From NCBI RefSeq assembly GCF_026723765.1, contig NZ_CP113524.1, positions 3,085,001 to 3,149,000 of the forward strand: a stretch of DNA of 64,000 nucleotides. Direction: 5' to 3'. The notes beneath the pieces were generated by a model, which ran no database searches, was not told the DNA's origin, and was given only the letters and a program-made list of their open reading frames with translations. Origin of the DNA: Lacrimispora xylanolytica. Lineage in GTDB: Bacteria > Bacillota > Clostridia > Lachnospirales > Lachnospiraceae. Made by a program: the position numbers and the translations under genes. Below are positions 1-64,000 of the stretch, in pieces. Positions within the stretch are counted from its first letter, which is position 1. Every line of letters begins with the position of its first letter.

Positions 1-2
1 AG

Positions 3-233
3 CTGGCGGTACGGGATTTTATTCGAAAACAGAACAAAAAGCACAACACCACCGTCCTAATTACCACCCATGATATGCAGGACATTGAAGCCCTGGCGGA
101 CCGGGTCTTATTAATTGGAAAAGGTACGCTTCTTTTTGATGGGTCCCTTCCAGATTTAATGACTCACCAGCCAAGAGAAGATGCAACTCTGGACGAAATC
201 ATCGCTGCCCTTTACCGGGACTATGATATTTAG
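3..233 (+). CDS. ABC transporter ATP-binding protein, C-terminal part (cut by window start)
   Basis: This is the last 76 residues of an ATPase that powers an ABC-2 type exporter; its 5' end lies outside the window. The visible part contains the switch-histidine (H-loop) stretch TTHDMQDIEALADRV followed by a typical C-terminal tail. The Walker A, signature and Walker B motifs are not visible. It ends at TAG 231-233, about 10 bases before the first permease gene, whose ribosome site lies right after this stop, so the three genes form one operon. The pairing with two PF06182-type permeases suggests the COG4586/COG4587/COG3694 type of uncharacterised exporter. Substrate is unknown. Confidence 0.85.
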   Translation: MAVRDFIRKQNKKHNTTVLITTHDMQDIEALADRVLLIGKGTLLFDGSLPDLMTHQPREDATLDEIIAALYRDYDI

Positions 234-243
234 GAGGCGGAAC

Positions 244-1047
244 ATGAAAAAATACGCTTCGTTTTTCCGTATCCGTTTCATCCATGGTCTTCAATACCGG
301 ACTGCGGCTGTTTCTGGTATGATCACTCAGTTCATCTGGGGCATCATGGAAATTTTATTATTCCGCGCCTTCTACCAGGCATCTCCGGAAAGCTTCCCCA
401 TGACCTTTCAGGCACTCTCCAATTATGTGTGGCTCCAGCAGGCGTTTTTGGCACTCTATTTGATCTGGTTCTGGGAATCCCAGCTGTTTGATTCCATTAC
501 AAACGGGGATGTGGCTTATGAGCTATGCCGGCCAGTCCGTCTCTATAATATGTGGTTTGTCCGGGGCATGGCTGTTCGTTTATCCAAGGCAGTGCTTCGA
601 TGTATTCCAGTCTTATTATTTGCCTGGCTTCTCCCAGCCCCCTATGGACTAACATTGCCACCGGACTTTAGAACATGGTTTTTTACCCTCCTCTCCATGA
701 CACTGGCATTTCTCCTTGTGATCGCCTTTGGAATGATCGTTTATATGTCCGTTTTTTATACCATCTCTTCCCAGGGTATTAAGCTCCTGGCCTCTTCCGT
801 CTCAGAATTTCTGGGGGGAGCGGTGATTCCTTTGCCCTTTCTGCCAGATGGTATCCGGGAAATTGTAAATATCCTTCCCTTTGCTTCTGCACAAAATGTT
901 CCTTTCCGTATCTTCGGGGGAGATTTGACTGGCAGGGAGATGTATATAAGCCTTCTCTTACAGTGTTTCTGGTTTATCACCTTTTTACTCATCGGACGAG
1001 CCATGGAGCAAAGGGCTTTGAAACGTGTTGTGATTCAGGGAGGCTGA
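244..1047 (+). CDS. ABC-2 family transporter permease (first of pair)
   Basis: A 267-residue integral membrane protein, probably one half of the channel served by the ATPase just upstream. About six hydrophobic segments are visible, and the cytosolic N-terminus opens with MKKYASFFRIRF. I chose the ATG at 244 because TAGGAGG lies just before it; an in-frame ATG at 181 is inside the ATPase gene and lacks a ribosome site. Size and composition fit PF06182 (COG4587-like) permeases. The next permease starts 13 bases downstream. The transported substrate cannot be read from the sequence. Confidence 0.85.
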   Translation: MKKYASFFRIRFIHGLQYRTAAVSGMITQFIWGIMEILLFRAFYQASPESFPMTFQALSNYVWLQQAFLALYLIWFWESQLFDSITNGDVAYELCRPVRLYNMWFVRGMAVRLSKAVLRCIPVLLFAWLLPAPYGLTLPPDFRTWFFTLLSMTLAFLLVIAFGMIVYMSVFYTISSQGIKLLASSVSEFLGGAVIPLPFLPDGIREIVNILPFASAQNVPFRIFGGDLTGREMYISLLLQCFWFITFLLIGRAMEQRALKRVVIQGG

Positions 1048-1060
1048 AAGGAGGGATTAT

Positions 1061-1846
1061 ATGAAATCAATTGATTTGTACAAAAAATATTGTATCATCC
1101 ACTTAAAGTGCATCATGCAGCATAAGGTCTCTTTTCTTTTAAACACCATGGGATTATTCCTGATGTCCTTTAACCTGTTTTTAGGAGTCTACTTCATGAT
1201 GGACCGTTTTCAACAGGTAAAAGGCTTCTCTTATGAGGAAGTGCTGCTCTGCTTTTCCATCACACTTATGGCCTTTACCATTGCAGAGCTTTTCTTTCGG
1301 AGTCTGGATACCTTTGATTCCATTATAAGAAGCGGCGAGTTTGACCGGATTCTTCTTCGTCCGAGAAACTGCCTTTTCACTGTGTTATGCAGCAAGATTG
1401 AATTTACCCGTATCGGGCGGCTTTTACAGACCCTTCTTATGTTCGCATACGGAATTTCATTCAGTGATATAGACTGGAATCCCTTCCGCATCATGGTCAT
1501 AGCGCTTATGATTCTGGGTGGAGTTGTGGTGTTTGCTTCTATTTACCTTATATTTGCCTCCATCTGCTTTTTTACTCTGGAAGGACTGGAATTTATGAAT
1601 GTATTTACAGACGGTGCCAGAGAGTACGGAAAATATCCCATTGGAGTTTATGGAAAGACCGTTGTTACGATCTGTACTTACATCGTGCCCTTTTCCTTAT
1701 TTCAGTACTATCCATTTCTTTATTTAACAGGTAAAGCAGAGCATGCATGGTATGGACTTCTTCCAATTGCCGGGTGTCTCTTTCTGATTCCTGCCATACT
1801 GCTTTGGAGATTTGGAGTATCCAGATATCAATCCTCCGGTTCTTGA
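1061..1846 (+). CDS. ABC-2 family transporter permease (second of pair)
   Basis: A 261-residue membrane protein with about six hydrophobic segments, resembling COG3694-type permeases that accompany COG4587 proteins. It probably forms a heterodimer with the preceding permease. An AAGGAGG site precedes ATG 1061. Its stop codon overlaps the -35 hexamer of the promoter for the following methyltransferase, so the operon appears to end here and a separate transcription unit to begin. No terminator hairpin separates them, so read-through is possible. Substrate unknown. Confidence 0.84.
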   Translation: MKSIDLYKKYCIIHLKCIMQHKVSFLLNTMGLFLMSFNLFLGVYFMMDRFQQVKGFSYEEVLLCFSITLMAFTIAELFFRSLDTFDSIIRSGEFDRILLRPRNCLFTVLCSKIEFTRIGRLLQTLLMFAYGISFSDIDWNPFRIMVIALMILGGVVVFASIYLIFASICFFTLEGLEFMNVFTDGAREYGKYPIGVYGKTVVTICTYIVPFSLFQYYPFLYLTGKAEHAWYGLLPIAGCLFLIPAILLWRFGVSRYQSSGS

Positions 1847-1872
1847 CAAGGAAATAACAAAAGGTATATAAT
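1843..1872 (+). promoter_or_regulatory. Predicted sigma-A promoter of the methyltransferase gene
   Basis: TTGACA at 1843-1848 and TATAAT at 1867-1872 are separated by 18 bases: both hexamers match the consensus exactly. The -35 box overlaps the stop codon of the upstream permease. The predicted start of transcription near 1879 lies just before a perfect palindrome at 1886-1899. Confidence 0.75.
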
Positions 1873-1885
1873 GGGTGAAATATAG

Positions 1886-1899
1886 TTAGTTTAAACTAA
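1886..1899. promoter_or_regulatory. Perfect 14-bp palindrome, likely repressor operator
   Basis: TTAGTTTAAACTAA reads the same on both strands and lies about 13 bases after the -10 box of a consensus promoter, where a dimeric repressor would block initiation or early elongation. Its AT-rich form resembles MarR- or TetR-type operators, but no such regulator gene is in the window. The function is inferred from position and symmetry only. Confidence 0.5.
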
Positions 1900-1931
1900 T
1901 CGTCTTGTTCACTCAAATAAGGAGGAGCATT

Positions 1932-2732
1932 ATGTCTACAGAGCTTGGCGGAGTTATGGAAACACTTTTTATTACTCTTTACGTTAGGGCAAAGGATGCC
2001 ACCAGCAATAATCCCGTCCTCAATGACAGGAAGGCAGTGGAAATCGTAAAGAAAATCGATTACGATTTCAGGAAATTCCAACATGGCATCATGTCCTATT
2101 ACGGTGTACTGGCACGGGCAAAGATCATGGATGAAAGGGCAAAGGCATTTATTAAAAAGCATCCTGACTGTGTGGTCGTCTCCGTGGGCTGCGGCCTGGA
2201 TACCAGATTTTCACGTGTGGATAATGGGAAAATACAGTGGTACAATCTGGACTTTCCAGAGGTCATTGCTAAACGGGAGCAATACGTTGTACCCAACGAA
2301 CGAGAGACAAACATCCCTAAATCAGCTTTGGATTCCTCCTGGCCAGAGGATGTTAAAACGGATGGAAAAAAGCTTTTGATTCTTTCCGAAGGCATGATGA
2401 TGTATCTAAAGGAAGAGGAAGTCAAAAAGCTTCTACATATTCTTACCAATGGATTTGACCAGTTTGAAGCCCAGTTTGATCTGCTGTATAAAGGTATGGC
2501 CAACAAAGGCAAATTCCATGACACTGTTAAAAAGACAAAGGCGGAGTTTAATTGGGGCGTGAAAGACGGCAGCGAGGTGGTGAAACTCTGCCCAGCTCTC
2601 AAGCAGACTGGACTTATTAATTTTACCGATGAGCTAAAGCACCTCCTCCCAGGCTTTATGAAGATATTCACTCCCATTCTATACCTAACAAATGACAGGC
2701 TTGGAATTTATCAATATAAAAAGGTACAATAA
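1932..2732 (+). CDS. Class I SAM-dependent methyltransferase, LCM family
   Basis: A 266-residue protein of the leucine carboxyl methyltransferase-like family (PF04072, COG3315). The SAM-binding loop is seen as VVVSVGCGLDTRFSRVD near residues 80-97, followed by the acidic strand YNLDFPEVIAKRE and a family-typical LSEGMMMYLKEEEV. Bacterial members methylate small-molecule or polyketide-type substrates; the target here is unknown. ATG 1932 is preferred over an in-frame ATG at 1905 because AAGGAGG stands just before it. It is a single-gene unit with its own promoter, an operator-like palindrome and a downstream terminator. Confidence 0.85.
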   Translation: MSTELGGVMETLFITLYVRAKDATSNNPVLNDRKAVEIVKKIDYDFRKFQHGIMSYYGVLARAKIMDERAKAFIKKHPDCVVVSVGCGLDTRFSRVDNGKIQWYNLDFPEVIAKREQYVVPNERETNIPKSALDSSWPEDVKTDGKKLLILSEGMMMYLKEEEVKKLLHILTNGFDQFEAQFDLLYKGMANKGKFHDTVKKTKAEFNWGVKDGSEVVKLCPALKQTGLINFTDELKHLLPGFMKIFTPILYLTNDRLGIYQYKKVQ

Positions 2733-2813
2733 CTGAATATGGATCGATTGCCAGATGCAAGGAACCATTTATAATTCAATGTAGTATTACAGCGGACAGA
2801 AAAAGCAAACTAC

Positions 2814-2867
2814 AAAAAAACGTCTTGATCGGAAACTTCAATGAGATTTCCATTCAAGACGTTTTTT
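2814..2867. terminator. Bidirectional intrinsic terminator
   Basis: The arms CGTCTTGA (2821-2828) and TCAAGACG (2854-2861) are extended by an inner GGAAA/TTTCC pair. The stem is flanked by seven A on the left and six T on the right, so it can end transcription from the methyltransferase (+) and from the lysozyme gene (-). Confidence 0.85.
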
Positions 2868-2894
2868 ATAGATTAAAAATTAAGAAACATTCTT

Positions 2895-3845
2895 TTACGA
2901 CTTGCCTTTCGTCGTTCCATCGGACTCAAAGTGATAGGAGGTTCCATCAACCACCATATCGGTATCGTGAACCATAACACCATTCTGGTCTAAGTAATAC
3001 CACGCTCCGTCCAGAGAAAGCCAGCCAGTCTGCTTATTGAAATTCTTCATGTAATACCGGTTTCCGTCTATGATCTTCCAGCCGTCTGCCGGAATGAGGC
3101 CATGATAGTCCTTAAATGAAAACTCAATGGTCACATCTCCCTCAATTCCAGCCACTCTTCCCTGGTCGGTACACTGCCATATGGTTCGGTTCGTACAGTC
3201 ATTGACGGTGCCATACCTTGCGTACCAGACATCGTATGGAATCCTGCTCATATCAATGTGGTAATTGAGCCATTTGTTATTGGCATATACAATGGGACGA
3301 TATCCTGCATCCTCTATGATTTTACAGAAGGCATTGATGTTATCTGTAATCTGTTGTCTGGTCATGCGGTTGTCTAAAAGATACTGAGATTCCACGTCAT
3401 AGGCCACCGGATAGGAAATGGGATAATCCTTAATTTCTCGGAGCACATATCTCGCTTCTTCCTCAGCGGTGGCAACATCAAGAGCCTGTGTGTAAAAGAA
3501 GATACCTGTCTTGATCCCGCTTTTTGCTGCATTCTTCATATTAACGGAATAGTAAGGATCTTTATCATTTAAATAGCCAAGGCGAATCATGGCAAAAGAA
3601 ACACCGGACTCCTTCACCTTATCCCAGTTGATTCCACCGCCTTCTTCATTCTGGCGGTTCTGGTATTTAGAGACCGTGATTCCTTTTTCCAATGCCCCGG
3701 TAATTGGCTTTCCCGATGCATCTACATACTGACCATTTTCCTGGCTCCAGGCTTCCCCGGAAAAACCATTCATTGGCGTAGCTATTATGATAGAGGTAAC
3801 TAAACCAGCAATAATGCCTGCTGTGACCCTCATTCTTATGTTCAT
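2895..3845 (-). CDS. Secreted GH25-family lysozyme-like protein with cell-wall-binding repeats
   Basis: A 316-residue exported protein. Residues 1-25 form a signal peptide or anchor. Residues 53-245 are a GH25 (Cellosyl/Cpl-1 type) muramidase-like barrel with the catalytic-pair motif YDVES (Asp150, Glu152). The last 65 residues carry aromatic repeats of the choline/cell-wall-binding type (GWKIIDGNRYYMKN, WLSLDGAWYYLDQNG). Family members cut N-acetylmuramyl linkages in peptidoglycan. Two normally conserved aspartates are threonine here: GITVSKYQ (Thr57) instead of GIDVS, and GDVTIEF (Thr239) where VD is usual. Activity is therefore uncertain. It is monocistronic, ending in a bidirectional terminator. 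Confidence 0.85.
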   Translation of the reverse strand: MNIRMRVTAGIIAGLVTSIIIATPMNGFSGEAWSQENGQYVDASGKPITGALEKGITVSKYQNRQNEEGGGINWDKVKESGVSFAMIRLGYLNDKDPYYSVNMKNAAKSGIKTGIFFYTQALDVATAEEEARYVLREIKDYPISYPVAYDVESQYLLDNRMTRQQITDNINAFCKIIEDAGYRPIVYANNKWLNYHIDMSRIPYDVWYARYGTVNDCTNRTIWQCTDQGRVAGIEGDVTIEFSFKDYHGLIPADGWKIIDGNRYYMKNFNKQTGWLSLDGAWYYLDQNGVMVHDTDMVVDGTSYHFESDGTTKGKS

Positions 3846-3881
3846 GTTATCATTTCCCCCAAATATAACTTATTAATTCTA

Positions 3882-5009
3882 TTAATCCGGCTCTTTCCGA
3901 AACACATTGATATCATGAATCAATGTTCTCACACTGTAAAAAAACAGATCAAAAGCCCCAAATTCATATAAGCTAAGAAACAGCATTCCAATCGGCACTG
4001 CTAAAATCATTCCTGCAATTCCGCTTATTTTAAATCCCAAGTATAAAAACAGCAGCGTCATAAGAGGGTCAAGTCCCATGGTATCTCCCACAATCTTTGG
4101 CTGTATAATCTGTCTCAACACAAGAGTCAGCACATAAATAGCTACCAGGCCAAGCCCAAAGGCATAATCACCGGATACGATCCGCACCAAAGCCCATGGG
4201 ATTAAAATAGTACCCGTACCCAGAATAGGCAGAAAATCCAGAAATGCAATCAGCACTGCCAGTAAAAGCGCGTAGTCTACACCAAGCACTAGAAATCCCA
4301 CGGCCAGTACTGCACCGATGATAAACATTATCTTAAACTGGGCGAGAAAATAACCGCTTACCAGATGCTTGACATCCTTTTTAAAATAGCTGTAATATCT
4401 GGTTCCTCCTCTTGGGACATAACGGTGGATGATATCCATAATTTTATCCCTGTCTACAATGAAGAGATAGGAAGAAAAAATGGTCACCACAGTATAAACA
4501 AGAGCCGCCGGTATACTTTTTACCAAGCTGCCGGCTACCATGACCGTAGGAGAAGCTATCTTTTGAACTGCAACATTCATATATTGTTCGATATGAGCAA
4601 TAAACTGATTCACGGAATCCTGCATTCCCTGAGGCAGGAACTTTAAAATTCCCTGTACGTTAATCAGAATCTTCTGGATCTCTACCCACGCCGCCTCGTA
4701 ATACTGGGGAATGTGCTCCACAAAACCAATGGTCTCATAAATAAGCTTGGAAATCAGGAAATAAAGGGCCACGATAATGAGTGTAAGCACACCTACCACA
4801 ATCAAAACGGAGCTGTGCTTTCTAACGATCTTTAAACGCTTTTCCAAAAAGCGCACCAAAGGATTGGCTATCACCGCAATGACCCAGCCAATCACAAAAG
4901 GCAGAAAAAATTTCATCACCCTTGGTCCCCATACGCAGACCAGGTACAGGAACAGAATGGGGATGATAATATTAAGTATCAATTTCAAATATTTCTTCAC
5001 AGAATCCAT
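3882..5009 (-). CDS. ytvI: AI-2E family transporter, YtvI-like sporulation membrane protein
   Basis: About 375 residues with roughly eight membrane segments and a long soluble loop in the middle. It belongs to PF01594. The C-terminal signature is visible as FLDFLPILGTGTILIPWA followed by the QPKIVGDTMGLDPL loop. The best match from memory is YtvI, a sporulation-associated member of the family in Firmicutes; the AI-2 transport name applies to E. coli TqsA and should not be assumed. I prefer ATG 5009, about eight bases after AGG, although GTG 5018 and ATG 5015 are in frame. It follows hisC by about 50 bases on the same strand. Confidence 0.8.
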   Translation of the reverse strand: MDSVKKYLKLILNIIIPILFLYLVCVWGPRVMKFFLPFVIGWVIAVIANPLVRFLEKRLKIVRKHSSVLIVVGVLTLIIVALYFLISKLIYETIGFVEHIPQYYEAAWVEIQKILINVQGILKFLPQGMQDSVNQFIAHIEQYMNVAVQKIASPTVMVAGSLVKSIPAALVYTVVTIFSSYLFIVDRDKIMDIIHRYVPRGGTRYYSYFKKDVKHLVSGYFLAQFKIMFIIGAVLAVGFLVLGVDYALLLAVLIAFLDFLPILGTGTILIPWALVRIVSGDYAFGLGLVAIYVLTLVLRQIIQPKIVGDTMGLDPLMTLLFLYLGFKISGIAGMILAVPIGMLFLSLYEFGAFDLFFYSVRTLIHDINVFRKEPD

Positions 5010-5060
5010 TTCCATCACCTGTCTCTATTATACTATCCCAGGGAACTTCTGGCAAATAAA

Positions 5061-6119
5061 TTAATTCGAAAGAAAAGCCTCTAAAAAATCAAATAATTGC
5101 TTCATCTCCTCTTCTGTACCAATGGTAATACGCAGATAATTGTCAAGTCTTGGCAAATTAAAATAACGAACAAAGATGTGGGCTTCACGAAGAGCCTTAT
5201 AGATATCTTCCGCCTTTATCTCCTTGTGAGCTGCAAAAATAAAATTTGCTTTGGAATCCGGGAAGGAAAATCCAAGGTCTTTTAACCGTTTCTTTGCTTC
5301 TTCTCTCGTTTTTATAATTTTATCAAGACATTCTTTAAAATAATTATCATCCTTTACTGCCTCTCGCCCGAGGATGAGGGAAGGCATGTTCATGGTATAG
5401 GAATTATAGGAATACTTCACATCATGGATCGAACGGATTAAGTCCGGATGTCCTATGGCATATCCAATTCTCATACCTGCTAAGGAGCGGGATTTGCTGA
5501 AGGTCTGTACCACCAGAAGATTTTCATACTTTCTGGTGAGCTTCACTGCGCTTTCACCACCAAAATCAATGTATGCTTCATCGATAATTACCACAGAATT
5601 CTGGTTATGTGCAATGATTGCCTCTACTTCATCAAGGGGCAGTAAAACACCGGTGGGCGCATTGGGATTCGAAAATATTATGCCTCCATTTGCTTTATAA
5701 TAATCTTCTTTCCTTATAGTAAAATCCTCTTGAAGCACTGGGGTCTTATAAGGAATTCCAAAAAGCTCCGCCCAAACTTTATAAAAGGAGTAGCTTACAT
5801 CAGGAAAAAGGATGGGAAGTTCTGAGTTAAAAAATGTCATAAATGCCATGGCAATTACATCATCAGAGCCTACGCCAACAAAAACCTCATCATTGCCCAC
5901 TCCATAATATTCTGAAAGCACATGGACAAGGTCCGAAGCTTTGGGATCTGGATATTTCCGGAACTGGTCGTAATCCAACTCTTTTAATGCCTTCTCTACA
6001 GAGGGCGACGGAGGATATGGATTCTCATTGGTATTTAATTTGATCAGATCCGCTCCCTTTGGCTGTTCTCCCGGCACGTAAGGTTCCACATTTCTTATAT
6101 TTGCTTCCCAGGTTCTCAT
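5061..6119 (-). CDS. hisC: Histidinol-phosphate aminotransferase
   Basis: A 352-residue fold-type I PLP enzyme that converts imidazole acetol phosphate and glutamate to histidinol phosphate in histidine synthesis. Visible marks are the N-terminal LNTNENPYPPSPSV typical of HisC, NPNAPTG for substrate binding, DEAYIDF for the PLP-ring aspartate, and FSKSRSLAGMRIGY with the Schiff-base lysine near residue 209. The start overlaps the stop of the upstream aminotransferase (ATGA), with AAGGAGG inside that gene, so the two are translationally coupled. No other his genes are here; a role with other aromatic substrates is possible. Confidence 0.9.
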   Translation of the reverse strand: MRTWEANIRNVEPYVPGEQPKGADLIKLNTNENPYPPSPSVEKALKELDYDQFRKYPDPKASDLVHVLSEYYGVGNDEVFVGVGSDDVIAMAFMTFFNSELPILFPDVSYSFYKVWAELFGIPYKTPVLQEDFTIRKEDYYKANGGIIFSNPNAPTGVLLPLDEVEAIIAHNQNSVVIIDEAYIDFGGESAVKLTRKYENLLVVQTFSKSRSLAGMRIGYAIGHPDLIRSIHDVKYSYNSYTMNMPSLILGREAVKDDNYFKECLDKIIKTREEAKKRLKDLGFSFPDSKANFIFAAHKEIKAEDIYKALREAHIFVRYFNLPRLDNYLRITIGTEEEMKQLFDFLEAFLSN

Positions 6120-7324
6120 GCATCTCCCTCCTTATTTCCTCCAAGTCCATACGCCTTTGCAATGGCCTCAAACGCCGGCAGGGAACGAAGAATCTGGTCA
6201 TACGAGACACAGTATGCGATGCGGACGTATCCTGGGCAGGCAAAAGAGCTGCCTGGGACGAGAAGCACCAGGTGTTCTTTGCAAAACTGACAGAATTCCT
6301 TATCATCCACAGGCGCTTTCATAAATAAATAAAAGGCTCCCTGAGGCTTGATGCAGGTAAATCCATATTCTTTCAAACGGCCGTAGAGGAGTTCCCTGTT
6401 TTGATTGTATGCATCTACATTGACCTGTTCGTCCACACAGCGCATAATGACCCTCTGCATGAGTGAGGGAGCATTGACACAGCCAAGCACCCGGTTAGCT
6501 ATGGCTGCCGCCGCTGCCACAGCTTGAAAGTCATCGACTTCATCCGGAATGACCAGGTAACCAATTCTCTCTCCCGGAAGGGACAGGGATTTACTGTAGG
6601 AGTAGCAGACCATTGTGTTATGGTAAAATGGAGTCACATATGGTACCTCTGCCCCATCATAAGCCAGTTCTCTGTATGGCTCGTCAGAAATAAGAACGAT
6701 AGACTTCCCGTATTCCTTTTCCTTCCCCCTCATGATCTCTGATAACTTCTCTAACGTCTCGGAGGAATAAATCACACCCGTAGGATTATTGGGGGTATTG
6801 ATAATGACCGCCTTTGTTTTCTCCGTGATCCGCCGTTCAAATTCAGTTAAATCTGGCTGAAAGGTCTCCGTATCAGGAGGCACCACAGACAGTACCCCAT
6901 CGTAATTTCTTACATAGGAGCCATATTCCATGAAATACGGGGCAAATACAATCACCTCATCGCCTGGATTCAGTATGGTCTTTAATATCACGTTCATGCC
7001 GCTGGCTGCGCCAACGGTCATCAATATATTTTCCAATCGAAAATGAGTCCCAAACCGTCTGTTTAAAGACTGGGCAATGGCATCCCGCACATCCTCGTAT
7101 CCCGCATTGCTCATATAGCCATGGACCATGGTCGTCTCTTCTTCGGTGACGATGTCAAGAATGGCTTTATTCACCGCTGAAGGTGCCGGTACATTGGGAT
7201 TTCCCAGACTAAAATCGTATACGTTCTCCCGTCCGTATAAAGCTGCCAGTTTCTTTCCTTCCTCAAACATGGCACGGATTGCGGAATTGTTTTCTACAAG
7301 AGGTCTCATTTTCTCTGATATCAT
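6116..7324 (-). CDS. Pyridoxal-phosphate-dependent aminotransferase, class I
   Basis: A 402-residue aspartate-aminotransferase-type enzyme (class I/II, PF00155). Motifs include FSLGNPNVPAP, NTPNNPTGV, the ISDEPYREL strand that binds the PLP ring, and CYSYSKSLSLPGERIGY with the catalytic lysine. Family members move amino groups among aspartate, alanine, aromatic or branched substrates; the exact one cannot be told. It is the first gene of a pair with hisC (4-base overlap). ATG 7324 follows AAGGAAGG at a normal distance. A TATAAT-like box lies upstream near 7365-7370, without a clear -35. Confidence 0.88.
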   Translation of the reverse strand: MISEKMRPLVENNSAIRAMFEEGKKLAALYGRENVYDFSLGNPNVPAPSAVNKAILDIVTEEETTMVHGYMSNAGYEDVRDAIAQSLNRRFGTHFRLENILMTVGAASGMNVILKTILNPGDEVIVFAPYFMEYGSYVRNYDGVLSVVPPDTETFQPDLTEFERRITEKTKAVIINTPNNPTGVIYSSETLEKLSEIMRGKEKEYGKSIVLISDEPYRELAYDGAEVPYVTPFYHNTMVCYSYSKSLSLPGERIGYLVIPDEVDDFQAVAAAAAIANRVLGCVNAPSLMQRVIMRCVDEQVNVDAYNQNRELLYGRLKEYGFTCIKPQGAFYLFMKAPVDDKEFCQFCKEHLVLLVPGSSFACPGYVRIAYCVSYDQILRSLPAFEAIAKAYGLGGNKEGDA

Positions 7325-7413
7325 AATTGTTACCTTCCTTTATCCTGAAATGGTTATATGGAATTATATCACAAGTCCTTAAAAGGGTCTATGTATTTTA
7401 ACACTTTAATTCA

Positions 7414-10400
7414 CTAAATTATATGATCTTCCAGGGCGTTTCTTGCCTGCTTAAAGCTATTGGCAAACTCCTTTTCCCTTATTCCGATCATGGCGAAGGT
7501 TCCCCTTACCGGAAGAAAGTTCCGTCTTTCGTCTCCTGACATCTCGTGATTTAAGTTCTTAATGATTCCGCTCAGCTTCGCCTCCATATCACTTTCCCGG
7601 ATGTTTTTACACAGTACAACAACCTCATATCCACCATTTAAGCAAAGAAGATCTTCCTGACGGAAAAAGCCTTTCAAACGACTGACCTGCTTTAAAAACA
7701 AGGTCTTTCCATCTTTTCCTGCCTGCCCGTTTATGACCTTTGGGCGGCTCATTTCAAAGACAGCCAGAGAGCACGTCTGAAATCTGTCACGTTCCAGATA
7801 TATTTTTAGACTTTCCTGAAATCTCCTGCGGTCCAGAAATCCGCTTACCTCCGATGGCAGCCAGATTTCCTGAGAATTAAGCTTAAGAACATTTTCTTTG
7901 CTTTCGTTCCAGATCTGAGGGTTTGCCACCATTTCTTCCAAGTTCACCATGACGCCGTATAACGTGCTATTATCCCTGGCAGAGATTCTGAAATTGGATA
8001 GAGCCGTCATATAACCTGTCTTTATTTTAATCCGGTACTTAAAATCCCATAAGGTTTTTCCAGGGCTTAATTCCTCTGACATCTTAAGGAGCATTTCCCT
8101 GTCATTGGGATGAATCATCTCAAGTAAGCTTCCCTTAAAACAGGATGCCAGTTCTTCTCTTTCAAAGCCGGTTAATTCATGAAAACGGGAGCTTGTGTAT
8201 TGAAACGTCATATCATTGTTCTTGATGCATCTGAAGTATCCGCCTGGTATACCAGAGCTTAGGAAATCAAGCTCGTCCTCCTTTTTTTCCAAAACTTCAA
8301 CCGTATGCTTGATCTGCTGCTCTGCAAGCACTGTATTTGTTATATCCATACAAGCGCTTACCACTGCCAGACGCCCATCCTCTGCCTGAACCGTACGTCC
8401 CTTTGTCATGATCCACAGATAGCTTCCGTCCTGTTTTCTGATCCTGTGCCGGAGATCGTACTCCATGCCCGGGGTATCGCAGCAAAGAATCACTTCCCGA
8501 ATAAGAATCCTGTCATCCGGGTGAATGATATCCACCATCATTCCTCCAATATCCCTTGTAAAGCGTTCATAGGAATCGTAACCCAGCATACTTAGCATCT
8601 CGTTATTGGCAAAATAAAGCGGCAGTTCCTTTTCGCAATAAATTCCAACCAGACCTCCCGGAGCCGCCTGAGCGAAGATAACGCTTGCCGCCCATTGATT
8701 TTCCTGAGCCATGTTATCAAAGGAGAGATTACGTCCGGCAAGCTTCATTACTTCACTGAGCATCTTTTGAGAATCCTCAAGTTTTTTTCTCTGTTCCATC
8801 TGCTCCGTGGCATCCTGCACGGTTCCATAATAAAGTCTCCGGTCATCCTGCTCTCGTAAGAAGAATACCCTAAGATGCACCCACATAAGCTCTCCGCTTA
8901 ACCGGTAACGCCGGAAAATCCCTTCTGCCCCGTGTACCGGATTCTTATACGCATTCTCAAAAATCCTAAGGACCCAGTCAATGTCATCCTTATAAACCTT
9001 GTGAAGCATAAATCGTCTTCGTTCTCCCGCATCCACGGGATTATCTCCAGTGATACGGTAATACTCTTCATTAACCCTTAAAACCTCACAGCGGTCCTCA
9101 TAAACCTCATACAGGGCAATGGCTCCCAGCATATTATTTAACATAGCCTCACTGGTGATATCTTCGTTAAACAGATCCTCCAGCTTTAATTCCTTCATCT
9201 GACGGGCCTGAATGCCTCTGTAATCCAGATTGTTGTCATTTCTTAAAAGCGCCTCCACCTCTGTTACGGTCATGGGCTTATAGTAATAATATCCTTGTCC
9301 ATAAATGCAGCCAATGTTAATGAGGAAATCAGCCTGTTCCTTCTCCTCAATTCCTTCTGCAACCACCTTAAACTGCATGACCCTGGCCATTCTTACAATG
9401 GTCTCAAGAATACCCATTCCTCGCTTAATACTGCTTTCGTTCATATCCAGGAACTTGGTATCGATCTTGATTACGTCCACGTTCACATCTTTTAGCATGT
9501 TAAGGGAGGAATAACCGCTGCCAAAGTCATCCATGAATACAGGAAATCCTGCCCTCCTTAAGTCTTCAACTACCTTTCGGATCAAATCGTAATCCTCGGC
9601 GTAGGCACTTTCCGTTATCTCAATTTCAAGGTATTTGGGGTCAATTTCATATTCTTCTATCAGCCCCTTAAATGTCTCAACTACGTTAATGCCGTAAAGA
9701 TCCATACGGGACATGTTAACGGAAATAGGAATCGGTTTAATTCCTGCCTTTATCCACTTACTAAGCTGTTTGCAGACCATCTCCCAGATATAGACATCAA
9801 GATGGGTGATAAAGCCGTTCTGCTCCAGTAAAGGAATGAATTCTCCGGGAGATATCATTCCTCGGGTAGGATGCTCCCACCGTACCAGAGATTCCATACC
9901 GATGATTTTTCCGGTCAGCATATTACACTGAGGCTGCGCATAAAAAATAAACTCTTTGTTCTCCAGGGCTCTTTGTATCTCGGACAGCAGGACCTGGTCA
10001 TTTTCCATCTTACGTTTCATACCAGGATCATACCAGCCCACCCGTTTTGCATAATTGCCCTTAACGGAATTCAGAGCGATAATTGCCCGGTCGTACATGG
10101 TGCTTACCGTCAAATGACGATCCTCGATGCAGTATATTCCAAAAGCCGGCAGAAAACCGGCGTTTCCGCCGAATTGTCTGGCATAGCCGTTAATCTCCTG
10201 CTCCAGCTGATGCAAAAGCTCTGAATCCTGGGGCTGAATAATGACGAAATCATCGCCTCCCATATAGCCTGCGATGGTATCCCGGGTGGCCTCCATCATC
10301 CTTAAATACTCGCTGATCTTAATTAAGAATCGGTCCCCCTCATCTTCCCCATACCATTCATTATAGAGCTTGAAATGCTCAATATCGATGGCAATCATGA

Positions 10401-11232
10401 AAAAAGGTTCCTGGGGCCGCTGCTCCAAAAATAGTCTGGCTTTTTCAAAGAATGGACCATATCTTAAAAGTCCTGTCAGAGAATCTGTTTCATCTCTTCT
10501 CTCCTGCTGCTGTTTCTGCTCCTCTTCCTTCTTCTTTAAGCTGTCTATGTCCTTCACATAACACATGACCAGAGATTCATCCCGTAATTCGTCAAGAAAT
10601 AATACAACGGTCAGGCTGACCCAATGGTAGCTTCCATCCAAAAGCTGTCTGCGAAACTCTGCTTTTATAATTCTTTCACTTTCATTCAGACGATCCAGTA
10701 AGGTGGGACGATCCCAGAATTTTAAAAACTCTTCCCTGTCACTGGGGTGAATCATGGTTCTTAGCACCTCTGTATACATAGGAACCAGCTGCCCCTCTTC
10801 GGCAGGGAGCTTAAATTTATTTTTCTCACAGAAGATGATCTTATATGAATTTGAATTCAGATTCAGTTCAAATAATTCTTCATATGCTGTGTTATTCGTA
10901 AGACTATAAAACAGGTTTCTATTCTGTTCCCCAACAGGGCGGAACATAACCAACCTGCTTCCCTCATATCCCGGCCAGTCAATCAGGCCAGAGGATAGAT
11001 TCAGCCACAGCTTGGAGGCAGCATCATAAAATATCACTTGTCCGGTATCATTTACAGCTCCCGGACAGACCTTACAGGGAACAGAATTCTTTCCCAATTC
11101 TTCATAACAGTACATACCTGCTTTCAGATCGGGATAATACGATTTTGCCATATCATTCATGTAAATGATCCTGTATTCCTGGTCAATGATGTAGATACCG
11201 GCCTCTCCGTTATCAGCCGACATTTGATTCAT
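7414..11232 (-). CDS. Multi-domain PAS/GGDEF/EAL cyclic-di-GMP signalling protein
   Basis: About 1272 residues, without obvious membrane segments. Order: a PAS-like domain (about 10-110) holding a CKVCPG pair; a second sensing region (110-245); GGDEF (250-410); EAL (425-670); three further PAS units (about 730-1125); and a C-terminal degenerate GGDEF (1130-1270). The first GGDEF has GGDDF. The EAL domain looks intact: GMESLVRWEHP, SVNMS, EITES, MDDFGSGYSSL, VIKID, AEGIE and QGYYYYKP. The last domain has NGGYEVVVL in place of GGDEF. I infer c-di-GMP hydrolysis controlled by PAS inputs. ATG 11232 is preferred to ATG 11253 because GGAGAGG lies between them. Confidence 0.9.
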   Translation of the reverse strand: MNQMSADNGEAGIYIIDQEYRIIYMNDMAKSYYPDLKAGMYCYEELGKNSVPCKVCPGAVNDTGQVIFYDAASKLWLNLSSGLIDWPGYEGSRLVMFRPVGEQNRNLFYSLTNNTAYEELFELNLNSNSYKIIFCEKNKFKLPAEEGQLVPMYTEVLRTMIHPSDREEFLKFWDRPTLLDRLNESERIIKAEFRRQLLDGSYHWVSLTVVLFLDELRDESLVMCYVKDIDSLKKKEEEQKQQQERRDETDSLTGLLRYGPFFEKARLFLEQRPQEPFFMIAIDIEHFKLYNEWYGEDEGDRFLIKISEYLRMMEATRDTIAGYMGGDDFVIIQPQDSELLHQLEQEINGYARQFGGNAGFLPAFGIYCIEDRHLTVSTMYDRAIIALNSVKGNYAKRVGWYDPGMKRKMENDQVLLSEIQRALENKEFIFYAQPQCNMLTGKIIGMESLVRWEHPTRGMISPGEFIPLLEQNGFITHLDVYIWEMVCKQLSKWIKAGIKPIPISVNMSRMDLYGINVVETFKGLIEEYEIDPKYLEIEITESAYAEDYDLIRKVVEDLRRAGFPVFMDDFGSGYSSLNMLKDVNVDVIKIDTKFLDMNESSIKRGMGILETIVRMARVMQFKVVAEGIEEKEQADFLINIGCIYGQGYYYYKPMTVTEVEALLRNDNNLDYRGIQARQMKELKLEDLFNEDITSEAMLNNMLGAIALYEVYEDRCEVLRVNEEYYRITGDNPVDAGERRRFMLHKVYKDDIDWVLRIFENAYKNPVHGAEGIFRRYRLSGELMWVHLRVFFLREQDDRRLYYGTVQDATEQMEQRKKLEDSQKMLSEVMKLAGRNLSFDNMAQENQWAASVIFAQAAPGGLVGIYCEKELPLYFANNEMLSMLGYDSYERFTRDIGGMMVDIIHPDDRILIREVILCCDTPGMEYDLRHRIRKQDGSYLWIMTKGRTVQAEDGRLAVVSACMDITNTVLAEQQIKHTVEVLEKKEDELDFLSSGIPGGYFRCIKNNDMTFQYTSSRFHELTGFEREELASCFKGSLLEMIHPNDREMLLKMSEELSPGKTLWDFKYRIKIKTGYMTALSNFRISARDNSTLYGVMVNLEEMVANPQIWNESKENVLKLNSQEIWLPSEVSGFLDRRRFQESLKIYLERDRFQTCSLAVFEMSRPKVINGQAGKDGKTLFLKQVSRLKGFFRQEDLLCLNGGYEVVVLCKNIRESDMEAKLSGIIKNLNHEMSGDERRNFLPVRGTFAMIGIREKEFANSFKQARNALEDHII

Positions 11233-11286
11233 ACATTCCCGCCTCTCCTGCATCTCATTAACTACGCACCTACTAAATTATTGTAT

Positions 11287-11316
11287 ATTATAGTATGAAA
11301 ATGATGGTTACGTCAA
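11287..11316 (-). promoter_or_regulatory. Predicted promoter of the PAS/GGDEF/EAL gene
   Basis: On the minus strand TTGACG (11316-11311) and TATAAT (11292-11287) are 18 bases apart, about 55 bases before the start codon. The match to sigma-A is good, so the gene can be transcribed alone. Confidence 0.6.
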
Positions 11317-11496
11317 CAGAATCCACAAGGGATTGATGAGTATTTTTATGCAATATTTTCGTGTTTTATACACCTTTATACACACTTATAAGAAAAATAC
11401 AAATAAAACTATACGAAAATCTACTAAAGCATCCAGCAGATAATGTATATCATGCGAAGGAAAATAAAAAGATTTTTTCTGATTGGGAGCACACAA

Positions 11497-11549
11497 AAAC
11501 CAGCCATGGGTTTTTACAGAGTTTTCTCCGATTTTCCCATGGCTGGTTT
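11497..11549 (-). terminator. Intrinsic terminator after the dapF-like gene
   Basis: The arms AAACCAGCCATGGG (11497-11510) and CCCATGGCTGGTTT (11536-11549) pair perfectly over 14 bases. Read on the minus strand the stem is followed by a T run, about 30 bases after the stop codon at 11580. Confidence 0.88.
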
Positions 11550-11579
11550 AATTTTTCCTATCCTATTAAATGAGCTGCT

Positions 11580-12440
11580 TTACTGGAGAGCCTTAAGCTG
11601 CTCTGCCATCTCATGGGATAGTGTAAATCTGCCCACATATCCCACTTCACCGGTCATTAATACATTTTCATCTTCCTCAATTTCCACTTCAAGAACACCG
11701 CCTGGCATATGAACATACATCTTCCTCTCCGTAAGTCCCATGCGGTACGCTGCTCCGGCGGCGGCGCAGCCACTGGTCCCGGAAGCAAGGGTATATCCAG
11801 CCCCGCGCTCATAAATTTCAATTTCTATATTGGTACGGTCTAAGACCTTTAACAGCTGGGTATTGATCTTTTCCGGGAAACACTCGGCGGATTCGGAATG
11901 CTTTCCAATCCGGCATACCAGTTCCTTGGAAATATCATTTAACCAGATCACACAATGTGGATTCCCTATGTTTACACAAGTGACGCGGTAGGGAATGCTG
12001 CCAAACATCATAGTCTCATTCAGAACTTCTCTTCTCGGTCCTGTAACAGGAATCTCATCGCTGTAAAAGCTTAATTTCCCCATGGAAACCTTTATCCTGG
12101 TTCCTTCTTCATTTAAGTACTGTATAGTCTGCTGTCCGCTTAATGTATTGATCGTAAAACGATTTTTTTGTACGTATCCAGCATCTTTTAAGTATTTACC
12201 AAAAATTCTGACTCCGTTTCCACTGATTTCTGCTTCGCTTCCATCGGGATTTAAAATCTTTACCTCCAGCTTGTCATTGCCAAGGATAGGACCCACCAAA
12301 AGACCGTCTGATCCAACTCCAAAATTTCGGTTGCAGATCAAGCGGATATTTTCCTCTGTCAACTCCAGCTCGTTTTTATTAGGATCAAAAATCAGATAAT
12401 CGTTCCCCAGTCCATGGTATTTTTCTAACGTTATATTCAT
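11580..12440 (-). CDS. dapF: Diaminopimelate epimerase homologue with both catalytic cysteines replaced by serine
   Basis: A 286-residue two-lobed protein of the DapF family, which interconverts LL- and meso-diaminopimelate for lysine and peptidoglycan. Seen: KYHGLGNDYLIFD at the N-terminus, CNRNFGVGSDG, SIGNPHCV and YERGAGYTLASGT. The catalytic base pair in DapF is two cysteines, in CGNG and ACG(T/S)G motifs. Here they read SGNG (Ser73) and ASGTS (Ser220). Alignment at position 73 matches the usual number exactly. Activity or substrate may differ. ATG 12440 overlaps the ddl stop (ATGA) and follows AAAGGAG; an upstream in-frame extension lies inside ddl. Confidence 0.82.
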   Translation of the reverse strand: MNITLEKYHGLGNDYLIFDPNKNELELTEENIRLICNRNFGVGSDGLLVGPILGNDKLEVKILNPDGSEAEISGNGVRIFGKYLKDAGYVQKNRFTINTLSGQQTIQYLNEEGTRIKVSMGKLSFYSDEIPVTGPRREVLNETMMFGSIPYRVTCVNIGNPHCVIWLNDISKELVCRIGKHSESAECFPEKINTQLLKVLDRTNIEIEIYERGAGYTLASGTSGCAAAGAAYRMGLTERKMYVHMPGGVLEVEIEEDENVLMTGEVGYVGRFTLSHEMAEQLKALQ

Positions 12441-13459
12441 GATAAAACTCCTTTCCCGTGTTTCGCGATCTCGTTGCATAAATCAGCATATGTGATTCCG
12501 GCTGCCAAAGCTTCCTGAGGAAGGAGACTAAATGGCGTCATGCCAGGCAGAGTATTTGCTTCCAGACAATATAGACTTCCATCCTCTTTCATTAAAAAAT
12601 CAACTCTGGAATAATAACCCAGGTAAAGAGTCTCATGAACCAAAAGCGCAAGCTGCTTCATCTCTTCTGCCTTTTCCTCCGTTATCTGGGCCGGGCAGAT
12701 CTCTTCTGTCTTACCAGGCTGATATTTATTTTCATAATCATAAAACCCTTCGTTAGGAATGATCTCTATGACTGGCAATGCCTCTTTGCCCATAATTCCT
12801 ACTGAAAATTCTCTTCCTGTTATCTTTGCTTCTGCCATGATCCGCTCCTCATACTGAAAAGCAACATGGAGCGCGTCTTCCCACTGGCTTAAATTCTCTA
12901 CCATGACAACGCCCACACTGGATCCACAGCCACAAGGCTTTACCACACAGGGAAGTGTATATGGCTCTATTCTTTTTCCTTTTGTATACACCTTCCAATC
13001 GGGAGTAAGTATCCCAGCTTCCCGCATCATAAGCTTTGCTATATGCTTATCCATGGCATTTAAAGACCCTTCATATCCGGTACCTGTATAGGAAATACCA
13101 TAGGCATCAAGAACTGCCTGTATCTGACCATTCTCTCCGGCTCCTCCATGAAGGGCCAGAAAAACAATATCTGCAAGACTGCAGGCTTCTATCACCCGGT
13201 TTCCCATAAAGCCACGTCTATGAAAAGCATCTGTCAATTGCTCCAGATCAGGGGCATCCTTCCCAATCTCATAATAATGGTTCCCGCCATCGTTCAGGCT
13301 TTGAAACCGTATCTCTTCTCCATCGGCAATTCCTAAGTAAGAATCTAGGAGACAAACATCATGGCCTTTCTCCATCAGGGCATTGGTTATCATGGCTCCT
13401 GAAGATAATGATACGTCCCGTTCCGGGCTGTAACCACCTGCCAGCACTACAATTTTCAA
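12437..13459 (-). CDS. ddl: D-alanine--D-alanine ligase
   Basis: A 340-residue ATP-grasp enzyme that joins two D-alanines for the peptidoglycan stem. Motifs: AGGYSPERDVSLSSG at the N-terminus, ALHGGAGENGQIQ, the ATP-grasp loop VVKPCGCGSSVGV, FYDYENKYQPG with the tyrosine associated with D-Ala-D-Ala rather than D-Ala-D-Lac products, and the metal-binding LEANTLPGMT. The start appears to be TTG at 13459, with GAAGG about eleven bases upstream; no ATG gives the conserved N-terminus. It overlaps the dapF-like gene by four bases, giving a two-gene cell-wall operon. Confidence 0.9.
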   Translation of the reverse strand: MKIVVLAGGYSPERDVSLSSGAMITNALMEKGHDVCLLDSYLGIADGEEIRFQSLNDGGNHYYEIGKDAPDLEQLTDAFHRRGFMGNRVIEACSLADIVFLALHGGAGENGQIQAVLDAYGISYTGTGYEGSLNAMDKHIAKLMMREAGILTPDWKVYTKGKRIEPYTLPCVVKPCGCGSSVGVVMVENLSQWEDALHVAFQYEERIMAEAKITGREFSVGIMGKEALPVIEIIPNEGFYDYENKYQPGKTEEICPAQITEEKAEEMKQLALLVHETLYLGYYSRVDFLMKEDGSLYCLEANTLPGMTPFSLLPQEALAAGITYADLCNEIAKHGKGVLS

Positions 13460-13604
13460 TATAATCTACCTTCTTCTTGTTGTGATCATTGGTTTTATAT
13501 TCTAATTATATACAGCACTATTCATCATTTCTACTAAAATAATGCTTTTTATATTGCAGATTGTGTTGTAAAATAAAAGAAACGAAGGGAGGCGGTTTTT
13601 ATCC

Positions 13605-14456
13605 ATGGACAATTACAAAAAACGGGGATATTTAAACAGTGACTTTAAGCTGTTCCATCTCATCGATACGAAGAAACAGGACTTTGAATACCACTACCAT
13701 GATTTTGATAAAATCATTATCTTCATACAGGGAAATGTGACCTATCGAATTGAAGCCTGTACCTATAAGCTGGAGCCTTACGACGTTTTGCTGGTAAGCC
13801 ACAACGACATTCACAAGCCGGATATTGACCCCACGGTTCCCTATGAGAGAATTATCGTATACTTATCTCCTGGTTTTTTACAGGCCTACAAATCAGAAAG
13901 CTATGATCTAAGTGCCTGCTTTCAGAAATCCAAAGAACTTCATTCTCATGTTTTACGGCTTCATTCCATGGATAAAAGCAGTTTATATCGTTCCGTGACA
14001 GAATTAGAGTACGCTTGTACCCATGATGGCTATGCCAGAGACCTATATTGTCAGGTGGTCTTTCTGGAGTTTATGATCCAGCTTAACAGAGCCTCCTTAA
14101 CCAACCTGGTAAAGTACCTCCCTCCCGCTACGGCAGATAAGAGAATCTTAACCATAATGGATTACATTAACAGCCACTTAATAGATGATATGACCGTAGA
14201 TTCCATTGCAGAATCCTGTTTTATCAGCCGATATCATTTGATGCACTTGTTTAAGGAGGAGACGGGATACACTCTGTTTGATTATATTGCAGAAAAGCGG
14301 CTTCTACTGGCCAGAGATCTGTTAAAAACAGGAGTTTCTGTAACAGAGGCCTGTTTTAACAGCGGCTTTAAGAATTACTCCACCTTTTCCAGAGCCTACA
14401 AAAAACAGTTTCACGCCTCGCCTTCTGAAACCATAAAAGAACAGTCCTTTTTTTGA
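13605..14456 (+). CDS. AraC family transcriptional regulator
   Basis: A 283-residue regulator. The N-terminal half is cupin-like (YHYHDFDKIIIFIQGNVTYRIE, then YKLEPYDVLLVSHNDIHK) and probably binds a small ligand. The last 100 residues hold two helix-turn-helix units (TVDSIAESCFISRYHLMHLF and VTEACFNSGFKNYSTFSRAY). GGAGG stands before ATG 13605. It is divergent from ddl-dapF, separated by about 145 bases, so it could control that pair, but this is only suggested by position. It ends in a bidirectional terminator. Confidence 0.87.
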   Translation: MDNYKKRGYLNSDFKLFHLIDTKKQDFEYHYHDFDKIIIFIQGNVTYRIEACTYKLEPYDVLLVSHNDIHKPDIDPTVPYERIIVYLSPGFLQAYKSESYDLSACFQKSKELHSHVLRLHSMDKSSLYRSVTELEYACTHDGYARDLYCQVVFLEFMIQLNRASLTNLVKYLPPATADKRILTIMDYINSHLIDDMTVDSIAESCFISRYHLMHLFKEETGYTLFDYIAEKRLLLARDLLKTGVSVTEACFNSGFKNYSTFSRAYKKQFHASPSETIKEQSFF

Positions 14457-14471
14457 GGAATTGTTACAGAT

Positions 14472-14513
14472 AAAAATAGCCCCGAATGGCTTGACCACTC
14501 GAGGCTATTTTTA
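14472..14513. terminator. Bidirectional intrinsic terminator
   Basis: AAAAATAGCC (from 14472) pairs with GGCTATTTTT (to 14512) around a loop of about 21 bases. A and T runs on either side serve both the AraC gene (+) and the polymerase-like gene (-), whose coding ends converge here. Confidence 0.8.
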
Positions 14514-14542
14514 TATTTATATTTTATTAACATATATTCTGC

Positions 14543-15835
14543 TTATCCATGTCTTCCATCGTTTCTCCAGGAGCAAAACACATACAATACGCCAGTAAAT
14601 CCAAAGTAAAACCAGGTTGCCGGATTGCTGAACCAGGTGGTGAAAAAGGACAGTATCATATACATGGCAAACTGAGCATAAAACAGATAACCAATGGGAT
14701 TGCGCACTCTTTTCGCCATACGCATAAGGAAAAATGCTGCGATTCCAAGAATACATCCAAGGAGCAGAACTCCAAAGATTCCAAAATCATAAAAGGAATC
14801 ATAAAAAAGTGTCACGGTCGTCAATTCTTCCTTGGTCACATAGATGGGGAAATCCACAAGTGCGGGGACAAGGAACTTAAGTCCGGTGAGCGCCCATAAA
14901 GGAAACAGCATGCGAAGGCCGAAGGTGTGAGAAGGCAGCCATTCCACCATGCAGTTAAAGTTATCATAATTGTTTGCAATGTACATATAAGGCTGAGTAA
15001 TAAAAATAGGCATTCCACTGTTCTTCATCTGGAATATCCCATTTAAATAAGATACATCATGCCCTCTTGCAATGGTCAGTACCACATAAATAGGAATCAT
15101 TCCAAGCATCAGTCCGGCTGCATAAGCAATTTTCAGTCTGTGCTCCATAGCAATATAGGTGAGGACCGCAAGCCCCACTGCCAGGATCAGCTGAAACCGG
15201 GATACGCATAAAACAGGAATTGCACAGGCAATGATATCCATAATTACCGCGATCACAAGCCGGATTCCATTTCTCCCCTGTTCAATGCAGAAATAGAGCA
15301 CGGACAAGGCCGGAGTGAGAACACATAGGACGGTAAAATAATGGATGCCAGTGATATGAAACGTGGAATAGGCATGAGGCACTCCCTTTACAAAGAACGG
15401 GATAAATCCCAGTAATACTGCTTCTGCAATGAATGCGAAAAGGGATAACACAGTAACCAGTACCATAGAATAAAACAATGGCTTTTCATAGCCTTTAAAA
15501 CTAAACCAGCTGGGACGATGGCCACCTGATACGCCCTGCATTCGTGCAAAAAATTCAAAGGATACCCAGAAGCCCAGAAACGCTACCAAAAAGCAAAGCC
15601 AGGTAATAATACTCCAGTCGCTGGAAAGCTCAGAAAGCTTCAAACAAGCAATGCCCTGACCGCCGACCCAAAACAGGGAAAACAGTCCTCTCAGATGAAC
15701 AATATTCTCGGTTCTCCGATAATCATACCAATACAGAAAAAGAGCAGTCAGTACTAAAACCAGGCCTGACAACCAATAAAATCCTGCCCTTGCAAACAAA
15801 TAAGACGCTGCATAACCGATTAGATATACACTCAT
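14543..15835 (-). CDS. Multi-pass membrane protein, oligosaccharide repeat-unit polymerase-like
   Basis: About 430 residues with roughly twelve hydrophobic segments and a larger extracytoplasmic region around residues 300-350 (TIARGHDVSYLNGIF, VEWLPSHTFGLRML). Arrangement and loop content resemble Wzy/O-antigen polymerase-type proteins (PF14296-like), which join polysaccharide repeat units outside the membrane. No glycosyltransferase or other polysaccharide gene is adjacent, so this is an orphan and the call is cautious. I use ATG 15835, preceded by AAAGGGG; the open frame reaches 15916, but that extension overlaps the ptsI terminator. Confidence 0.6.
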   Translation of the reverse strand: MSVYLIGYAASYLFARAGFYWLSGLVLVLTALFLYWYDYRRTENIVHLRGLFSLFWVGGQGIACLKLSELSSDWSIITWLCFLVAFLGFWVSFEFFARMQGVSGGHRPSWFSFKGYEKPLFYSMVLVTVLSLFAFIAEAVLLGFIPFFVKGVPHAYSTFHITGIHYFTVLCVLTPALSVLYFCIEQGRNGIRLVIAVIMDIIACAIPVLCVSRFQLILAVGLAVLTYIAMEHRLKIAYAAGLMLGMIPIYVVLTIARGHDVSYLNGIFQMKNSGMPIFITQPYMYIANNYDNFNCMVEWLPSHTFGLRMLFPLWALTGLKFLVPALVDFPIYVTKEELTTVTLFYDSFYDFGIFGVLLLGCILGIAAFFLMRMAKRVRNPIGYLFYAQFAMYMILSFFTTWFSNPATWFYFGFTGVLYVFCSWRNDGRHG

Positions 15836-15884
15836 TACGTAATCCCCTTTGGTAAAAAATAACAAAGCTTTCTTTCTATGGAAA

Positions 15885-15914
15885 GGGCAGCCAACGCCCT
15901 GGCGACAGCTGCCC
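15885..15914 (-). terminator. Hairpin after ptsI, probable terminator
   Basis: GGGCAGC (15885-15891) and GCTGCCC (15908-15914) form a GC-rich stem with an inner CGCC/GGCG pair, about 17 bases after the ptsI stop. The following T run on the minus strand is short (TTTC), so termination may be partial. Confidence 0.55.
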
Positions 15915-15931
15915 ATCCATTTATAAATCTA

Positions 15932-17647
15932 TTAAGAACGGCTGATAAATTCTTTCATAAAATCTTCTACTTCCTTTGCAGTCGCAAAGGACATCGCCTG
16001 ATTCGCCACTTCCTGTAATTCCTTTGTGCTGTAACCGGTAATCAGTTTTCTCGCATTTAAAATAGCAGAAGCACTCATACTGAATTCATTTAGACCAAAG
16101 GCAAGAAGCAGAGGAATCATAGTGGGATCACTGGCTGCTTCTCCGCACATGCCTACCATGATGCCCTCTTTCCGGCCGCACTCAATGACATGGCGAATGC
16201 TTCTTAATACTGCCGGATTTAATGGAGAGTAGAGATAGGATACCTTATCATTCCCACGGTCTACGGACATGGTATACTGAGTAAGGTCATTGGTTCCTAT
16301 ACTGAAGAAATCAACCTCTTTTGCAAATACATCTGCCATGAGAGAAGCTGCCGCTGTTTCCACCATGATACCAATCTCGATATCTTTCTTGTAAGCAATC
16401 CCCTTCTCATCCAGTTCCTTTTTCATCTCTTCTACAAGCGCCTTTGCTTCCCGGATTTCTTCCAGGCAGGTAACCATCGGCACCATAATGCGGATATTTC
16501 CGAATGCGCTGGCTCTTAAGAGGGCACGGAGCTGAGGCTTATAAACATCTTCCTTCCGGTCCAGACAGAAACGAATGGCACGGTAGCCTAAAAATGGATT
16601 TTCATCCTTACTAAGGCCCATGTACGGAATCTCTTTGTCCCCACCGATATCCAGAGTACGAATAATAACCGGCTTACCGTTTAAGGCAGATGCCACTCTC
16701 TTATATGCCTCAAACTGTTCATCCTCTGTAGGCATAGCGGTACGATCCATGAATAAGAACTCAGTACGGAAAAGGCCCACGCCCTCTCCATCATACTGAA
16801 GCACCTTTTCCACGTCTTCCGGCTTTCCAATATTGGCAACCAGCTCTACGGTCACGCCGTCCTTTGTGATGGTAGGCTTTCCGATGTACTGCTCCAGCTC
16901 TTTCTTCTCTTTTAAGAAAGCTTCTCTTTTAGCCGCATATTCTGCCTTAACGGATTCATCCGGATTTATGAATACGGTTCCATCGGAACCATCTAATACC
17001 AGATCTGCGCCCTCAGTCACTTTCCCCAAAAAGCCTTCCAATGCCACAACAGCAGGAATCTCCAAAGCTCTTGCTAAAATGGCGCTGTGAGAAGTCTTAC
17101 CTCCAAGCTCTGTTACAATACCAGTAACATTGGCCGGATTGATTCCAGCCGTCATAGAAGGTGTTAAATCCTTTGCAACAATAACACTTCCCATAGGAAG
17201 TGCAGCGATATCGACAGAGCTGACACCCAGAAGAATCTTCTGAATGCGTGTCTTAATGTCACGCATATCCGTTGCTCTCTGCTGCATAAGCTCGTCTCCC
17301 ATAGATGCAAACATATCTGCATATGTGTTGCATACAGCCTCCACCGCATATTCACTTACAACATTCTCCCCAGATATTGTACTTTCAATCTCTCCTACCA
17401 GCATCGGATCGGAAAGGAGCAGAATATGTCCATTTAAAATTTCAGCTTCCTTTTCCCCTACTCTTGTTGCCAGATCCTTTGCCAAAGCTTCTGTCTGTTC
17501 CATAGCCAGCTTGACCGCTGACTGAAAACGGCTTTTTTCTGCTTCTGCATCCTCTACTGGAGTTTTACTAATAATAAGTTCTGTTTCTTCTACGATAACG
17601 GCTTTCCCAATGCCGATTCCCGCAGATGCGCTTGTTCCTTTCAACAT
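15932..17647 (-). CDS. ptsI: Phosphoenolpyruvate-protein phosphotransferase (PTS enzyme I)
   Basis: A 571-residue cytosolic enzyme that takes phosphate from PEP and gives it to HPr, the first step of all PTS sugar uptake. The phosphohistidine domain shows ELGGKTSHSAILARALEIPAV, with the active histidine near residue 190. The C-terminal PEP-binding barrel shows GVGLFRTEFLFMDR, IRTLDIGGDKEIPYM, FFSIGTNDLTQYTMSVDR and GMCGEAASDP. Length is normal for EI. It follows ptsH by 34 bases on the same strand, with AGGAGG before ATG 17647, so ptsH-ptsI form an operon. Confidence 0.95.
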   Translation of the reverse strand: MLKGTSASAGIGIGKAVIVEETELIISKTPVEDAEAEKSRFQSAVKLAMEQTEALAKDLATRVGEKEAEILNGHILLLSDPMLVGEIESTISGENVVSEYAVEAVCNTYADMFASMGDELMQQRATDMRDIKTRIQKILLGVSSVDIAALPMGSVIVAKDLTPSMTAGINPANVTGIVTELGGKTSHSAILARALEIPAVVALEGFLGKVTEGADLVLDGSDGTVFINPDESVKAEYAAKREAFLKEKKELEQYIGKPTITKDGVTVELVANIGKPEDVEKVLQYDGEGVGLFRTEFLFMDRTAMPTEDEQFEAYKRVASALNGKPVIIRTLDIGGDKEIPYMGLSKDENPFLGYRAIRFCLDRKEDVYKPQLRALLRASAFGNIRIMVPMVTCLEEIREAKALVEEMKKELDEKGIAYKKDIEIGIMVETAAASLMADVFAKEVDFFSIGTNDLTQYTMSVDRGNDKVSYLYSPLNPAVLRSIRHVIECGRKEGIMVGMCGEAASDPTMIPLLLAFGLNEFSMSASAILNARKLITGYSTKELQEVANQAMSFATAKEVEDFMKEFISRS

Positions 17648-17681
17648 TACACTTCCTCCTTATTAATTAATGTAGCTTGAT

Positions 17682-17945
17682 CTATTCGCCAAGGCCCTCT
17701 AAAACGGCCTTGACCATGGCAGCCAGAGCTTCCTCTTCATCTTCCCCCTCGCAGACAAAGGTTATCTCATCCCCGCTTTTTACACAGGCGCCCAACACAC
17801 TAAGCACGCTTTTTGCATTGGCAGTCGTATTCTTAAAACGAAAACTGACTGTTGAGTTAAAGTTCATGGCTTCCCTACAAAGAATTCCTGCCGGCCTCAA
17901 GTGCAGACCAGTAGGATTCTTAATAGCAACTTTAGCACTGACCAT
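17682..17945 (-). CDS. ptsH: Phosphocarrier protein HPr
   Basis: An 87-residue phosphocarrier between enzyme I and the sugar-specific EII proteins. The active-site histidine lies in NPTGLHLRPAG (His15). The regulatory serine phosphorylated by HPr kinase in Firmicutes is in NAKSVLSVLG (about Ser46), so catabolite control through CcpA is plausible. The C-terminal helix ends in EEALAAMVKAVLEGLGE. GGGAGG precedes the ATG. It lies 55 bases after the end of cdaR on the same strand with no convincing terminator between them. Confidence 0.95.
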   Translation of the reverse strand: MVSAKVAIKNPTGLHLRPAGILCREAMNFNSTVSFRFKNTTANAKSVLSVLGACVKSGDEITFVCEGEDEEEALAAMVKAVLEGLGE

Positions 17946-18000
17946 ACTGAATTCCTCCCTTTAATTATCACACTGCTCCCTGGAAAGAGGAACAGCCTAT

Positions 18001-19347
18001 CTATTGCGGCCCGGCCGCTTCTGTCGTTGCTGCTGTGGTAGTGGTAGTGGTGGTCGTTGTCGTAGGCGTTGTGGCTGCTGTGGTACTTTCAACAGTACTG
18101 TTTGCCGGCTCCTTATGAGTAAGCACTACAACAAACGGTGTATAACCAACCATCTCAAATCCACCTGGAATCTGGAATTTTAAAACTCCCTGATTCTGCC
18201 CAGAGTGGAAATTCGTCACATCAAGAATGGCATTAAGCTTCTTGATATCAAGAGAATCCAAATCCTCCTTAAGGCCCCTTAGAGTTACATCAGAGGTTTC
18301 CTTATCAAAGGTATAATTATAATCTGCATCCATTCCCTTTTTATCCAGTGTATCCAGATCCAGGCTGAATGCCCTGGTGATGAGCGGCTCCACTTTTAAT
18401 TTCACTGTGACGTTCTTATATGCATTTCCAACCACAGAAGTATTGGGTGGAAGATATTGGCTTAAATCAAGTTCAATGACTTTATCCCCTGTAGCACCGT
18501 CAACATTCAGCTTATCTGAGGTGATAGACAGTGTGCTTAAGGAGGCAAGCACTGATTTTGTTCCTACGACCGGTACGCTCTTTATACTGCTCTCCACACC
18601 GGTATATCGGTATCCATTGGCTACATTTCCAGATACCTCAAAATTCAAGGCAATGTTCTTGGCCTTGAGCACAGATATATGACATTCAATCTCGTGAGGA
18701 CTGACGGTAACTTTATTTCCCAAATCCAGTATGTTGCCGTTGGCATCATAAAAAACAGGAGCCGTGGTTACATTTAAATCCGCGTTGGCATTCTCCACGT
18801 TCACTTCCACTCCCATTCGGCTGATCTGCCCAATCAAAGATTCCGGTCCCTCTACAGTCACAAAGCTGGGTGTCGGATTGCTGATTCCAAGGGCATACCC
18901 TTCTTCCGGAGTTCCCTTTGTATTGACCTGAAGATCAAATTGCTTGCGCTGTAAGGCCTCTGTTTTAATCCGGATTACCATGGGCTTTGCAGTGATTGCA
19001 TCACTTTTTACCAGGTTTTCCTTGTCTTTATTGATTTCTACCGTGATAGGAACGGCACCTGTAACATTGTAATCATTTAAATCCACATAAGCATGAAAGT
19101 CCGAAGCTTTCACAAGAGAACGATCCCTTGTTCTTACCTGGTAGCTGACGGTAACTACATCCTTACCTAAAATCTCATAGGTCAAGTCTCTGGATGCCAG
19201 AGTTTCAGCATTACGCACCTCCACGGTAACAAGCTGGGAATCGTCGATAATGGGATTTGAGATATTGACAATCGCCATCCATACGGCAAAAGCAAGTACC
19301 AGGGATGCGACTTTCAGTCCAAGATTATTTAGTAGCTTTTCCTTCAT
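18001..19347 (-). CDS. cdaR: CdaA regulatory protein CdaR (YbbR-like repeats)
   Basis: A 448-residue membrane-anchored extracytoplasmic protein that modulates the diadenylate cyclase CdaA. One N-terminal membrane segment (NLGLKVASLVLAFAVWMAI) is followed by four YbbR-type beta repeats; typical repeat endings include VTVEGPESLIGQISRMGVEV and VTLRGLKEDLDSLDIKKL. The C-terminus is an unusual low-complexity tail of about 30 residues, mostly Thr and Ala with an unbroken run of ten Thr, likely a flexible wall-spanning stretch. The start overlaps the cdaA end by 23 bases, which implies translational coupling. Confidence 0.92.
   Translation of the reverse strand: MKEKLLNNLGLKVASLVLAFAVWMAIVNISNPIIDDSQLVTVEVRNAETLASRDLTYEILGKDVVTVSYQVRTRDRSLVKASDFHAYVDLNDYNVTGAVPITVEINKDKENLVKSDAITAKPMVIRIKTEALQRKQFDLQVNTKGTPEEGYALGISNPTPSFVTVEGPESLIGQISRMGVEVNVENANADLNVTTAPVFYDANGNILDLGNKVTVSPHEIECHISVLKAKNIALNFEVSGNVANGYRYTGVESSIKSVPVVGTKSVLASLSTLSITSDKLNVDGATGDKVIELDLSQYLPPNTSVVGNAYKNVTVKLKVEPLITRAFSLDLDTLDKKGMDADYNYTFDKETSDVTLRGLKEDLDSLDIKKLNAILDVTNFHSGQNQGVLKFQIPGGFEMVGYTPFVVVLTHKEPANSTVESTTAATTPTTTTTTTTTTAATTEAAGPQ
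18006..18091 (-). repeat. Low-complexity Thr/Ala codon repeat at the 3' end of cdaR
   Basis: ACC, ACA, ACG, ACT and GCN codons follow one another, giving a Thr-rich tail with a run of ten Thr. The mixed codons reduce slippage, but such runs often differ in length between strains. Confidence 0.7.
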
Positions 19348-20197
19348 TCTTCCGCCTTCCCTTCAATAATCTGAATCTGCTTCCTTCCTCCTCTGACTGC
19401 TTTACACCTGCTAATACAGAACGCAGTCCATCTGCGTCAAGAATCCGCTTCAAGCCGCCCTCAAGGGCCACTGTCACACGACCGGTCTCCTCAGAAACTA
19501 CGATGGTAACACTGTCACTGACCTCACTGACGCCAAGAGCTGCCCTGTGTCTTGTTCCCAGGTCCTTACTTATGGTCATGTTGTCAGATAAAGGAAGGTA
19601 ACAGGTGGCAGCCGCTACCCGGTTCCCCCGGATTACCACCGCTCCATCGTGAAGGGGTGTATTATGCTCAAAGATATTAATGAGAAGCTGGCTGCTGACA
19701 ATAGCGCCCACTTCAATTCCTGTCCGTTCGATCTCCTTTAAGGAATCCCCGCGTTCAATGACCATAAGAGCGCCTGTCTTAACCTTAGCCATCTCAAAGG
19801 TAGCCTTCACTACCTCATTGATGGTCTTTTCGGTAAATGCAGAATTGTCTCTTCCGTCATCAAAGGTCAGGATGCCTGTAAATGGATTCTTGCTGCCTAA
19901 CTGCTCCAGAGCCTTACGAAGCTCCGGCTGAAAGATAACAATTGCCATCGTAACGGCAGGAGTTGCAATTTTATTTAAAATCCAAAAAATATTATCCAAC
20001 CGGAACACATAGGCAAAGACATAGAAAAGAAGAATTACTACGATTCCCTTTAGCAGTGTCCATGCTCTCGTATTCATAATCCAGGTCAGGACCTCATACA
20101 GCAGCACAGCTATAATCACAATCTCAACCAGGTTTGTCTTTGAAATTCTGGGAATAAATGATACCCAGGAATACATCCCTTCTAGAAAATTTGCCAT
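19325..20197 (-). CDS. cdaA: Diadenylate cyclase CdaA
   Basis: A 290-residue membrane enzyme that makes the second messenger c-di-AMP from two ATP, which governs potassium and osmolyte balance and cell-wall homeostasis. Three hydrophobic segments (residues 22-90) precede the DAC domain. The active-site motifs are LHDGAVVIRGNRVAAATCYLP, with DGA at about 184-186, and GTRHRAALG near 217. I chose ATG 20197 because GGGAGG stands nine bases before it; an in-frame GTG at 20206 is too close to that site. It overlaps cdaR and follows two membrane-protein genes. Confidence 0.94.
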   Translation of the reverse strand: MANFLEGMYSWVSFIPRISKTNLVEIVIIAVLLYEVLTWIMNTRAWTLLKGIVVILLFYVFAYVFRLDNIFWILNKIATPAVTMAIVIFQPELRKALEQLGSKNPFTGILTFDDGRDNSAFTEKTINEVVKATFEMAKVKTGALMVIERGDSLKEIERTGIEVGAIVSSQLLINIFEHNTPLHDGAVVIRGNRVAAATCYLPLSDNMTISKDLGTRHRAALGVSEVSDSVTIVVSEETGRVTVALEGGLKRILDADGLRSVLAGVKQSEEEGSRFRLLKGRRKNEGKATK

Positions 20198-20224
20198 CCA
20201 AACCACCTCCCTTTTATTCCTTCA

Positions 20225-21172
20225 CTACCTTTGCGGTCTTTGGAGTTTTGTGGCGTTTATTTTCTGAACTTTTACATCCGGCGTGCTGACAGTCAGCTTG
20301 GGAACCGCCTTGACGTAATAATAATAATCATCATCTTCAAATTGTACGTATTCTGTGCGGGAATAATCCACCGCAAATACAAAAAATGTATAAATAACTG
20401 AAATTAATATGGAGGCAAGCATTCCCAGCAGCAGACCGATAACAGAAACCGATACATCAAGTGCAATATCTCCAATAAATATAACACCAAGCTGAGTAAT
20501 GGTTCCGGCGATGATCGCTATCATCCAGGAATAATCCACGGAAAGATTCTTTACAATCACTACAACCACCAGAGCAAGGGCAAAGGCCCCTACCATGAGA
20601 AGCATCTGCTTATTCCCCAAAAGACTGTTCATGATCTGCATGAACTTCTGAACCTCATCCACTGACATATCATTGGTCAAAACACCTGCATTCTGCTTCA
20701 CATATAAAAGTGTATAGTAGATAAATACACCACAGCTCACAGGAATGACCGAAATCACACTACCGGAAAGCCCTACAATCAAGGGAATGGCATACGGAAT
20801 CTTAAGCAGGAAAAATATCGGCGTTAAGACCAGAAGATAGCTGTCTCCCGGCTGAAATCCATAATAAAGAAGTCCCACTACTACAATAAAGATAGCCATT
20901 ACCAAAGTGATTTCAATGGATATTCCCGACAGATGAATGAGCATAAAGCCCGATGCCAGAAATGAGATCGCTCCATAAGGCAAAAAAGAGCATAACAAAG
21001 CCAGAACCAGTGGTACAAAAGGCTCTGTAAGCTTTGATGAAAAACCGATATTACCGTTCATCAGAAAAAATGCCATGCAGCTGAATATAAATTTGATTAA
21101 AGGATTTACATAGATATCGAACCTGGCATAAAATCCTTTCAGCCGCTCTTTTAACACAAGAAGGCCCATCAT
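20225..21172 (-). CDS. Conserved-looking polytopic membrane protein upstream of cdaA, function unknown
   Basis: I do not recognise a named family. The 315-residue protein has about eight hydrophobic segments, the first after FDIYVNPLIKFIFSCMAFF. It has a soluble patch in the middle (NDMSVDEVQKFMQIMNSLLGNKQ) and a charged cytosolic tail of about 50 residues starting at YSRTEYVQFEDDDYYYY. It starts four bases inside the preceding gene and ends 27 bases before cdaA, so it is co-translated with the c-di-AMP genes. A role in the membrane environment of CdaA or in transport is possible but unproven. Confidence 0.75.
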   Translation of the reverse strand: MMGLLVLKERLKGFYARFDIYVNPLIKFIFSCMAFFLMNGNIGFSSKLTEPFVPLVLALLCSFLPYGAISFLASGFMLIHLSGISIEITLVMAIFIVVVGLLYYGFQPGDSYLLVLTPIFFLLKIPYAIPLIVGLSGSVISVIPVSCGVFIYYTLLYVKQNAGVLTNDMSVDEVQKFMQIMNSLLGNKQMLLMVGAFALALVVVVIVKNLSVDYSWMIAIIAGTITQLGVIFIGDIALDVSVSVIGLLLGMLASILISVIYTFFVFAVDYSRTEYVQFEDDDYYYYVKAVPKLTVSTPDVKVQKINATKLQRPQR

Positions 21173-21597
21173 GATGTCCGCCCTCCTTTAGTTCGTTTTA
21201 AAGGTCTGGTATTTCCTTCATATCGCTTGTCCAGCCGTTTTAACTTAGAAAGATACACTTTTCCTCCCCGGACGGCATATTCATACCGTTTCCTGTAAAT
21301 AAGAAAGCTGATTCCCAAGTAGATGGCCAGGCCAATGCCATAAATAATACCAATCCTTATGCCGGCGCCGGTCAGCCGAGTCACATCCATGGTGCTGAGC
21401 CACCGCTCCATATAATACAGTCCCCATAAAAAAAGGCATAAAACAAAGCTCAGAGTGTAGTTAAAAAAGGACTGAAACAGCCTGCTTCCGATGTAATCAC
21501 CTTTAAAATAGCGGTTCACAGGAAATATCCTCTTAGCTTCATGCTTTTCAAACATGGCAAGACTTGTCATTATTTTTATTTTCTCTTCACTAAGCAT
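21169..21597 (-). CDS. Small two-helix membrane protein, first gene of the cdaA operon, unknown function
   Basis: A 142-residue protein with two hydrophobic helices (about residues 44-65 and 80-103) and a basic C-terminus (KRLDKRYEGN, PLKRTKGGRTS). I recognise no domain. GAGG stands just before ATG 21597. Its stop overlaps the start of the next membrane protein (ATGA). Gene order and coupling place it with cdaA-cdaR, so an accessory role in that complex is a reasonable guess. Confidence 0.7.
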   Translation of the reverse strand: MLSEEKIKIMTSLAMFEKHEAKRIFPVNRYFKGDYIGSRLFQSFFNYTLSFVLCLFLWGLYYMERWLSTMDVTRLTGAGIRIGIIYGIGLAIYLGISFLIYRKRYEYAVRGGKVYLSKLKRLDKRYEGNTRPLKRTKGGRTS

Positions 21598-21738
21598 ATG
21601 GTTTCCTCACTATACCATAAGATATCAACTTATTATAGCATAGAACTTTTGACATTGCGAGCCAAATAAGGAATTTTTATTTATTTTGTAATGAATCGGA
21701 TATTTCCATACAGGGATAAAATCATTTGGGTAAAAACA

Positions 21739-21760
21739 AGCGCAGCGAGTCCGCTGCGCT
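21739..21760 (-). terminator. Intrinsic terminator of the MacAB-like operon
   Basis: The nine-base arms AGCGCAGCG (21739-21747) and CGCTGCGCT (21752-21760) enclose a four-base loop. On the minus strand a TTGTTTTT run follows, only four bases after the last permease stop codon. Confidence 0.88.
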
Positions 21761-21763
21761 GTT

Positions 21764-22975
21764 TTATTCATATCTTAATGCGTCGATTGGATCTGCATTT
21801 GCAGCCTTAGAAGCCGGATATATTCCAAAAAACACTCCTACCAGTGCGGAGAAACTTACCGCGACTAATATGACGGATGGCTTTACGACAACGTGCATCC
21901 CAAGAAGAGCTCCTCCTAAATATACCAGTCCTGCGCCCACTGCGATTCCAAGAATTCCTCCAAATGCGGAAAGAATGGCTGACTCCGTAAGAAACTGAAT
22001 GAGAACGTCTTGTGTCTTTGCCCCCAGGGCTTTCCGAATGCCGATTTCTCTCGTTCTCTCTGTAACAGATACCAGCATGATGTTCATGATACCGATACCG
22101 CCAACTAACAGAGAGATGGCCGCAATGCCGCCTACCGCAGCTGATAATCCACCCATGATCGTATCCACGCTCTTCATCTCACTGGCGATGGAATTAAAGT
22201 ATATGTCCTCTTTGTCCCGGTTTTTCGTCCTTGCCAGATAGGAGGTGATTTTATCAGAAAGGGCATCCATATCCACGCCTTCTTTTGCATACAGGCGAAG
22301 GGAATATAAATTATCATTGGGCCAGACAATTAGTGAGTACGGAAGATACCCTTCTTTTGTAGTACTGGCTCCCTTCAGCATTTTCTCTATCGTAGTCAGA
22401 TCCAGCCGGTAAACTCCAACCACATTATAATAGCTGGTCTCACCGTTTATGGTAGTCCTGAAGGTCTTTCCCACTGCATTTTCAGTTCCAAATAAATCCT
22501 TGGCTCCGCTTGCCTCTAAAACAACATTGTTTTTTCTGGCCTTAATGTCACTTTCATTGATATTGCGTCCATAGATCATATTGATTTTCTTTACCGTGGA
22601 ATAACTTTCTTTTATTCCTTCAAAATTATACTTGATTTTATTGCGTCCATGGACAGCTTCACCCGAAACAGTTGGTTCACTATCCAGATATATGATGTCG
22701 TCCTTAAAAGCCTCTTCGATTCGATCAAACTCATCCAGCTTAAAGTAATCCCCATCTCTCATATCGTCCCCATCCTTTGGCCATACATAAATATAAGCCA
22801 TGTTGGTTCCTACATTCTTATAGAGATCTGATACCATATAGCGCATGGTATCTCCGATGGAGACAATGGCAATGACTGCGCCGATACCTATAATGATTCC
22901 AAGCATTGTCAGTAAGGAACGCATCTTGTTGGCCTTAATTGCATGAACGGCCATTGACATATTTTCAAACAACAT
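21764..22975 (-). CDS. MacB-type ABC transporter permease (second copy)
   Basis: A 403-residue permease. It has one N-terminal membrane segment ([20 protein letters not shown]), a large extracytoplasmic MacB-PCD domain (residues 45-265) and three C-terminal segments of the FtsX type, with the coupling motif [20 protein letters not shown]. It probably pairs with the paralogue encoded just upstream and the ATPase to form a tripartite-like exporter with the HlyD-type protein. In Firmicutes such systems export peptides, antibiotics or surfactants; the substrate is unknown. It is the last gene of the operon. Confidence 0.88.
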   Translation of the reverse strand: MLFENMSMAVHAIKANKMRSLLTMLGIIIGIGAVIAIVSIGDTMRYMVSDLYKNVGTNMAYIYVWPKDGDDMRDGDYFKLDEFDRIEEAFKDDIIYLDSEPTVSGEAVHGRNKIKYNFEGIKESYSTVKKINMIYGRNINESDIKARKNNVVLEASGAKDLFGTENAVGKTFRTTINGETSYYNVVGVYRLDLTTIEKMLKGASTTKEGYLPYSLIVWPNDNLYSLRLYAKEGVDMDALSDKITSYLARTKNRDKEDIYFNSIASEMKSVDTIMGGLSAAVGGIAAISLLVGGIGIMNIMLVSVTERTREIGIRKALGAKTQDVLIQFLTESAILSAFGGILGIAVGAGLVYLGGALLGMHVVVKPSVILVAVSFSALVGVFFGIYPASKAANADPIDALRYE

Positions 22976-22989
22976 GATGCTTCCTCCTT

Positions 22990-24198
22990 CTATTCAAATC
23001 GCAGTGCTTCAATGGGATCTGCTTTGGCTGCTTTGGATGCCGGATAAAGTCCAAAGAAAATACCCACCAGCGCGGAAAAGCCTACAGCAAGAATTACAAC
23101 ACCAGGATTCACCACGACTGTCATCTGCAAAAGGATTCCTCCCACTTTTACCAGGGATAATCCGAGAATGACTCCAATGATACCTCCGCAGGCAGACATG
23201 AGGGCTGATTCCGTTAAAAACTGGATCATAATATCCTTTGTTCTGGCTCCAAGAGCCTTTCGTATTCCAATCTCTCTGGTACGCTCTGTTACCGATACCA
23301 TCATAATATTCATGATACCGATGCCGCCTACCAGCAGGGAAATGGCTGCAATTCCTCCAACCGCTGCTGACATGGCACCCAGCTGAGCATCCATGGTTCC
23401 CATCTGCTCCACTGCGGACTGAGCCATAATTTCAGATTCCGGACGGCCTTTCAGCTTAGCTACGTACTGTTTCATATCGATCATAAGCTGTCTCATGTTG
23501 GTACCGGGACGGGAATAGAGATTGACGGCCTGAAAGGTATCGTTGGATTTTGTCAAAACGGTATCCGGGATAAAACCAGACTGGGTCTGCCCCTTTCCCA
23601 TCATCATGGCCACCATAGGAGACAGATCCTTGTGATAGACTCCAACCACTTTATATTCCTGTGTACTCTTTTTTATGGTCATTCGAAAGGTTCTTCCAAC
23701 ACAATCTGCTGTGCCAAATAATTTTATGGCTCCTTTGTCTTCCAGAACAACGTGATTGGCAGCCCCTTTTACATCCGCTTCATTTAGAAATCTGCCATAA
23801 ATAATATTCGTAGGCTGCACATCGGTGTAATTGTAATCCACTCCCTGAAACTCGTAAGAGACTTTTCTGCGGCCATTGATCGCCTCGGTCCTCTCAGTCG
23901 CATTGGAATCAATATACTCAATCCGGTCACTGTAAATATCCTTGATCCGGTCCATCTCAGCTCTTGTAAACTGATCCGACATACGGAAAGTATCTACCTG
24001 CCAGGAAACCATAACAACAGCCCGGTTAAGGCCTACATCTTTATAAGCATCAGTAAACATATTTCTCATGCTGTCACCAACGGCTGCAATGGCAATGACT
24101 GCTCCAATTCCAATGATGATACCAAGCATGGTAAGAAAGGATCTCATCTTATTGGCCCGTATGGCGTGGAATGCCATACTCATATTTTCAATCAGCAT
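22990..24198 (-). CDS. MacB-type ABC transporter permease (first copy)
   Basis: A 402-residue paralogue of the next gene with the same architecture. The N-terminal sections of both begin ML-ENMSMA-HAI-ANKMRS, while the external domains differ strongly. The FtsX-type C-terminal part shows [20 protein letters not shown]. The two copies are probably the halves of a heterodimeric channel that arose by tandem duplication. The start overlaps the upstream ATPase gene by 11 bases, so expression is coupled. Confidence 0.88.
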
Positions 24199-24982
24199 GG
24201 CGCCCCTCTTTCTGCATTCTAACAGCTTCTTCCACGGTCAGGTTCTGAGGTTCATTTCGCGTATCGCTGACCATTTCCCCATCCCTGAATCGTATGACCC
24301 TCTCTGTAAATGCTGCAATATCCTCTTCATGAGTGACCACAACCACCGTTGCCCCTTCTTTGTGGAGCTGGGAAAACAGCTCCATGATTTCTATGGAAGA
24401 AGCCGTATCCAAGTTTCCCGTCGGCTCATCGGCAAGGATTAGGGGAGGCTCATTGGCAAGCGCTCTTGCAATTGCCACCCTCTGCCGCTGTCCGCCTGAA
24501 AGCTCATTAGGCATGTGCTCATGCCGGCTTCCAAGTCCTACCCTGTCTAAAAGCTCCATAGCCCTTTTCTCTCTCACCTTTTGAGAAACATGGGCATAGG
24601 TCATGGGAAGCTCCACATTCTTTAAGGATGAGGTACGTGATATTAAGTTAAACGACTGGAACACGAATCCAATCTTACGATTACGAACGGCTGATAGCTC
24701 GTCGGGGGAAAGATTGGCTGTATCAATGCCATCTAAATAGTAATGGCCCATGGTAGGACGGTCAAGGCAGCCTAATACATTCATAAGAGTAGACTTTCCA
24801 GATCCGGACTGTCCCATGATTGCTACGAACTCTCCCCGCTTAATCGTTAAATTTACCCTTTTTAGTCCTAATACTTTAATGGTTCCGGTATCATAAACCT
24901 TTACCATATCCACAAGCTTTATTAAGTCCTCTCCCATGTACTCTGTTCCATGAGGAGGAGTGTTCTTTTTCCATTTCCACAT
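24188..24982 (-). CDS. MacB/LolD-type ABC transporter ATP-binding protein
   Basis: A 264-residue ATPase. Walker A is GQSGSGKST (about residues 56-64), the Q-loop is in FVFQSFNLI, the signature is [17 protein letters not shown], Walker B is [12 protein letters not shown], and the H-loop is VVVVTHE. It belongs to the family that pairs with FtsX/MacB permeases and drives movement of substrates through an outside domain rather than a classic pore. GGGGGAGG precedes ATG 24982. A short N-terminal extension of about 17 residues precedes the domain. Confidence 0.93.
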
Positions 24983-24995
24983 GCTGCCTCCCCCT

Positions 24996-26387
24996 TTACT
25001 GACCGGACGGAGCCACTACCACCGTCGTACCATCCTCTAAGAGTTCGGTTGGTGCATCAATTACCTGCATCCCTTCCTTAAGGGCACCTTCTTCTTCCGG
25101 AATGATCTCAGTCTGGATATCACTTTCCACTCCGTTCTTAACAGGTATCATCTTTACAACATTATTCTCCACGGTTGCAATTGCCATGGTTCCGTCCGGG
25201 TTCTGAATCACAGAAGCAAATGGAACGGTCCATACATTTTCCGCTTTATTCAGTTCAATCTTTGCCTTAGCGGTGATTCCGGCGATCAGACGGCTGTTCT
25301 GGTCAATGATTCGGATTGTGGTAGGAATCACTCGCTCTGTGGAACCATTGCCCTTTTCCTCTCCGGTTGGAGAGATAGAGCTTACTTCCCCTTTTACGGA
25401 TTCAGTGCCTAAGATATCAGCGGTGATTTCTACCGGCTGTCCTATGGACACTTTACCAATGGAATACTCGCTGACATTGATCTTCATCTCCAGAACATCC
25501 AGATTGTTGATGATGAACATTGGCTTATCGTCGTCTGTTTTATCAGCGAACCGGCCTACCTTACAATTGACACGAACCACGGTTCCTGCAATAGGACTGG
25601 TGACCTTTGTATTGTTTAAGGCTTCCGTTTTCTGCTCCACCTCAAAGGCTGCTTTTTCTATTTGAAGTGTGTAAGATTCGTTGGCTATTGGCTTGCCGTT
25701 TTTTAAGGTGAATTTACTTAGCTGGCGTTTGGCGTCATTCATGGTATTAGAGGCTGTTTCCATCTCTACCTGGGACGCGCTTCCTGCCTGATACAGAGTC
25801 AGAGTTCTGTCATAATTGATTTTAGCGGTATCATAGTCCTGCTTTGCTTTCGCATAGCCATTCTCCGCCTCTGTCTGCTGATCCTGATATGTACTGACAG
25901 CCAGATCATACGCATTCTTTGCGATATCCAGCTCTTTTTTGGCATCCTTATCATCGAGAACCGCCAGTACCTGGCCTTTCTCAACCTTTTCCCCTTCCTT
26001 TACCGGAAGCTCCAGAATCTCAGCATGAAGATTAGACACAACTTCTACGCTGTCTGTTCCCTGAACAGGACCACTAATCGATAATTCCTCTACTACTTCC
26101 CCTTTTACCAAGGGAAACGTATGAACAATCATTGCCTGCTTTTTCCCACCAAAGATAGAAAACAGGAGAAACAGACCAAAAAATGCACCTGCTCCAATGG
26201 TGATGATCTTTCGTTTCTTACTCCATTTTTTTCTCACCTTTTTCTTTTTGTGGTTTCCCTCGCTGTCTTCCTTCAACAGGTTCTGCAGCTCATGTTCAAA
26301 TACTTCATCTGGCATTGGCTCCTTTAAGGATTCCATTTCCAGAGTATCATCTTTATTTTCTTTGCCTTTTCGCTTAAAAACGTTCAT
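24996..26387 (-). CDS. HlyD/MacA-type membrane fusion (adaptor) protein
   Basis: A 463-residue adaptor. A cytosolic, highly charged N-terminus (residues 1-60) leads to one membrane helix (IITIGAGAFFGLFLLFSIFGG), then a barrel-sandwich/lipoyl domain (SVEVVSNLHAEILELPVKEGEKVEKGQVLAVLDD), a coiled-coil hairpin (about 145-230), and a beta-barrel region to the end. It should link the permease pair to the cell wall or outside face. It is the first gene of the operon, 13 bases ahead of the ATPase, with AGGAGGG before ATG 26387. Confidence 0.87.
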   Translation of the reverse strand: MNVFKRKGKENKDDTLEMESLKEPMPDEVFEHELQNLLKEDSEGNHKKKKVRKKWSKKRKIITIGAGAFFGLFLLFSIFGGKKQAMIVHTFPLVKGEVVEELSISGPVQGTDSVEVVSNLHAEILELPVKEGEKVEKGQVLAVLDDKDAKKELDIAKNAYDLAVSTYQDQQTEAENGYAKAKQDYDTAKINYDRTLTLYQAGSASQVEMETASNTMNDAKRQLSKFTLKNGKPIANESYTLQIEKAAFEVEQKTEALNNTKVTSPIAGTVVRVNCKVGRFADKTDDDKPMFIINNLDVLEMKINVSEYSIGKVSIGQPVEITADILGTESVKGEVSSISPTGEEKGNGSTERVIPTTIRIIDQNSRLIAGITAKAKIELNKAENVWTVPFASVIQNPDGTMAIATVENNVVKMIPVKNGVESDIQTEIIPEEEGALKEGMQVIDAPTELLEDGTTVVVAPSGQ

Positions 26388-26512
26388 TCTTTCTTCCCTC
26401 CTGCTTTATTCCATTTCCTTTGTTTCATTATAGCGGTTTAAGAGAGGTTTTTTAAGTATAAATTTCTTATAATTTTCTAAATTTTTATACTTTTTATGGA
26501 TTAGCAAAAAAA

Positions 26513-26551
26513 ACTGCTTTGATCCCCAGGTTTTTGGGACATCAAAACAGT
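26513..26551 (-). terminator. Intrinsic terminator after the chemoreceptor gene
   Basis: The left arm (26513-26528) and the right arm (26535-26551) form a long stem with minor bulges around a TTTTT-containing loop. On the minus strand a run of eight T follows directly. It lies about 10 bases after the stop at 26561. Confidence 0.82.
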
Positions 26552-26560
26552 CTTTTTTTC

Positions 26561-28567
26561 TTATATTTTAAATTTGTTTGCAAGTTCCTTCAAAAGTCCT
26601 GCCTGAGCGGAAAGCTCTTCACTGGCTGCTGAACTTTCCTGCGCTGTGGCAGAATTTGACTGAACCACTGAATTTACCTGCTCTAATCCCATAAGGGCAT
26701 GGCTTAAGGACTCCGCCTGTTCCGAGGAAGCCTGGGATACCTCCTTGATTCTGGCTACGGTATCGCCAACTCCCAGAAGTACTTCTCCAAGAATTCGGCT
26801 TGTCTCTTCGGCTATTTTTGTACCATGATCCACAGATAGTATGGAGCTGTCAATTAATTGTGCTGTATTTTTAGCTGCCTGAGCTGATTTATTTGCCAGG
26901 TTCCGCACCTCATCTGCAACCACTGCAAAGCCTTTTCCTGCCTCTCCTGCCCTCGCTGCCTCTACCGCAGCATTCAGTGCAAGTATGTTCGTCTGGAAAG
27001 CAATGTCCTCAATGGTCTTTATTATTTTACCAATTTCAGACGACTTTTCATTGATATCTTCAATGGCAGTCAGAAGCATCTTCATATGTAGACTGCTTTC
27101 ATCTGCCGCTTCCCCTGCTGCAATGGCCCGTGTTTCTGCCTGAGCGGAGTTTTCAGCCGTCTTTGTAATATTTACAGAAATCTTCTCCATGGTCAAGGAC
27201 AATTCATCCATAACACCTGCCTGCTCCATGGTTCCCTGAGCCAGAGCCTGGGAGCCGTTAGCCACCTCACCGGAACCACTTGATACCTGCTGGGATACTA
27301 AAGCAATCTCTCCGATGGTGGATCTCAGTACATCTGAGGTTCTCATAAGAGACTCCTTTACCGCTGAAAATTCTCCCTCATAGCTATGAGCCAGGTTTAA
27401 TACAAAATTTCCTCTTCCAAATTCATCAAGGGTATGGGATATCTCGTCAATGTATGCAATGTACGTCACCAGGCGTTTTGTCAGATTCTTTAACGACTCC
27501 GCAAGCTGCCCCACCTCGTCTTTGCTGTTTACGGATATTTCCACGGAAAGATTGCCTGCTGCAAGCTGGTCTGTAACCTTAGTCAGATTCTTTAAAGGTC
27601 TGGCGACGCTTCTTGCCACAATATACATGGTAACTATCAAAACAACACCAATAAGAAGAAAGAGAACTGTCATGCTTACGCCTGCCGCGGAAGCCACCCG
27701 GGTAAAATCCGCCTGGTCCACAGTAACGATTGCTTTCCAGTCCGCACTGTCGATCATTCGTGTAATGCCACAGGCCACATTCCCTTTATTATGATATGTA
27801 ATGACACGTTTGCCCGGATTTTCATAGTCTGCCATCATTTCCCCAGGGAGTCCGATTTCTTTGATATTTTTTAAGACCTCATTCTCGTCAGGGCTTACCA
27901 GTATGATACCAGACGTACTGATGAGGCGTACCTGGCCGCTTTCATGAGATAACTTATAACTTTGTATCTGCTTGGTAAGGTTTGTGAGCTTTACATCAAG
28001 AGCCGCAACTCCTAACATTTTGTTACCAGAAGTATCATAAACAGGTGCCGAGAAGGTGATTACCTGTTCTCCGGTATCCAGATCCACATATGGCTCCGTA
28101 ATTATGTATCCTTTTTTCAGCTGGTCATCTGTTTTAAATACATAATCCCTTTCATTTAAACGGAAGTCCGGATCTGCTACCCAGTCTCCTCCGTCAAAGG
28201 CGATATTGGTATCTGCATCTGCATAATATGCGGATAAAATCTCATCGTCAGACTCCATCGTCTTCTTCAGCATGCCATAGGTCGACGGCCAGTACTGAGA
28301 GCTTTTTAACTCTTCTCTGGAACTGGTGGTCATAAGAAGATTCATACCGCTGTAATCTTTTGCCATCTGCTGGGCTACGGAAATATACCTTTTAAAATAG
28401 CTGTCTGCCTCTACCGTCATCTTGTCTGCAGAAAGCGCTGCTATGCTGCTCTCCGAAGAAATAACTGTCTTTCTGGTAAAGGATATCATTAAAATACCCG
28501 TACATATCATGAAGAAGATAACAACCCCTCCAATGATTAATAGGATTCTTGTTTCAATTTTTTTCAT
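26561..28567 (-). CDS. Methyl-accepting chemotaxis protein with dCache sensor
   Basis: About 668 residues. The first membrane helix is IETRILLIIGGVVIFFMICTG. A dCache-type extracytoplasmic sensor follows (about 35-275; typical YIITEPYVDLDTGEQVITFS and APVYDTSGNKMLGVAALDV), then a second membrane helix (about 280-305), a HAMP domain (VARPLKNLTKVTDQLAAGN) and the signalling coiled coil with the conserved tip IAFQTNILALNAAVEAARAG. It senses an outside ligand, not identifiable here, and controls CheA. There is no C-terminal CheR-binding pentapeptide. ATG 28567 follows AGAGAGG; the frame extends upstream to 28654 without a ribosome site. Confidence 0.92.
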   Translation of the reverse strand: MKKIETRILLIIGGVVIFFMICTGILMISFTRKTVISSESSIAALSADKMTVEADSYFKRYISVAQQMAKDYSGMNLLMTTSSREELKSSQYWPSTYGMLKKTMESDDEILSAYYADADTNIAFDGGDWVADPDFRLNERDYVFKTDDQLKKGYIITEPYVDLDTGEQVITFSAPVYDTSGNKMLGVAALDVKLTNLTKQIQSYKLSHESGQVRLISTSGIILVSPDENEVLKNIKEIGLPGEMMADYENPGKRVITYHNKGNVACGITRMIDSADWKAIVTVDQADFTRVASAAGVSMTVLFLLIGVVLIVTMYIVARSVARPLKNLTKVTDQLAAGNLSVEISVNSKDEVGQLAESLKNLTKRLVTYIAYIDEISHTLDEFGRGNFVLNLAHSYEGEFSAVKESLMRTSDVLRSTIGEIALVSQQVSSGSGEVANGSQALAQGTMEQAGVMDELSLTMEKISVNITKTAENSAQAETRAIAAGEAADESSLHMKMLLTAIEDINEKSSEIGKIIKTIEDIAFQTNILALNAAVEAARAGEAGKGFAVVADEVRNLANKSAQAAKNTAQLIDSSILSVDHGTKIAEETSRILGEVLLGVGDTVARIKEVSQASSEQAESLSHALMGLEQVNSVVQSNSATAQESSAASEELSAQAGLLKELANKFKI

Positions 28568-28610
28568 ACGACTTTCCTCTCTGCGATCATAGCATAAATC
28601 AATGTCTAGT

Positions 28611-28639
28611 ATTATGTCATCTGAAAAAGAAAAAGTCAA
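28611..28639 (-). promoter_or_regulatory. Predicted promoter of the chemoreceptor gene
   Basis: On the minus strand TTGACT (28639-28634) and CATAAT (28616-28611) are 17 bases apart, about 45 bases before the chosen start codon. This supports the start at 28567 over the one at 28654, which would lie upstream of the promoter. Confidence 0.55.
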
Positions 28640-28746
28640 CTTGGTTATAGACAATTTTTTCCATTAAGATACAATTTATGACAATTCGTTGCACTTGTCC
28701 TAATTTTCTTAAAAGTTTGATTTGTTTTCAAAAGTTCTTATGGGGG

Positions 28747-29277
28747 TTAAAGATGAAAAATAGAGATAATATCCTGATTTAATTTTTTTGATTTGATTTG
28801 TATGAGCAATTCCTCTACAGCAGAAATGGTTGCTGTCATGCAAAGAAAGACCGCTGCCTTTTCCACTCCAAGGAACATAAATAGCAGAGGAAAGCAAAAA
28901 AGCAGAAATCCTGTTGCCTTATTTCCATAGGTGTGAAGAAACACAAAGGTTTTGTATTTAAGTAAAGAAACAATACCCGAGGCAATCCGGATGCCTCCGA
29001 TTGCTCCTATCCACAGTATAATAGTTAAAGTTAGATCAAGGTACGGAAACATCATATAAAGTACGATAAGGATCATGATAAAATCACCCAGGCTGTCAAG
29101 GGCCGCACCAAACTTACTGGAAGCTCCAAATCTTCTGGCAAAATACCCGTCAAGCATATCACTCAGCCCGCACATAAAATAAATTGCAAAAAAACCGGTC
29201 GAGAGAGGCCGGGTCAAGAGAAGGAGGAGAGATAACAGGATTCTCATTGCAGATAAGGTATTCGGAATATATTTCAT
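28747..29277 (-). CDS. CDP-alcohol phosphatidyltransferase family protein
   Basis: A 176-residue membrane enzyme with about five hydrophobic segments. It carries the whole family motif: Asp40, then Asp43-Gly44, Ala47-Arg48, Gly57, Asp61 and Asp65 in SDMLDGYFARRFGASSKFG and the residues that follow. Relatives (PgsA, PssA, Cls-type) move a phosphatidyl group from CDP-diacylglycerol to an alcohol. Which alcohol cannot be told, and PgsA or PssA are both possible. It is a single gene with an unusual hairpin covering a strong AGGAGG about 20 bases before the ATG. Confidence 0.85.
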   Translation of the reverse strand: MKYIPNTLSAMRILLSLLLLLTRPLSTGFFAIYFMCGLSDMLDGYFARRFGASSKFGAALDSLGDFIMILIVLYMMFPYLDLTLTIILWIGAIGGIRIASGIVSLLKYKTFVFLHTYGNKATGFLLFCFPLLFMFLGVEKAAVFLCMTATISAVEELLIQIKSKKLNQDIISIFHL

Positions 29278-29293
29278 CTTTGTTTCCTTTTTG

Positions 29294-29311
29294 CCTCCTG
29301 CTGCCAGGAGG
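29294..29311 (-). promoter_or_regulatory. Small hairpin enclosing an AGGAGG just before the phosphatidyltransferase gene
   Basis: CCTCCTG (29294-29300) and CAGGAGG (29305-29311) form a seven-base stem with a CTGC/GCAG loop. In the mRNA the strong AGGAGG sits in this stem 20 bases before the ATG, while a weaker AAAGGA nearer the start remains free. It could limit translation; this is inference. Confidence 0.35.
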
Positions 29312-29383
29312 AATCTATACTTCCCTTTCTATTATACGTTCATATAACAGAAATAGGAAGTAAAGTTTCTCTCTGACTGGCAC

Positions 29384-31075
29384 TTAAATCATCCAGTAAT
29401 TATCGTTACATACCACACTTCTATAAGTCTCGAATTTAGACCATTTATTTACAAATGCTACTCTGTTATCCTTTTCCAGCAAATTATACTCCTTAAAGAA
29501 ACGGTCCACATCTTTTTTGGAGGTCACTAAAAGGGCAAAACCTCTTTCATCCAGAACGGGAAGACCGGAATATTCATATTCCGTCAGGCTTATGATGTCC
29601 TTTATAAAAGCACCGCGGATGAGAATTGCTGCAGAACGCTCAACATCAATGATATCAAAGTATTCCGGATAGTGAAAGCTATCACCCTTTATTGGAACGG
29701 CATCCCCCACATGGTAGGTCGTATCTGCGGAATTTGGCTTTGAGAGGAATGCATGCTCCAGATTAAAGTAAAATTCTTCAAATATGTAGCCCTCTGCCCA
29801 GATCGAATCCTTTTCAAAATACGGCTTTTTCGTTTGGCATTCCACATGCTCAACCACTCCGCAGGCAGATGTCATGTGGCTTAAACGGTCAATGAGAATC
29901 AGCTCACCAAGAGTCTTATGATTTTTAAATAAATCTGCCACAACATTCTCGGAACATTCGATTTCACAAAACAGGATTTCATTTTTAACTCCTCTGTCCG
30001 TTTTTATATGTTCACCGGTGTTGACATCAACCTTATATTCAATCTTTTTAATAATGGCGGGAAGCCGCTTCGTCCCAAGCTTAATGAGATAATTCTTGGC
30101 CGCACTTAAAGGCTCATCATCCATCCAAAGCAGAGAAGCCTTTATATTCTTTCCAATCGGAAGGGACTCATTGTCCGTGAGAACACAGCCTCTGCTCACA
30201 TCCACTTCCCGGTCCAGCTGAATGGTAACCGCCTGCCCGTAAAATGCCTCCGAAACCTCCTTATCCCCAACAAGAATCCGCTCTACTCTGGCGCTTTCAC
30301 TGCCTGGCAGTGAGTAAAGCTTTTGACCGGTTTTCACCTTGCCCGACTCGATCTGTCCCTGAAATCCTCTGAATTCATGATTCGGGCGGCATACTCTTTG
30401 CACCGGCAGATAGAAATCATCAAGATTTTCGCTCTCAGATATATCCACGGTTTCTAAATGCTCCATCAGAGTCTCACCCTGGTACCAGTCCATACGGTCT
30501 GATCTTTTTGTTACATTATCTCCTTCCGTTGCACTGACCGGTATGATCTTGATGTTTTTCAGGGACAGCTCTTTAGAAAGCGCAAGGATTTCCTTCTTTA
30601 TCTCGTTGAATCTTTCTTCCTGGTAATCAGCTAAATCCATCTTATTGACCGCAAAGACAAAATGATGGATTCCCATTAAGGCACAAATCCGTGAATGGCG
30701 CCTTGTCTGTACCAGGACGCCTTGCTTGGCATCTACTAAAATTACTGCCAGATTGGCAAAGGAAGCTCCTACTGCCATATTTCTCGTATATTCCTCATGG
30801 CCTGGAGTATCGGCTACGATAAAGCTCCTGCGTTCCGTCGTAAAATAACGATAAGCAACATCAATGGTAATTCCCTGCTCCCTTTCTGCCATCAAGCCAT
30901 CTAATAAGAGGGAATAATCTATTTCTCCACCTCTGGAACCAACCTTACTATCAAGAAGCAGTGCCTTTTCCTGGTCTGCATAAAGCAGCTTGGAATCATA
31001 TAAAATATGCCCGATCAGTGTTGATTTCCCATCATCTACACTGCCGCATGTAATAAATTTTAGCAATCCACTCAT
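29384..31075 (-). CDS. cysN: Sulfate adenylyltransferase large subunit (GTPase) CysN
   Basis: A 563-residue EF-Tu-like GTPase whose GTP hydrolysis helps CysD make adenylyl sulfate (APS) from sulfate and ATP. The G motifs are GSVDDGKST (G1), DTPGHEEYTRNMAVGAS (G3) and FAVNKMDLADYQ (G4), followed by two beta-barrel domains. It is about 90 residues longer than E. coli CysN. The extra C-terminal part (about residue 470 onward, with FDIIDVERSAAILIRGAF) has no P-loop, so it is not an APS kinase. It starts immediately after the cysD stop (TAAATG). Confidence 0.93.
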   Translation of the reverse strand: MSGLLKFITCGSVDDGKSTLIGHILYDSKLLYADQEKALLLDSKVGSRGGEIDYSLLLDGLMAEREQGITIDVAYRYFTTERRSFIVADTPGHEEYTRNMAVGASFANLAVILVDAKQGVLVQTRRHSRICALMGIHHFVFAVNKMDLADYQEERFNEIKKEILALSKELSLKNIKIIPVSATEGDNVTKRSDRMDWYQGETLMEHLETVDISESENLDDFYLPVQRVCRPNHEFRGFQGQIESGKVKTGQKLYSLPGSESARVERILVGDKEVSEAFYGQAVTIQLDREVDVSRGCVLTDNESLPIGKNIKASLLWMDDEPLSAAKNYLIKLGTKRLPAIIKKIEYKVDVNTGEHIKTDRGVKNEILFCEIECSENVVADLFKNHKTLGELILIDRLSHMTSACGVVEHVECQTKKPYFEKDSIWAEGYIFEEFYFNLEHAFLSKPNSADTTYHVGDAVPIKGDSFHYPEYFDIIDVERSAAILIRGAFIKDIISLTEYEYSGLPVLDERGFALLVTSKKDVDRFFKEYNLLEKDNRVAFVNKWSKFETYRSVVCNDNYWMI

Positions 31076-31978
31076 TTAGAAATACCCTTCTCTCTTCCTT
31101 TTTTCCATACTCGCCCCGCCACCGTCTTTGTCGATGACACGGCTGGTTCTTTCTGATTCTACGGAGCTTAATGTCTCTTCTATGATTTCATCTAAGGTAG
31201 AGGCCTGAGACAAGACGCCACCGGAAAGGGGATAACAGCCCAATGTCCGGAAACGGACCGGCTTTAACTGAGGAACCTCCCCCGGCTCTAACCGCATACG
31301 GTCATCATCTACCATGATAAGGTTTCCATCCCGTTCCACCACAGGCCTCTCGGCGGCAAAATAAAGGGGAACGATAGGGATTTCTTCCTGTTTTATGTAC
31401 TGCCAGATGTCCGTTTCCGTCCAGTTGGATATAGGGAATACACGAATGCTTTCTCCCTTGTTTATTTCCGTATTATAAAGCTTCCACATCTCCGGCCTTT
31501 GATTTTTAGGATCCCAGGCGTGAGAGGCATTCCGAAAGGAGAAGATTCTCTCTTTGGCACGGCTTTTTTCCTCATCCCGTCTTCCGCCTCCAAAGGCGGC
31601 GGTGAATCCATATTTATTTAACGCCTGTTTAAGAGCCTGGGTTTTCATAATATCCGTATAGGAGGAACCATGATCAAAGGGATTTATGCCATTATTTACC
31701 CCTTCCTCGTTGATGTATTCAAGCATTTCAATTCCAAGCTCTTTGGCGGTCCTGTCCCTGAACTCTATCATTTCCTTAAACTTCCAGGTGGTATTTACAT
31801 GCAGAAAGGGAAAGGGGGGCTTTTCGGGATAAAATGCTTTCATGGCAAGCCGAAGCATGACCGAACTGTCCTTACCTATGGAATAAAGCATTACCGGCTT
31901 CTCACATTCTGCCGCAACCTCCCTGATGATATAGATGGCCTCTGCTTCCAGCTCATCCAGATGTGATAATCTGCTCAT
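31076..31978 (-). CDS. cysD: Sulfate adenylyltransferase small subunit CysD
   Basis: About 300 residues of the PAPS-reductase/ATP-sulfurylase fold. It catalyses adenylyl transfer from ATP to sulfate. Motifs are the PP-loop [41 protein letters not shown], and [12 protein letters not shown] near the C-terminus, which are diagnostic for CysD. I prefer ATG 31978, eight bases after AGGAG, over ATG 31984, which lies too close to it. It sits between aprB and cysN in the sulfate operon. Confidence 0.95.
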
Positions 31979-31989
31979 TTTCATCTCTC

Positions 31990-32301
31990 CTAATATTTAT
32001 TTGAATCCTTGCTGTTTACTTGGATTTCAGTTATAGTTCCGTCCTTTTTCCTGATGATCCAATGAAGGATATCTCCCTCTATGGATACATTCATGGTGCT
32101 TCCGTTTCCTCCGATATCTGCTCCCAGATAAAAATCAATGGCTGAAAATCTGCATTCCTTAACACAGGAGACACAGCCCCAGCAGTCTTTGGGGTATCTC
32201 ATATGAGCCTTATGATCCTTTTCAACAATCAGACTTCCAGGGCAGACATCAATGCATTTCATACAGCCCACGCATTTGTTTTTATCAATCCTTATGCTCA
32301 T
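31990..32301 (-). CDS. aprB: Adenylylsulfate reductase beta subunit, ferredoxin-like (AprB)
   Basis: A 103-residue iron-sulfur protein with two [4Fe-4S] cysteine sets: [13 protein letters not shown] (residues 9-21) and [17 protein letters not shown] (about 42-58). The tail of about 45 residues is shorter than in sulfate-respiring bacteria, whose AprB has about 150-166 residues. It passes electrons to the FAD of AprA for the reduction of APS to sulfite and AMP. It overlaps aprA by 17 bases, which supports a heterodimer. Confidence 0.88.
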
Positions 32302-33970
32302 ACTCAGCCTCCTCTACGATATCTCTGTAAATCATCTGCAGATTCCCTTCTGTCAGTCTGGAGTTAACATACTTTTCATAAGCTTTGTCTGTTTCCTTAT
32401 AGTCCAGATTTTCATTAAAGGAATGCCATCTCGTTTCTTTTCTGTGAAGCAGATGGGCAATGACCGACTTGCAGACAATGAGACGTTCTCTTAATTCATA
32501 AATCTCCATCAGTTCCCGCATATCGCAGGCGGTTAAGTCTTCCCAAAGTCCTAATATCCGATTGATTTTTTCCTCTGCAAGGCTTAAATTTGACTCGTTG
32601 TACTGGTAATAGGTAGAAATGCCTCCTGCATATTCATCCATTGCCTTTTGCATGGCCTCTTCCAGCTCCTGAACGGTAAATAATCCAGGCTTATCTTTAA
32701 GCTTCCCTTCATATTCTTCTATTTTAGAAGCAGCAAATGCCAAATCCCCGGACAGCTCTTTTTCCCCTTGTATCTTTTCAATGATATCAAGGGCTGCAAT
32801 CTCTCCTTCTGCAAGAGCCCCGGTCACATATTTTTGAGGACAGCCACCGGAAACGTCTCCGGCTGCATACAGGCCCCTGATTGTTGTCTCCCGCTTTGTA
32901 TTCACCCAGTAGCCGCTGGCCGTATGGCCTCCCACAATATAAGGTTCCGTTCCTGAAATCTCTACATCCTGTTCGCTGGGATTTTTGCCGCTCTCCAGCC
33001 ACTTTAAGGTCTGACTGGGCGCCATATTAAGATACGCCTTTAACAGCTCCTCGTCCTTACCGGTGTCCATATTGCTGGTCTTAAGATAGCAGGGACCTCT
33101 GCCCTCTAAATTCTCCCTGATGGTACCGTATACCCGTTCGCTTGTGGTGATTCCATACTTATCCTCATAAACTTCCCCAGAGGAATTGATCTGTCTTGCA
33201 CCAGCTCCCTGGGCAATGGTTCCTGTAGGCGCTATAGTGTCCTTGCACCGTAAGGCAATAAAACGCATTTCAAAGGAGGTCATCTCTGCCCCGGATAAAA
33301 TTCCCATGGCGTATCCCGCTCCTGTATTAAAGGGGGGATACCACATTTTGTGACGGGAAAATCCAGGGTTATTCGGCCGGTAGAGGCCAGCCGCCCCTCC
33401 CGTTGCCATTAATACCTTACGGGCACGGATTTCATAAACAATATCCTCCAGAATATGAAAGCCAATGGCTCCCTTTACTTCATTCTCTTCCACAATCAGG
33501 TCTGTCACATTGACCCGGTTCAGCACGGTGACATTGGAAGCTTCCTTAACTGCCTTTGCCAGAAGAGGTTTAAAATTCTCTCCGTTAATTTTAATATTCC
33601 GATTGCCTCTTGCCGCATAATTGCCTTCCTCATCCTTTAAAATGACAAGACCAAGCTCTTCCATGGCAGCTGTCACGGAATTGAAGCGCTCTGCCGCAGT
33701 CAAAAGCAAATCCTTTCGTACAATGCCCTTGGCATCCTCTGTAGCATAATTTACGTAATCCTCGGGTGTTCTGCCCTTTACAATATAGGCATTGATGGCA
33801 TTGACCCCTGCCGCAAGACACCCGCTTCGTTTTATATTAGCCTTTTCTGCAATGACTACGGAAAGGTTTGAATTTTGACTGATTGTAACTGCCCCATAAC
33901 ACCCGGCAGTTCCTCCGCCTATAATCAGTACATCCGTATGAATTACTTTATGGTCCAGCTTCTTACTCAT
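32285..33970 (-). CDS. aprA: Adenylylsulfate reductase alpha subunit, flavoprotein (AprA)
   Basis: A 561-residue FAD enzyme related to succinate dehydrogenase/fumarate reductase flavoproteins. The N-terminal dinucleotide fold is DVLIIGGGTAGCYGAVTISQ. Further marks are SGCLAAGVNAINAYIVKGRTP, GGAAGLYRPNNPGFSRHKMW, MRFIALRCKDTIAPTG and the second FAD segment LYAAGDVSGGCPQKYVTGAL. The substrate is APS, yielding sulfite. It is somewhat shorter than the dissimilatory enzyme. Its place between sulfate uptake genes and cysDN indicates assimilation rather than respiration; no qmo or dsr genes are present. Confidence 0.9.
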   Translation of the reverse strand: MSKKLDHKVIHTDVLIIGGGTAGCYGAVTISQNSNLSVVIAEKANIKRSGCLAAGVNAINAYIVKGRTPEDYVNYATEDAKGIVRKDLLLTAAERFNSVTAAMEELGLVILKDEEGNYAARGNRNIKINGENFKPLLAKAVKEASNVTVLNRVNVTDLIVEENEVKGAIGFHILEDIVYEIRARKVLMATGGAAGLYRPNNPGFSRHKMWYPPFNTGAGYAMGILSGAEMTSFEMRFIALRCKDTIAPTGTIAQGAGARQINSSGEVYEDKYGITTSERVYGTIRENLEGRGPCYLKTSNMDTGKDEELLKAYLNMAPSQTLKWLESGKNPSEQDVEISGTEPYIVGGHTASGYWVNTKRETTIRGLYAAGDVSGGCPQKYVTGALAEGEIAALDIIEKIQGEKELSGDLAFAASKIEEYEGKLKDKPGLFTVQELEEAMQKAMDEYAGGISTYYQYNESNLSLAEEKINRILGLWEDLTACDMRELMEIYELRERLIVCKSVIAHLLHRKETRWHSFNENLDYKETDKAYEKYVNSRLTEGNLQMIYRDIVEEAEYEHKD

Positions 33971-34001
33971 GTTATCTCCTATCTTTACCTGATCCGGGAA
34001 C

Positions 34002-35066
34002 TTAAAAGGTGACCATTTCCTTTCCGATCAGTTCTTTATTTTCCAGTAAATAAGACTTTTCATCGTCATAGGCATACATGCGGTATACGATAACGTGCAT
34101 CCGCTCTCCGATGGCTACAGGCCTTCGTTCCAGGGAACGGTGCGTGGTCAGCAAAATATCCCCCACTCTCAGCTTAACCTCAAGGCAATTCCCCCGAAAG
34201 GAGATATCTTCAATGGTTCCTTCCTCTGAATGATTGATGATATCCTTAAATTTCGTGTTGTCACTTTTAAAGCTCTCTACGAATTCAGGCCTGATAATCG
34301 CCCCTTTATAACTTCCCTTTTCAAAGCCCTTTAACTGATGATACCCATCTATTTTAGAGGACTCACCGATGAATTCCGCCACAAATGGTGTTTCAGGGTT
34401 TTTATAAATATCAAGGGGAGAACCCGCCTGTTCGATCCGGCCTTTGTTGGTAATGATGATTTCATCCGCCGCCTCAACTGCCTCATCCTGGTCATGGGTA
34501 ACAAAGATACTGGTGATGCCCACCTTATGTATCATGTCTCGAAGCCAGCTTCTAAGCTCTCCTCTGATTTTGGCATCGATGGCTGCAAATGGCTCATCAA
34601 GGAGGAGAAGGCTGGGGTTTGGTGCAAGAGCTCTTGCGAAAGCCACACGCTGTCTCTGGCCTCCGGAAAGCTGATTGGGATATCTTTTTTCCAGCCCCTG
34701 AAGCCCCGTAAGCTCCATAAGCTCTGAAATCCGTTCCTTTATTTCTTTCTTTGGAAGCTTTTTAATCTCCAGGCCAAAAGCCAGATTTTCATAAACTGTC
34801 ATATAGCGGAATAAGGCGTAGTTCTGAAAAACAAAGCCGATTCCTCTCTCCGCAGGAGAAATGTCATTGACTCTTCTCCCATCAATGATGATATCACCCG
34901 AATCAGGAGTCTCCAGTCCTGCGATCATGCGCAGTATGGTGGTCTTTCCGCTTCCGCTTGGGCCTAACAGTGCAGCCAGCCTTCCCTTTTGAATCCCGAT
35001 ATTAATATCCTCTGACGCTTTGTAGCTTCCATAGGTTTTATGTATATGTTTCAGTTCAACGTACAT
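34002..35066 (-). CDS. cysA: Sulfate/thiosulfate ABC transporter ATP-binding protein CysA
   Basis: A 354-residue ATPase of the sulfate/molybdate import family. Walker A is GPSGSGKTT (about residues 34-42), the signature [17 protein letters not shown], Walker B LLLLDEPFAAID and the H-loop FVTHDQDEA. A TOBE-like regulatory domain occupies the last 110 residues. It energises the CysT-CysW channel loaded by the binding protein. It is fourth in the operon, 19 bases after cysW. Confidence 0.93.
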   Translation of the reverse strand: MYVELKHIHKTYGSYKASEDINIGIQKGRLAALLGPSGSGKTTILRMIAGLETPDSGDIIIDGRRVNDISPAERGIGFVFQNYALFRYMTVYENLAFGLEIKKLPKKEIKERISELMELTGLQGLEKRYPNQLSGGQRQRVAFARALAPNPSLLLLDEPFAAIDAKIRGELRSWLRDMIHKVGITSIFVTHDQDEAVEAADEIIITNKGRIEQAGSPLDIYKNPETPFVAEFIGESSKIDGYHQLKGFEKGSYKGAIIRPEFVESFKSDNTKFKDIINHSEEGTIEDISFRGNCLEVKLRVGDILLTTHRSLERRPVAIGERMHVIVYRMYAYDDEKSYLLENKELIGKEMVTF

Positions 35067-35085
35067 CTCTTCCTCCTTTCCTGTT

Positions 35086-35943
35086 CTAAACTCTTTTTTC
35101 CTTCTTTCCTGCCTGATACTCCAAAACGTTTCTCACTGCGATTACAGCTACCGCCATAATGACAAGCAGGGAAGAAACTGCAAATGCCGCCGTAATGGAA
35201 TCACTGGAACCTGACAGGTATAAAGCATCTATTTCAAGAGGCAGAGTAAAGGTCTTTCCTCTTGCCTTTGAAAGCGCGTTGACCGCACCAAACTCTCCAA
35301 GTGCTCTTGCCGTACATAAAATCACGCCATAGACCAAAGCCCATTTGATATGGGGAAATGTGATCTTTCGGAAGATATAAAATCCGCTGGCTCCCATAAG
35401 GGCAGCCGCTTCCTCCTCATCCGTTCCCTGTGCATGAAGGACTGGTATGATTTCTCTTGATACAAAGGGGAACGTAACAAATATGGTGGCAAGAATGACT
35501 CCCGGCAGAGCAAAGACAATCTTGATATCCGTCCCCAGCCATTCGTTTAGCTGTGTAATAGGGGAATTGGCCCAACCAAGACGTCCAAAGGTCATTAGAA
35601 ACGCCAGACCTGCAATCACAGGAGAAATGGAAAACGGGATATCAATGAGAGCCGCCAGTACCTGCTTTCCTTTAAAGGAAAATTTAGTGATTACCCAGGC
35701 GGCTCCTATGCCAAAAAAGGTATTTACCGAAACGGCTATTACGGCAGCCAAAAGAGTGACTTTAAGAGCCGATCTGGTAAACTCTGCCTGCAAAGAACGT
35801 ACATAGAACGGAATCCCAAGACTGAAAGAATTGACAATAACAGAAACTAAGGGTAATACCAGCATAACTGCCATAAAAAGAACACTGATTCCAATCAAAA
35901 GCCATTTGACTCCCTGACTCTCTCTTCTCTTATCCTTTTTCAT
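35086..35943 (-). CDS. cysW: Sulfate ABC transporter permease CysW
   Basis: A 285-residue permease with six membrane segments. The ATPase-contact loop EEEAAALMGASGFYIFRKITFPHI has the usual EAA-x3-G form, and the family-typical ARALGEFGAVNALS follows. It forms the channel with CysT. TAGGAGG precedes ATG 35943, and it begins ten bases after the cysT stop. Confidence 0.92.
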   Translation of the reverse strand: MKKDKRRESQGVKWLLIGISVLFMAVMLVLPLVSVIVNSFSLGIPFYVRSLQAEFTRSALKVTLLAAVIAVSVNTFFGIGAAWVITKFSFKGKQVLAALIDIPFSISPVIAGLAFLMTFGRLGWANSPITQLNEWLGTDIKIVFALPGVILATIFVTFPFVSREIIPVLHAQGTDEEEAAALMGASGFYIFRKITFPHIKWALVYGVILCTARALGEFGAVNALSKARGKTFTLPLEIDALYLSGSSDSITAAFAVSSLLVIMAVAVIAVRNVLEYQAGKKEKRV

Positions 35944-35953
35944 TCTATACCTC

Positions 35954-36796
35954 CTAAATGAAATTCGTACGCCTTGACTGGCAAATCTGAATCATATTGA
36001 TGACAAGCAATATGAGGAAGGAAATAATAAGCATAACCAGCGCAATTGCAGTAGCTCCCGCATAATCCACATAATTAAGCTTCTGCATGATTACATATGA
36101 AATCACCTGGGTTTTTTCTCTGGCGCTGTTTCCAGAGATATAAATGACGCTTCCATACTCTCCCATGCCTCTTGCAAATGCCAGGCCAAAGCCGGTCCAA
36201 AGGGCAGGACGAAGCTCCGGCAATATTACCTTTAGAAATGTTTTTATCTTTCCTGCTCCCAGTATGTAGGCCGCCTCCTCATATTGCGGATCCAGCTTCT
36301 CAAGCACCGGCTGAATGGCACGGACGACAAAAGGCAGGCCAATAAATACAAGGGCAATTAAAAGTCCGGCTTTTGTATAGGAAACCTTGAATCCCAGCTG
36401 GGCAAGGGGCTTTCCAAGAATTCCTGTATCCGAGTAAAGTTTGGAAAGGGTAATGCCTGCCACTGCGGTTGGAAGGGCAAAGGGCAGCTCAATAAGACCA
36501 TCCATGATTCGCTTTCCGGGGAAGTCATACCTTACCAGAACCCAGGCAAGGATGATTCCAAAGAAGCAATTCACTACTGCAGCAAGGAACGAACAAAGGA
36601 TACTTGTTTGAAATGAATTTATTACGTTATCTTTGGTAATCAACGTTATAAATTCATAAGGGGTAAGCTTTAAGGAAAAGACCATAACTGATAAAAGGGG
36701 AAGTAATATAAGGAAAGAAAGCATGAACAGCGTAATCCCCATGGTCAGACCGAATCCGGGGATCACCCGGTCTTTCTTTATGTACTTTTTCACCAT
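35954..36796 (-). CDS. cysT: Sulfate ABC transporter permease CysT (CysU)
   Basis: A 280-residue permease with six membrane segments and the EAA loop (QYEEAAYILGAGKIKTFLKV). It carries FARGMGEYGSVIYISGN, typical of sulfate permeases, and FELPFALPTAVAGITLSKLY-like sequence in the second third. It partners CysW. CAGGAG precedes ATG 36796, 21 bases after the binding-protein gene. Confidence 0.92.
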   Translation of the reverse strand: MVKKYIKKDRVIPGFGLTMGITLFMLSFLILLPLLSVMVFSLKLTPYEFITLITKDNVINSFQTSILCSFLAAVVNCFFGIILAWVLVRYDFPGKRIMDGLIELPFALPTAVAGITLSKLYSDTGILGKPLAQLGFKVSYTKAGLLIALVFIGLPFVVRAIQPVLEKLDPQYEEAAYILGAGKIKTFLKVILPELRPALWTGFGLAFARGMGEYGSVIYISGNSAREKTQVISYVIMQKLNYVDYAGATAIALVMLIISFLILLVINMIQICQSRRTNFI

Positions 36797-36817
36797 ATTA
36801 AACTCCTGTCAGAATTT

Positions 36818-37843
36818 CTAATTTTCATAGATTTCATCAAAAATACCACCATCAGCAAAAAATTTCTCATATGCTGCATCCCAGCCTCCAAAATCATCAA
36901 TGGTACATAATTTCATATTCAAATCGAATTTACTGGAAAATTCTTTTAATACCGACTGATTGGATGGTCTGTAGCCATATTCACCGATGATTTTCTGGGC
37001 TTCATCGGTATAAAGATAATCCAGATATTCCTTGGCTGCTTCCTGAGTATTATTTTTATTCGCATTTTCGTCTACAATGGCTACATTGGGCTGAGCCAAG
37101 ATGCTCATACTTGGTGATACGATTTCAAATTCATTTGGATATTCTTCTGTTGCCATGATTGCTTCATTTTCCCAGGCAATCAGCACATCTCCCTGGCCGT
37201 TTTCCACAAAGGTGGTAGTGGCTCCTCTTGCCCCCGGGTCCATAACAGTAACATTGGAATAAAGCTTAGACATAAAATTCTTCATTTCAGACTCATCGCC
37301 GTTAAACTGTTTTCCGGCATAATACCAGGCACCTAGAAAGTTCCAGCATGCCCCTCCACTGCTTTTGGGATCCGGAGTGATAACAGATACTCCTTCCCGA
37401 ATGAGATCATCCCAGTCTTTGATTCCTTTTTCATTTCCTTTTCTCACCAGAAAGACAATGGTTGAAGTATAGGGAGCAGAATTATCCTTAAACTCCTTGA
37501 TCCAGCCAGGTTCAATCAGTCCTGCTTTTTCAATCAGGGTAATATCATGGGCCAGGGCCAGGGTCACCACATCGGCTCCGGCTCCCTCAATGACGGATCT
37601 GGCCTGACTGCCTGAACCTCCATGAGATTGTATTACCTCAATCTCCTTACCTGTTTTGTTTTTATAATAGGCCTCAAATTTTTCATTGTAGGCCATATAA
37701 AATTCTCTGGTGGGGTCGTAGGAAGCGTTGGTGATAGTCAATTTGCCATCGGCTGCTGCAGTCGTTGTCTTAGCGCACCCTGACAGCAATAGAGCCGTGC
37801 CATAGAGCAGAAATGTAAGCCTTACGTTTTTTGTCTTTTTCAT
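36818..37843 (-). CDS. sbp: Sulfate-binding lipoprotein
   Basis: A 341-residue substrate-binding protein that captures sulfate outside the membrane. The N-terminus has a lipoprotein signal ending in LLSGC (Cys23), as expected in a Gram-positive cell. The family signature is visible in ITNASYDPTREFYMAYNEKF, VIQSHGGSGSQARSVIEGAGADVVTLA, and the sulfate-contact region TPDPKSSGGACWNFLGAWYY. It is the first gene of the eight-gene operon, with TAAGGAGG before ATG 37843 and a long AT-rich leader with two inverted repeats. Confidence 0.93.
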   Translation of the reverse strand: MKKTKNVRLTFLLYGTALLLSGCAKTTTAAADGKLTITNASYDPTREFYMAYNEKFEAYYKNKTGKEIEVIQSHGGSGSQARSVIEGAGADVVTLALAHDITLIEKAGLIEPGWIKEFKDNSAPYTSTIVFLVRKGNEKGIKDWDDLIREGVSVITPDPKSSGGACWNFLGAWYYAGKQFNGDESEMKNFMSKLYSNVTVMDPGARGATTTFVENGQGDVLIAWENEAIMATEEYPNEFEIVSPSMSILAQPNVAIVDENANKNNTQEAAKEYLDYLYTDEAQKIIGEYGYRPSNQSVLKEFSSKFDLNMKLCTIDDFGGWDAAYEKFFADGGIFDEIYEN

Positions 37844-37944
37844 AATCCCTCCTTATTCATATAAAAATGTGGTTTTCAAATCAGCTTCATGAATCAACCA
37901 GAATGATGATGATTGGCTCATAGAAAAGATATATGATTAGCCCT

Positions 37945-37975
37945 AAACATATATACATATTAATTATATATGTTT
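37945..37975. promoter_or_regulatory. Perfect 11-base inverted repeat upstream of the sulfate operon
   Basis: AAACATATATA (37945-37955) and TATATATGTTT (37965-37975) are separated by nine bases and lie about 100 bases before sbp. This is the size of a dimeric regulator site; a sulfur regulator such as CymR is a candidate, but the sequence does not prove it. Confidence 0.4.
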
Positions 37976-37984
37976 ATTGGGTAT

Positions 37985-38012
37985 AAAAATATGCCTCATA
38001 AGGCATTTTTTC
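37985..38012. terminator. Terminator-like hairpin in the sbp/sodA intergenic region
   Basis: ATGCCT (37991-37996) and AGGCAT (38001-38006) with loop CATA are flanked by A and T runs. No coding region ends nearby on either strand, so it may be an attenuator in the sbp leader or a block to antisense transcription. Confidence 0.45.
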
Positions 38013-38254
38013 ATTACTCTATTCATTATTTATGATTATTATGTATTTCTATAAGCAATTATAGAATCTGATTGTTACTATTATGCGGATTCTATGCATA
38101 TAAGTCAAGACATTTAACAAAAAAAATAATATTTTTTTATCTAATATCTTATTTTTACTCCATTTTTATTATTTTTCTTTATTTTATGTTGTGCATTCCA
38201 CACATCCCCATGTTCCTGGAATATGATATAGCAAAAATAATAACAGGTTTTTTT

Positions 38255-38890
38255 ATGAACGAGCATTATCCTTTTGTAAATCCTCCGCTTCCCTACGCCT
38301 ATGATGCGCTGGAGCCATTTATCGATACAAAAACCATGTGCCTGCATCATGACAGACATTTACAGACCTATGTGAACAATTTAAACGAGACGTTAAAGGG
38401 CTGGTGTGACCTTCATGACTGGTCACTGGAAAAGCTGATTTGTAACGCAGACTGCCTGCCGGAAGTGATTCGGCAATCCATTAAAAATAATGGAGGCGGC
38501 GTTTACAACCACATATTTTACTTTAATGGAATGTCAGATCTGGAATCACGGAGCAATGCCGGGATGCTTTTTTCTGCAATCCTGGAAGACTTTGGTTCTA
38601 TTGACTCCTTTTTTCAGGAATTTAAGAACAAAGCTCTGTCAGTATTCGGCTCCGGTTATGCCTGGCTTGTCTTAGAACGGGGCAGCGGACTTAAGCTTGT
38701 AACTTCTGCCAACCAGGATACCCCTATTGTTAAAAATCTCTGCCCTATTGCGACCATTGATGTATGGGAGCATGCCTATTATCTGAAACATTATAACCAG
38801 AGAGCCGCCTATATTGATGACTGGTTTCAGGTGGTGGACTGGTGCTATGCCAATGAGCTGTATATGAAATACAAATCCAGTTCCTCATAG
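38255..38890 (+). CDS. Iron/manganese superoxide dismutase family protein
   Basis: A 211-residue protein of the Fe/Mn-SOD family, which removes superoxide. The four metal ligands can be placed: His31 (LHHDRHLQTYV), His86 (GGVYNHIFYFN), and Asp169 with His173 (DVWEHAYYLKHY). Some active-site neighbours differ from the usual form: the His-His after the first ligand is His-Leu, GGH is GGV, and SGWAWL is SGYAWL. ATG 38255 gives the normal N-terminus; the frame extends to 38072 through a hydrophobic, AT-rich stretch that is probably not translated. The ribosome site is weak (AGG). Confidence 0.8.
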   Translation: MNEHYPFVNPPLPYAYDALEPFIDTKTMCLHHDRHLQTYVNNLNETLKGWCDLHDWSLEKLICNADCLPEVIRQSIKNNGGGVYNHIFYFNGMSDLESRSNAGMLFSAILEDFGSIDSFFQEFKNKALSVFGSGYAWLVLERGSGLKLVTSANQDTPIVKNLCPIATIDVWEHAYYLKHYNQRAAYIDDWFQVVDWCYANELYMKYKSSSS

Positions 38891-38927
38891 GATATTAGTA
38901 ATAGTATATCTTGGCTTATCCCATTAA

Positions 38928-38960
38928 AAAAGAGGAGCCTTACAAGGAATGGCTCCTCTT
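38928..38960 (-). terminator. Intrinsic terminator between converging genes
   Basis: AAGAGGAGCC (38930-38939) pairs with GGCTCCTCTT (38951-38960). Read on the minus strand it is followed by a T run, so it best serves the small gene at 38977-39279; it may also act weakly on the sodA-like transcript. Confidence 0.8.
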
Positions 38961-38976
38961 ATCCATGCAGCCAGGC

Positions 38977-39279
38977 TTACTCTTCGCTGTCTACATCCAT
39001 AAGTATCTCTAAAATTTTAATTGCTTTCTCATAGCTGATCTGTTTTACATTATGCATCTTATTCATGACCATCTGAGTGACATTATCTTTAGACCCGGTG
39101 ATATCATTTTGGGTCGACATTACATGAACTGATTTATCATTCAAATCAATGGTCTCATTGATAAAGTAGCATGCATCATTGGTCAGCTTTACATAGTCTT
39201 CTGTTGCTTCTGCAACATGATAGCACTTTTCTTTATTTTCTTCATATATCATAATTTTATCTCCAGAACACAATATCAT
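38977..39279 (-). CDS. Small cytosolic protein of unknown function
   Basis: A 100-residue, acidic protein without membrane segments or a recognised domain. The N-terminal half looks like short beta strands (DKIMIYEENKEKCYHVAEAT, VKLTNDACYFINETI). The C-terminal half is likely helical (ISYEKAIKILEILMDVDSEE). A strong GGAGG stands five bases before ATG 39279, and a clear terminator follows, so it is probably a real single-gene unit. I cannot assign a role. Confidence 0.65.
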   Translation of the reverse strand: MILCSGDKIMIYEENKEKCYHVAEATEDYVKLTNDACYFINETIDLNDKSVHVMSTQNDITGSKDNVTQMVMNKMHNVKQISYEKAIKILEILMDVDSEE

Positions 39280-39606
39280 ATCGACCTCCGTAAATATTAT
39301 ACAAGTAATAATTACTATTATTAATATATCACAAATTTTTTAAAAATCAAAGTTTTTTTTCAAAAAATGATGTTTTTTAGATACATAATTCTGCCATAGA
39401 AGTAATGTTTTTCCCCAAATATATCCATAAATATATTAGCAATAAAATAGAAATAACACAATAAAAACATATATATATTTGTAAAAAAACAGGTCTCTAT
39501 TGTTTTCATCCTGGAATTGATTATCGGTCAGAAAATCCAGAAACAAGTGTATCATTCACTCATTTCTGGATTTTATCTATTATCCATATGGAATATCTTG
39601 CATCAC
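39280..39606. other. Gene-free stretch between the small unknown gene and the yczE-like gene
   Basis: It holds a very AT-rich part (39280-39500) that presumably carries the promoter of the small gene, and the terminator at 39532-39574. No further open frame or RNA was recognised. Confidence 0.55.
39532..39574 (-). terminator. Intrinsic terminator after the yczE-like gene
   Basis: AAAATCCAGAAA (39532-39543) and TTTCTGGATTTT (39563-39574) form a twelve-base perfect stem about 30 bases after the stop codon at 39607. Confidence 0.8.
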
Positions 39607-40209
39607 TTAATTGTTACGTTCTCTAAGCCGGTTCATGGTATTGAGGGTGAACTGAATGATGGGACCATAAAGCAGCATGGAGATTAAAGTGCCCAGTCCT
39701 ATACTTCCACCTAACAATGCCCCGATGACGATCAAAAAGCCATCCATGGCGATTCTCACAAACCGGACCTCTTTTTTTAGCTTATCCGAAACAAACATCA
39801 TCCAGGCGTCTACTCCGCCCTCTCCCAGACCTGCAGAAACGTAGACTCCGATTCCAACACTTACCAGAAGTATACCTATGATCAATGCCAATACCTTTAG
39901 CAGGGTGTTATCATCTAGCTGGCTCACCAAGGGCATAAAAAAATTGGCGGAAGCCCCAACTAAAACTCCATTGACAACAGAACCAATACCAACTCTTTTT
40001 CTATCAATAAAAAACAGTATCACGATGATAGTTACAACGAAAATCTGGGATGCCGTCCCCAAGGGAACGCCAAAAAGCTTCCCCATCCCTTCATTAAACA
40101 ATGATAGTGCATCTAGTCCAAAATTTGACTTTGCTTCAAAGGCGATTCCACAGCCCATAATGATTGATCCCGCAACAACCAGCAGGAAATCCCACATTCG
40201 TTTTGTCAT
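39607..40209 (-). CDS. YczE/YyaS/YitT family membrane protein
   Basis: About 200 residues with five to six hydrophobic segments. It resembles the COG2364 (YczE) family: the N-terminal GCGIAFEAKSNFGLDALSLFNEGM and the later VYVSAGLGEGGVDAWMMFV are two related halves, suggesting an internal repeat. In Bacillus YczE affects surfactin production, but the mechanism is not known. ATG 40209 follows GAGGAG; the frame extends upstream without a ribosome site. It lies 120 bases downstream of the peptide exporter on the same strand, so it could be read with that cluster. Confidence 0.8.
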   Translation of the reverse strand: MTKRMWDFLLVVAGSIIMGCGIAFEAKSNFGLDALSLFNEGMGKLFGVPLGTASQIFVVTIIVILFFIDRKRVGIGSVVNGVLVGASANFFMPLVSQLDDNTLLKVLALIIGILLVSVGIGVYVSAGLGEGGVDAWMMFVSDKLKKEVRFVRIAMDGFLIVIGALLGGSIGLGTLISMLLYGPIIQFTLNTMNRLRERNN

Positions 40210-40328
40210 CTTGCTCTCCTCTTTACGTATTCTTTCCAGCAATCCTAATATGATTCAATGACGTATTTTATATCATACTATAAAGAGGAAAGAAAGAAAA
40301 GAAGAATTAACGCAAATAAGAAGCGGCT

Positions 40329-42041
40329 TTAGAATGATAAATTATTCTTTAGCATGATACTTAATTCATCATTATTATTTAATAACTCCTCATACCTTCC
40401 GCTATCGGTGACAGTTCCATGTTTTAATATAATGACCTGATCTACTTTACTGAGTATTTCTTGCCTGTGAGTAATGATAACTACTGTTTTGTCTTTTAAC
40501 CTGGTATGCAGTAACCCGTTGATCTGGTGTTCTGAATAAACATCAGTATTGGAAGTGACTTCATCAAATAAAATAATAGGTCTGTCATGAATAAGGGCTC
40601 TGGCAAGGGCTATCTTCTGCTTCTGCCCGCCAGAAAGCATTGAGCCATTTTGTCCCACCATATAATCGAGAGATACCTCTTTTAGAAAATCATCTAACCC
40701 GCTGTCTCTACACGCAATTTCCACTTCTTCATCGCTGACTGTTTTATAAAGGCATATATTATTTTTGATGGTATCGTTAAAAAGATAAATCTGCTGGCTT
40801 ACTATGGATACCATGCTTCTATATTCCTGCAATGATATTTTAAAAATATCTGTTCCATTCAATAGGATTTTGCCGTCCGCCGGATCGTATAGCCTGGTAA
40901 GCAGATTTATAATGGTTGATTTTCCTGAACCATTTCTGCCGATTAAGGCAGTTTTACTTCCCTTTGGAAATTTCATATTAACGTCTTTTAGAAGAGGCTT
41001 TTCTGTTTCATAGGAAAATGTTATATTTTCTAATTCCAAATCCCCATATGCTGCTTCTGCCAATGACCCATGATCACTCTCTTCCTTCAAATCCATAAAC
41101 TCATAGAACCTTTTTGTAGACGGTATAATTCCTGAAAGTAAATACCCGATGTTTAATATAGCCGTTATAGGCCCTGTTACGTAAGAGCTGTATGTAATAA
41201 AGGCGAAAACACTTCCAACCGTCAACTGCAGATCAAACACCAGGTTAGCCCCTACGACATAGATTACCGTCGATAACAAATGAACCATGATAGAATCCGT
41301 TATGATATTCCATCGGCTGAGCATATTCAATTGTCTTTGTTTCTCTATAATGCGTCTCTGGCGAACGGAAAATTCATCATACTTTTCATTGTAAATGTTA
41401 AATAACTTAACTTCATTAATCCCGCCTACGGTATCACCAAACCAATTCGCATAAATCTGGTTGCTTATTATAAATTCCTCCACAATCGATTTTTGCTTTT
41501 TAGCAAAATTCTTCATAACAATAAATTTAACAGGTATAAATATAAGTACCAGAATGGTCATTCTATCATCTATGATGAAAAGACCAACGATACCTCCCAA
41601 CATATTAAATGCTTGTGTAACAACAAAAAAGACACTTTCATCTGCAATCATGACCATTTTATTGATATCTGCATAAATATTATTTAATAACTCCGCGTAG
41701 TTGGTCCGATTAAAACAGCCTGCTTCCATTTTCATCAAATGAGAAAATGACTGTTCCGAAAGGGAATACTGTAATTTAGCGGATATATGAATCCTTTTTC
41801 TTTCTTTTATGATATCAATCACAGAAATTACTCCGTAGATTGCCATTAACATAATAGATAATTGAATCAATAAACTTTTATTTCCACCAATAAAACCAGC
41901 ATCCATAATCTGCCTGTTGATTAATGGGATGCATAAACTGAGTCCGGTAGAAATCAACAGGCAGCCGATAATCACTGCTATGGTTTTATTATACTTCTTT
42001 AAAAGATGAAGCAATTTTCTTACTGCCTCGCGGTTACTCAT
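40329..42041 (-). CDS. ABC exporter with fused membrane and ATPase domains, last gene of the peptide cluster
   Basis: About 570 residues: six membrane helices (residues 20-300), then an ATPase domain with Walker A GRNGSGKSTI, Q-loop IVSQQIYLFN, signature MLSGGQKQKIALARAL, Walker B IILFDEVTSNTD and H-loop VVIITHRQEI. The catalytic glutamate is present. No N-terminal C39 peptidase domain exists, so it exports but should not cleave a leader. Its position after the maturation genes makes the modified peptide the likely cargo. ATG 42041 lies six bases after the previous stop with no good ribosome site, so translation is probably coupled. Confidence 0.88.
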   Translation of the reverse strand: MSNREAVRKLLHLLKKYNKTIAVIIGCLLISTGLSLCIPLINRQIMDAGFIGGNKSLLIQLSIMLMAIYGVISVIDIIKERKRIHISAKLQYSLSEQSFSHLMKMEAGCFNRTNYAELLNNIYADINKMVMIADESVFFVVTQAFNMLGGIVGLFIIDDRMTILVLIFIPVKFIVMKNFAKKQKSIVEEFIISNQIYANWFGDTVGGINEVKLFNIYNEKYDEFSVRQRRIIEKQRQLNMLSRWNIITDSIMVHLLSTVIYVVGANLVFDLQLTVGSVFAFITYSSYVTGPITAILNIGYLLSGIIPSTKRFYEFMDLKEESDHGSLAEAAYGDLELENITFSYETEKPLLKDVNMKFPKGSKTALIGRNGSGKSTIINLLTRLYDPADGKILLNGTDIFKISLQEYRSMVSIVSQQIYLFNDTIKNNICLYKTVSDEEVEIACRDSGLDDFLKEVSLDYMVGQNGSMLSGGQKQKIALARALIHDRPIILFDEVTSNTDVYSEHQINGLLHTRLKDKTVVIITHRQEILSKVDQVIILKHGTVTDSGRYEELLNNNDELSIMLKNNLSF

Positions 42042-42046
42042 TGTTT

Positions 42047-42295
42047 TTAACCAATCAACCTTTCTTCTATTTCCTTTACAAATCCATTGAATGTACAAAA
42101 ATCCGGATTCATCAATGTCTTTTCGTCAAAAACAATATTCTTTTCTCCTTCAATCTCATAGATCAAATCGATAAAATTCCTTGCAAATAAACCTACACCA
42201 GGGCTGAAAAAGTTTGTATCGTATTGGCTTTCTGTTAAGTGCACTGAAAATTTTTCAGCTAGTTTGTTTAACACACTCTCTTTAATCCCGTTCAT
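42047..42295 (-). CDS. Acyl-carrier-related small protein of the peptide maturation cluster
   Basis: An 82-residue helical protein whose size and pattern (VLNKLAEKFSVHL, then FARNFIDLIYEIEGEKNIVF) match acyl carrier proteins. From memory it fits TIGR04069, an ACP-related protein found beside Cys-rich peptide maturases in Clostridia. The place of the DSL motif reads GLFARNF, without the serine that would carry phosphopantetheine, so a normal carrier function is unlikely. ATG 42295 is chosen because GGAGGT stands seven bases upstream; ATG 42310 overlaps that site. The gene sits between the TIGR04066-like gene and the exporter. Confidence 0.75.
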   Translation of the reverse strand: MNGIKESVLNKLAEKFSVHLTESQYDTNFFSPGVGLFARNFIDLIYEIEGEKNIVFDEKTLMNPDFCTFNGFVKEIEERLIG

Positions 42296-42310
42296 ATAAT
42301 AGACCTCCAT

Positions 42311-43384
42311 CTAATTTGACAAATAGTTGATTATTTCATCAATTGCACTCGTAAAAGCTTCCTCATTATTCAGATTAAATACATCCTTTTTATCTAAGCT
42401 TTGTATTTTTTCCTCTACCTTGTTATGATTGATATAAACTAATCGTTCTTTATCAAATGTTTCACCTCCATATATATCATGAAAAATATTTGATAAATGA
42501 AAGCTTTGTACAGGATACTCATATCTGAATTTCAGATAATTTTTAGTAAAATCCCAGAATGATTCATCATAATCATTATAGGATAAGGAAAGCAGTGTAA
42601 CATCCACAATGATAGAATTTGATACCAAATAATTGATAATACCAAATCCATTGGGATGATCCGCATCATATTGCATGGCTCCTCCCGGGACACCAATGAT
42701 GATTATTTCCGGCTCCTCTGTGTTTTCAATTTGTTTTATATAGGAATTGAAACGGTATATTTTTTCAATATCCGGTATATTATCAAACATAAACTCTGGA
42801 AAATTATGCATACCAAAAAAGCTGCTGTATTCCTTACTTCCTATTTGAGAAACACAATACCCTCTATTTAAAAATTCCTTCCTCGCCTTAAGCTGTAATT
42901 CAAACTTATTTGTATATTCTGCTATTCCACAAACAAGAAGTATGGGCGCATTAATTTTATGTAAACGATTTTCCTTTAATTCAGGATATATTTCATGAGA
43001 AATGCAGTAGTTTTTATAAGTAGTCCCCTTTTCCTTACATTTTTGAATCAATGGTTCCTCCACTTCACTTTCCATTTCACATAAACAAATGATGTTTTTC
43101 GCTTGTTCTATGGAGTATATCATTTTCTCATACACAGCTTCAGAAAATTCTGTAAAAATAATATCAGTTGCCGATTTTATACTCTCATTAATATTTGCCG
43201 TTACCTCAATCCCCAGTGGATTCTCCTTTATTAATTCCCCAACATCCCTGTCTTCGATTCCTTGTCCTGCCAATGCCACCGGAATAATCGTTTCATAATC
43301 GTTTAACATATCTCTATATTTTATTATTTCCACATACTCCTTTTTTATTGGATAAATAACAGCTATTTTACCATTCTCTTTCAT
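42311..43384 (-). CDS. TIGR04066-like peptide maturation system protein
   Basis: A 357-residue soluble protein. From memory it matches the TIGR04066 family, always found beside CcpM-type radical SAM enzymes, whose biochemical role is not known. Visible regions are IAVIYPIKKEYVEIIKY at the start, ILLVCGIAEYTNKFELQLKA near residue 160, and IIIIGVPGGAMQYDADHPNG near 240, which look like alternating beta/alpha units and could bind a nucleotide or metal. The start shares one base with the stop of the maturase gene (TAATG) and follows CGAGGAGG, so the two are co-translated. Confidence 0.75.
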   Translation of the reverse strand: MKENGKIAVIYPIKKEYVEIIKYRDMLNDYETIIPVALAGQGIEDRDVGELIKENPLGIEVTANINESIKSATDIIFTEFSEAVYEKMIYSIEQAKNIICLCEMESEVEEPLIQKCKEKGTTYKNYCISHEIYPELKENRLHKINAPILLVCGIAEYTNKFELQLKARKEFLNRGYCVSQIGSKEYSSFFGMHNFPEFMFDNIPDIEKIYRFNSYIKQIENTEEPEIIIIGVPGGAMQYDADHPNGFGIINYLVSNSIIVDVTLLSLSYNDYDESFWDFTKNYLKFRYEYPVQSFHLSNIFHDIYGGETFDKERLVYINHNKVEEKIQSLDKKDVFNLNNEEAFTSAIDEIINYLSN

Positions 43385-44841
43385 TAAATGTCCTCCTCGA
43401 AATGATAGCCACTTTTTGCTAATACGCAAATATTCTTAAAGGTATCTATAATCGTATCTTGTAAATTACCGCAATGGTCTAACCTGTTCTTTGCACAAAG
43501 CTCTCCTCCATTATCCGCTTGAACAAAACATAACTTGCAATGAGCAATCGCCCAACAGCTCTTACATTTTTCTTCCGTTATCTTTCCAACATTTAAAAGC
43601 TTTTTGCATTGATCTAATGATAAGCCTTCCTCTATATTACCAATCACAGAACATGGAGAGGTCTCATCAATCCTCTCACAAGGATAAAAATTCCCGTCTA
43701 TATTCATAAACAGTTTTTTCCTGCCAGGAACGCAAGGACCTGATGGGTGAAAAACCTTAGGTATCCCCGTAAAATCTTGCAGCTGCTTTGCGGTCCTAAT
43801 CACTTCATTAAAACTATTTAACTGTATCCTTGTTGGAAGAGCTTTTACTCTCTTCATCTTATGTAAAAAGCACTTATATTTTTCAAATTCCATATGCTGC
43901 CTGAACTTGTCAGCCTGTTTATCAAACGCTTTTTCATCACTTAAATAATTTGTACTGTAAAAGGTAGTATTTACTTTGCTGAACTCAAACAGAGGGTCTT
44001 CTGTAAAAAACAAATCGATATCGATTACCCCATCATCTTGGGCACTTACGGAATTAAACGAGACATTTTGATTAAAATACTCTAGATACTTTTCTTTAAA
44101 ATAACACAGTTTTTCGTATATGAGTTCAAAACTACCTGTACCATTGGCAGTAACACGGGATTTATCATGAATATTTTTAGGTCCATCTAAACTTATTGTT
44201 AACAAAATCTCATTATCTGAAAAGAATTTCATTATTTCATCTGTGAGCAACACACCATTTGTTGTCAAATTAAATACTACTTTTTTTGATATAAATTTTT
44301 CCCTTGCATATTTAACACATCTTTTTATTAATTCAAACTCCAATAATGGCTCACCTCCATAAAAAGCAACATTTACTACATCACAATTCATGGAATGATT
44401 GTAAAGGAAGTCTATTCCCTTTTTTGCCAATTCAAAACTCATTCTTTTATTAGAGTGCTTCCTGTTATTATAGTAATTTCCTGTATAGGGGCAATAATCA
44501 CATCTTAGATTACAATTTTGAGTCACTTGTAAGTTAATACTCTCTATGTTCGCATCCAGTACATCTTCCAAAAGTTCAGTCATAGGATGTTGAAGCTTTT
44601 CAATACTGAACTTTTTAAAAAGACCTTGTTTCAAACTCTCTTTATAAAATTCTTTGAATTCAATATCATCTACGCTTTCTGCTTTTTCAAAAAAATTTGT
44701 CGTTTCTTTGCTGAATTTATATAAATATTCAAAGCAATTTTTACTTATTCTTTTAATCTTATTTGCATATGTATCAAACATAAAAAAATCTTGGTTGCTT
44801 ATTTGGAACAGTTGATACATAGGTTTTATCTGCTCATTCAT
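43384..44841 (-). CDS. Radical SAM/SPASM maturase for a Cys-rich peptide (CcpM-like)
   Basis: A 485-residue enzyme. The SAM-binding [4Fe-4S] cluster motif is QNCNLRCDYCPYTGNYY (Cys110, Cys114, Cys117), followed by YGGEPLLEF and TNGVLLTDE typical of the fold. The C-terminal third is a SPASM domain with about ten cysteines (from CVPGRKKLFMNIDGNFYPC to CKSCWAIAHCKLCF) for auxiliary clusters. An N-terminal region of about 90 residues probably docks the leader peptide. It resembles TIGR04068 (CcpM). I infer that it installs thioether or similar bonds in the Cys-rich peptide encoded 220 bases upstream. GAGGGGG precedes the ATG. Confidence 0.88.
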   Translation of the reverse strand: MNEQIKPMYQLFQISNQDFFMFDTYANKIKRISKNCFEYLYKFSKETTNFFEKAESVDDIEFKEFYKESLKQGLFKKFSIEKLQHPMTELLEDVLDANIESINLQVTQNCNLRCDYCPYTGNYYNNRKHSNKRMSFELAKKGIDFLYNHSMNCDVVNVAFYGGEPLLEFELIKRCVKYAREKFISKKVVFNLTTNGVLLTDEIMKFFSDNEILLTISLDGPKNIHDKSRVTANGTGSFELIYEKLCYFKEKYLEYFNQNVSFNSVSAQDDGVIDIDLFFTEDPLFEFSKVNTTFYSTNYLSDEKAFDKQADKFRQHMEFEKYKCFLHKMKRVKALPTRIQLNSFNEVIRTAKQLQDFTGIPKVFHPSGPCVPGRKKLFMNIDGNFYPCERIDETSPCSVIGNIEEGLSLDQCKKLLNVGKITEEKCKSCWAIAHCKLCFVQADNGGELCAKNRLDHCGNLQDTIIDTFKNICVLAKSGYHFEEDI

Positions 44842-44989
44842 GATTCTGCCCCCTCTTATAATCGATCATAATATATCCACATTTATTTTATAGAATCCTC
44901 GGAAGTTTCAAATTGCATACTATTTTAGATTTATACGTTCACTTTTTACCTATTAGGGGTAAATAGATAACATACTCATATGATAAGCA

Positions 44990-45015
44990 GGGAGCTAACC
45001 TTATGATCAGCCCCC
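44990..45015. promoter_or_regulatory. Stem-loop between the precursor peptide and the maturase genes
   Basis: On the minus strand GGGGGCT (45015-45009) pairs with AGCTCCC (44996-44990), with one G-U pair and a 12-base loop, about 50 bases after the peptide stop. No T run follows on this strand, so it is more likely an mRNA-stabilising or leaky element setting a high peptide-to-enzyme ratio than a full terminator. Confidence 0.4.
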
Positions 45016-45065
45016 ACTTTTTTGGTGATAATGAAAACATCTTTAATTTTCTCATAAGCCAAAGC

Positions 45066-45206
45066 CTAGAGGATAAAGATATAATGTACTACCTGGTATG
45101 ATGTACCGTATTCGTAAGCAACGCTACAGCTACATGGGCATGAACAATTTCCCATTACATAACCTCTGGTTCCGGTTGAAGCTTTTTTCATAAGCGGTTT
45201 TTTCAT
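45066..45206 (-). CDS. Cys-rich precursor peptide of the radical SAM cluster
   Basis: A 46-residue peptide. Residues 1-19 are a basic leader-like part starting MKKPLMKKASTGTRGYVMG. Residues 20-28 form the Cys-rich core NCSCPCSCS, with cysteines at 21, 23, 25 and 27. The remaining 18 residues are rich in aromatic and hydrophobic residues (three Tyr within YEYGTSY, then VVHYIFIL) and no cysteine. A strong TAGGAGG lies seven bases before the ATG. It matches the Clo7bot-like Cys-rich peptides known beside CcpM from memory. There is no GG cleavage motif. It sits between agrD and the maturase, so it is the obvious substrate. Confidence 0.8.
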   Translation of the reverse strand: MKKPLMKKASTGTRGYVMGNCSCPCSCSVAYEYGTSYQVVHYIFIL

Positions 45207-45293
45207 ATTTACACCTCCTATCTTCATTTATATTTATAAGTAATACTAATACTTTGAACACTCTATATGTATTAGCTGCTTATACGCATTCAC

Positions 45294-45437
45294 CTATTTC
45301 CTTTTTGGTCTTTTCGGTTGATGATAGATGCCCATACAATGGGGCGGCCAGCTATAGAGATTTTCAGTAATCTCTTTTCGGGCGATCTTCTCCACTACGT
45401 TTAAAACCTTCTTTTCCAATGTTTCCTTTTTCTTCAT
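45294..45437 (-). CDS. agrD: AgrD-type cyclic lactone autoinducer precursor
   Basis: A 47-residue signal precursor. The N-terminal 25 residues are an amphipathic helix (KVLNVVEKIARKEITENL). The signal part is WPPHCMGIY: Cys34 to Tyr38 would form a five-residue thiolactone ring. The tail HQPKRPKRK keeps the proline three residues after the cut site but is basic, whereas many AgrD tails are acidic. The start overlaps the agrB stop (ATGA) and follows CAGGAGG. The frame is open further upstream only inside agrB. It should be cut and cyclised by the adjacent AgrB and sensed by AgrC. Confidence 0.85.
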   Translation of the reverse strand: MKKKETLEKKVLNVVEKIARKEITENLYSWPPHCMGIYHQPKRPKRK

Positions 45438-46018
45438 ATTGTTCTTACCTCCTGTTTTATCATTTTTGCCAGGCATAATAAAAATGCACATAAGATAATA
45501 GCTATTGACATATAACCTATATACACACTTTCAATCCTTAGGAATATAAATGATACAATGACCATGGCTTCTAACAAGACCACTAATCTGGCTGCTTTTT
45601 TAGACTCCTGCAGCTCATGAACATCCATATCCATATTAGGATGATTCACCGTTCCAATTACCTCAATTAAAATAACAGAGCAGAGCAATAGTCCATACAT
45701 TATGATTGGTTTTTCAGAAAGCATTTTTGTAATTTCTATCACAGCAATGAACGTTACAGCCGTGCCAAGGTAGCACTTCCAGAACTTATCTGCATGATAT
45801 CCTCCTGTCCGTTTTCTCAGCGACAAGAAGAAACATAAAAAACAAACGGTAGGAAGAATTTGACCATAAGCCATACCTAAAAGCAACAATGTAATAACAG
45901 TTATGTAACGCTCTATTATGGTGATGACTGCATACTCATAATATTCTTCGTCAGTAGCATTTATAAGACATTCTTCTTTCAATCGTCCAACGATCCTGAT
46001 TGCTATTTTTTCAACCAT
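45434..46018 (-). CDS. agrB: AgrB-type peptide-processing membrane protease
   Basis: A 194-residue membrane protein with about five hydrophobic segments. The cysteine protease pair is in GGYHADKFWKC: His75 and Cys82, with the usual six-residue spacing. It removes the AgrD tail and closes the thiolactone ring. ATG 46018 is chosen because TAGGAGG lies upstream and a promoter is found 25-52 bases before it; the frame extends to 46126 but that part overlaps the agrC terminator. Confidence 0.9.
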   Translation of the reverse strand: MVEKIAIRIVGRLKEECLINATDEEYYEYAVITIIERYITVITLLLLGMAYGQILPTVCFLCFFLSLRKRTGGYHADKFWKCYLGTAVTFIAVIEITKMLSEKPIIMYGLLLCSVILIEVIGTVNHPNMDMDVHELQESKKAARLVVLLEAMVIVSFIFLRIESVYIGYMSIAIILCAFLLCLAKMIKQEVRTI

Positions 46019-46042
46019 ATCAAATGTACCTCCTAATTCTGC

Positions 46043-46070
46043 ATTATAAAATAATTCATAGTTTAAACAA
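46043..46070 (-). promoter_or_regulatory. Predicted promoter of agrB-agrD and the peptide cluster
   Basis: On the minus strand TTGTTT (46070-46065) and TATAAT (46048-46043) are 16 bases apart, just after the terminator that ends agrC. The -35 is weak and is part of the palindrome GTTTAAAC, as expected for an activated promoter. This may be where AgrA acts; clear AgrA direct repeats were not identified. Confidence 0.5.
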
Positions 46071-46113
46071 GTAGGTTTGCAGATACCGGACACTGGAAAG
46101 CAGAAAATGGACA

Positions 46114-46159
46114 AAAAGAGGGGCATCCTATTATACGACTTATAGAATGCCCCTCTTTT
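46114..46159 (-). terminator. Terminator overlapping the 3' end of agrC
   Basis: AAAAGAGGGGCAT (46114-46126) and ATGCCCCTCTTTT (46147-46159) pair perfectly over 13 bases. One arm lies inside the last codons of agrC. A T run follows on the minus strand. It separates agrA-agrC from agrB-agrD. Confidence 0.85.
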
Positions 46160-47465
46160 GCCCTAATGGTATTACAATGGAAAAGAGAAACTCTCTTTCC
46201 AATTCTTGTATCACATAAGAACCTCCATATTTTTCTATGGTCCTTACAATATTTATAATTCCTACCCCATGTTCCCCTTCCTCTGATATTTTTGTGGATT
46301 TTATTTCACCATCTTTATAATGAATGATATGATTAAATGTATTCTTTACTGCAATAATAATGTGATCACTCTCTTTTATAAATTTAAGTCTAATAATTCT
46401 CTTCCCACTACATTTATTGCATGCTTCAATTGCATTATTTAAAAGATTGGATAAAATAATCACGATATCTTCATCTCTGATGCCTACTTCTGCAAGGTTG
46501 TTTACCCGGAACACAAAAACAATTTTCTTTTCAGTCATTTCCTGATATTTGGTATTTAATACAGCGTTTATAATGACATGATTGGTGTTAATCAGATCAA
46601 GCTCTTTATTCAGATCACCATTAATATTTTTCACATACTTTTTCAATTCATCGTATTGCTTTTTCGCTAACAGCGATTCAATACACATAATTTGATTCTT
46701 AAATTCATGTGTTTTCCTTTTTTGACTTTCAAATTTTTCGGAGATAGAGCGATACATATTAACCTGGTTTTTCACCTGCATTTGATTGATCCTGTTATCA
46801 TTGATCTTGATTTCCCTGTCAACAATATCATTGATCAAATAAAAAACAACCATATTCATGCCAGCTGTACCAACCGCATGAACAAATAAAACATTTGCCT
46901 GCCTTTTTGTCTCCACATAATTAAAAGAGGATAACAGGGATGAAATTATTATAATAGTAAATACTGGAAAAAATAAAAATCTTAGCCATTCTGTATCTTT
47001 CAGCATATCTGTATCCTTATGGCTGAATTTCTTTCTAATAATTAGAATACATAAAAATAGTATTACTTTTCCAAGCAAAGTTACCAGATAACCTTCTAAT
47101 CCATGATATTCCATTATCTCATGATTACTGGAAAAAAATCGGCTATTTACAGAAAATGCAATAAAATCTGACATTAACATGAGCCCATCATATAAAATTG
47201 CCAATACGAAAGACTTATTATAACTTATGTTTGTATGCCAATACATGACTCCTGAAATTACAATGATATTTATGAGTTGCCTGACGATAAAATGATTGGC
47301 TAGCAGCTCTGCAAAGCAAAATCCACATAGACATAAAAAAAGCAATTGTATGCAGTTTAGACATTTTTTATCCTTGTACCTTTTCCTTCCAAAGGATTCA
47401 TAAAAAACATTGCAGCAAAATACCTCGAAAATAATGATTAGTAAATTATCAAGATAAGAATTCAT
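46140..47465 (-). CDS. agrC: AgrC-type sensor histidine kinase
   Basis: A 441-residue kinase. Six to seven membrane segments (about residues 1-215) form the peptide receptor. The linker KRKTHEFKNQIMCIESLLA carries the phosphorylated histidine near residue 253. The GHKL ATPase domain shows ILSNLLNNAIEACNKCSG and EGEHGVGIINIVRTIEKYGG. It senses the cyclic peptide made by AgrB from AgrD and phosphorylates AgrA. It begins directly after the agrA stop. Its 3' end doubles as one arm of a terminator. Confidence 0.88.
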   Translation of the reverse strand: MNSYLDNLLIIIFEVFCCNVFYESFGRKRYKDKKCLNCIQLLFLCLCGFCFAELLANHFIVRQLINIIVISGVMYWHTNISYNKSFVLAILYDGLMLMSDFIAFSVNSRFFSSNHEIMEYHGLEGYLVTLLGKVILFLCILIIRKKFSHKDTDMLKDTEWLRFLFFPVFTIIIISSLLSSFNYVETKRQANVLFVHAVGTAGMNMVVFYLINDIVDREIKINDNRINQMQVKNQVNMYRSISEKFESQKRKTHEFKNQIMCIESLLAKKQYDELKKYVKNINGDLNKELDLINTNHVIINAVLNTKYQEMTEKKIVFVFRVNNLAEVGIRDEDIVIILSNLLNNAIEACNKCSGKRIIRLKFIKESDHIIIAVKNTFNHIIHYKDGEIKSTKISEEGEHGVGIINIVRTIEKYGGSYVIQELEREFLFSIVIPLGQKRGIL

Positions 47466-48191
47466 CTATATCTCTCCCTGATACGCAATAAATGAATCTT
47501 TCACTTGTTTATAACGTGCCTTTGGTATGATTAACTCAATCCCATTGCTCAATATGGTCTTATATCGAAATACTTCATTCATGTATTTTAAATTCACAAG
47601 AAAGCTTTGATGAATTCTTAAAAAATTGTACCCCCTTAGCTCCCGTTCCAAATCATTCAATGTTTCATACATCGTGTAAATTTTCAATTTTTGTTCCATA
47701 ATGTGAAATTCCAGCTTATGTAATTTACTTTCTATGTATAAAAGCCGGTCTAAGGAAATTTCCCTTTTCGACTCATTAAAATCAAAAACCTTTTTTATAA
47801 CTGTATAGTTCATCTTATCGATAACAGCTTCCATGCATTCACTTATGGTGCTTTTAAAATTATTACTATCCTTTAATAAATAACGTATGGCATCTACTTT
47901 ATATCCTTCCAGCGTGTAGTCTACATAGGCTGTCACAAAAACAATAAATATCTCTTTACTTATGGTTCGTATTGCCTTAGCTGCTGTAACGCCATCCATC
48001 TTATTCATATTAACATCAAGGAATACAATGGTATACTTGACCATTTCAATTCCAAGCGCGATAAAATCTTCGCCAGAAGCAAAGGTATCTATTTGAAAAA
48101 TCAATCCTTTGTTCCTCATATAATCTGATATAATCTCTTTTAATTCCTGTCTGAAATAATATTCATCATCACATATAGCAATTCGAAACAT
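47466..48191 (-). CDS. agrA: AgrA-type LytTR response regulator
   Basis: A 241-residue regulator. The receiver domain begins FRIAICDDEYYFRQEL, with the phosphoacceptor Asp in YTIVFLDVNMNKMDG (about residue 59) and a conserved lysine in IRYLLKD. The C-terminal LytTR DNA-binding domain starts near residue 140 and contains DRLLYIESKLHKLEFHI and FLRIHQSFLVNLKYM. It probably activates the agrB promoter and perhaps the peptide genes. A strong AGGGGGG site precedes ATG 48191. The leader of about 115 bases contains a stable hairpin. Confidence 0.9.
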   Translation of the reverse strand: MFRIAICDDEYYFRQELKEIISDYMRNKGLIFQIDTFASGEDFIALGIEMVKYTIVFLDVNMNKMDGVTAAKAIRTISKEIFIVFVTAYVDYTLEGYKVDAIRYLLKDSNNFKSTISECMEAVIDKMNYTVIKKVFDFNESKREISLDRLLYIESKLHKLEFHIMEQKLKIYTMYETLNDLERELRGYNFLRIHQSFLVNLKYMNEVFRYKTILSNGIELIIPKARYKQVKDSFIAYQGEI

Positions 48192-48272
48192 ACGTTTACC
48201 CCCCTAAAGTTCACATATTTTTCTTTTGACCGACTAATCTTTATATATTCGAGCCTTCTTAATTGCAATATA

Positions 48273-48307
48273 AAGGCCCTAATTTCATAGATCCAAATCA
48301 GAGCCTT
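48273..48307. terminator. Hairpin in the agrA leader / after the flavin reductase gene
   Basis: AAGGCCCTAATTT (48273-48285) pairs with AAATCAGAGCCTT (48295-48307) over 13 positions, two of them G-U in RNA. It lies downstream of the predicted agrA promoter and also about 90 bases after the flavin reductase stop. It may end upstream transcription, attenuate agrA, or both. Confidence 0.5.
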
Positions 48308-48315
48308 TTGATATA

Positions 48316-48344
48316 ATATTATCATAACATTATTTAATTAGCAA
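48316..48344 (-). promoter_or_regulatory. Predicted promoter of agrA-agrC
   Basis: On the minus strand TTGCTA (48344-48339) and TAATAT (48321-48316) are 17 bases apart, about 125 bases before the agrA start codon. Confidence 0.45.
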
Positions 48345-48397
48345 ACATTACCTATGACTATCTAACCATTAAAACGGGGGCTGGAAAACACCTCTTC

Positions 48398-48970
48398 TTA
48401 GTTCTTCTTTCTCAGCTTTAGTCCATCGCGGTAAGCATCACCTACCTTCTCACCAACGGACAAGTATGACTTATTCATCCAATCGAAAGTGATCGGATGG
48501 AATTTTTCAAATGATACCTTGCCATCGTCTCCAAGAATTCGTTCATCCAGACTTACATTGACGATTTCGCCAACCAGTCTCCAGGTATCCTCATCATAGC
48601 TCTTCACTCTGCATTCAACGGCAAAAGGAAGCTCATCGATAATCGGTGCATCTACGAATTCGGACTTTGTTGTATGAAATCCGGACTTTTCAAATTTATC
48701 TCCCACTTTATTCCCTGGTGTTATACCAAGGTAATCACAGGCAGCTTCATTTTCCACATCCGCCATACTTACAACAAAGGAACCTCTGGAAAGAATTCCC
48801 TTTAACGTATTTCTCTGGGAGGCTACGGTAATCGTAATTTCTGTCTCATTGGTGATTCCGCCCCATACCGCTAACATGGCGGTGGGCTTTTCAACCCCAT
48901 CATAAGATGAAATTATTAAAACCGGCATCGGTGTGATGTATGGCTTTGCTCCGATATTTATTCTAGACAT
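48398..48970 (-). CDS. Flavin reductase family protein
   Basis: A 190-residue FMN-binding split-barrel protein (PF01613). The N-terminal KPYITPMPVLIISSYDG and NTLKGILSRGSFVVSMADVE are typical, and PIIDELPFAVECRVKSYDED follows. Relatives either reduce free flavin or act as small flavoproteins in anaerobes. ATG 48970 follows TAAGGAG; the longer frame to 49012 lacks one. It is divergent from an AraC-type regulator 210 bases away, which probably controls it. Confidence 0.88.
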   Translation of the reverse strand: MSRINIGAKPYITPMPVLIISSYDGVEKPTAMLAVWGGITNETEITITVASQRNTLKGILSRGSFVVSMADVENEAACDYLGITPGNKVGDKFEKSGFHTTKSEFVDAPIIDELPFAVECRVKSYDEDTWRLVGEIVNVSLDERILGDDGKVSFEKFHPITFDWMNKSYLSVGEKVGDAYRDGLKLRKKN

Positions 48971-49180
48971 ATTTATTCTCCTTAAATTTTGTAATAAATC
49001 ACAGTTATCCAATGCATTATGCTCTTACTTCCTTATTGCTTCCAATTTAAACTTTCTTGTTACTAACCCATCATATAGATTTTCACCCTCCAAATCAGCG
49101 CTAAATATTAACTTGAATTATGGCTTATTTTAACCTATAATCGGATTTAAGCATGTCTATTTGAAGAAAGGAACGTTGTT

Positions 49181-50125
49181 ATGTCTTGGAATTGCGATAC
49201 CGAAATCGATCAAGCGTTAGAAAAATTAGGTCAGGACTTTCCGCACCTCAATTGGGACTTTAGCCCTGATCCGTCCTCAGGAAATAACGAACTGATTTCT
49301 CATTGGTTGGGAGAGAAATCCGAGGAAGTTATGGTGTGTGCATTTAAAGGAAAGAAAATTAAGGAGCGTTTTCATCGCCAGGACTTCTTTTTCATTCATT
49401 TTGCTTACCACGGAGATTATGATGCATTAAGCGCCAACTGTAACAATCGGATCACGGTAAAAGAAGGAGACTGCTACATCGGTCAGCCCTACAGCGGCTA
49501 TGCGGCCCAACGGGATTCTGATCACGAATGTATTATTCTCGGAGTACTGATTCGTAAAGAAACCTTTTTCAGGGAATACTTAAGTGCGCTCGCAGCAGAT
49601 AGCTCCATGCTCGATTTTTTTCTGAAACCACAGAAAAACAAATATGCAGAAGAGTTCATTCATCTGGAAATTCCAGATTCTTCGCCAATCTGGCTGCTGC
49701 TGAATGTCATGATTCTTGAATATGCTCATAAAACAGAGGACACACAGAAAATATTAAAGCCTATGGTCATGTCCCTTGCAATGTATCTTTCCTATGAGTA
49801 CAAGCGCCAGCATCTACCTACTGGCACGACATTAATTGACCGTATCATGGAATATATCGAATTACACTCTGACTCTGTAACATTGAAAGAGATTGCATCC
49901 CATTTCGGATATCATCCCGTCTATATTTCCCGTCTTTTGCCGGAAAAGACAGGGAAGACCTTTTCTGCTCTGGTAACTGAATCACTTATGCGAAGAGCCA
50001 AGCTATTATTGGATCATACGGATCTTTCCATTGAAAAAATTGCTGATATGCTGGGATACAGCAATAGCAGCAATTTCTATAAGACCTTTAAACAGTATTA
50101 TGGTACTTCTCCTCGCCAGCTTTAA
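49181..50125 (+). CDS. AraC family transcriptional regulator
   Basis: A 314-residue regulator. The N-terminal region (residues 40-200) is a cupin-like sensing domain with FFFIHFAYHGDYDALSAN and VKEGDCYIGQPYSGY. The C-terminal AraC domain has both helix-turn-helix units (VTLKEIASHFGYHPVYISRL and IEKIADMLGYSNSSNFYKTF) and the family ending YYGTSPRQL. AAGAAAGGA precedes ATG 49181. Its position opposite the flavin reductase gene suggests that gene as a target. Confidence 0.9.
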   Translation: MSWNCDTEIDQALEKLGQDFPHLNWDFSPDPSSGNNELISHWLGEKSEEVMVCAFKGKKIKERFHRQDFFFIHFAYHGDYDALSANCNNRITVKEGDCYIGQPYSGYAAQRDSDHECIILGVLIRKETFFREYLSALAADSSMLDFFLKPQKNKYAEEFIHLEIPDSSPIWLLLNVMILEYAHKTEDTQKILKPMVMSLAMYLSYEYKRQHLPTGTTLIDRIMEYIELHSDSVTLKEIASHFGYHPVYISRLLPEKTGKTFSALVTESLMRRAKLLLDHTDLSIEKIADMLGYSNSSNFYKTFKQYYGTSPRQL

Positions 50126-50194
50126 TGGTCAATGTTACGGCCTTTGTAGTTAAACACGTTCTTTCCTTCTGTTCTCTATAACATCAAAAAGAGC

Positions 50195-50224
50195 ACTTTT
50201 CTATATTTCTTTAGAAAAGTGCCT
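50195..50224 (+). terminator. Terminator after the AraC gene
   Basis: GCACTTTTCT (50195-50204) and AGAAAAGTGC (50215-50224) form a ten-base perfect stem, followed on the plus strand by a short CTTT. Confidence 0.65.
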
Positions 50225-50250
50225 TTAATAGTGCATTCTTATTAAATTTG

Positions 50251-50272
50251 ATGTACTTTTGATGTACTTTAG
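50251..50272. repeat. Two tandem copies of an 11-base unit
   Basis: TGATGTACTTT occurs at 50251-50261 and again at 50262-50272 without a gap, between the AraC terminator and the lysS stop. No function is apparent. Confidence 0.5.
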
Positions 50273-50308
50273 TTCTCAAAATGTCTGTGAATCCCATAAA
50301 CTCTGGAT

Positions 50309-51814
50309 TTATTTATCCAAGCTCTTCATCGTCGGGAACAGTAACACATCCCTGATAGCATAAGAATCTGTAAGCAGCATAACAAAACGGTCGATACCAA
50401 TACCAATACCGCCAGTTGGTGGCATACCAATCATCAGCGCATTAATAAAGTCATCATCCATAGAGTTCGCCTCATCATCACCAGCAGCAAGAAGTGCTTC
50501 CTGTGCCTTGAAACGCTCGATCTGATCCAAAGGATCGTTTAACTCGGAATAAGCATTAGCCATCTCACGCTTTGTGATGAACAGCTCGAAACGCTCGGTG
50601 TACTCTGGGTCTTCTGGCTTTTTCTTGGTCAGCGGGGAGATTTCCACCGGATGATCAATGATAAAGGTAGGCTGAACCAGGTGCTCTTCTACGAACTCTT
50701 CAAATAGAAGGCTTAAGATATCACCTTTCTTATGACGTGCTTCGTAGGATACGTGGTATTTGTCAGCCAGCGCCTTCGCTTCCTCGTCTGTATGAACCTC
50801 TGTAAAATCAATGTCCTTATACTTCTTAAGAGCATCAACCATGGAGATTCTTTCAAAAGGCTTCGATAAGTCGATTTCCACACCATCGTAAGTAACAACA
50901 GCAGTACCAAGTACCTTTAAGGCAACGGAACGGAAGAGATTCTCAACCAGATCCATCATGCCGTGGTAATCAGTATAGGCCTGATATAATTCCATCAGGG
51001 TAAATTCCGGATTGTGTCGGGTATCAACTCCCTCATTACGGAAAACACGTCCGATTTCATAGACACGCTCTAAACCGCCTACGATCAGACGCTTTAAATA
51101 AAGTTCAAGAGAAATACGGAGCTTTACATCCTCATCAAGTGCATTATAGTGGGTTTCAAATGGTCTTGCAGCAGCACCGCCGGCATTGGCTACCAGCATA
51201 GGTGTTTCCACTTCCATAAAGCCCTGGCCATCCAAATGGTCACGAATTGCTTTGATGATCTGGGATCTCTTTACAAAGGTATCTCTTACCTCCGGATTCA
51301 TGATCAGATCCACATATCTCTGTCTGTAACGGATATCTGTATTGGTAAGTCCATGGAACTTTTCAGGAAGAATCTGAAGGCTCTTAGTCAGCAGATCTAC
51401 GCTTTCTGCGTGGATAGAGACCTCGCCTGTTTTCGTGGTAAATGCAGTACCCTTAATTCCAACGATATCACCGATATCCAGCTTTTTGAATTCTTTATAC
51501 TCTTCTTCTCCAATGCTGTCTCTGGCTACATAGGACTGGATATTGCCCTTTAAATCCTGAACATTACAAAAGGCAGCCTTTCCCATAACTCTCTTGGACA
51601 TCAAACGCCCTGCAATCGTTACTTCCTTGCCTTCCCACTGATCGTAATGCTCCTTAATGTCGCTGCTGTGTACAGTGACATCATATTTTGTTACCTGAAA
51701 CGGATCCTTTCCCGCTTCCTGAAGCTCTGCCAGCTTCTCACGGCGAACCTTTAATAAATGGTTTAAATCCTCTTCCACAACCTGATTCTGGTTTTGATTC
51801 TGCTGTTCTGCCAC
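50309..51814 (-). CDS. lysS: Lysyl-tRNA synthetase, class II
   Basis: A 501-residue enzyme that charges tRNA-Lys. An N-terminal OB-fold anticodon-binding domain (about 65-160) precedes the class II core. Motif 2 is [29 protein letters not shown] and motif 3 is [26 protein letters not shown], shown here in parts as [15 protein letters not shown]. Length is normal. The start is GTG 51814, with AAAGGAG about nine bases before it. It follows greA on the same strand by 120 bases, a common order in Firmicutes. I saw no T-box in the leader. Confidence 0.96.
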
Positions 51815-51934
51815 CTGTTTGCACTCCTTTGTGAACTATAAAATAAGGAAGTTCGATTCGCCTTGCAGCTCCTCGAACAGTTAATTTCCAAAGCTCAGCC
51901 TGCCTCTGATTTAAGTTCGCTAAGCATATATTAC

Positions 51935-52417
51935 TTATGATACTCTCTGGATCTCCAGTACCTTATACTGAATCACACCAGACTGGGTTTCCACCTCTAC
52001 AACGTCTCCCACCTTTTTGCCCATTAACGCCTGGCCAACCGGGGATTCGTTGGAAATCTTATTCTGAAGGCTGTTCGCTTCTGTTGAGCCTACAATCTTG
52101 AATTCCATCTCTTCGTCTTCATCAACATCGTAAACTTTTACCTTACAGCCAATGTTAATCTTATCAAGGTCTATTTCATCTTCCACAACGACTTCTGCAT
52201 TTTTGAGTAATTTTTCCAGTTCTTCTATACGCAGCTCGATGTCTCTTTGTTCATCCTTAGCGGCATCATACTCAGCATTCTCGGATAAGTCGCCTTGTTC
52301 TCTGGCTTCCTTGATCTTCTGGGCAACTTCTTTTCTTTTAACTACCTTTAAGTTCTGAAGCTCATCTTCGTATCTTTTAAGACCTTCGTAGGTTAAAATA
52401 TTTTTCTTATCTACCAT
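51935..52417 (-). CDS. greA: Transcription elongation factor GreA
   Basis: A 160-residue factor that rescues backtracked RNA polymerase by stimulating RNA cleavage. The N-terminal coiled coil holds the acidic tip with [15 protein letters not shown], and the C-terminal FKBP-like domain has [26 protein letters not shown] precedes ATG 52417. It is upstream of lysS. Confidence 0.96.
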
Positions 52418-52515
52418 GGTTTTCGATTCCTCCTGGTTTCTTACTCGCTCATTCGCATTCCAGATATTATAGCGTAAACATCTGAAAATGTCAAGATTCT
52501 GCTTGGTTTTACTGG

Positions 52516-53484
52516 TTACAATACTAAGATTCTTTCTTCCACAAATCGCCTTAATTCGTCCATGGTTTCTACCTGATTGATATCATTTCTCAATTTGGCA
52601 GAATGAGGAAGTCCTGCGGTATACCATGCCATATGCTTTCGCATCTCACGCATGGCTACATTTTCTCCTTTTTGCTCCATCTGCATACTGCCATGACGCA
52701 GGATCATTTGGCTGATCTCTCCTGCATTCGGCTCCGGGAGCAAGGTTCCTGTTTCCAGATAGTGAAGGGTTCTGGAAAAGATCCAGGGATTTCCTTTTGC
52801 GCCTCTGGCAATCATGATGCCGTCACATCCAGTCTCCTCTAAAAGTGCCTTGGCATCTTCCGGCTTAAAGACATCGCCGTTGCCAATGACCGGAAGGGAG
52901 ATGGCTTCCTTTACTTTACGGATGATATCCCAGTCCGCGGTTCCGGAATAATACTGTTCCCTGGTCCGTCCATGAACAGCTACTGCCGCCACTCCGGAGC
53001 TCTCTGCCATTTTTGCAAACTCAACCGCATTAATATCATCCTCGGCAAAGCCTTTTCTAAACTTAACCGTTACAGGCTTTTTTACTGCTTTTACCATGGA
53101 AGATAAAATGCGCTCCGCCAGCTTTATGTCCTTCATAAGTGCAGAACCTTCTCCATTGTTGACGATTTTGGGAACCGGACAGCCCATATTTACATCTATA
53201 AAGGCAAAAGGACCAGATTCAATCTGGGCCGCCATATCTGCCATAATGGAAGGATCTGACCCAAAAAGCTGAACGCTCACCGGGCCTTCGCCGTCTGCAA
53301 CTTCCATTAATTCTTTTGTGTTTCTGTTTTTATATAAAATCGCTTTGGCGCTGACCATCTCCGTTACTGCCATACCGCAGCCCTGCTCCCTGCATAAAAA
53401 TCGAAATGGCAGGTCTGTAACTCCTGCCATCGGCGCAAGTATCAGGTTATTATCAAGCGTCACATTTCCAATTCTAAGTTTCAC
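52516..53484 (-). CDS. dusB: tRNA-dihydrouridine synthase (DusB type)
   Basis: A 322-residue FMN enzyme that reduces uridines in tRNA to dihydrouridine. Signs are the N-terminal [23 protein letters not shown], the active-site cysteine in [32 protein letters not shown] and VIGNGDVF. The gene starts with GTG 53484, overlapping the stop of the small upstream gene (GTGA), so they are coupled. It precedes greA-lysS on the same strand and probably belongs to the same operon. Confidence 0.94.
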
Positions 53485-53837
53485 TTGTCCATTGCTCCAT
53501 TTTCTAATTCTTCTCCAAGATAAAACACCCGGTAATACATCTCTAAGGCTTCCAGGAGTTCCCTTTTTTCCTTCCGGTACTGCTTTATCTTTAACACGCT
53601 TCCAATTTCATCAAACAGATAATCGCTCTCTTCTGCCGTCACTTTAAACTCCAGTGTGCCATCCTCCGTAAATTCCAGAAGGAGAATACCGCCTACGTCT
53701 TCCGTATAAAGCACGCACATCACTTTTAAATCCTGTTTGATGCTCTCCGGAAGGCTTTGGAATTGCTGGTTAAAATAGAATCTCTGCTCATAGGAATTGG
53801 CACCACACAGCACCACATTGTCTCCATCATGTTCCAT
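53481..53837 (-). CDS. Small conserved-looking protein upstream of dusB, unknown function
   Basis: A 118-residue acidic soluble protein. It has a beta-rich first half (NVVLCGANSYEQRFYFNQQF, VMCVLYTEDVGGILLLEF) and a helical end (IKQYRKEKRELLEALEMYYR). It may be the DUF6145 family known from Lachnospiraceae, but I am not certain. ATG 53837 follows AGGA by six bases; an upstream GTG at 53852 is also in frame. It overlaps dusB by four bases, so it is co-translated with it. Confidence 0.7.
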   Translation of the reverse strand: MEHDGDNVVLCGANSYEQRFYFNQQFQSLPESIKQDLKVMCVLYTEDVGGILLLEFTEDGTLEFKVTAEESDYLFDEIGSVLKIKQYRKEKRELLEALEMYYRVFYLGEELENGAMDK

Positions 53838-53892
53838 CTTTATTCCTGCCACCGCACTTTCTATCTAAAATTCCCTGCATTTTTTCATAAAA

Positions 53893-53939
53893 AAAGCCAG
53901 CAGGGCGTTTCATTTGCTTTACTGGCTTTATATTGTAGC
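53893..53939 (-). terminator. Intrinsic terminator after the LacI-type gene
   Basis: AAAGCCAG (53893-53900) pairs with CTGGCTTT (53932-53939), with a T run next on the minus strand. It separates the regulator from the dusB group. Confidence 0.75.
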
Positions 53940-53962
53940 ATAACGGATATAAAAAGACAAGG

Positions 53963-54970
53963 TTAAAAATCAGTGGTACAGCGTTTAATCAGCTTACAGG
54001 GAATCTTGCTGTCACGGGGGACTTCCTCAACATTTCCGTGTAGGATTTTCATCATATTGCTGATGGTAAGATTGCACAGCTCTTCTACCTTATTATCAAC
54101 AGAGGATAGCTCAGGATCGCTGCAGATGGAAAGGGCGGAATTATTAAATCCGGTTATACAAAGATCCTCTGGTATCTTTAGCAGCTTTGAATTTGCATAT
54201 TTAATCGCCCCGACTGCCAGACCATCGTCAGTCGCCACCACACTGTCAAAGTTTAAATCTCTCCGTTCCAGAAGAATATCCCGCACGGAATGGATCTTGT
54301 TCTTTACATAAAGCTTTAAATCGCCAAGCACGGGAAGTCCATGGCTTTTTAAAGCCGCCTCATATCCTTCCAGCTTCTGGGTCGCACTGTAGGAATGAGA
54401 ATCGCAGAGAAATAGAATCCGTTTTCTTCCTCTTTCAATCATCTGACTGGTTACATCAAAAGTAGCTTTATAGTCATCTCCGTAGGCGCAGTAAACATTT
54501 TCATTATCCAGATAACCATTGATGAGAAAAACAGGAACCGTCTTAGCAGCGTCACGAACATACTGAATCAGGCTGTCACTGTCACCGGAACCTGCATAGA
54601 CAGAGCCTACCATTATAAGTGCATCTATTCTTTTGGCTAAAAGAAGGCTTACATACTTTTCTTTTACAGATTGTTCATATCCAGTACAGCATAAGATGCA
54701 GTCATATCCATGCTCATGCATGCGGCTTTCTAAATGAGCCACTGCCGTGGCCATATAAGCATCTGAAACATCAGGACACATAATTCCAATGGTCTTCATG
54801 GAATCCAGTCCAAGACCTCTGGCAAACACATTGGGAGTATAGCCATTTTCATCCATTATAGCTCTTACTTTATTCTTCGTTTTCTCGCTTACTCGGGGGC
54901 TGTCATTCACCACCCGGGATACCGTAGCAATGGAAACTCCTGCAAGCTGTGCGATATCATAAATATTCAT
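53963..54970 (-). CDS. LacI family transcriptional regulator of hexuronate genes
   Basis: A 335-residue repressor. The DNA-binding headpiece is MNIYDIAQLAGVSIATVSRV, followed by the hinge helix and a periplasmic-binding-protein-like sensor domain (TIGIMCPDVSDAYMATAVAHLE, VVATDDGLAVGAIKYA). ATG 54970 begins at the conserved headpiece and has GAGGGA before it; an upstream in-frame ATG adds ten residues without family support. It is divergent from uxaA-uxaB, and two matching palindromes lie between them, so it very likely represses those genes and itself. The inducer may be a hexuronate or keto-intermediate. Confidence 0.9.
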   Translation of the reverse strand: MNIYDIAQLAGVSIATVSRVVNDSPRVSEKTKNKVRAIMDENGYTPNVFARGLGLDSMKTIGIMCPDVSDAYMATAVAHLESRMHEHGYDCILCCTGYEQSVKEKYVSLLLAKRIDALIMVGSVYAGSGDSDSLIQYVRDAAKTVPVFLINGYLDNENVYCAYGDDYKATFDVTSQMIERGRKRILFLCDSHSYSATQKLEGYEAALKSHGLPVLGDLKLYVKNKIHSVRDILLERRDLNFDSVVATDDGLAVGAIKYANSKLLKIPEDLCITGFNNSALSICSDPELSSVDNKVEELCNLTISNMMKILHGNVEEVPRDSKIPCKLIKRCTTDF

Positions 54971-55037
54971 TGTAGTCCCTCTTAGTATCATAAATTTCAA
55001 TGCGGGTAAGACAGCTTTTGCCGTTTTTGAAAGCCAG

Positions 55038-55051
55038 CGTAAGCGCTTACA
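55038..55051. promoter_or_regulatory. LacI-type operator near the regulator gene
   Basis: CGTAAGCGCTTACA contains a perfect 12-base palindrome with the central CG typical of LacI-family sites. It lies about 70 bases before the regulator's start codon, where it would allow self-control. CcpA is an alternative binder. Confidence 0.7.
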
Positions 55052-55187
55052 CTATTCTCGGTCAATTATACAGGATTATTTCATAGAAAGCAACTGTTAT
55101 TCGGCATTAATATAGGAAATAATTGATATTTTATTTTAAAAAATCGGCTTATCTAAAAGAAAAAATCTTTCTTTCACTCTTTCCCTA

Positions 55188-55216
55188 TTGACTATAAGAT
55201 TAAAATGGTGTATGTT
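55188..55216 (+). promoter_or_regulatory. Predicted promoter of uxaA-uxaB
   Basis: TTGACT (55188-55193) and TATGTT (55211-55216) are 17 bases apart. The operator at 55220-55233 overlaps the predicted transcription start. Confidence 0.65.
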
Positions 55217-55219
55217 TTA

Positions 55220-55233
55220 TGTAAGTACTTACA
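55220..55233. promoter_or_regulatory. LacI-type operator overlapping the uxaA transcription start
   Basis: TGTAAGTACTTACA is a perfect 14-base palindrome sharing both half-sites (GTAAG/CTTAC) with the site at 55038-55051. Its place just after the -10 box fits repression by blocking initiation. Confidence 0.72.
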
Positions 55234-55281
55234 TTGCATGTATTTATTATAAAACCCGTACTAAGAAAGGAAAGGAAGCTT

Positions 55282-56763
55282 ATGCAGGATTTTATCAAAA
55301 TTCATTCCGAAGATAACGTAGCCGTTGCCTTAAAGCCGCTTGCAGCTGGTACTTTCATTGAGACAGGCGATACGGCGGTGACCCTTCTGGAAGATATCCC
55401 TCAGGGTCACAAATTTGCCCTTACCGATATACCTGCCGGCTCATCCGTCATGAAATACGGCTGTGCCATCGGCGCAGCAAAGGAGAATATTGCGGCAGGG
55501 GCCTGGATTCACACACACAATTTAAAAACAGGGTTAGGGGATTTACTTACTTACAGTTACGACAAACAGGATATCAGTCTTGCAAAGACAGAGGACCGCA
55601 CCTTTATGGGATACAGACGGCCTGACGGAAAAGTAGGCGTGCGAAACGAAATCTGGATTATCCCAACGGTTGGTTGTGTCAATAAGATTGCATCTGCCAT
55701 TGAACGTGCATCTCAAAAATATATTACCGGATCCATTGACGAAGTAGCGGCATTCCCACACCCATACGGCTGTTCCCAGATGGGCGATGATCAGGAATAC
55801 ACCAGAACCATTTTAGCAGATTTAATCAACCATCCCAATGCAGGAGGCGTTCTTGTCCTTGGACTTGGCTGTGAAAACAGCAATGTTCAGGAGTTAAAGC
55901 GCTACATCGGGGAATATGATGAGCGCAGGGTCAAATTCCTGGTGGCTCAGGAATCTGAGGATGAGATGGAGGATTCCATGGCTCTCATCGAAGAATTAGC
56001 AGAGTATGCAGGTACGTTCCACAGAGAACCAATCAGCTGCAGCGAGCTGATCATCGGCATGAAGTGCGGCGGCTCTGACGGTTTATCTGGCATTACTGCC
56101 AATCCAACGGTAGGCGCTTTCTCAGATATGCTGGTATCCAAGGGCGGCACCACCATTCTTACTGAGGTTCCCGAGATGTTCGGAGCGGAAACACTCTTGA
56201 TGAACCGTTGTAAAGATGAGGAAACCTTTGAAAAAACAGTAGAGCTCATCAACGACTTTAAAAACTACTTTACCAGCCACAACCAGACCATTTACGAAAA
56301 TCCGTCACCTGGTAATAAAAAAGGCGGTATTTCTACCCTGGAGGACAAATCCTTAGGATGTGTCCAGAAATCAGGCAGTGCTCAAGTGGTGGATGTATTA
56401 AAATACGGAGAACCAGTACAGACAAAGGGCTTAAACTTATTAAGCGCTCCTGGCAATGACCTGGTTGCTTCTACGGCTCTTGCTGCTTCCGGAGCTCATA
56501 TCGTTCTCTTTACCACAGGCCGTGGAACTCCATTTGCATGTCCGGTACCTACGATGAAGATTGCCACCAACACAGCCCTGAGCGAGAAGAAGAATAACTG
56601 GATCGATTTCAACTGCGGTGTTTTAGTAGAAGGCACCGATATGGATACCCTTAAGAACCAGTTTTTTGATTTTGTAATTGAAGTTGCTTCCGGCAAGAAG
56701 GTAAAATCCGAGGAAGCAGGCTTCCACGATATGGCCATCTTCAAACGGGGCGTGACTTTATAA
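55282..56763 (+). CDS. uxaA: Altronate dehydratase
   Basis: A 493-residue iron-dependent dehydratase that turns D-altronate into 2-keto-3-deoxygluconate in galacturonate breakdown. An N-terminal SAF-like domain (about 1-90) precedes the catalytic part with GYRRPDGKVGVRNEIWIIP, HPYGCSQMGDDQEYT and VLVLGLGCENS. KCGGSDGLSGITANPTVG marks the C-terminal domain. ATG 55282 follows AAGGAAAGGAAG. It is the first gene of an operon with uxaB and is probably repressed by the divergent LacI protein. Confidence 0.93.
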   Translation: MQDFIKIHSEDNVAVALKPLAAGTFIETGDTAVTLLEDIPQGHKFALTDIPAGSSVMKYGCAIGAAKENIAAGAWIHTHNLKTGLGDLLTYSYDKQDISLAKTEDRTFMGYRRPDGKVGVRNEIWIIPTVGCVNKIASAIERASQKYITGSIDEVAAFPHPYGCSQMGDDQEYTRTILADLINHPNAGGVLVLGLGCENSNVQELKRYIGEYDERRVKFLVAQESEDEMEDSMALIEELAEYAGTFHREPISCSELIIGMKCGGSDGLSGITANPTVGAFSDMLVSKGGTTILTEVPEMFGAETLLMNRCKDEETFEKTVELINDFKNYFTSHNQTIYENPSPGNKKGGISTLEDKSLGCVQKSGSAQVVDVLKYGEPVQTKGLNLLSAPGNDLVASTALAASGAHIVLFTTGRGTPFACPVPTMKIATNTALSEKKNNWIDFNCGVLVEGTDMDTLKNQFFDFVIEVASGKKVKSEEAGFHDMAIFKRGVTL

Positions 56764-56798
56764 TACTTCATGGATACAGGAAAAGGAGATTAATTCAA

Positions 56799-58286
56799 AT
56801 GGAAAAGTTATGTTATGCAACACTGGAAAAGCAGGGTTATGACGGTTATCTGTTAAAGGATGCGCCAGAGCGTGTTCTGCAGTTTGGCGAAGGAAACTTT
56901 TTAAGAGCTTTCGTGGACTATTTTATTGATATGCTCAACGAGAGAACTGGCTTTAATTCCAAAGTCGTTTTATGTCAGCCTATCGCCCCAGGTCTTGCAG
57001 ATATGATTAACGAGCAGGAGGGACTTTATACCCTCTTCCTCCGTGGATTTGAAAACGGAAAGAAAGTAAATGACAAAAGAGTCATTTCCTGCGTCAGCAG
57101 ATGTTTAAACCCTTATAAGGAATATGATGAGGTTCTTGCCTGTGCAGAAAACCCGGATCTTCGTTACATTGCCTGCAACACAACAGAAGCAGGAATCGCA
57201 TACGATCCTTCCTGCCAGTTTACCGATGTACCTGCTGACAGCTATCCTGGAAAACTGACTCAGTTCTTATATAAAAGATTTGAGAAGTTTGGTAAGGAAG
57301 CCGGCAAAGGTTTCGTTATTCTCTCCTGTGAGCTGATTGACAACAACGGAAAAGAGCTGGAAAAATGCGTATTGCAGTATGCAAAGCAGTGGAACCTGGG
57401 AGAAGAATTTATCAGCTGGATCAAGGCTGAAAACATCTTCTGCTCTACTCTGGTTGACCGTATCGTAACCGGATATCCAAGAAATGAAGCTGCCTCCATC
57501 TGTGAGGAATTAGGCTATCAGGATAATCTGATCAATACAGGGGAAGTCTTTGGCTTCTGGGTCATTGAAGGACCTGAGTCTTTAAAGAAAGAGCTTCCTT
57601 TTGAAGAAGCCGGCCTTCCGGTTATTATCTGCGATGACCACAAGCCATACAAACAGAGAAAGGTACGTATCTTAAACGGTGCTCATACTTCCTTTGTATT
57701 AGGTGCTTACCTGGCTGGTCAGGATATTGTCCGTGACTGTATGGATGACGAAGTGATCTGCGGATTTATGAACAAGACCATCTATGATGAAATCATTCCT
57801 ACTCTCACACTGCCGAAGGAAGAATTATTAAGCTTTGCTGCTTCCGTCACAGAGCGTTTTAAGAATCCATTCATCGATCATGCTCTGCTTGCCATTTCCT
57901 TAAACTCCACTTCCAAGTGGAAAGCAAGAGTTATGCCTTCCTTTAAAGGATATGTAGAGAAAACAGGAGAACTGCCAAAATGTATCACAGCTTCCTTTGC
58001 ATTCTACATCGCCTTCTATCACGGCATGAACTTAACCGAGGATGGCCTGGTCGCTTCCCGTCCGGCAGGGGACGAATATACAGTAAAAGACGATAAGCCG
58101 GTCCTTCAGTTCTTCTATGATCACAAAGATGATGATGCAGAAACTCTGGCTCATGCCGTTTGCAGCAATACTGATTTCTGGGATGAGGATTTAAGCAAGA
58201 TCCCTGGCTTTGAATCAGCTGTAACAGGTTACTTAAAAGCCATTGAAGAAAAAGGTGCTTATGCAGTCATGAAAGACTGTCAGTAA
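56799..58286 (+). CDS. uxaB: Tagaturonate reductase
   Basis: A 495-residue NAD-dependent enzyme of the mannitol dehydrogenase family that reduces D-tagaturonate to D-altronate, the substrate of UxaA. Signs are the N-terminal VLQFGEGNFLRAFVDYFID, STLVDRIVTGYPRNEA, the catalytic-lysine region VRILNGAHTSFVLGAYLAG, and SFAFYIAFYHGM toward the end. AAGGAG precedes the ATG. The uxaC isomerase is not in this window. A hairpin terminator follows. Confidence 0.93.
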   Translation: MEKLCYATLEKQGYDGYLLKDAPERVLQFGEGNFLRAFVDYFIDMLNERTGFNSKVVLCQPIAPGLADMINEQEGLYTLFLRGFENGKKVNDKRVISCVSRCLNPYKEYDEVLACAENPDLRYIACNTTEAGIAYDPSCQFTDVPADSYPGKLTQFLYKRFEKFGKEAGKGFVILSCELIDNNGKELEKCVLQYAKQWNLGEEFISWIKAENIFCSTLVDRIVTGYPRNEAASICEELGYQDNLINTGEVFGFWVIEGPESLKKELPFEEAGLPVIICDDHKPYKQRKVRILNGAHTSFVLGAYLAGQDIVRDCMDDEVICGFMNKTIYDEIIPTLTLPKEELLSFAASVTERFKNPFIDHALLAISLNSTSKWKARVMPSFKGYVEKTGELPKCITASFAFYIAFYHGMNLTEDGLVASRPAGDEYTVKDDKPVLQFFYDHKDDDAETLAHAVCSNTDFWDEDLSKIPGFESAVTGYLKAIEEKGAYAVMKDCQ

Positions 58287-58294
58287 ATAAACCT

Positions 58295-58333
58295 TAAAGG
58301 CCTGTGTATGTTTCATACATGGGCCTTATTTTT
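58295..58333. terminator. Bidirectional terminator between uxaB and the acetyltransferase
   Basis: The arms AAGGCCTGTGTATG (58297-58310) and CATACATGGGCCTT (58314-58327) form a long stem with a three-base loop, one G-U and one bulge-like mismatch. ATTTTT follows on the plus strand. Confidence 0.8.
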
Positions 58334-58338
58334 CTATC

Positions 58339-58866
58339 TTAAATCAATTTTTCATATAGTTTAAACCAATCAAGTCCAGATTCTTCTAATCCCAGGCTTA
58401 CCGTATCAATATACTCAAAACCACACTTTTCATAAAGATGAATGGCTGGAACATTCTCTGTGTAAACATCAAGCCGTAAGGATTCAGTTCCCTCTTCTAT
58501 TCCCAGTTCTTCTGCATACTTTAACAGTTTAAATCCAATTCCCTGATTGAAATAACCTGGATGAACGGTAAACGTATAAACAACTAAAACTTTATCATAG
58601 GATAAATCTTTTTTCCACCTGACGCTTAAATAAGCTTCTTCCGGTTTGTGTCTTAAGATCATGGAGCCAACGATAACGTCTTCTTTTATGGCAACGTATA
58701 GATTGCCCTCTTCGATTCCCCGTATGGCATCATTACGCGTGGGATAGACTCCTTTTTTCCAACCGCAATAATTAATCCCCTTTTCCATATGGTCATTGAT
58801 TGTATCATATAGAATTTCCAGATCATCCGCATCACTCTTTATTCCTTTTCGAATGCTTATGCTCAT
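58339..58866 (-). CDS. GNAT family N-acetyltransferase
   Basis: A 175-residue acetyltransferase. The acetyl-CoA loop is VHPGYFNQGIGFKLLKYAEE (about residues 104-123), preceded by the beta strand YDKVLVVYTFTV and followed by LRLDVYTENVPAIHLYEKCGF, typical of the fold. The substrate is unknown. AGGAGG precedes ATG 58866. It is divergent from the sensor kinase gene and shares no operon. Confidence 0.88.
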   Translation of the reverse strand: MSISIRKGIKSDADDLEILYDTINDHMEKGINYCGWKKGVYPTRNDAIRGIEEGNLYVAIKEDVIVGSMILRHKPEEAYLSVRWKKDLSYDKVLVVYTFTVHPGYFNQGIGFKLLKYAEELGIEEGTESLRLDVYTENVPAIHLYEKCGFEYIDTVSLGLEESGLDWFKLYEKLI

Positions 58867-59013
58867 TGTTTCCTCCTGTTGTACTTGATTTGCCTTATTA
58901 TACCAAAGGATTCTATATGAGACAATATTTCTTAACAGGTATCTTGTATATTCCTTCCCATGCTAATATACTGTTTATAAAATAACTTAACGGCTCATAA
59001 AGGAGAATACGAA

Positions 59014-60534
59014 ATGAATTTCTTTAAAAATGCCCCTGAGAAAGGGAAAGGTATCCAGGATCATTATTCTGCCATGGCTCCATTTCTAATCCGTATGAGC
59101 ATCCTGTTTTCATTTTTACTGGGAGCCTCTTTAATCGGATATAGTTTTAAAGCGCTCCAATTACAGGAAACTAATATAGCCATTGTTTATCTGCTGGCTG
59201 TACTTTTAACGGCACGGTATACGGGAGGATACCTTTTTGGCTTCTGGGTCTCTCTCTTTGCAGCCTTTATCTTTAATTTTTTATTTATGGAGCCTTATTA
59301 CACGTTTTCCGTTAATACACCAAATTATATTATAACCTTTACCATTATGGCAATCACTGCCTTTATTACCAGTACCTTAACGACCCATGCCAAGCAAAAT
59401 GCCATTCAGGCCAGAGAACGGGAAGAGGAAGCGAAGGCTCTCTATTCCCTTACCAACCGTTTGACCGATGCAGCGGACATTCCTGAAATCGCAGACATTG
59501 CAGCAAGTGCAGTCTGTGAGATGTTAAACTGCAGGGTCGGCTGTGTCTGCTTTGATGAGTCCGGGAAACCGGATGAGGCCTTTACCCGGCAGTTTTCTCC
59601 AAAGAATGGGACGACGAAAGAGGTAACCTCACAGAAATCCTTTTTTGACTGGCTCATATCCGGAAGGGATTCCACCTTAGGCGTCATAAGAATTCCCATG
59701 GATGATGCAAAGCGCATGACTTCTACCCAGACACGGCTGCTTCAGGGTATGATTGAAAATACAGCACTTGCCATGGACCGTTTTCATGCCGCCGAGCAGC
59801 GGCGTAAAACAAATGAGGCCATCGTCCAGGAGCGTTACCGGGGCAATCTGCTTCAGGCTATCTCTCACGATCTTCGGACTCCTCTTACAGGCATTATGGG
59901 AACAGCAGAAATGCTTCTTACCATGACAGGGAAGGACGACAACCGGTATGAACTGATTAAGGAAATATACGGAGACGCGGACTGGCTCCATTCTCTGGTG
60001 GAAAACATCCTAAGTCTCACCCGCCTGCAGGAAGGAAAATTAGTTCTTCATAAGCAGGAGGAAGCCGGGGAGGAAGTCATAGGTGCTGCGGTACACCATG
60101 TCCTGCACCTTCATCCGGAGCACGACATATGGGTTACTGCCCCTGAGGAACTGCTTCTCATTCCCATGGACGCCAAATTAATCCGACAGGTTCTGATCAA
60201 TCTTTTGGACAATGCCATCAAGCATACAAAGCCGGAACAGGAAATCCAGGTCTCCTTAAAAAAGGAGAACAGCGGTAATTATGCTGTTTTCTCTGTCTGT
60301 GACCATGGGGAAGGCATTGATGCATCAGACATTTCTAATATCTTTCAAATGTTTTATACCTCTGCTTCCAGGCGAAACGACGTTAAGCTGGGGGTTGGAC
60401 TGGGGCTGACCTTATGCGAAGCCATTGTGAAAGCTCACGGTGGGGAAATTAAAGCAAGGAACAGGGAGAATGGACCGGGCGCAGAATTTATTTTCACCCT
60501 TCCTTTCAAGGAGAATTTTCATGAATCTAAATAA
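59014..60534 (+). CDS. KdpD-like sensor histidine kinase lacking the N-terminal KdpD domain
   Basis: A 506-residue kinase. Four membrane helices of the DUF4118 type occupy about residues 25-120 (IAIVYLLAVLLTARYTGGY, LFGFWVSLFAAFIFNFLFM). A GAF-like region (about 140-250) follows, then HisKA with AISHDLRTPLTGIMG (His near 284) and the ATPase domain (QVLINLLDNAIKHTK, KLGVGLGLTLCEAIVKAHGG). This is the C-terminal half of KdpD; the usual 370-residue KdpD and universal-stress domains are absent. It may sense potassium or another ion. AAAGGAG precedes the ATG. The response regulator overlaps its 3' end. Confidence 0.9.
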   Translation: MNFFKNAPEKGKGIQDHYSAMAPFLIRMSILFSFLLGASLIGYSFKALQLQETNIAIVYLLAVLLTARYTGGYLFGFWVSLFAAFIFNFLFMEPYYTFSVNTPNYIITFTIMAITAFITSTLTTHAKQNAIQAREREEEAKALYSLTNRLTDAADIPEIADIAASAVCEMLNCRVGCVCFDESGKPDEAFTRQFSPKNGTTKEVTSQKSFFDWLISGRDSTLGVIRIPMDDAKRMTSTQTRLLQGMIENTALAMDRFHAAEQRRKTNEAIVQERYRGNLLQAISHDLRTPLTGIMGTAEMLLTMTGKDDNRYELIKEIYGDADWLHSLVENILSLTRLQEGKLVLHKQEEAGEEVIGAAVHHVLHLHPEHDIWVTAPEELLLIPMDAKLIRQVLINLLDNAIKHTKPEQEIQVSLKKENSGNYAVFSVCDHGEGIDASDISNIFQMFYTSASRRNDVKLGVGLGLTLCEAIVKAHGGEIKARNRENGPGAEFIFTLPFKENFHESK

Positions 60535-61222
60535 CAGAAAAATCCTGATTGTTGAAGACGACAAGCAAATAAGAAATTTCATCAGCTATTCCCTTGATCA
60601 GGAAGGGTTTGCCTATGTCACATCAGGCACCGGTCAGGGGGCTCTCTCTATCCTTTTGTCGGATCAGATTGATATTATGCTCCTGGATCTTGGACTGCCG
60701 GATCTTGACGGCATGGAGGTGATTAAGAAGGTGAGGGAATGGTCAGAGCTCCCCATCATCGTGGTTTCTGCCAGAGATCAGGACAAGGAAAAGGCAGCGG
60801 CACTTGACTTAGGGGCAGACGATTATCTCACAAAGCCATTTTCCGCCACAGAGCTTCTTGCCCGAATCCGGGTGGCACTGCGGCACTTAAATCAGCACAA
60901 TGGACCGGAAAGGGCCCAGAACCACCTTCAGGCAGGTGACCTACAAATTGATTTTGAAAAAAGGCTGGTCTATCTGGAAAATCAGGAAGTACATGTAACT
61001 CCTATGGAATACAGCCTCTTGACCCTGTTCTTTAAAAACATGGGAAAGGTACTGACCACAAAGCAGATACTGACTGAGATCTGGGGGATTCACTACGGCA
61101 ATGACACCCAGGCCCTCCGGGCTCTTATGGCCGGCCTCAGGCGGAAAATCGAAAAAAATCCAGCCAAACCTCGTTATATTATAACGGAAATAGGGGTTGG
61201 GTACCGGCTGGTTGACGAGTAG
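60521..61222 (+). CDS. KdpE-like OmpR-family response regulator
   Basis: A 233-residue regulator. The receiver domain starts KILIVEDDKQIRNFI; the phosphoacceptor Asp lies in IMLLDLGLPDLDGM (about residue 54), and the conserved lysine in ADDYLTKPFSATELLARI. The winged-helix DNA-binding domain (about 135-233) has VTPMEYSLLTLFFKN and the RYIITEIGVGYRLVD ending typical of KdpE. ATG 60521 follows AAGGAG inside the kinase gene (14-base overlap). In-phase repeats before the next gene are its likely binding sites. Confidence 0.92.
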   Translation: MNLNNRKILIVEDDKQIRNFISYSLDQEGFAYVTSGTGQGALSILLSDQIDIMLLDLGLPDLDGMEVIKKVREWSELPIIVVSARDQDKEKAAALDLGADDYLTKPFSATELLARIRVALRHLNQHNGPERAQNHLQAGDLQIDFEKRLVYLENQEVHVTPMEYSLLTLFFKNMGKVLTTKQILTEIWGIHYGNDTQALRALMAGLRRKIEKNPAKPRYIITEIGVGYRLVDE

Positions 61223-61257
61223 ACAGGCAGCAACAATCTAACCATCATCGATAAAAG

Positions 61258-61303
61258 AAAAACCGGGATAAGAAGTTCTTTATGACTTCTTATCCCGGTT
61301 TTT
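61258..61303 (+). terminator. Strong terminator after the response regulator
   Basis: The 19-base perfect arms (61258-61276 and 61285-61303) centred on CCGGGATAAGAAG, with an eight-base loop, end in a T run. The pump gene downstream therefore needs its own promoter. Confidence 0.88.
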
Positions 61304-61305
61304 CT

Positions 61306-61368
61306 TTCTCACATCGTTCCAATACCGTTCTCACACCATTCTCACACCCCCTCTTCCATTCTCACACC
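61306..61368 (+). promoter_or_regulatory. Four in-phase direct repeats upstream of the P-type ATPase
   Basis: TTCTCACATC at 61306, then TTCTCACACC at 61328, 61339 and 61359, with spacings of 22, 11 and 20 bases, that is, near whole turns of DNA. This is the pattern used by OmpR/PhoB-family activators. The last copy lies at the -35 position of a -10 box TATGAT (61388-61393), which has no -35 consensus of its own. I infer that the KdpE-like regulator binds here. Confidence 0.65.
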
Positions 61369-61488
61369 CCACTCACAAAATAAGAGCTATGATAGAAATT
61401 ACCAAATCGATCTGGCAAAGCAATGAAAAAGCAGACGGCTTTTTCCCAGGCTGTCAATCTACGAAAAAGGATAGGAAGATAGATCGCT

Positions 61489-64000
61489 ATGAGTAAAACA
61501 TTAAAGCAAGCATTTTCTCCCGATGTGTTATCCGATTTACAAAAACTGCCCGTAAAAGAGGTGTATTCTGCTTTAAACACCGGAGAAAAAGGGCTGTCAA
61601 AATCAGAGGTCGCCACGCGCATCCACCAGTTTGGAAAAAATGCGCTCCAGGAGAAGAAGGACCAGCCCCTTATCTTTAAATTTCTCTCTAACTTTACCCA
61701 CTTTATGGCCATTCTCCTCTGGTGCGCAGGCTTAGTGGGCTTCATTGCCCAGCTGCCTGAACTTGGAATTGCAATCTGGATGGTAAATATCATAAACGGT
61801 GCGTTCAGTTTTTGGCAGGAATTCCGGGCTGGCAAAGCAACTGAGGCTTTAAAGAAGCTCCTTCCAGATTATGCCCGTGTGGTCCGGGACGGGGAAGAGC
61901 AAAAAATACTGGCAGAGGATCTGGTCCCTGGTGATCTCATCCTCCTTGGAGAAGGGGACCGCATTTCAGCCGATGCCCGTCTGGTGGAGGACAATGATTT
62001 AAGCGTGAATCAATCCACCCTGACCGGAGAATCCCATCCAGTCCACAAATCTAAGGATGAGGTAATACGAGATGACCTCTCACGTTCCGAACAGCCTGAT
62101 ATGATTTTCGCCGGAACCAACGTAGCGGCAGGAACCTGTAAGGCAATTGTCTATGCGACCGGTATGAATACGGAGTTTGGAAAAATTGCAGGCCTTACCC
62201 AGACGCTGAAAGAAGAATTAAGTCCTCTTCAAAAAGAGATGAATAAGCTGACCAGGACTGTTTCCATTCTTGCCATCAGCATTGGTGTCGTATTTTTCCT
62301 GCTGTCCATTCTGCTGGTTGGTACAGAATTAGCCGTGGCATTTATTTTCGCCATGGGTATGATCGTAGCGTTTATCCCGGAGGGACTCCTTCCCACCGTT
62401 ACCTTATCCCTTGCCATGGGCGTTCAGCGGATGGCCAAAAGAAATGCCCTCATCAAACGTCTTTCTGCTGTGGAGACACTGGGCTGTACCACTGTTATTT
62501 GTACGGATAAAACAGGAACTCTGACCCAAAATGAGATGACCGTAAGCAATATCTTTATCGGGGGAAAATCCCTTGATGTAACCGGAGTAGGTTATGACCC
62601 TTCGGAAGGCAGAATTCTAGAAAATGGACACCCTGTGGCTCCCGGAACACCAGATTTAAGCAGGCTCTTAAGTGCAGCGGCCCTTTGCTGCAACGCTCAT
62701 CTCGTACCCCCAGGCCCGGAATCCTCCCGTTTTACTGTACTTGGAGACCCCACTGAGGCCGCTCTGCTGGTGGCTGCCCAAAAGTACGGCCTAGCACCAG
62801 AGGATTTAAATAAGAAAGAACTCCGCCTTCGTGAGCTGCCATTTGATTCTGTAAGAAAACGGATGACCACGATTCACCAGGTCTCAAACGACCGGATCGC
62901 CTTTACAAAAGGCGCTCCAAAGGAAGTTCTTGAGCTATGCACCCACATAAGGGTTAATGGAACCTCCATGGAAATGGACGGAAAGACCCGTGCCGAAATC
63001 ATGGAAATCAATGACCGTTATGCAAGAAACGGCCTCAGAGTCCTTGCCGTTGCATCCAGAAACCTAAAAGGCATTACCGGAATTCCTCAAAGCTTAAGCC
63101 AATATACCCCGGAACTTATTGAGCAGGAGCTTACCTTTTTAGGTCTCATTGCCATGGTTGATCCTCCCCGTCCGGAAGTATCCGAAGCGGTTAAGAAATG
63201 TCACAGGGCAGGCATACGGATTATCATGATCACCGGTGACTATGGTCTCACGGCAGAAAGCATTGCCCGCCGAATCGGAATTATAAAAGGGGAACATCCA
63301 AGAATTATTACAGGAATCGAACTTGGGAAAATGCAGCCGGAAGAACTTAAGAAAGCCCTGGAGGGTGAAGTACTCTTTGCCAGAGTGGCGCCGGAACAAA
63401 AGCTGCAGGTGGTAAGTGCACTTCAGGAGATGAAGCATATCGTTGCGGTTACAGGCGACGGAGTCAACGATTCTCCAGCTTTAAAAAAGGCAGACATCGG
63501 TGTTGCCATGGGACTTTCCGGCACTGATGTGGCAAAAGAGGCTGCTGACATGATCCTGACCGATGATAACTTCGCTTCCATTGTCAATGCAGTGGAGGAA
63601 GGGCGTGCAGTCTACAATAATATTCGTAAATTTGCAGTGTACATTTTTAACAGCAATATGGCTGAGGCAGTGCCTATGATTTTCTATCTCTTCTCCAGAG
63701 GTACGATTCCACTTCCCCTGACCATTATGCAGGTACTTTGTATTGACCTTGGAACCGATATGGTACCGGCCATGGGTCTGGGTGCAGAATCACCGGAGCC
63801 TGGCATCATGGATATTCCACCCCGTTCACAAAAAGAGTCTCTGCTGACTAAAAAACTGCTTTCACGTGCCCTCTTATGGTACGGCTCCATGGAAGCAATC
63901 GCCTGTATGGCTGCTTTCTTTTACCTAAACTGGCTGAACGGCTGGCCTGGTACTCCCCTTCCCGGTACAGGGACCATTTACCGGATGGCGACCACCATGA
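61489..64000 (+). CDS. P-type cation ATPase of the P2 (Na,K-ATPase-like) group, cut by window end
   Basis: The first 837 residues are present. Signs are the actuator TLTGES (near 178), FIPEGLLPTVTLSLAMG in helix M4 (near 296), the phosphorylated Asp in ICTDKTGTLTQNEMTV (near 339), and the hinge TGDGVNDSPALKKADIGVAM (near 655). The M5-M6 part with FNSNMAEAVPMIF and VLCIDLGTDMVPA is much closer to P2C Na,K/H,K-ATPases than to P2A calcium pumps. The likely ions are Na+, K+ or H+. ATG 61489 follows AGGAAG by nine bases. It sits after a KdpDE-like pair and an activator-type promoter. Confidence 0.88.
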   Translation, partial: MSKTLKQAFSPDVLSDLQKLPVKEVYSALNTGEKGLSKSEVATRIHQFGKNALQEKKDQPLIFKFLSNFTHFMAILLWCAGLVGFIAQLPELGIAIWMVNIINGAFSFWQEFRAGKATEALKKLLPDYARVVRDGEEQKILAEDLVPGDLILLGEGDRISADARLVEDNDLSVNQSTLTGESHPVHKSKDEVIRDDLSRSEQPDMIFAGTNVAAGTCKAIVYATGMNTEFGKIAGLTQTLKEELSPLQKEMNKLTRTVSILAISIGVVFFLLSILLVGTELAVAFIFAMGMIVAFIPEGLLPTVTLSLAMGVQRMAKRNALIKRLSAVETLGCTTVICTDKTGTLTQNEMTVSNIFIGGKSLDVTGVGYDPSEGRILENGHPVAPGTPDLSRLLSAAALCCNAHLVPPGPESSRFTVLGDPTEAALLVAAQKYGLAPEDLNKKELRLRELPFDSVRKRMTTIHQVSNDRIAFTKGAPKEVLELCTHIRVNGTSMEMDGKTRAEIMEINDRYARNGLRVLAVASRNLKGITGIPQSLSQYTPELIEQELTFLGLIAMVDPPRPEVSEAVKKCHRAGIRIIMITGDYGLTAESIARRIGIIKGEHPRIITGIELGKMQPEELKKALEGEVLFARVAPEQKLQVVSALQEMKHIVAVTGDGVNDSPALKKADIGVAMGLSGTDVAKEAADMILTDDNFASIVNAVEEGRAVYNNIRKFAVYIFNSNMAEAVPMIFYLFSRGTIPLPLTIMQVLCIDLGTDMVPAMGLGAESPEPGIMDIPPRSQKESLLTKKLLSRALLWYGSMEAIACMAAFFYLNWLNGWPGTPLPGTGTIYRMATTM

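Follow-up and report, generated by a model that had tools for sequence, protein, structure and literature searches.

Plantaricin-type systems are bacteriocin regulons under LytTR control, and Rgg regulators sense an imported linear peptide. In Clostridium acetobutylicum, the available text of one study places agrBD-agrCA beside CA_C0082, which encodes a LanM-like effector whose expression is agr-controlled, and it mentions lanthipeptide clusters adjoining agr in some clostridia (PMC10301443). As far as the accessible parts of the reports go, the CLI_3235/CcpM systems comprise TIGR04065, TIGR04066, TIGR04068 and TIGR04069 (PMC10731318, PMC7343975). In the literature examined, which includes one source available in part, the sole reported product of a CcpM-type cluster is SacP23, and the trigger is unreported (PMC10731318). 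The same partly available source describes SacP23, from Paenibacillus polymyxa, as a bacteriocin active against Staphylococcus aureus, and lists in its cluster TIGR04068, TIGR04066, TIGR04069, an ABC transporter, a subtilase and an ECF sigma factor (PMC10731318). In Streptococcus mutans, according to the portion of the report at hand, the HdrR/BrsR sites are direct repeats with spacers of 11-13 bases lying just upstream of the -35 element (PMC6193735). Among the matches listed by searches on agr with radical SAM peptides and on the family names, we found no publication that combines agr with CcpM; agr beside lanthipeptide genes has already been published.

We analysed such a locus in a 64,000-nucleotide stretch of the Lacrimispora xylanolytica genome (hereafter the window). 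Profile searches of the window proteins reproduced the identities and minus-strand coordinates of all nine genes that the initial annotation had placed in 40329..48191 (Table 1). The agr part comprises AgrB, an AgrD with the conserved cysteine ahead of a charged tail (predicted ring CMGIY, then HQPKRPKRK), an AgrC kinase and a LytTR regulator. As to the CLI_3235/CcpM part, the TIGR04066 partner scores above its cut-off, whereas the maturase and the TIGR04069 partner score below theirs; the TIGR04068 match of the maturase is nevertheless near full-length though under the equivalog cut-off, and its nearest solved relative is 5wgg (1.1e-33, a sequence comparison only).

Table 1. Features of the agr-CcpM locus, in window coordinates.
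Feature	Position	Strand	Basis
agrA, LytTR response regulator	47466..48191	-	PF00072 55.7 bits and PF04397 56.2 bits, both above cut-offs
agrC, GHKL sensor kinase	46140..47465	-	PF14501 85.4 bits, above cut-off
Intrinsic terminator at the agrC/agrB junction, overlapping the agrC end	46109..46163	-	-34.2 kcal/mol (shuffled mean -14.7 kcal/mol), z -6.5, then U-tract
LytTR-type direct repeat, predicted AgrA site	46079..46106	-	TTTCTGC-N14-TATCTGC, one mismatch to the repeat of relatives
Predicted agrBD promoter	46043..46070	-	TTGTTT, 16 bases, TATAAT
agrB, peptide-processing membrane protease	45434..46018	-	PF04647 118 bits, cut-off 23
agrD, 47-residue autoinducer precursor	45294..45437	-	TIGR04223 28.4 bits, cut-off 19; alignment with 10 relatives
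Cys-rich precursor peptide, 46 residues	45066..45206	-	Four Cys in CSCPCSC; ribosome-binding site AGGAGGTG
CcpM-like radical SAM/SPASM maturase	43384..44841	-	TIGR04068 481.9 bits, slightly below cut-off 500
TIGR04066 peptide maturation protein	42311..43384	-	284.7 bits, cut-off 200
TIGR04069-like ACP-related protein	42047..42310	-	29.5 bits, below cut-off 70
ABC exporter	40329..42041	-	PF00664 and PF00005; in the exporter clade of agr-CcpM loci (tree)
YczE/YitT-like membrane protein	39607..40209	-	NF052291 108.9 bits, below cut-off 205

The precursor peptide of the window gave no match to TIGR04065 up to an E-value of 1 and none to any other model; an identical copy occurs in a genome of the same species, and its leader (MKK, L, KK) resembles those of the relatives' peptides. 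TIGR04065 is matched by the peptides of all seven CcpM modules found in relatives (above the 26-bit cut-off in four cases, below it in three, the weakest with E 0.081), and the peptide of a second CcpM cluster in the same genome as the window scores above that cut-off. No peptidase domain was detected in the window exporter, neither a convincing solved relative nor a Pfam match was found for the TIGR04066 protein, and an Rfam scan of the window returned nothing at gathering scores. As candidate leader peptidases, S8 peptidases are encoded in two of the relatives' loci (L064, by Pfam, and L062, 49% identical to that of L064); three S8 matches in the genome of the window all lie outside the window, the best one adjoining the second CcpM cluster (at 4,296,771).

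The nine genes had been read as a single uninterrupted run, which is incorrect: a strong terminator at the agrC/agrB junction and a second, predicted promoter part agrAC from agrBD, and on account of the terminator we reject a single nine-gene operon. This hairpin is absent from the list of our general terminator scan, probably because that scan accepts only loops of 3-8 bases. By contrast with that junction, the 87-base gap from agrD to the peptide gene, a length that the initial annotation had given correctly, holds no terminator-like fold (z -0.6), and because of this gap we predict from sequence a transcription unit extending from agrBD through the peptide, CcpM, TIGR04066 and ACP-like genes to the exporter gene. 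The same gap could contain a promoter of the peptide gene's own, and a weaker hairpin with a poor U-tract lies 3' of that gene (44960-45066, z -2.5). No terminator-like fold precedes the YczE/YitT-like gene (z -0.7), which possibly belongs to the same transcript as the exporter; its link to the peptide is speculative.

Four further genera of the family have the same agr subtype (AgrD C-x4-HQPKRPK) no more than 10 kb from CcpM modules, which settles the concern that the adjacency might be peculiar to one strain, and the AgrC proteins of these four other loci are 51-58% identical to that of the window. A same-strand AgrB was found within 10 kb of CcpM in five of the 15 CcpM-bearing family genomes versus 0.18 expected, a number reached in none of 2,000,000 random draws; in this count the species of the window enters once (G000 omitted), G012 came through the genus search, the 10 kb limit was set after inspection of the data and the genera are partly dependent, as the agr genes of G053 and G300 are close. 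Gene order differs in G168, where AgrB lies downstream of CcpM. The subtype also occurs apart from CcpM, since the two are linked in six of the 29 genomes with this AgrC; G221, very close in its AgrC, shows no CcpM match, but the contig that carries its agr genes is short (9,955 bases). In the sample of the class, agr was found within 10 kb of CcpM in two of 13 genomes (0.26 expected). The agr genes near CcpM in that sample (G472, 8.5 kb; G486, 8.3 kb; G444, 15 kb) were rejected as instances of the same system, being unrelated and having no exact repeats. A CcpM scan of the named genome contigs gave 16 pattern matches and led to one locus, in Clostridium sp. 12(A).

In the relatives, LytTR-type repeats precede agrB and the RiPP units alike. 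All seven CcpM modules in the relatives' agr loci have a same-strand upstream repeat (five exact, two with one mismatch), located 9-540 bases ahead of the first annotated gene (540 in G168) and followed in every case by TTG after exactly eight bases. The promoter TTG of the window begins at the same distance past its repeat. The spacing of repeats of the window type and their distance from the -35 element agree with LytTR activator sites as given in the accessible part of PMC6193735. Exact repeats ending in A fall largely at the locus when counted genome-wide (7/10 in G053, 5/5 in G292, 6/7 in G300 and 1/1 in G168). No exact repeat was found in 22 control CcpM loci lacking this agr (432 kb; these include the G472, G486 and G444 loci, and two of them, L080 and L081, share one genome) or when four agr loci were shuffled 30 times, and the reversed pattern was absent from 13 genomes. 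With one mismatch allowed, the controls yielded eight repeats, and TTG stood in register in none of the five tested (spacing 20-21). As a spacing of 21 alone missed most sites, and those of 20 and 22 were added after viewing the sequences, the motif was thereby fitted to the loci studied here. A wider check of the motif on 397 family genomes, among them those of its discovery, found the composite promoter in 21, of which 12 have this AgrC (Fisher 3.9e-10); 28 of the 41 composite sites lie no farther than 25 kb from an AgrC of this type, and 17 of the 29 genomes with this AgrC (the other 12 being those just counted) have no exact site. The genome of the window itself, searched throughout, has neither an exact repeat nor a composite site; at 21-base spacing and up to two mismatches it has 21 repeat matches, and, as judged by eye, only the one ahead of agrB has TCTGC in both halves.

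From these data, we consider it likely that the locus is an agr circuit with a CcpM-type Cys-rich RiPP as its output, and the agr signal probably switches on peptide production, because the relatives carry the same control sequence before the agr genes and before the peptide genes. The coupling to one signal put forward in the initial annotation thus has strong comparative support (four genera, matching repeats), apart from the single-run layout. In the circuit that we propose, AgrB would cut and cyclise AgrD to give an autoinducing peptide, its thiolactone ring predicted to span five residues; once extracellular, this peptide would activate AgrC, leading AgrC to phosphorylate AgrA. AgrA would then bind the direct repeat and activate the agrBD promoter, and the transcript, as no terminator follows agrD, would read on through the peptide cassette up to the exporter gene. 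With agrD and the peptide gene on one transcript, signal and modified peptide would therefore be co-produced in a positive feedback loop. CcpM would modify the Cys-rich peptide, likely by thioether cross-links, and the ABC protein would export the product.

Alternatively, the agr genes and the CcpM cluster may be mere neighbours, by chance or through a shared accessory region, and be separately controlled. The region is indeed accessory, since in the genus of the window the exporter of the locus was found in only two of 25 genomes, both of the same species; moreover, 10 of the 15 CcpM-bearing family genomes lack an AgrB on the same strand less than 10 kb from CcpM, and the window has a single, imperfect repeat. 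We regard this explanation as unlikely in view of the recurrence in four further genera, the repeats common to agrB and RiPP units with no exact copy in the control loci, and an exporter lineage that tracks the agr lineage in a tree of 20 rows chosen by similarity to the window exporter, with long branches outside the agr-linked clade. Chance adjacency in particular is unlikely given the repeat controls, the proximity draws and the association of the composite promoter with AgrC.

A second alternative, which is very unlikely, is that the modified Cys-rich peptide is a signal or co-signal for AgrC instead of an output. It is favoured by the reports, in the portions available, that lanthipeptides can be their own inducers (PMC10301443) and that SCIFF-derived ranthipeptides take part in quorum sensing. 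Against it, agr loci of the same subtype without CcpM share with this locus an ordinary AgrD ending in the same tail, and the peptides vary from locus to locus whereas the AgrDs remain similar. As the locus already has a normal AgrD belonging to the subtype, the suggestion of a signalling role for the modified peptide is unsupported. Finally, it is most improbable that CcpM or its partners modify AgrD, making the radical SAM cluster a signal-maturation system: agrD does adjoin that cluster directly, but a dedicated Cys-rich precursor sits between agrD and CcpM, AgrDs at loci without CcpM show the same sequence pattern, and the analogous LanM-like/agr idea was, in the accessible text, tested and rejected in C. 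acetobutylicum (PMC10301443).

Returning to the agr circuit with a RiPP output, the maturases at the agr loci come from several lineages in the tree, and the agr-linked CcpM rows cluster weakly (31 of 500 shuffles were as low); G300 carries up to three cassettes. We see roughly even chances that a conserved agr subtype, with an exporter lineage of its own, forms a modular platform for exchangeable Cys-rich RiPP cassettes, which it acquires from various sources and which all stand behind copies of the same LytTR promoter. In the window, the platform would have collapsed into one autoinduced operon, with the signal and bacteriocin-like precursors on one transcript. If the circuit is correct, one CcpM group is triggered by a peptide that can be defined and synthesised; silent clusters could then be induced and their products purified, and TTTCTGC-N13/14-TTTCTGC-N8-TTG would be a DNA signature with which family genomes can be searched for targets of this agr subtype. 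As to the role of the product, our guess by analogy is that an antibacterial one is most likely, since SacP23, a reported bacteriocin, is the product of a Paenibacillus cluster composed of the same genes.

Compared with the described systems, the window resembles C. acetobutylicum, as presented in the text available, in that agrBD and agrCA form separate units next to a gene for a RiPP enzyme. CA_C0082, in that same text, is a lone LanM-like protein that lacks conserved catalytic residues, and its genome encodes no other lanthipeptide machinery; in the window, by contrast, the transcript predicted to carry agrD goes on to a radical SAM system of precursor, maturase, partners and exporter, and several genera show matching promoter repeats at loci of this type. 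With SacP23 and the CLI_3235/CcpM systems, as far as the sources at hand describe them, the window shares the Cys-rich precursor, the TIGR04068 maturase, TIGR04066, TIGR04069 and the ABC transporter. The SacP23 cluster has an ECF sigma factor and a subtilase, and the part of the report available mentions no agr genes (PMC10731318), whereas the cluster of the window has no subtilase, lies behind agrBD, and has a maturase under the cut-off and a peptide without a model match. Like HdrR/BrsR, in the accessible portion of that report (PMC6193735), the window would combine LytTR repeats just ahead of the -35 element with a regulator that activates its own expression as well as that of bacteriocin genes; it differs in its agr peptide signal, its radical SAM RiPP output and its repeat sequence TTTTCTGCA. 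In the streptide/Rgg systems, as outlined in the text available (PMC8326336), a quorum signal likewise turns on a radical SAM-modified peptide, whereas in the window a cyclic peptide would be sensed, by the AgrC/AgrA two-component system.

Model searches recovered on the minus strand every member of the gene set proposed in the initial annotation: agrA, agrC, agrB, agrD, a gene for a 46-residue Cys-rich peptide, a CcpM-like (TIGR04068) radical SAM/SPASM maturase, TIGR04066, an ACP-related protein, an ABC exporter and a YczE-like gene. Curated cut-offs were passed by AgrB, AgrD and the kinase and regulator domains, but not by the maturase (481.9 bits vs 500; nearest solved relative by sequence, 5wgg), the ACP-like protein (29.5 vs 70) or the YczE-like protein (108.9 vs 205). 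The Cys-rich peptide matched no model searched, TIGR04065 included, no peptidase domain was found in the exporter, and no leader peptidase occurs within the window's RiPP cluster. The same genome carries a second, more typical CcpM cluster (L059; CcpM, 562.7 bits), with a CLI_3235-type peptide containing seven cysteines and no agr genes found within its 20 kb stretch. Near it lies the genome's best homologue (L132) of the S8 peptidases of the relatives' loci, a possible candidate leader peptidase.

CcpM was found in 15/397 family genomes (E up to 1e-110) and 3/25 genus genomes (1e-100), and AgrB was searched for in the 16 distinct genomes from these lists. A same-strand AgrB lies within 10 kb of CcpM in six of them, namely the window's genome (G000), another of its species (G023) and G053, G168, G292 and G300, from four other genera; it is upstream of CcpM in all but G168. 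With species counted once, 5/15 genomes show the pairing vs 0.18 expected, and the adjacency is conserved beyond one strain. In the four other genera, AgrC is 51-58% identical to that of the window, each locus holds one to three CcpM modules (seven in total), and all seven module peptides match TIGR04065, four above and three below the 26-bit cut-off. The 11 aligned AgrDs of the subtype, mostly identified by position and pattern (model match for the window's AgrD only), share the tail HQPKRP, except for one YQPKRP. CcpM is unlinked to agr in 10/15 family genomes, and this AgrC is unlinked to CcpM in 23/29. The exporter is present in 2/25 genomes of the window's genus, where the locus is scarce. 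G000 has seven AgrB matches genome-wide, and thus possibly seven parallel agr circuits.

A single clade (100/96) unites the agr-linked exporters from the window's species, G053, G292 and G300; with the G168 exporter and an unlinked one (L067) it groups at 100/100. On the CcpM tree, the nine agr-linked maturases require six label changes, of which well-supported branches force four or more; on the AgrC tree, the CcpM link requires three, two or more of them forced. Together, these patterns suggest a stable agr-plus-exporter core joined by maturase modules of differing descent. Neither link is obligatory, since L067 is unlinked and agr loci without CcpM exist (L118, L119 and others). L119, L121, L124, L126 and L129 combine this agr subtype with exact repeats (see below) and lack CcpM; in L119, small secreted-looking proteins follow agrD. 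In the relatives' loci L060 and L061, a stand-alone protein encoded ahead of the exporter aligns with the C-terminal portion of the L064 S8 peptidase (39-41% identity), as if it were a remnant with the peptidase domain lost or split off.

The gene run initially described as unbroken is interrupted at the agrC/agrB junction, where a strong hairpin precedes a U-tract (Table); a plain terminator scan did not report this structure, probably owing to its loop-size limit. Immediately after it stands a direct repeat, followed in order by eight bases, TTGTTT, sixteen bases, TATAAT and agrB. The claim that no terminator separates agrD from the peptide gene was borne out, as folding revealed no terminator-like structure there (z -0.6), unlike in L060, L062 and L063, the relatives' loci folded, where strong terminator-like hairpins follow agrD (z -3.8 to -5.8). 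In the window, transcription of the RiPP genes is therefore predicted to start from the agrBD promoter. A stable hairpin with a poor U-tract 3' of the peptide gene is possibly a partial terminator, or an RNA stabiliser keeping the precursor above the maturase level.

Coordinates of features in the window and in related loci (L-numbers)
Feature	Sequence	Position	Strand	Remark
Hairpin then U-tract	window	46163-46109	minus	agrC/agrB junction; z -6.5
Direct repeat TTTCTGC-N14-TATCTGC	window	46106-46079	minus	
Hairpin, poor U-tract	window	44960-45066		z -2.5
Module repeat, one mismatch	L060	8840		
Module repeat, one mismatch	L063	2392		
Second CcpM cluster	own genome (L059)	4290000-4309999		
Peptide	L059	7692-7886		
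CcpM	L059	9358-10776		
First-gene protein	L062	8417-9256		
First-gene protein	L062	15469-16236		
First-gene protein	L063	17083-17865		
First-gene protein	L061	14451-15146		
Stand-alone protein	L060	10624-11148		
Stand-alone protein	L061	10202-10693		
agr locus without CcpM	L119	11080-14200		
Second exact repeat	L119	14166		

Exact TTTCTGC/TTTCTGC repeats with a spacing of 20-22 number 5 in L060, 2 in L061, 4 in L062, 4 in L063 and 3 in L064 (one being the same site as in L063); none occurs in 22 CcpM control loci (432 kb) or in 30 shuffles of four loci, and the controls yield 8 when one mismatch is permitted. An exact repeat precedes agrB in all four relatives, a repeat precedes agrA (exact in L060 and L063, one mismatch in L062), and another precedes each of the seven modules (five exact, two with one mismatch), 9-540 bases from the first annotated gene of the unit. 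In several agr-linked RiPP units this first gene encodes a protein without assigned function; three of the four such proteins in L061, L062 and L063 match PF19498 (DUF6033), and are possibly an agr-regulated companion family. TTG stands exactly eight bases after the repeat at 7/7 module repeats, in 19/27 repeat rows of the relatives' loci (one site listed twice) and at the one site in the window, vs 0/5 one-mismatch control rows.

Genome-wide, the exact repeats ending in A lie near the locus in 7/10 (G053), 5/5 (G292), 6/7 (G300) and 1/1 (G168) cases, and in 2/2 in G221, whose AgrC is very close and which shows no CcpM match. The counts for the six CcpM genomes lacking this agr that were searched range from 0 to 2; the reversed pattern is absent from 13 genomes. 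The repeat in the window differs at one base, and the window's genome lacks any exact copy; none ending in A occurs there or in G023. The exact composite repeat-N8-TTG occurs in 21/397 family genomes. Twelve of them carry this AgrC type, which is present in 29 genomes overall (Fisher 3.9e-10), and so do all seven genomes with two or more such sites; 28/41 sites are no more than 25 kb away from an AgrC of this type. According to the available part of PMC6193735, the two halves of LytTR activator sites are usually 12 and occasionally 11 or 13 bases apart and stand 4-11 bases ahead of the -35 element in Streptococcus mutans, often 10 in other cases; the present geometry fits these values.

We propose that AgrB would produce a cyclic peptide from AgrD, which AgrC would sense, and that AgrA would bind the direct repeat, thereby raising the expression of agrBD along with that of the RiPP genes downstream. 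Beyond promoter recognition, we infer that CcpM would act on the Cys-rich peptide, probably installing thioether links, and that the ABC exporter would release it. Counting against this model are the imperfect repeat in the window, the CcpM and AgrC genomes that lack the link, and the scarcity of the locus in its genus. The available part of PMC10301443 reports agr control of CA_C0082, a relative of RiPP enzymes in Clostridium acetobutylicum, and its discussion notes lanthipeptide clusters adjoining agr. Such control is thus known; among the matches listed, no paper dealt with agr together with CcpM clusters. An antibacterial role is our best guess for the product, by analogy with SacP23 of Paenibacillus polymyxa, for which activity against Staphylococcus aureus is reported and whose cluster, as described in the available part of PMC10731318, comprises the same gene set as the window's plus a subtilase.
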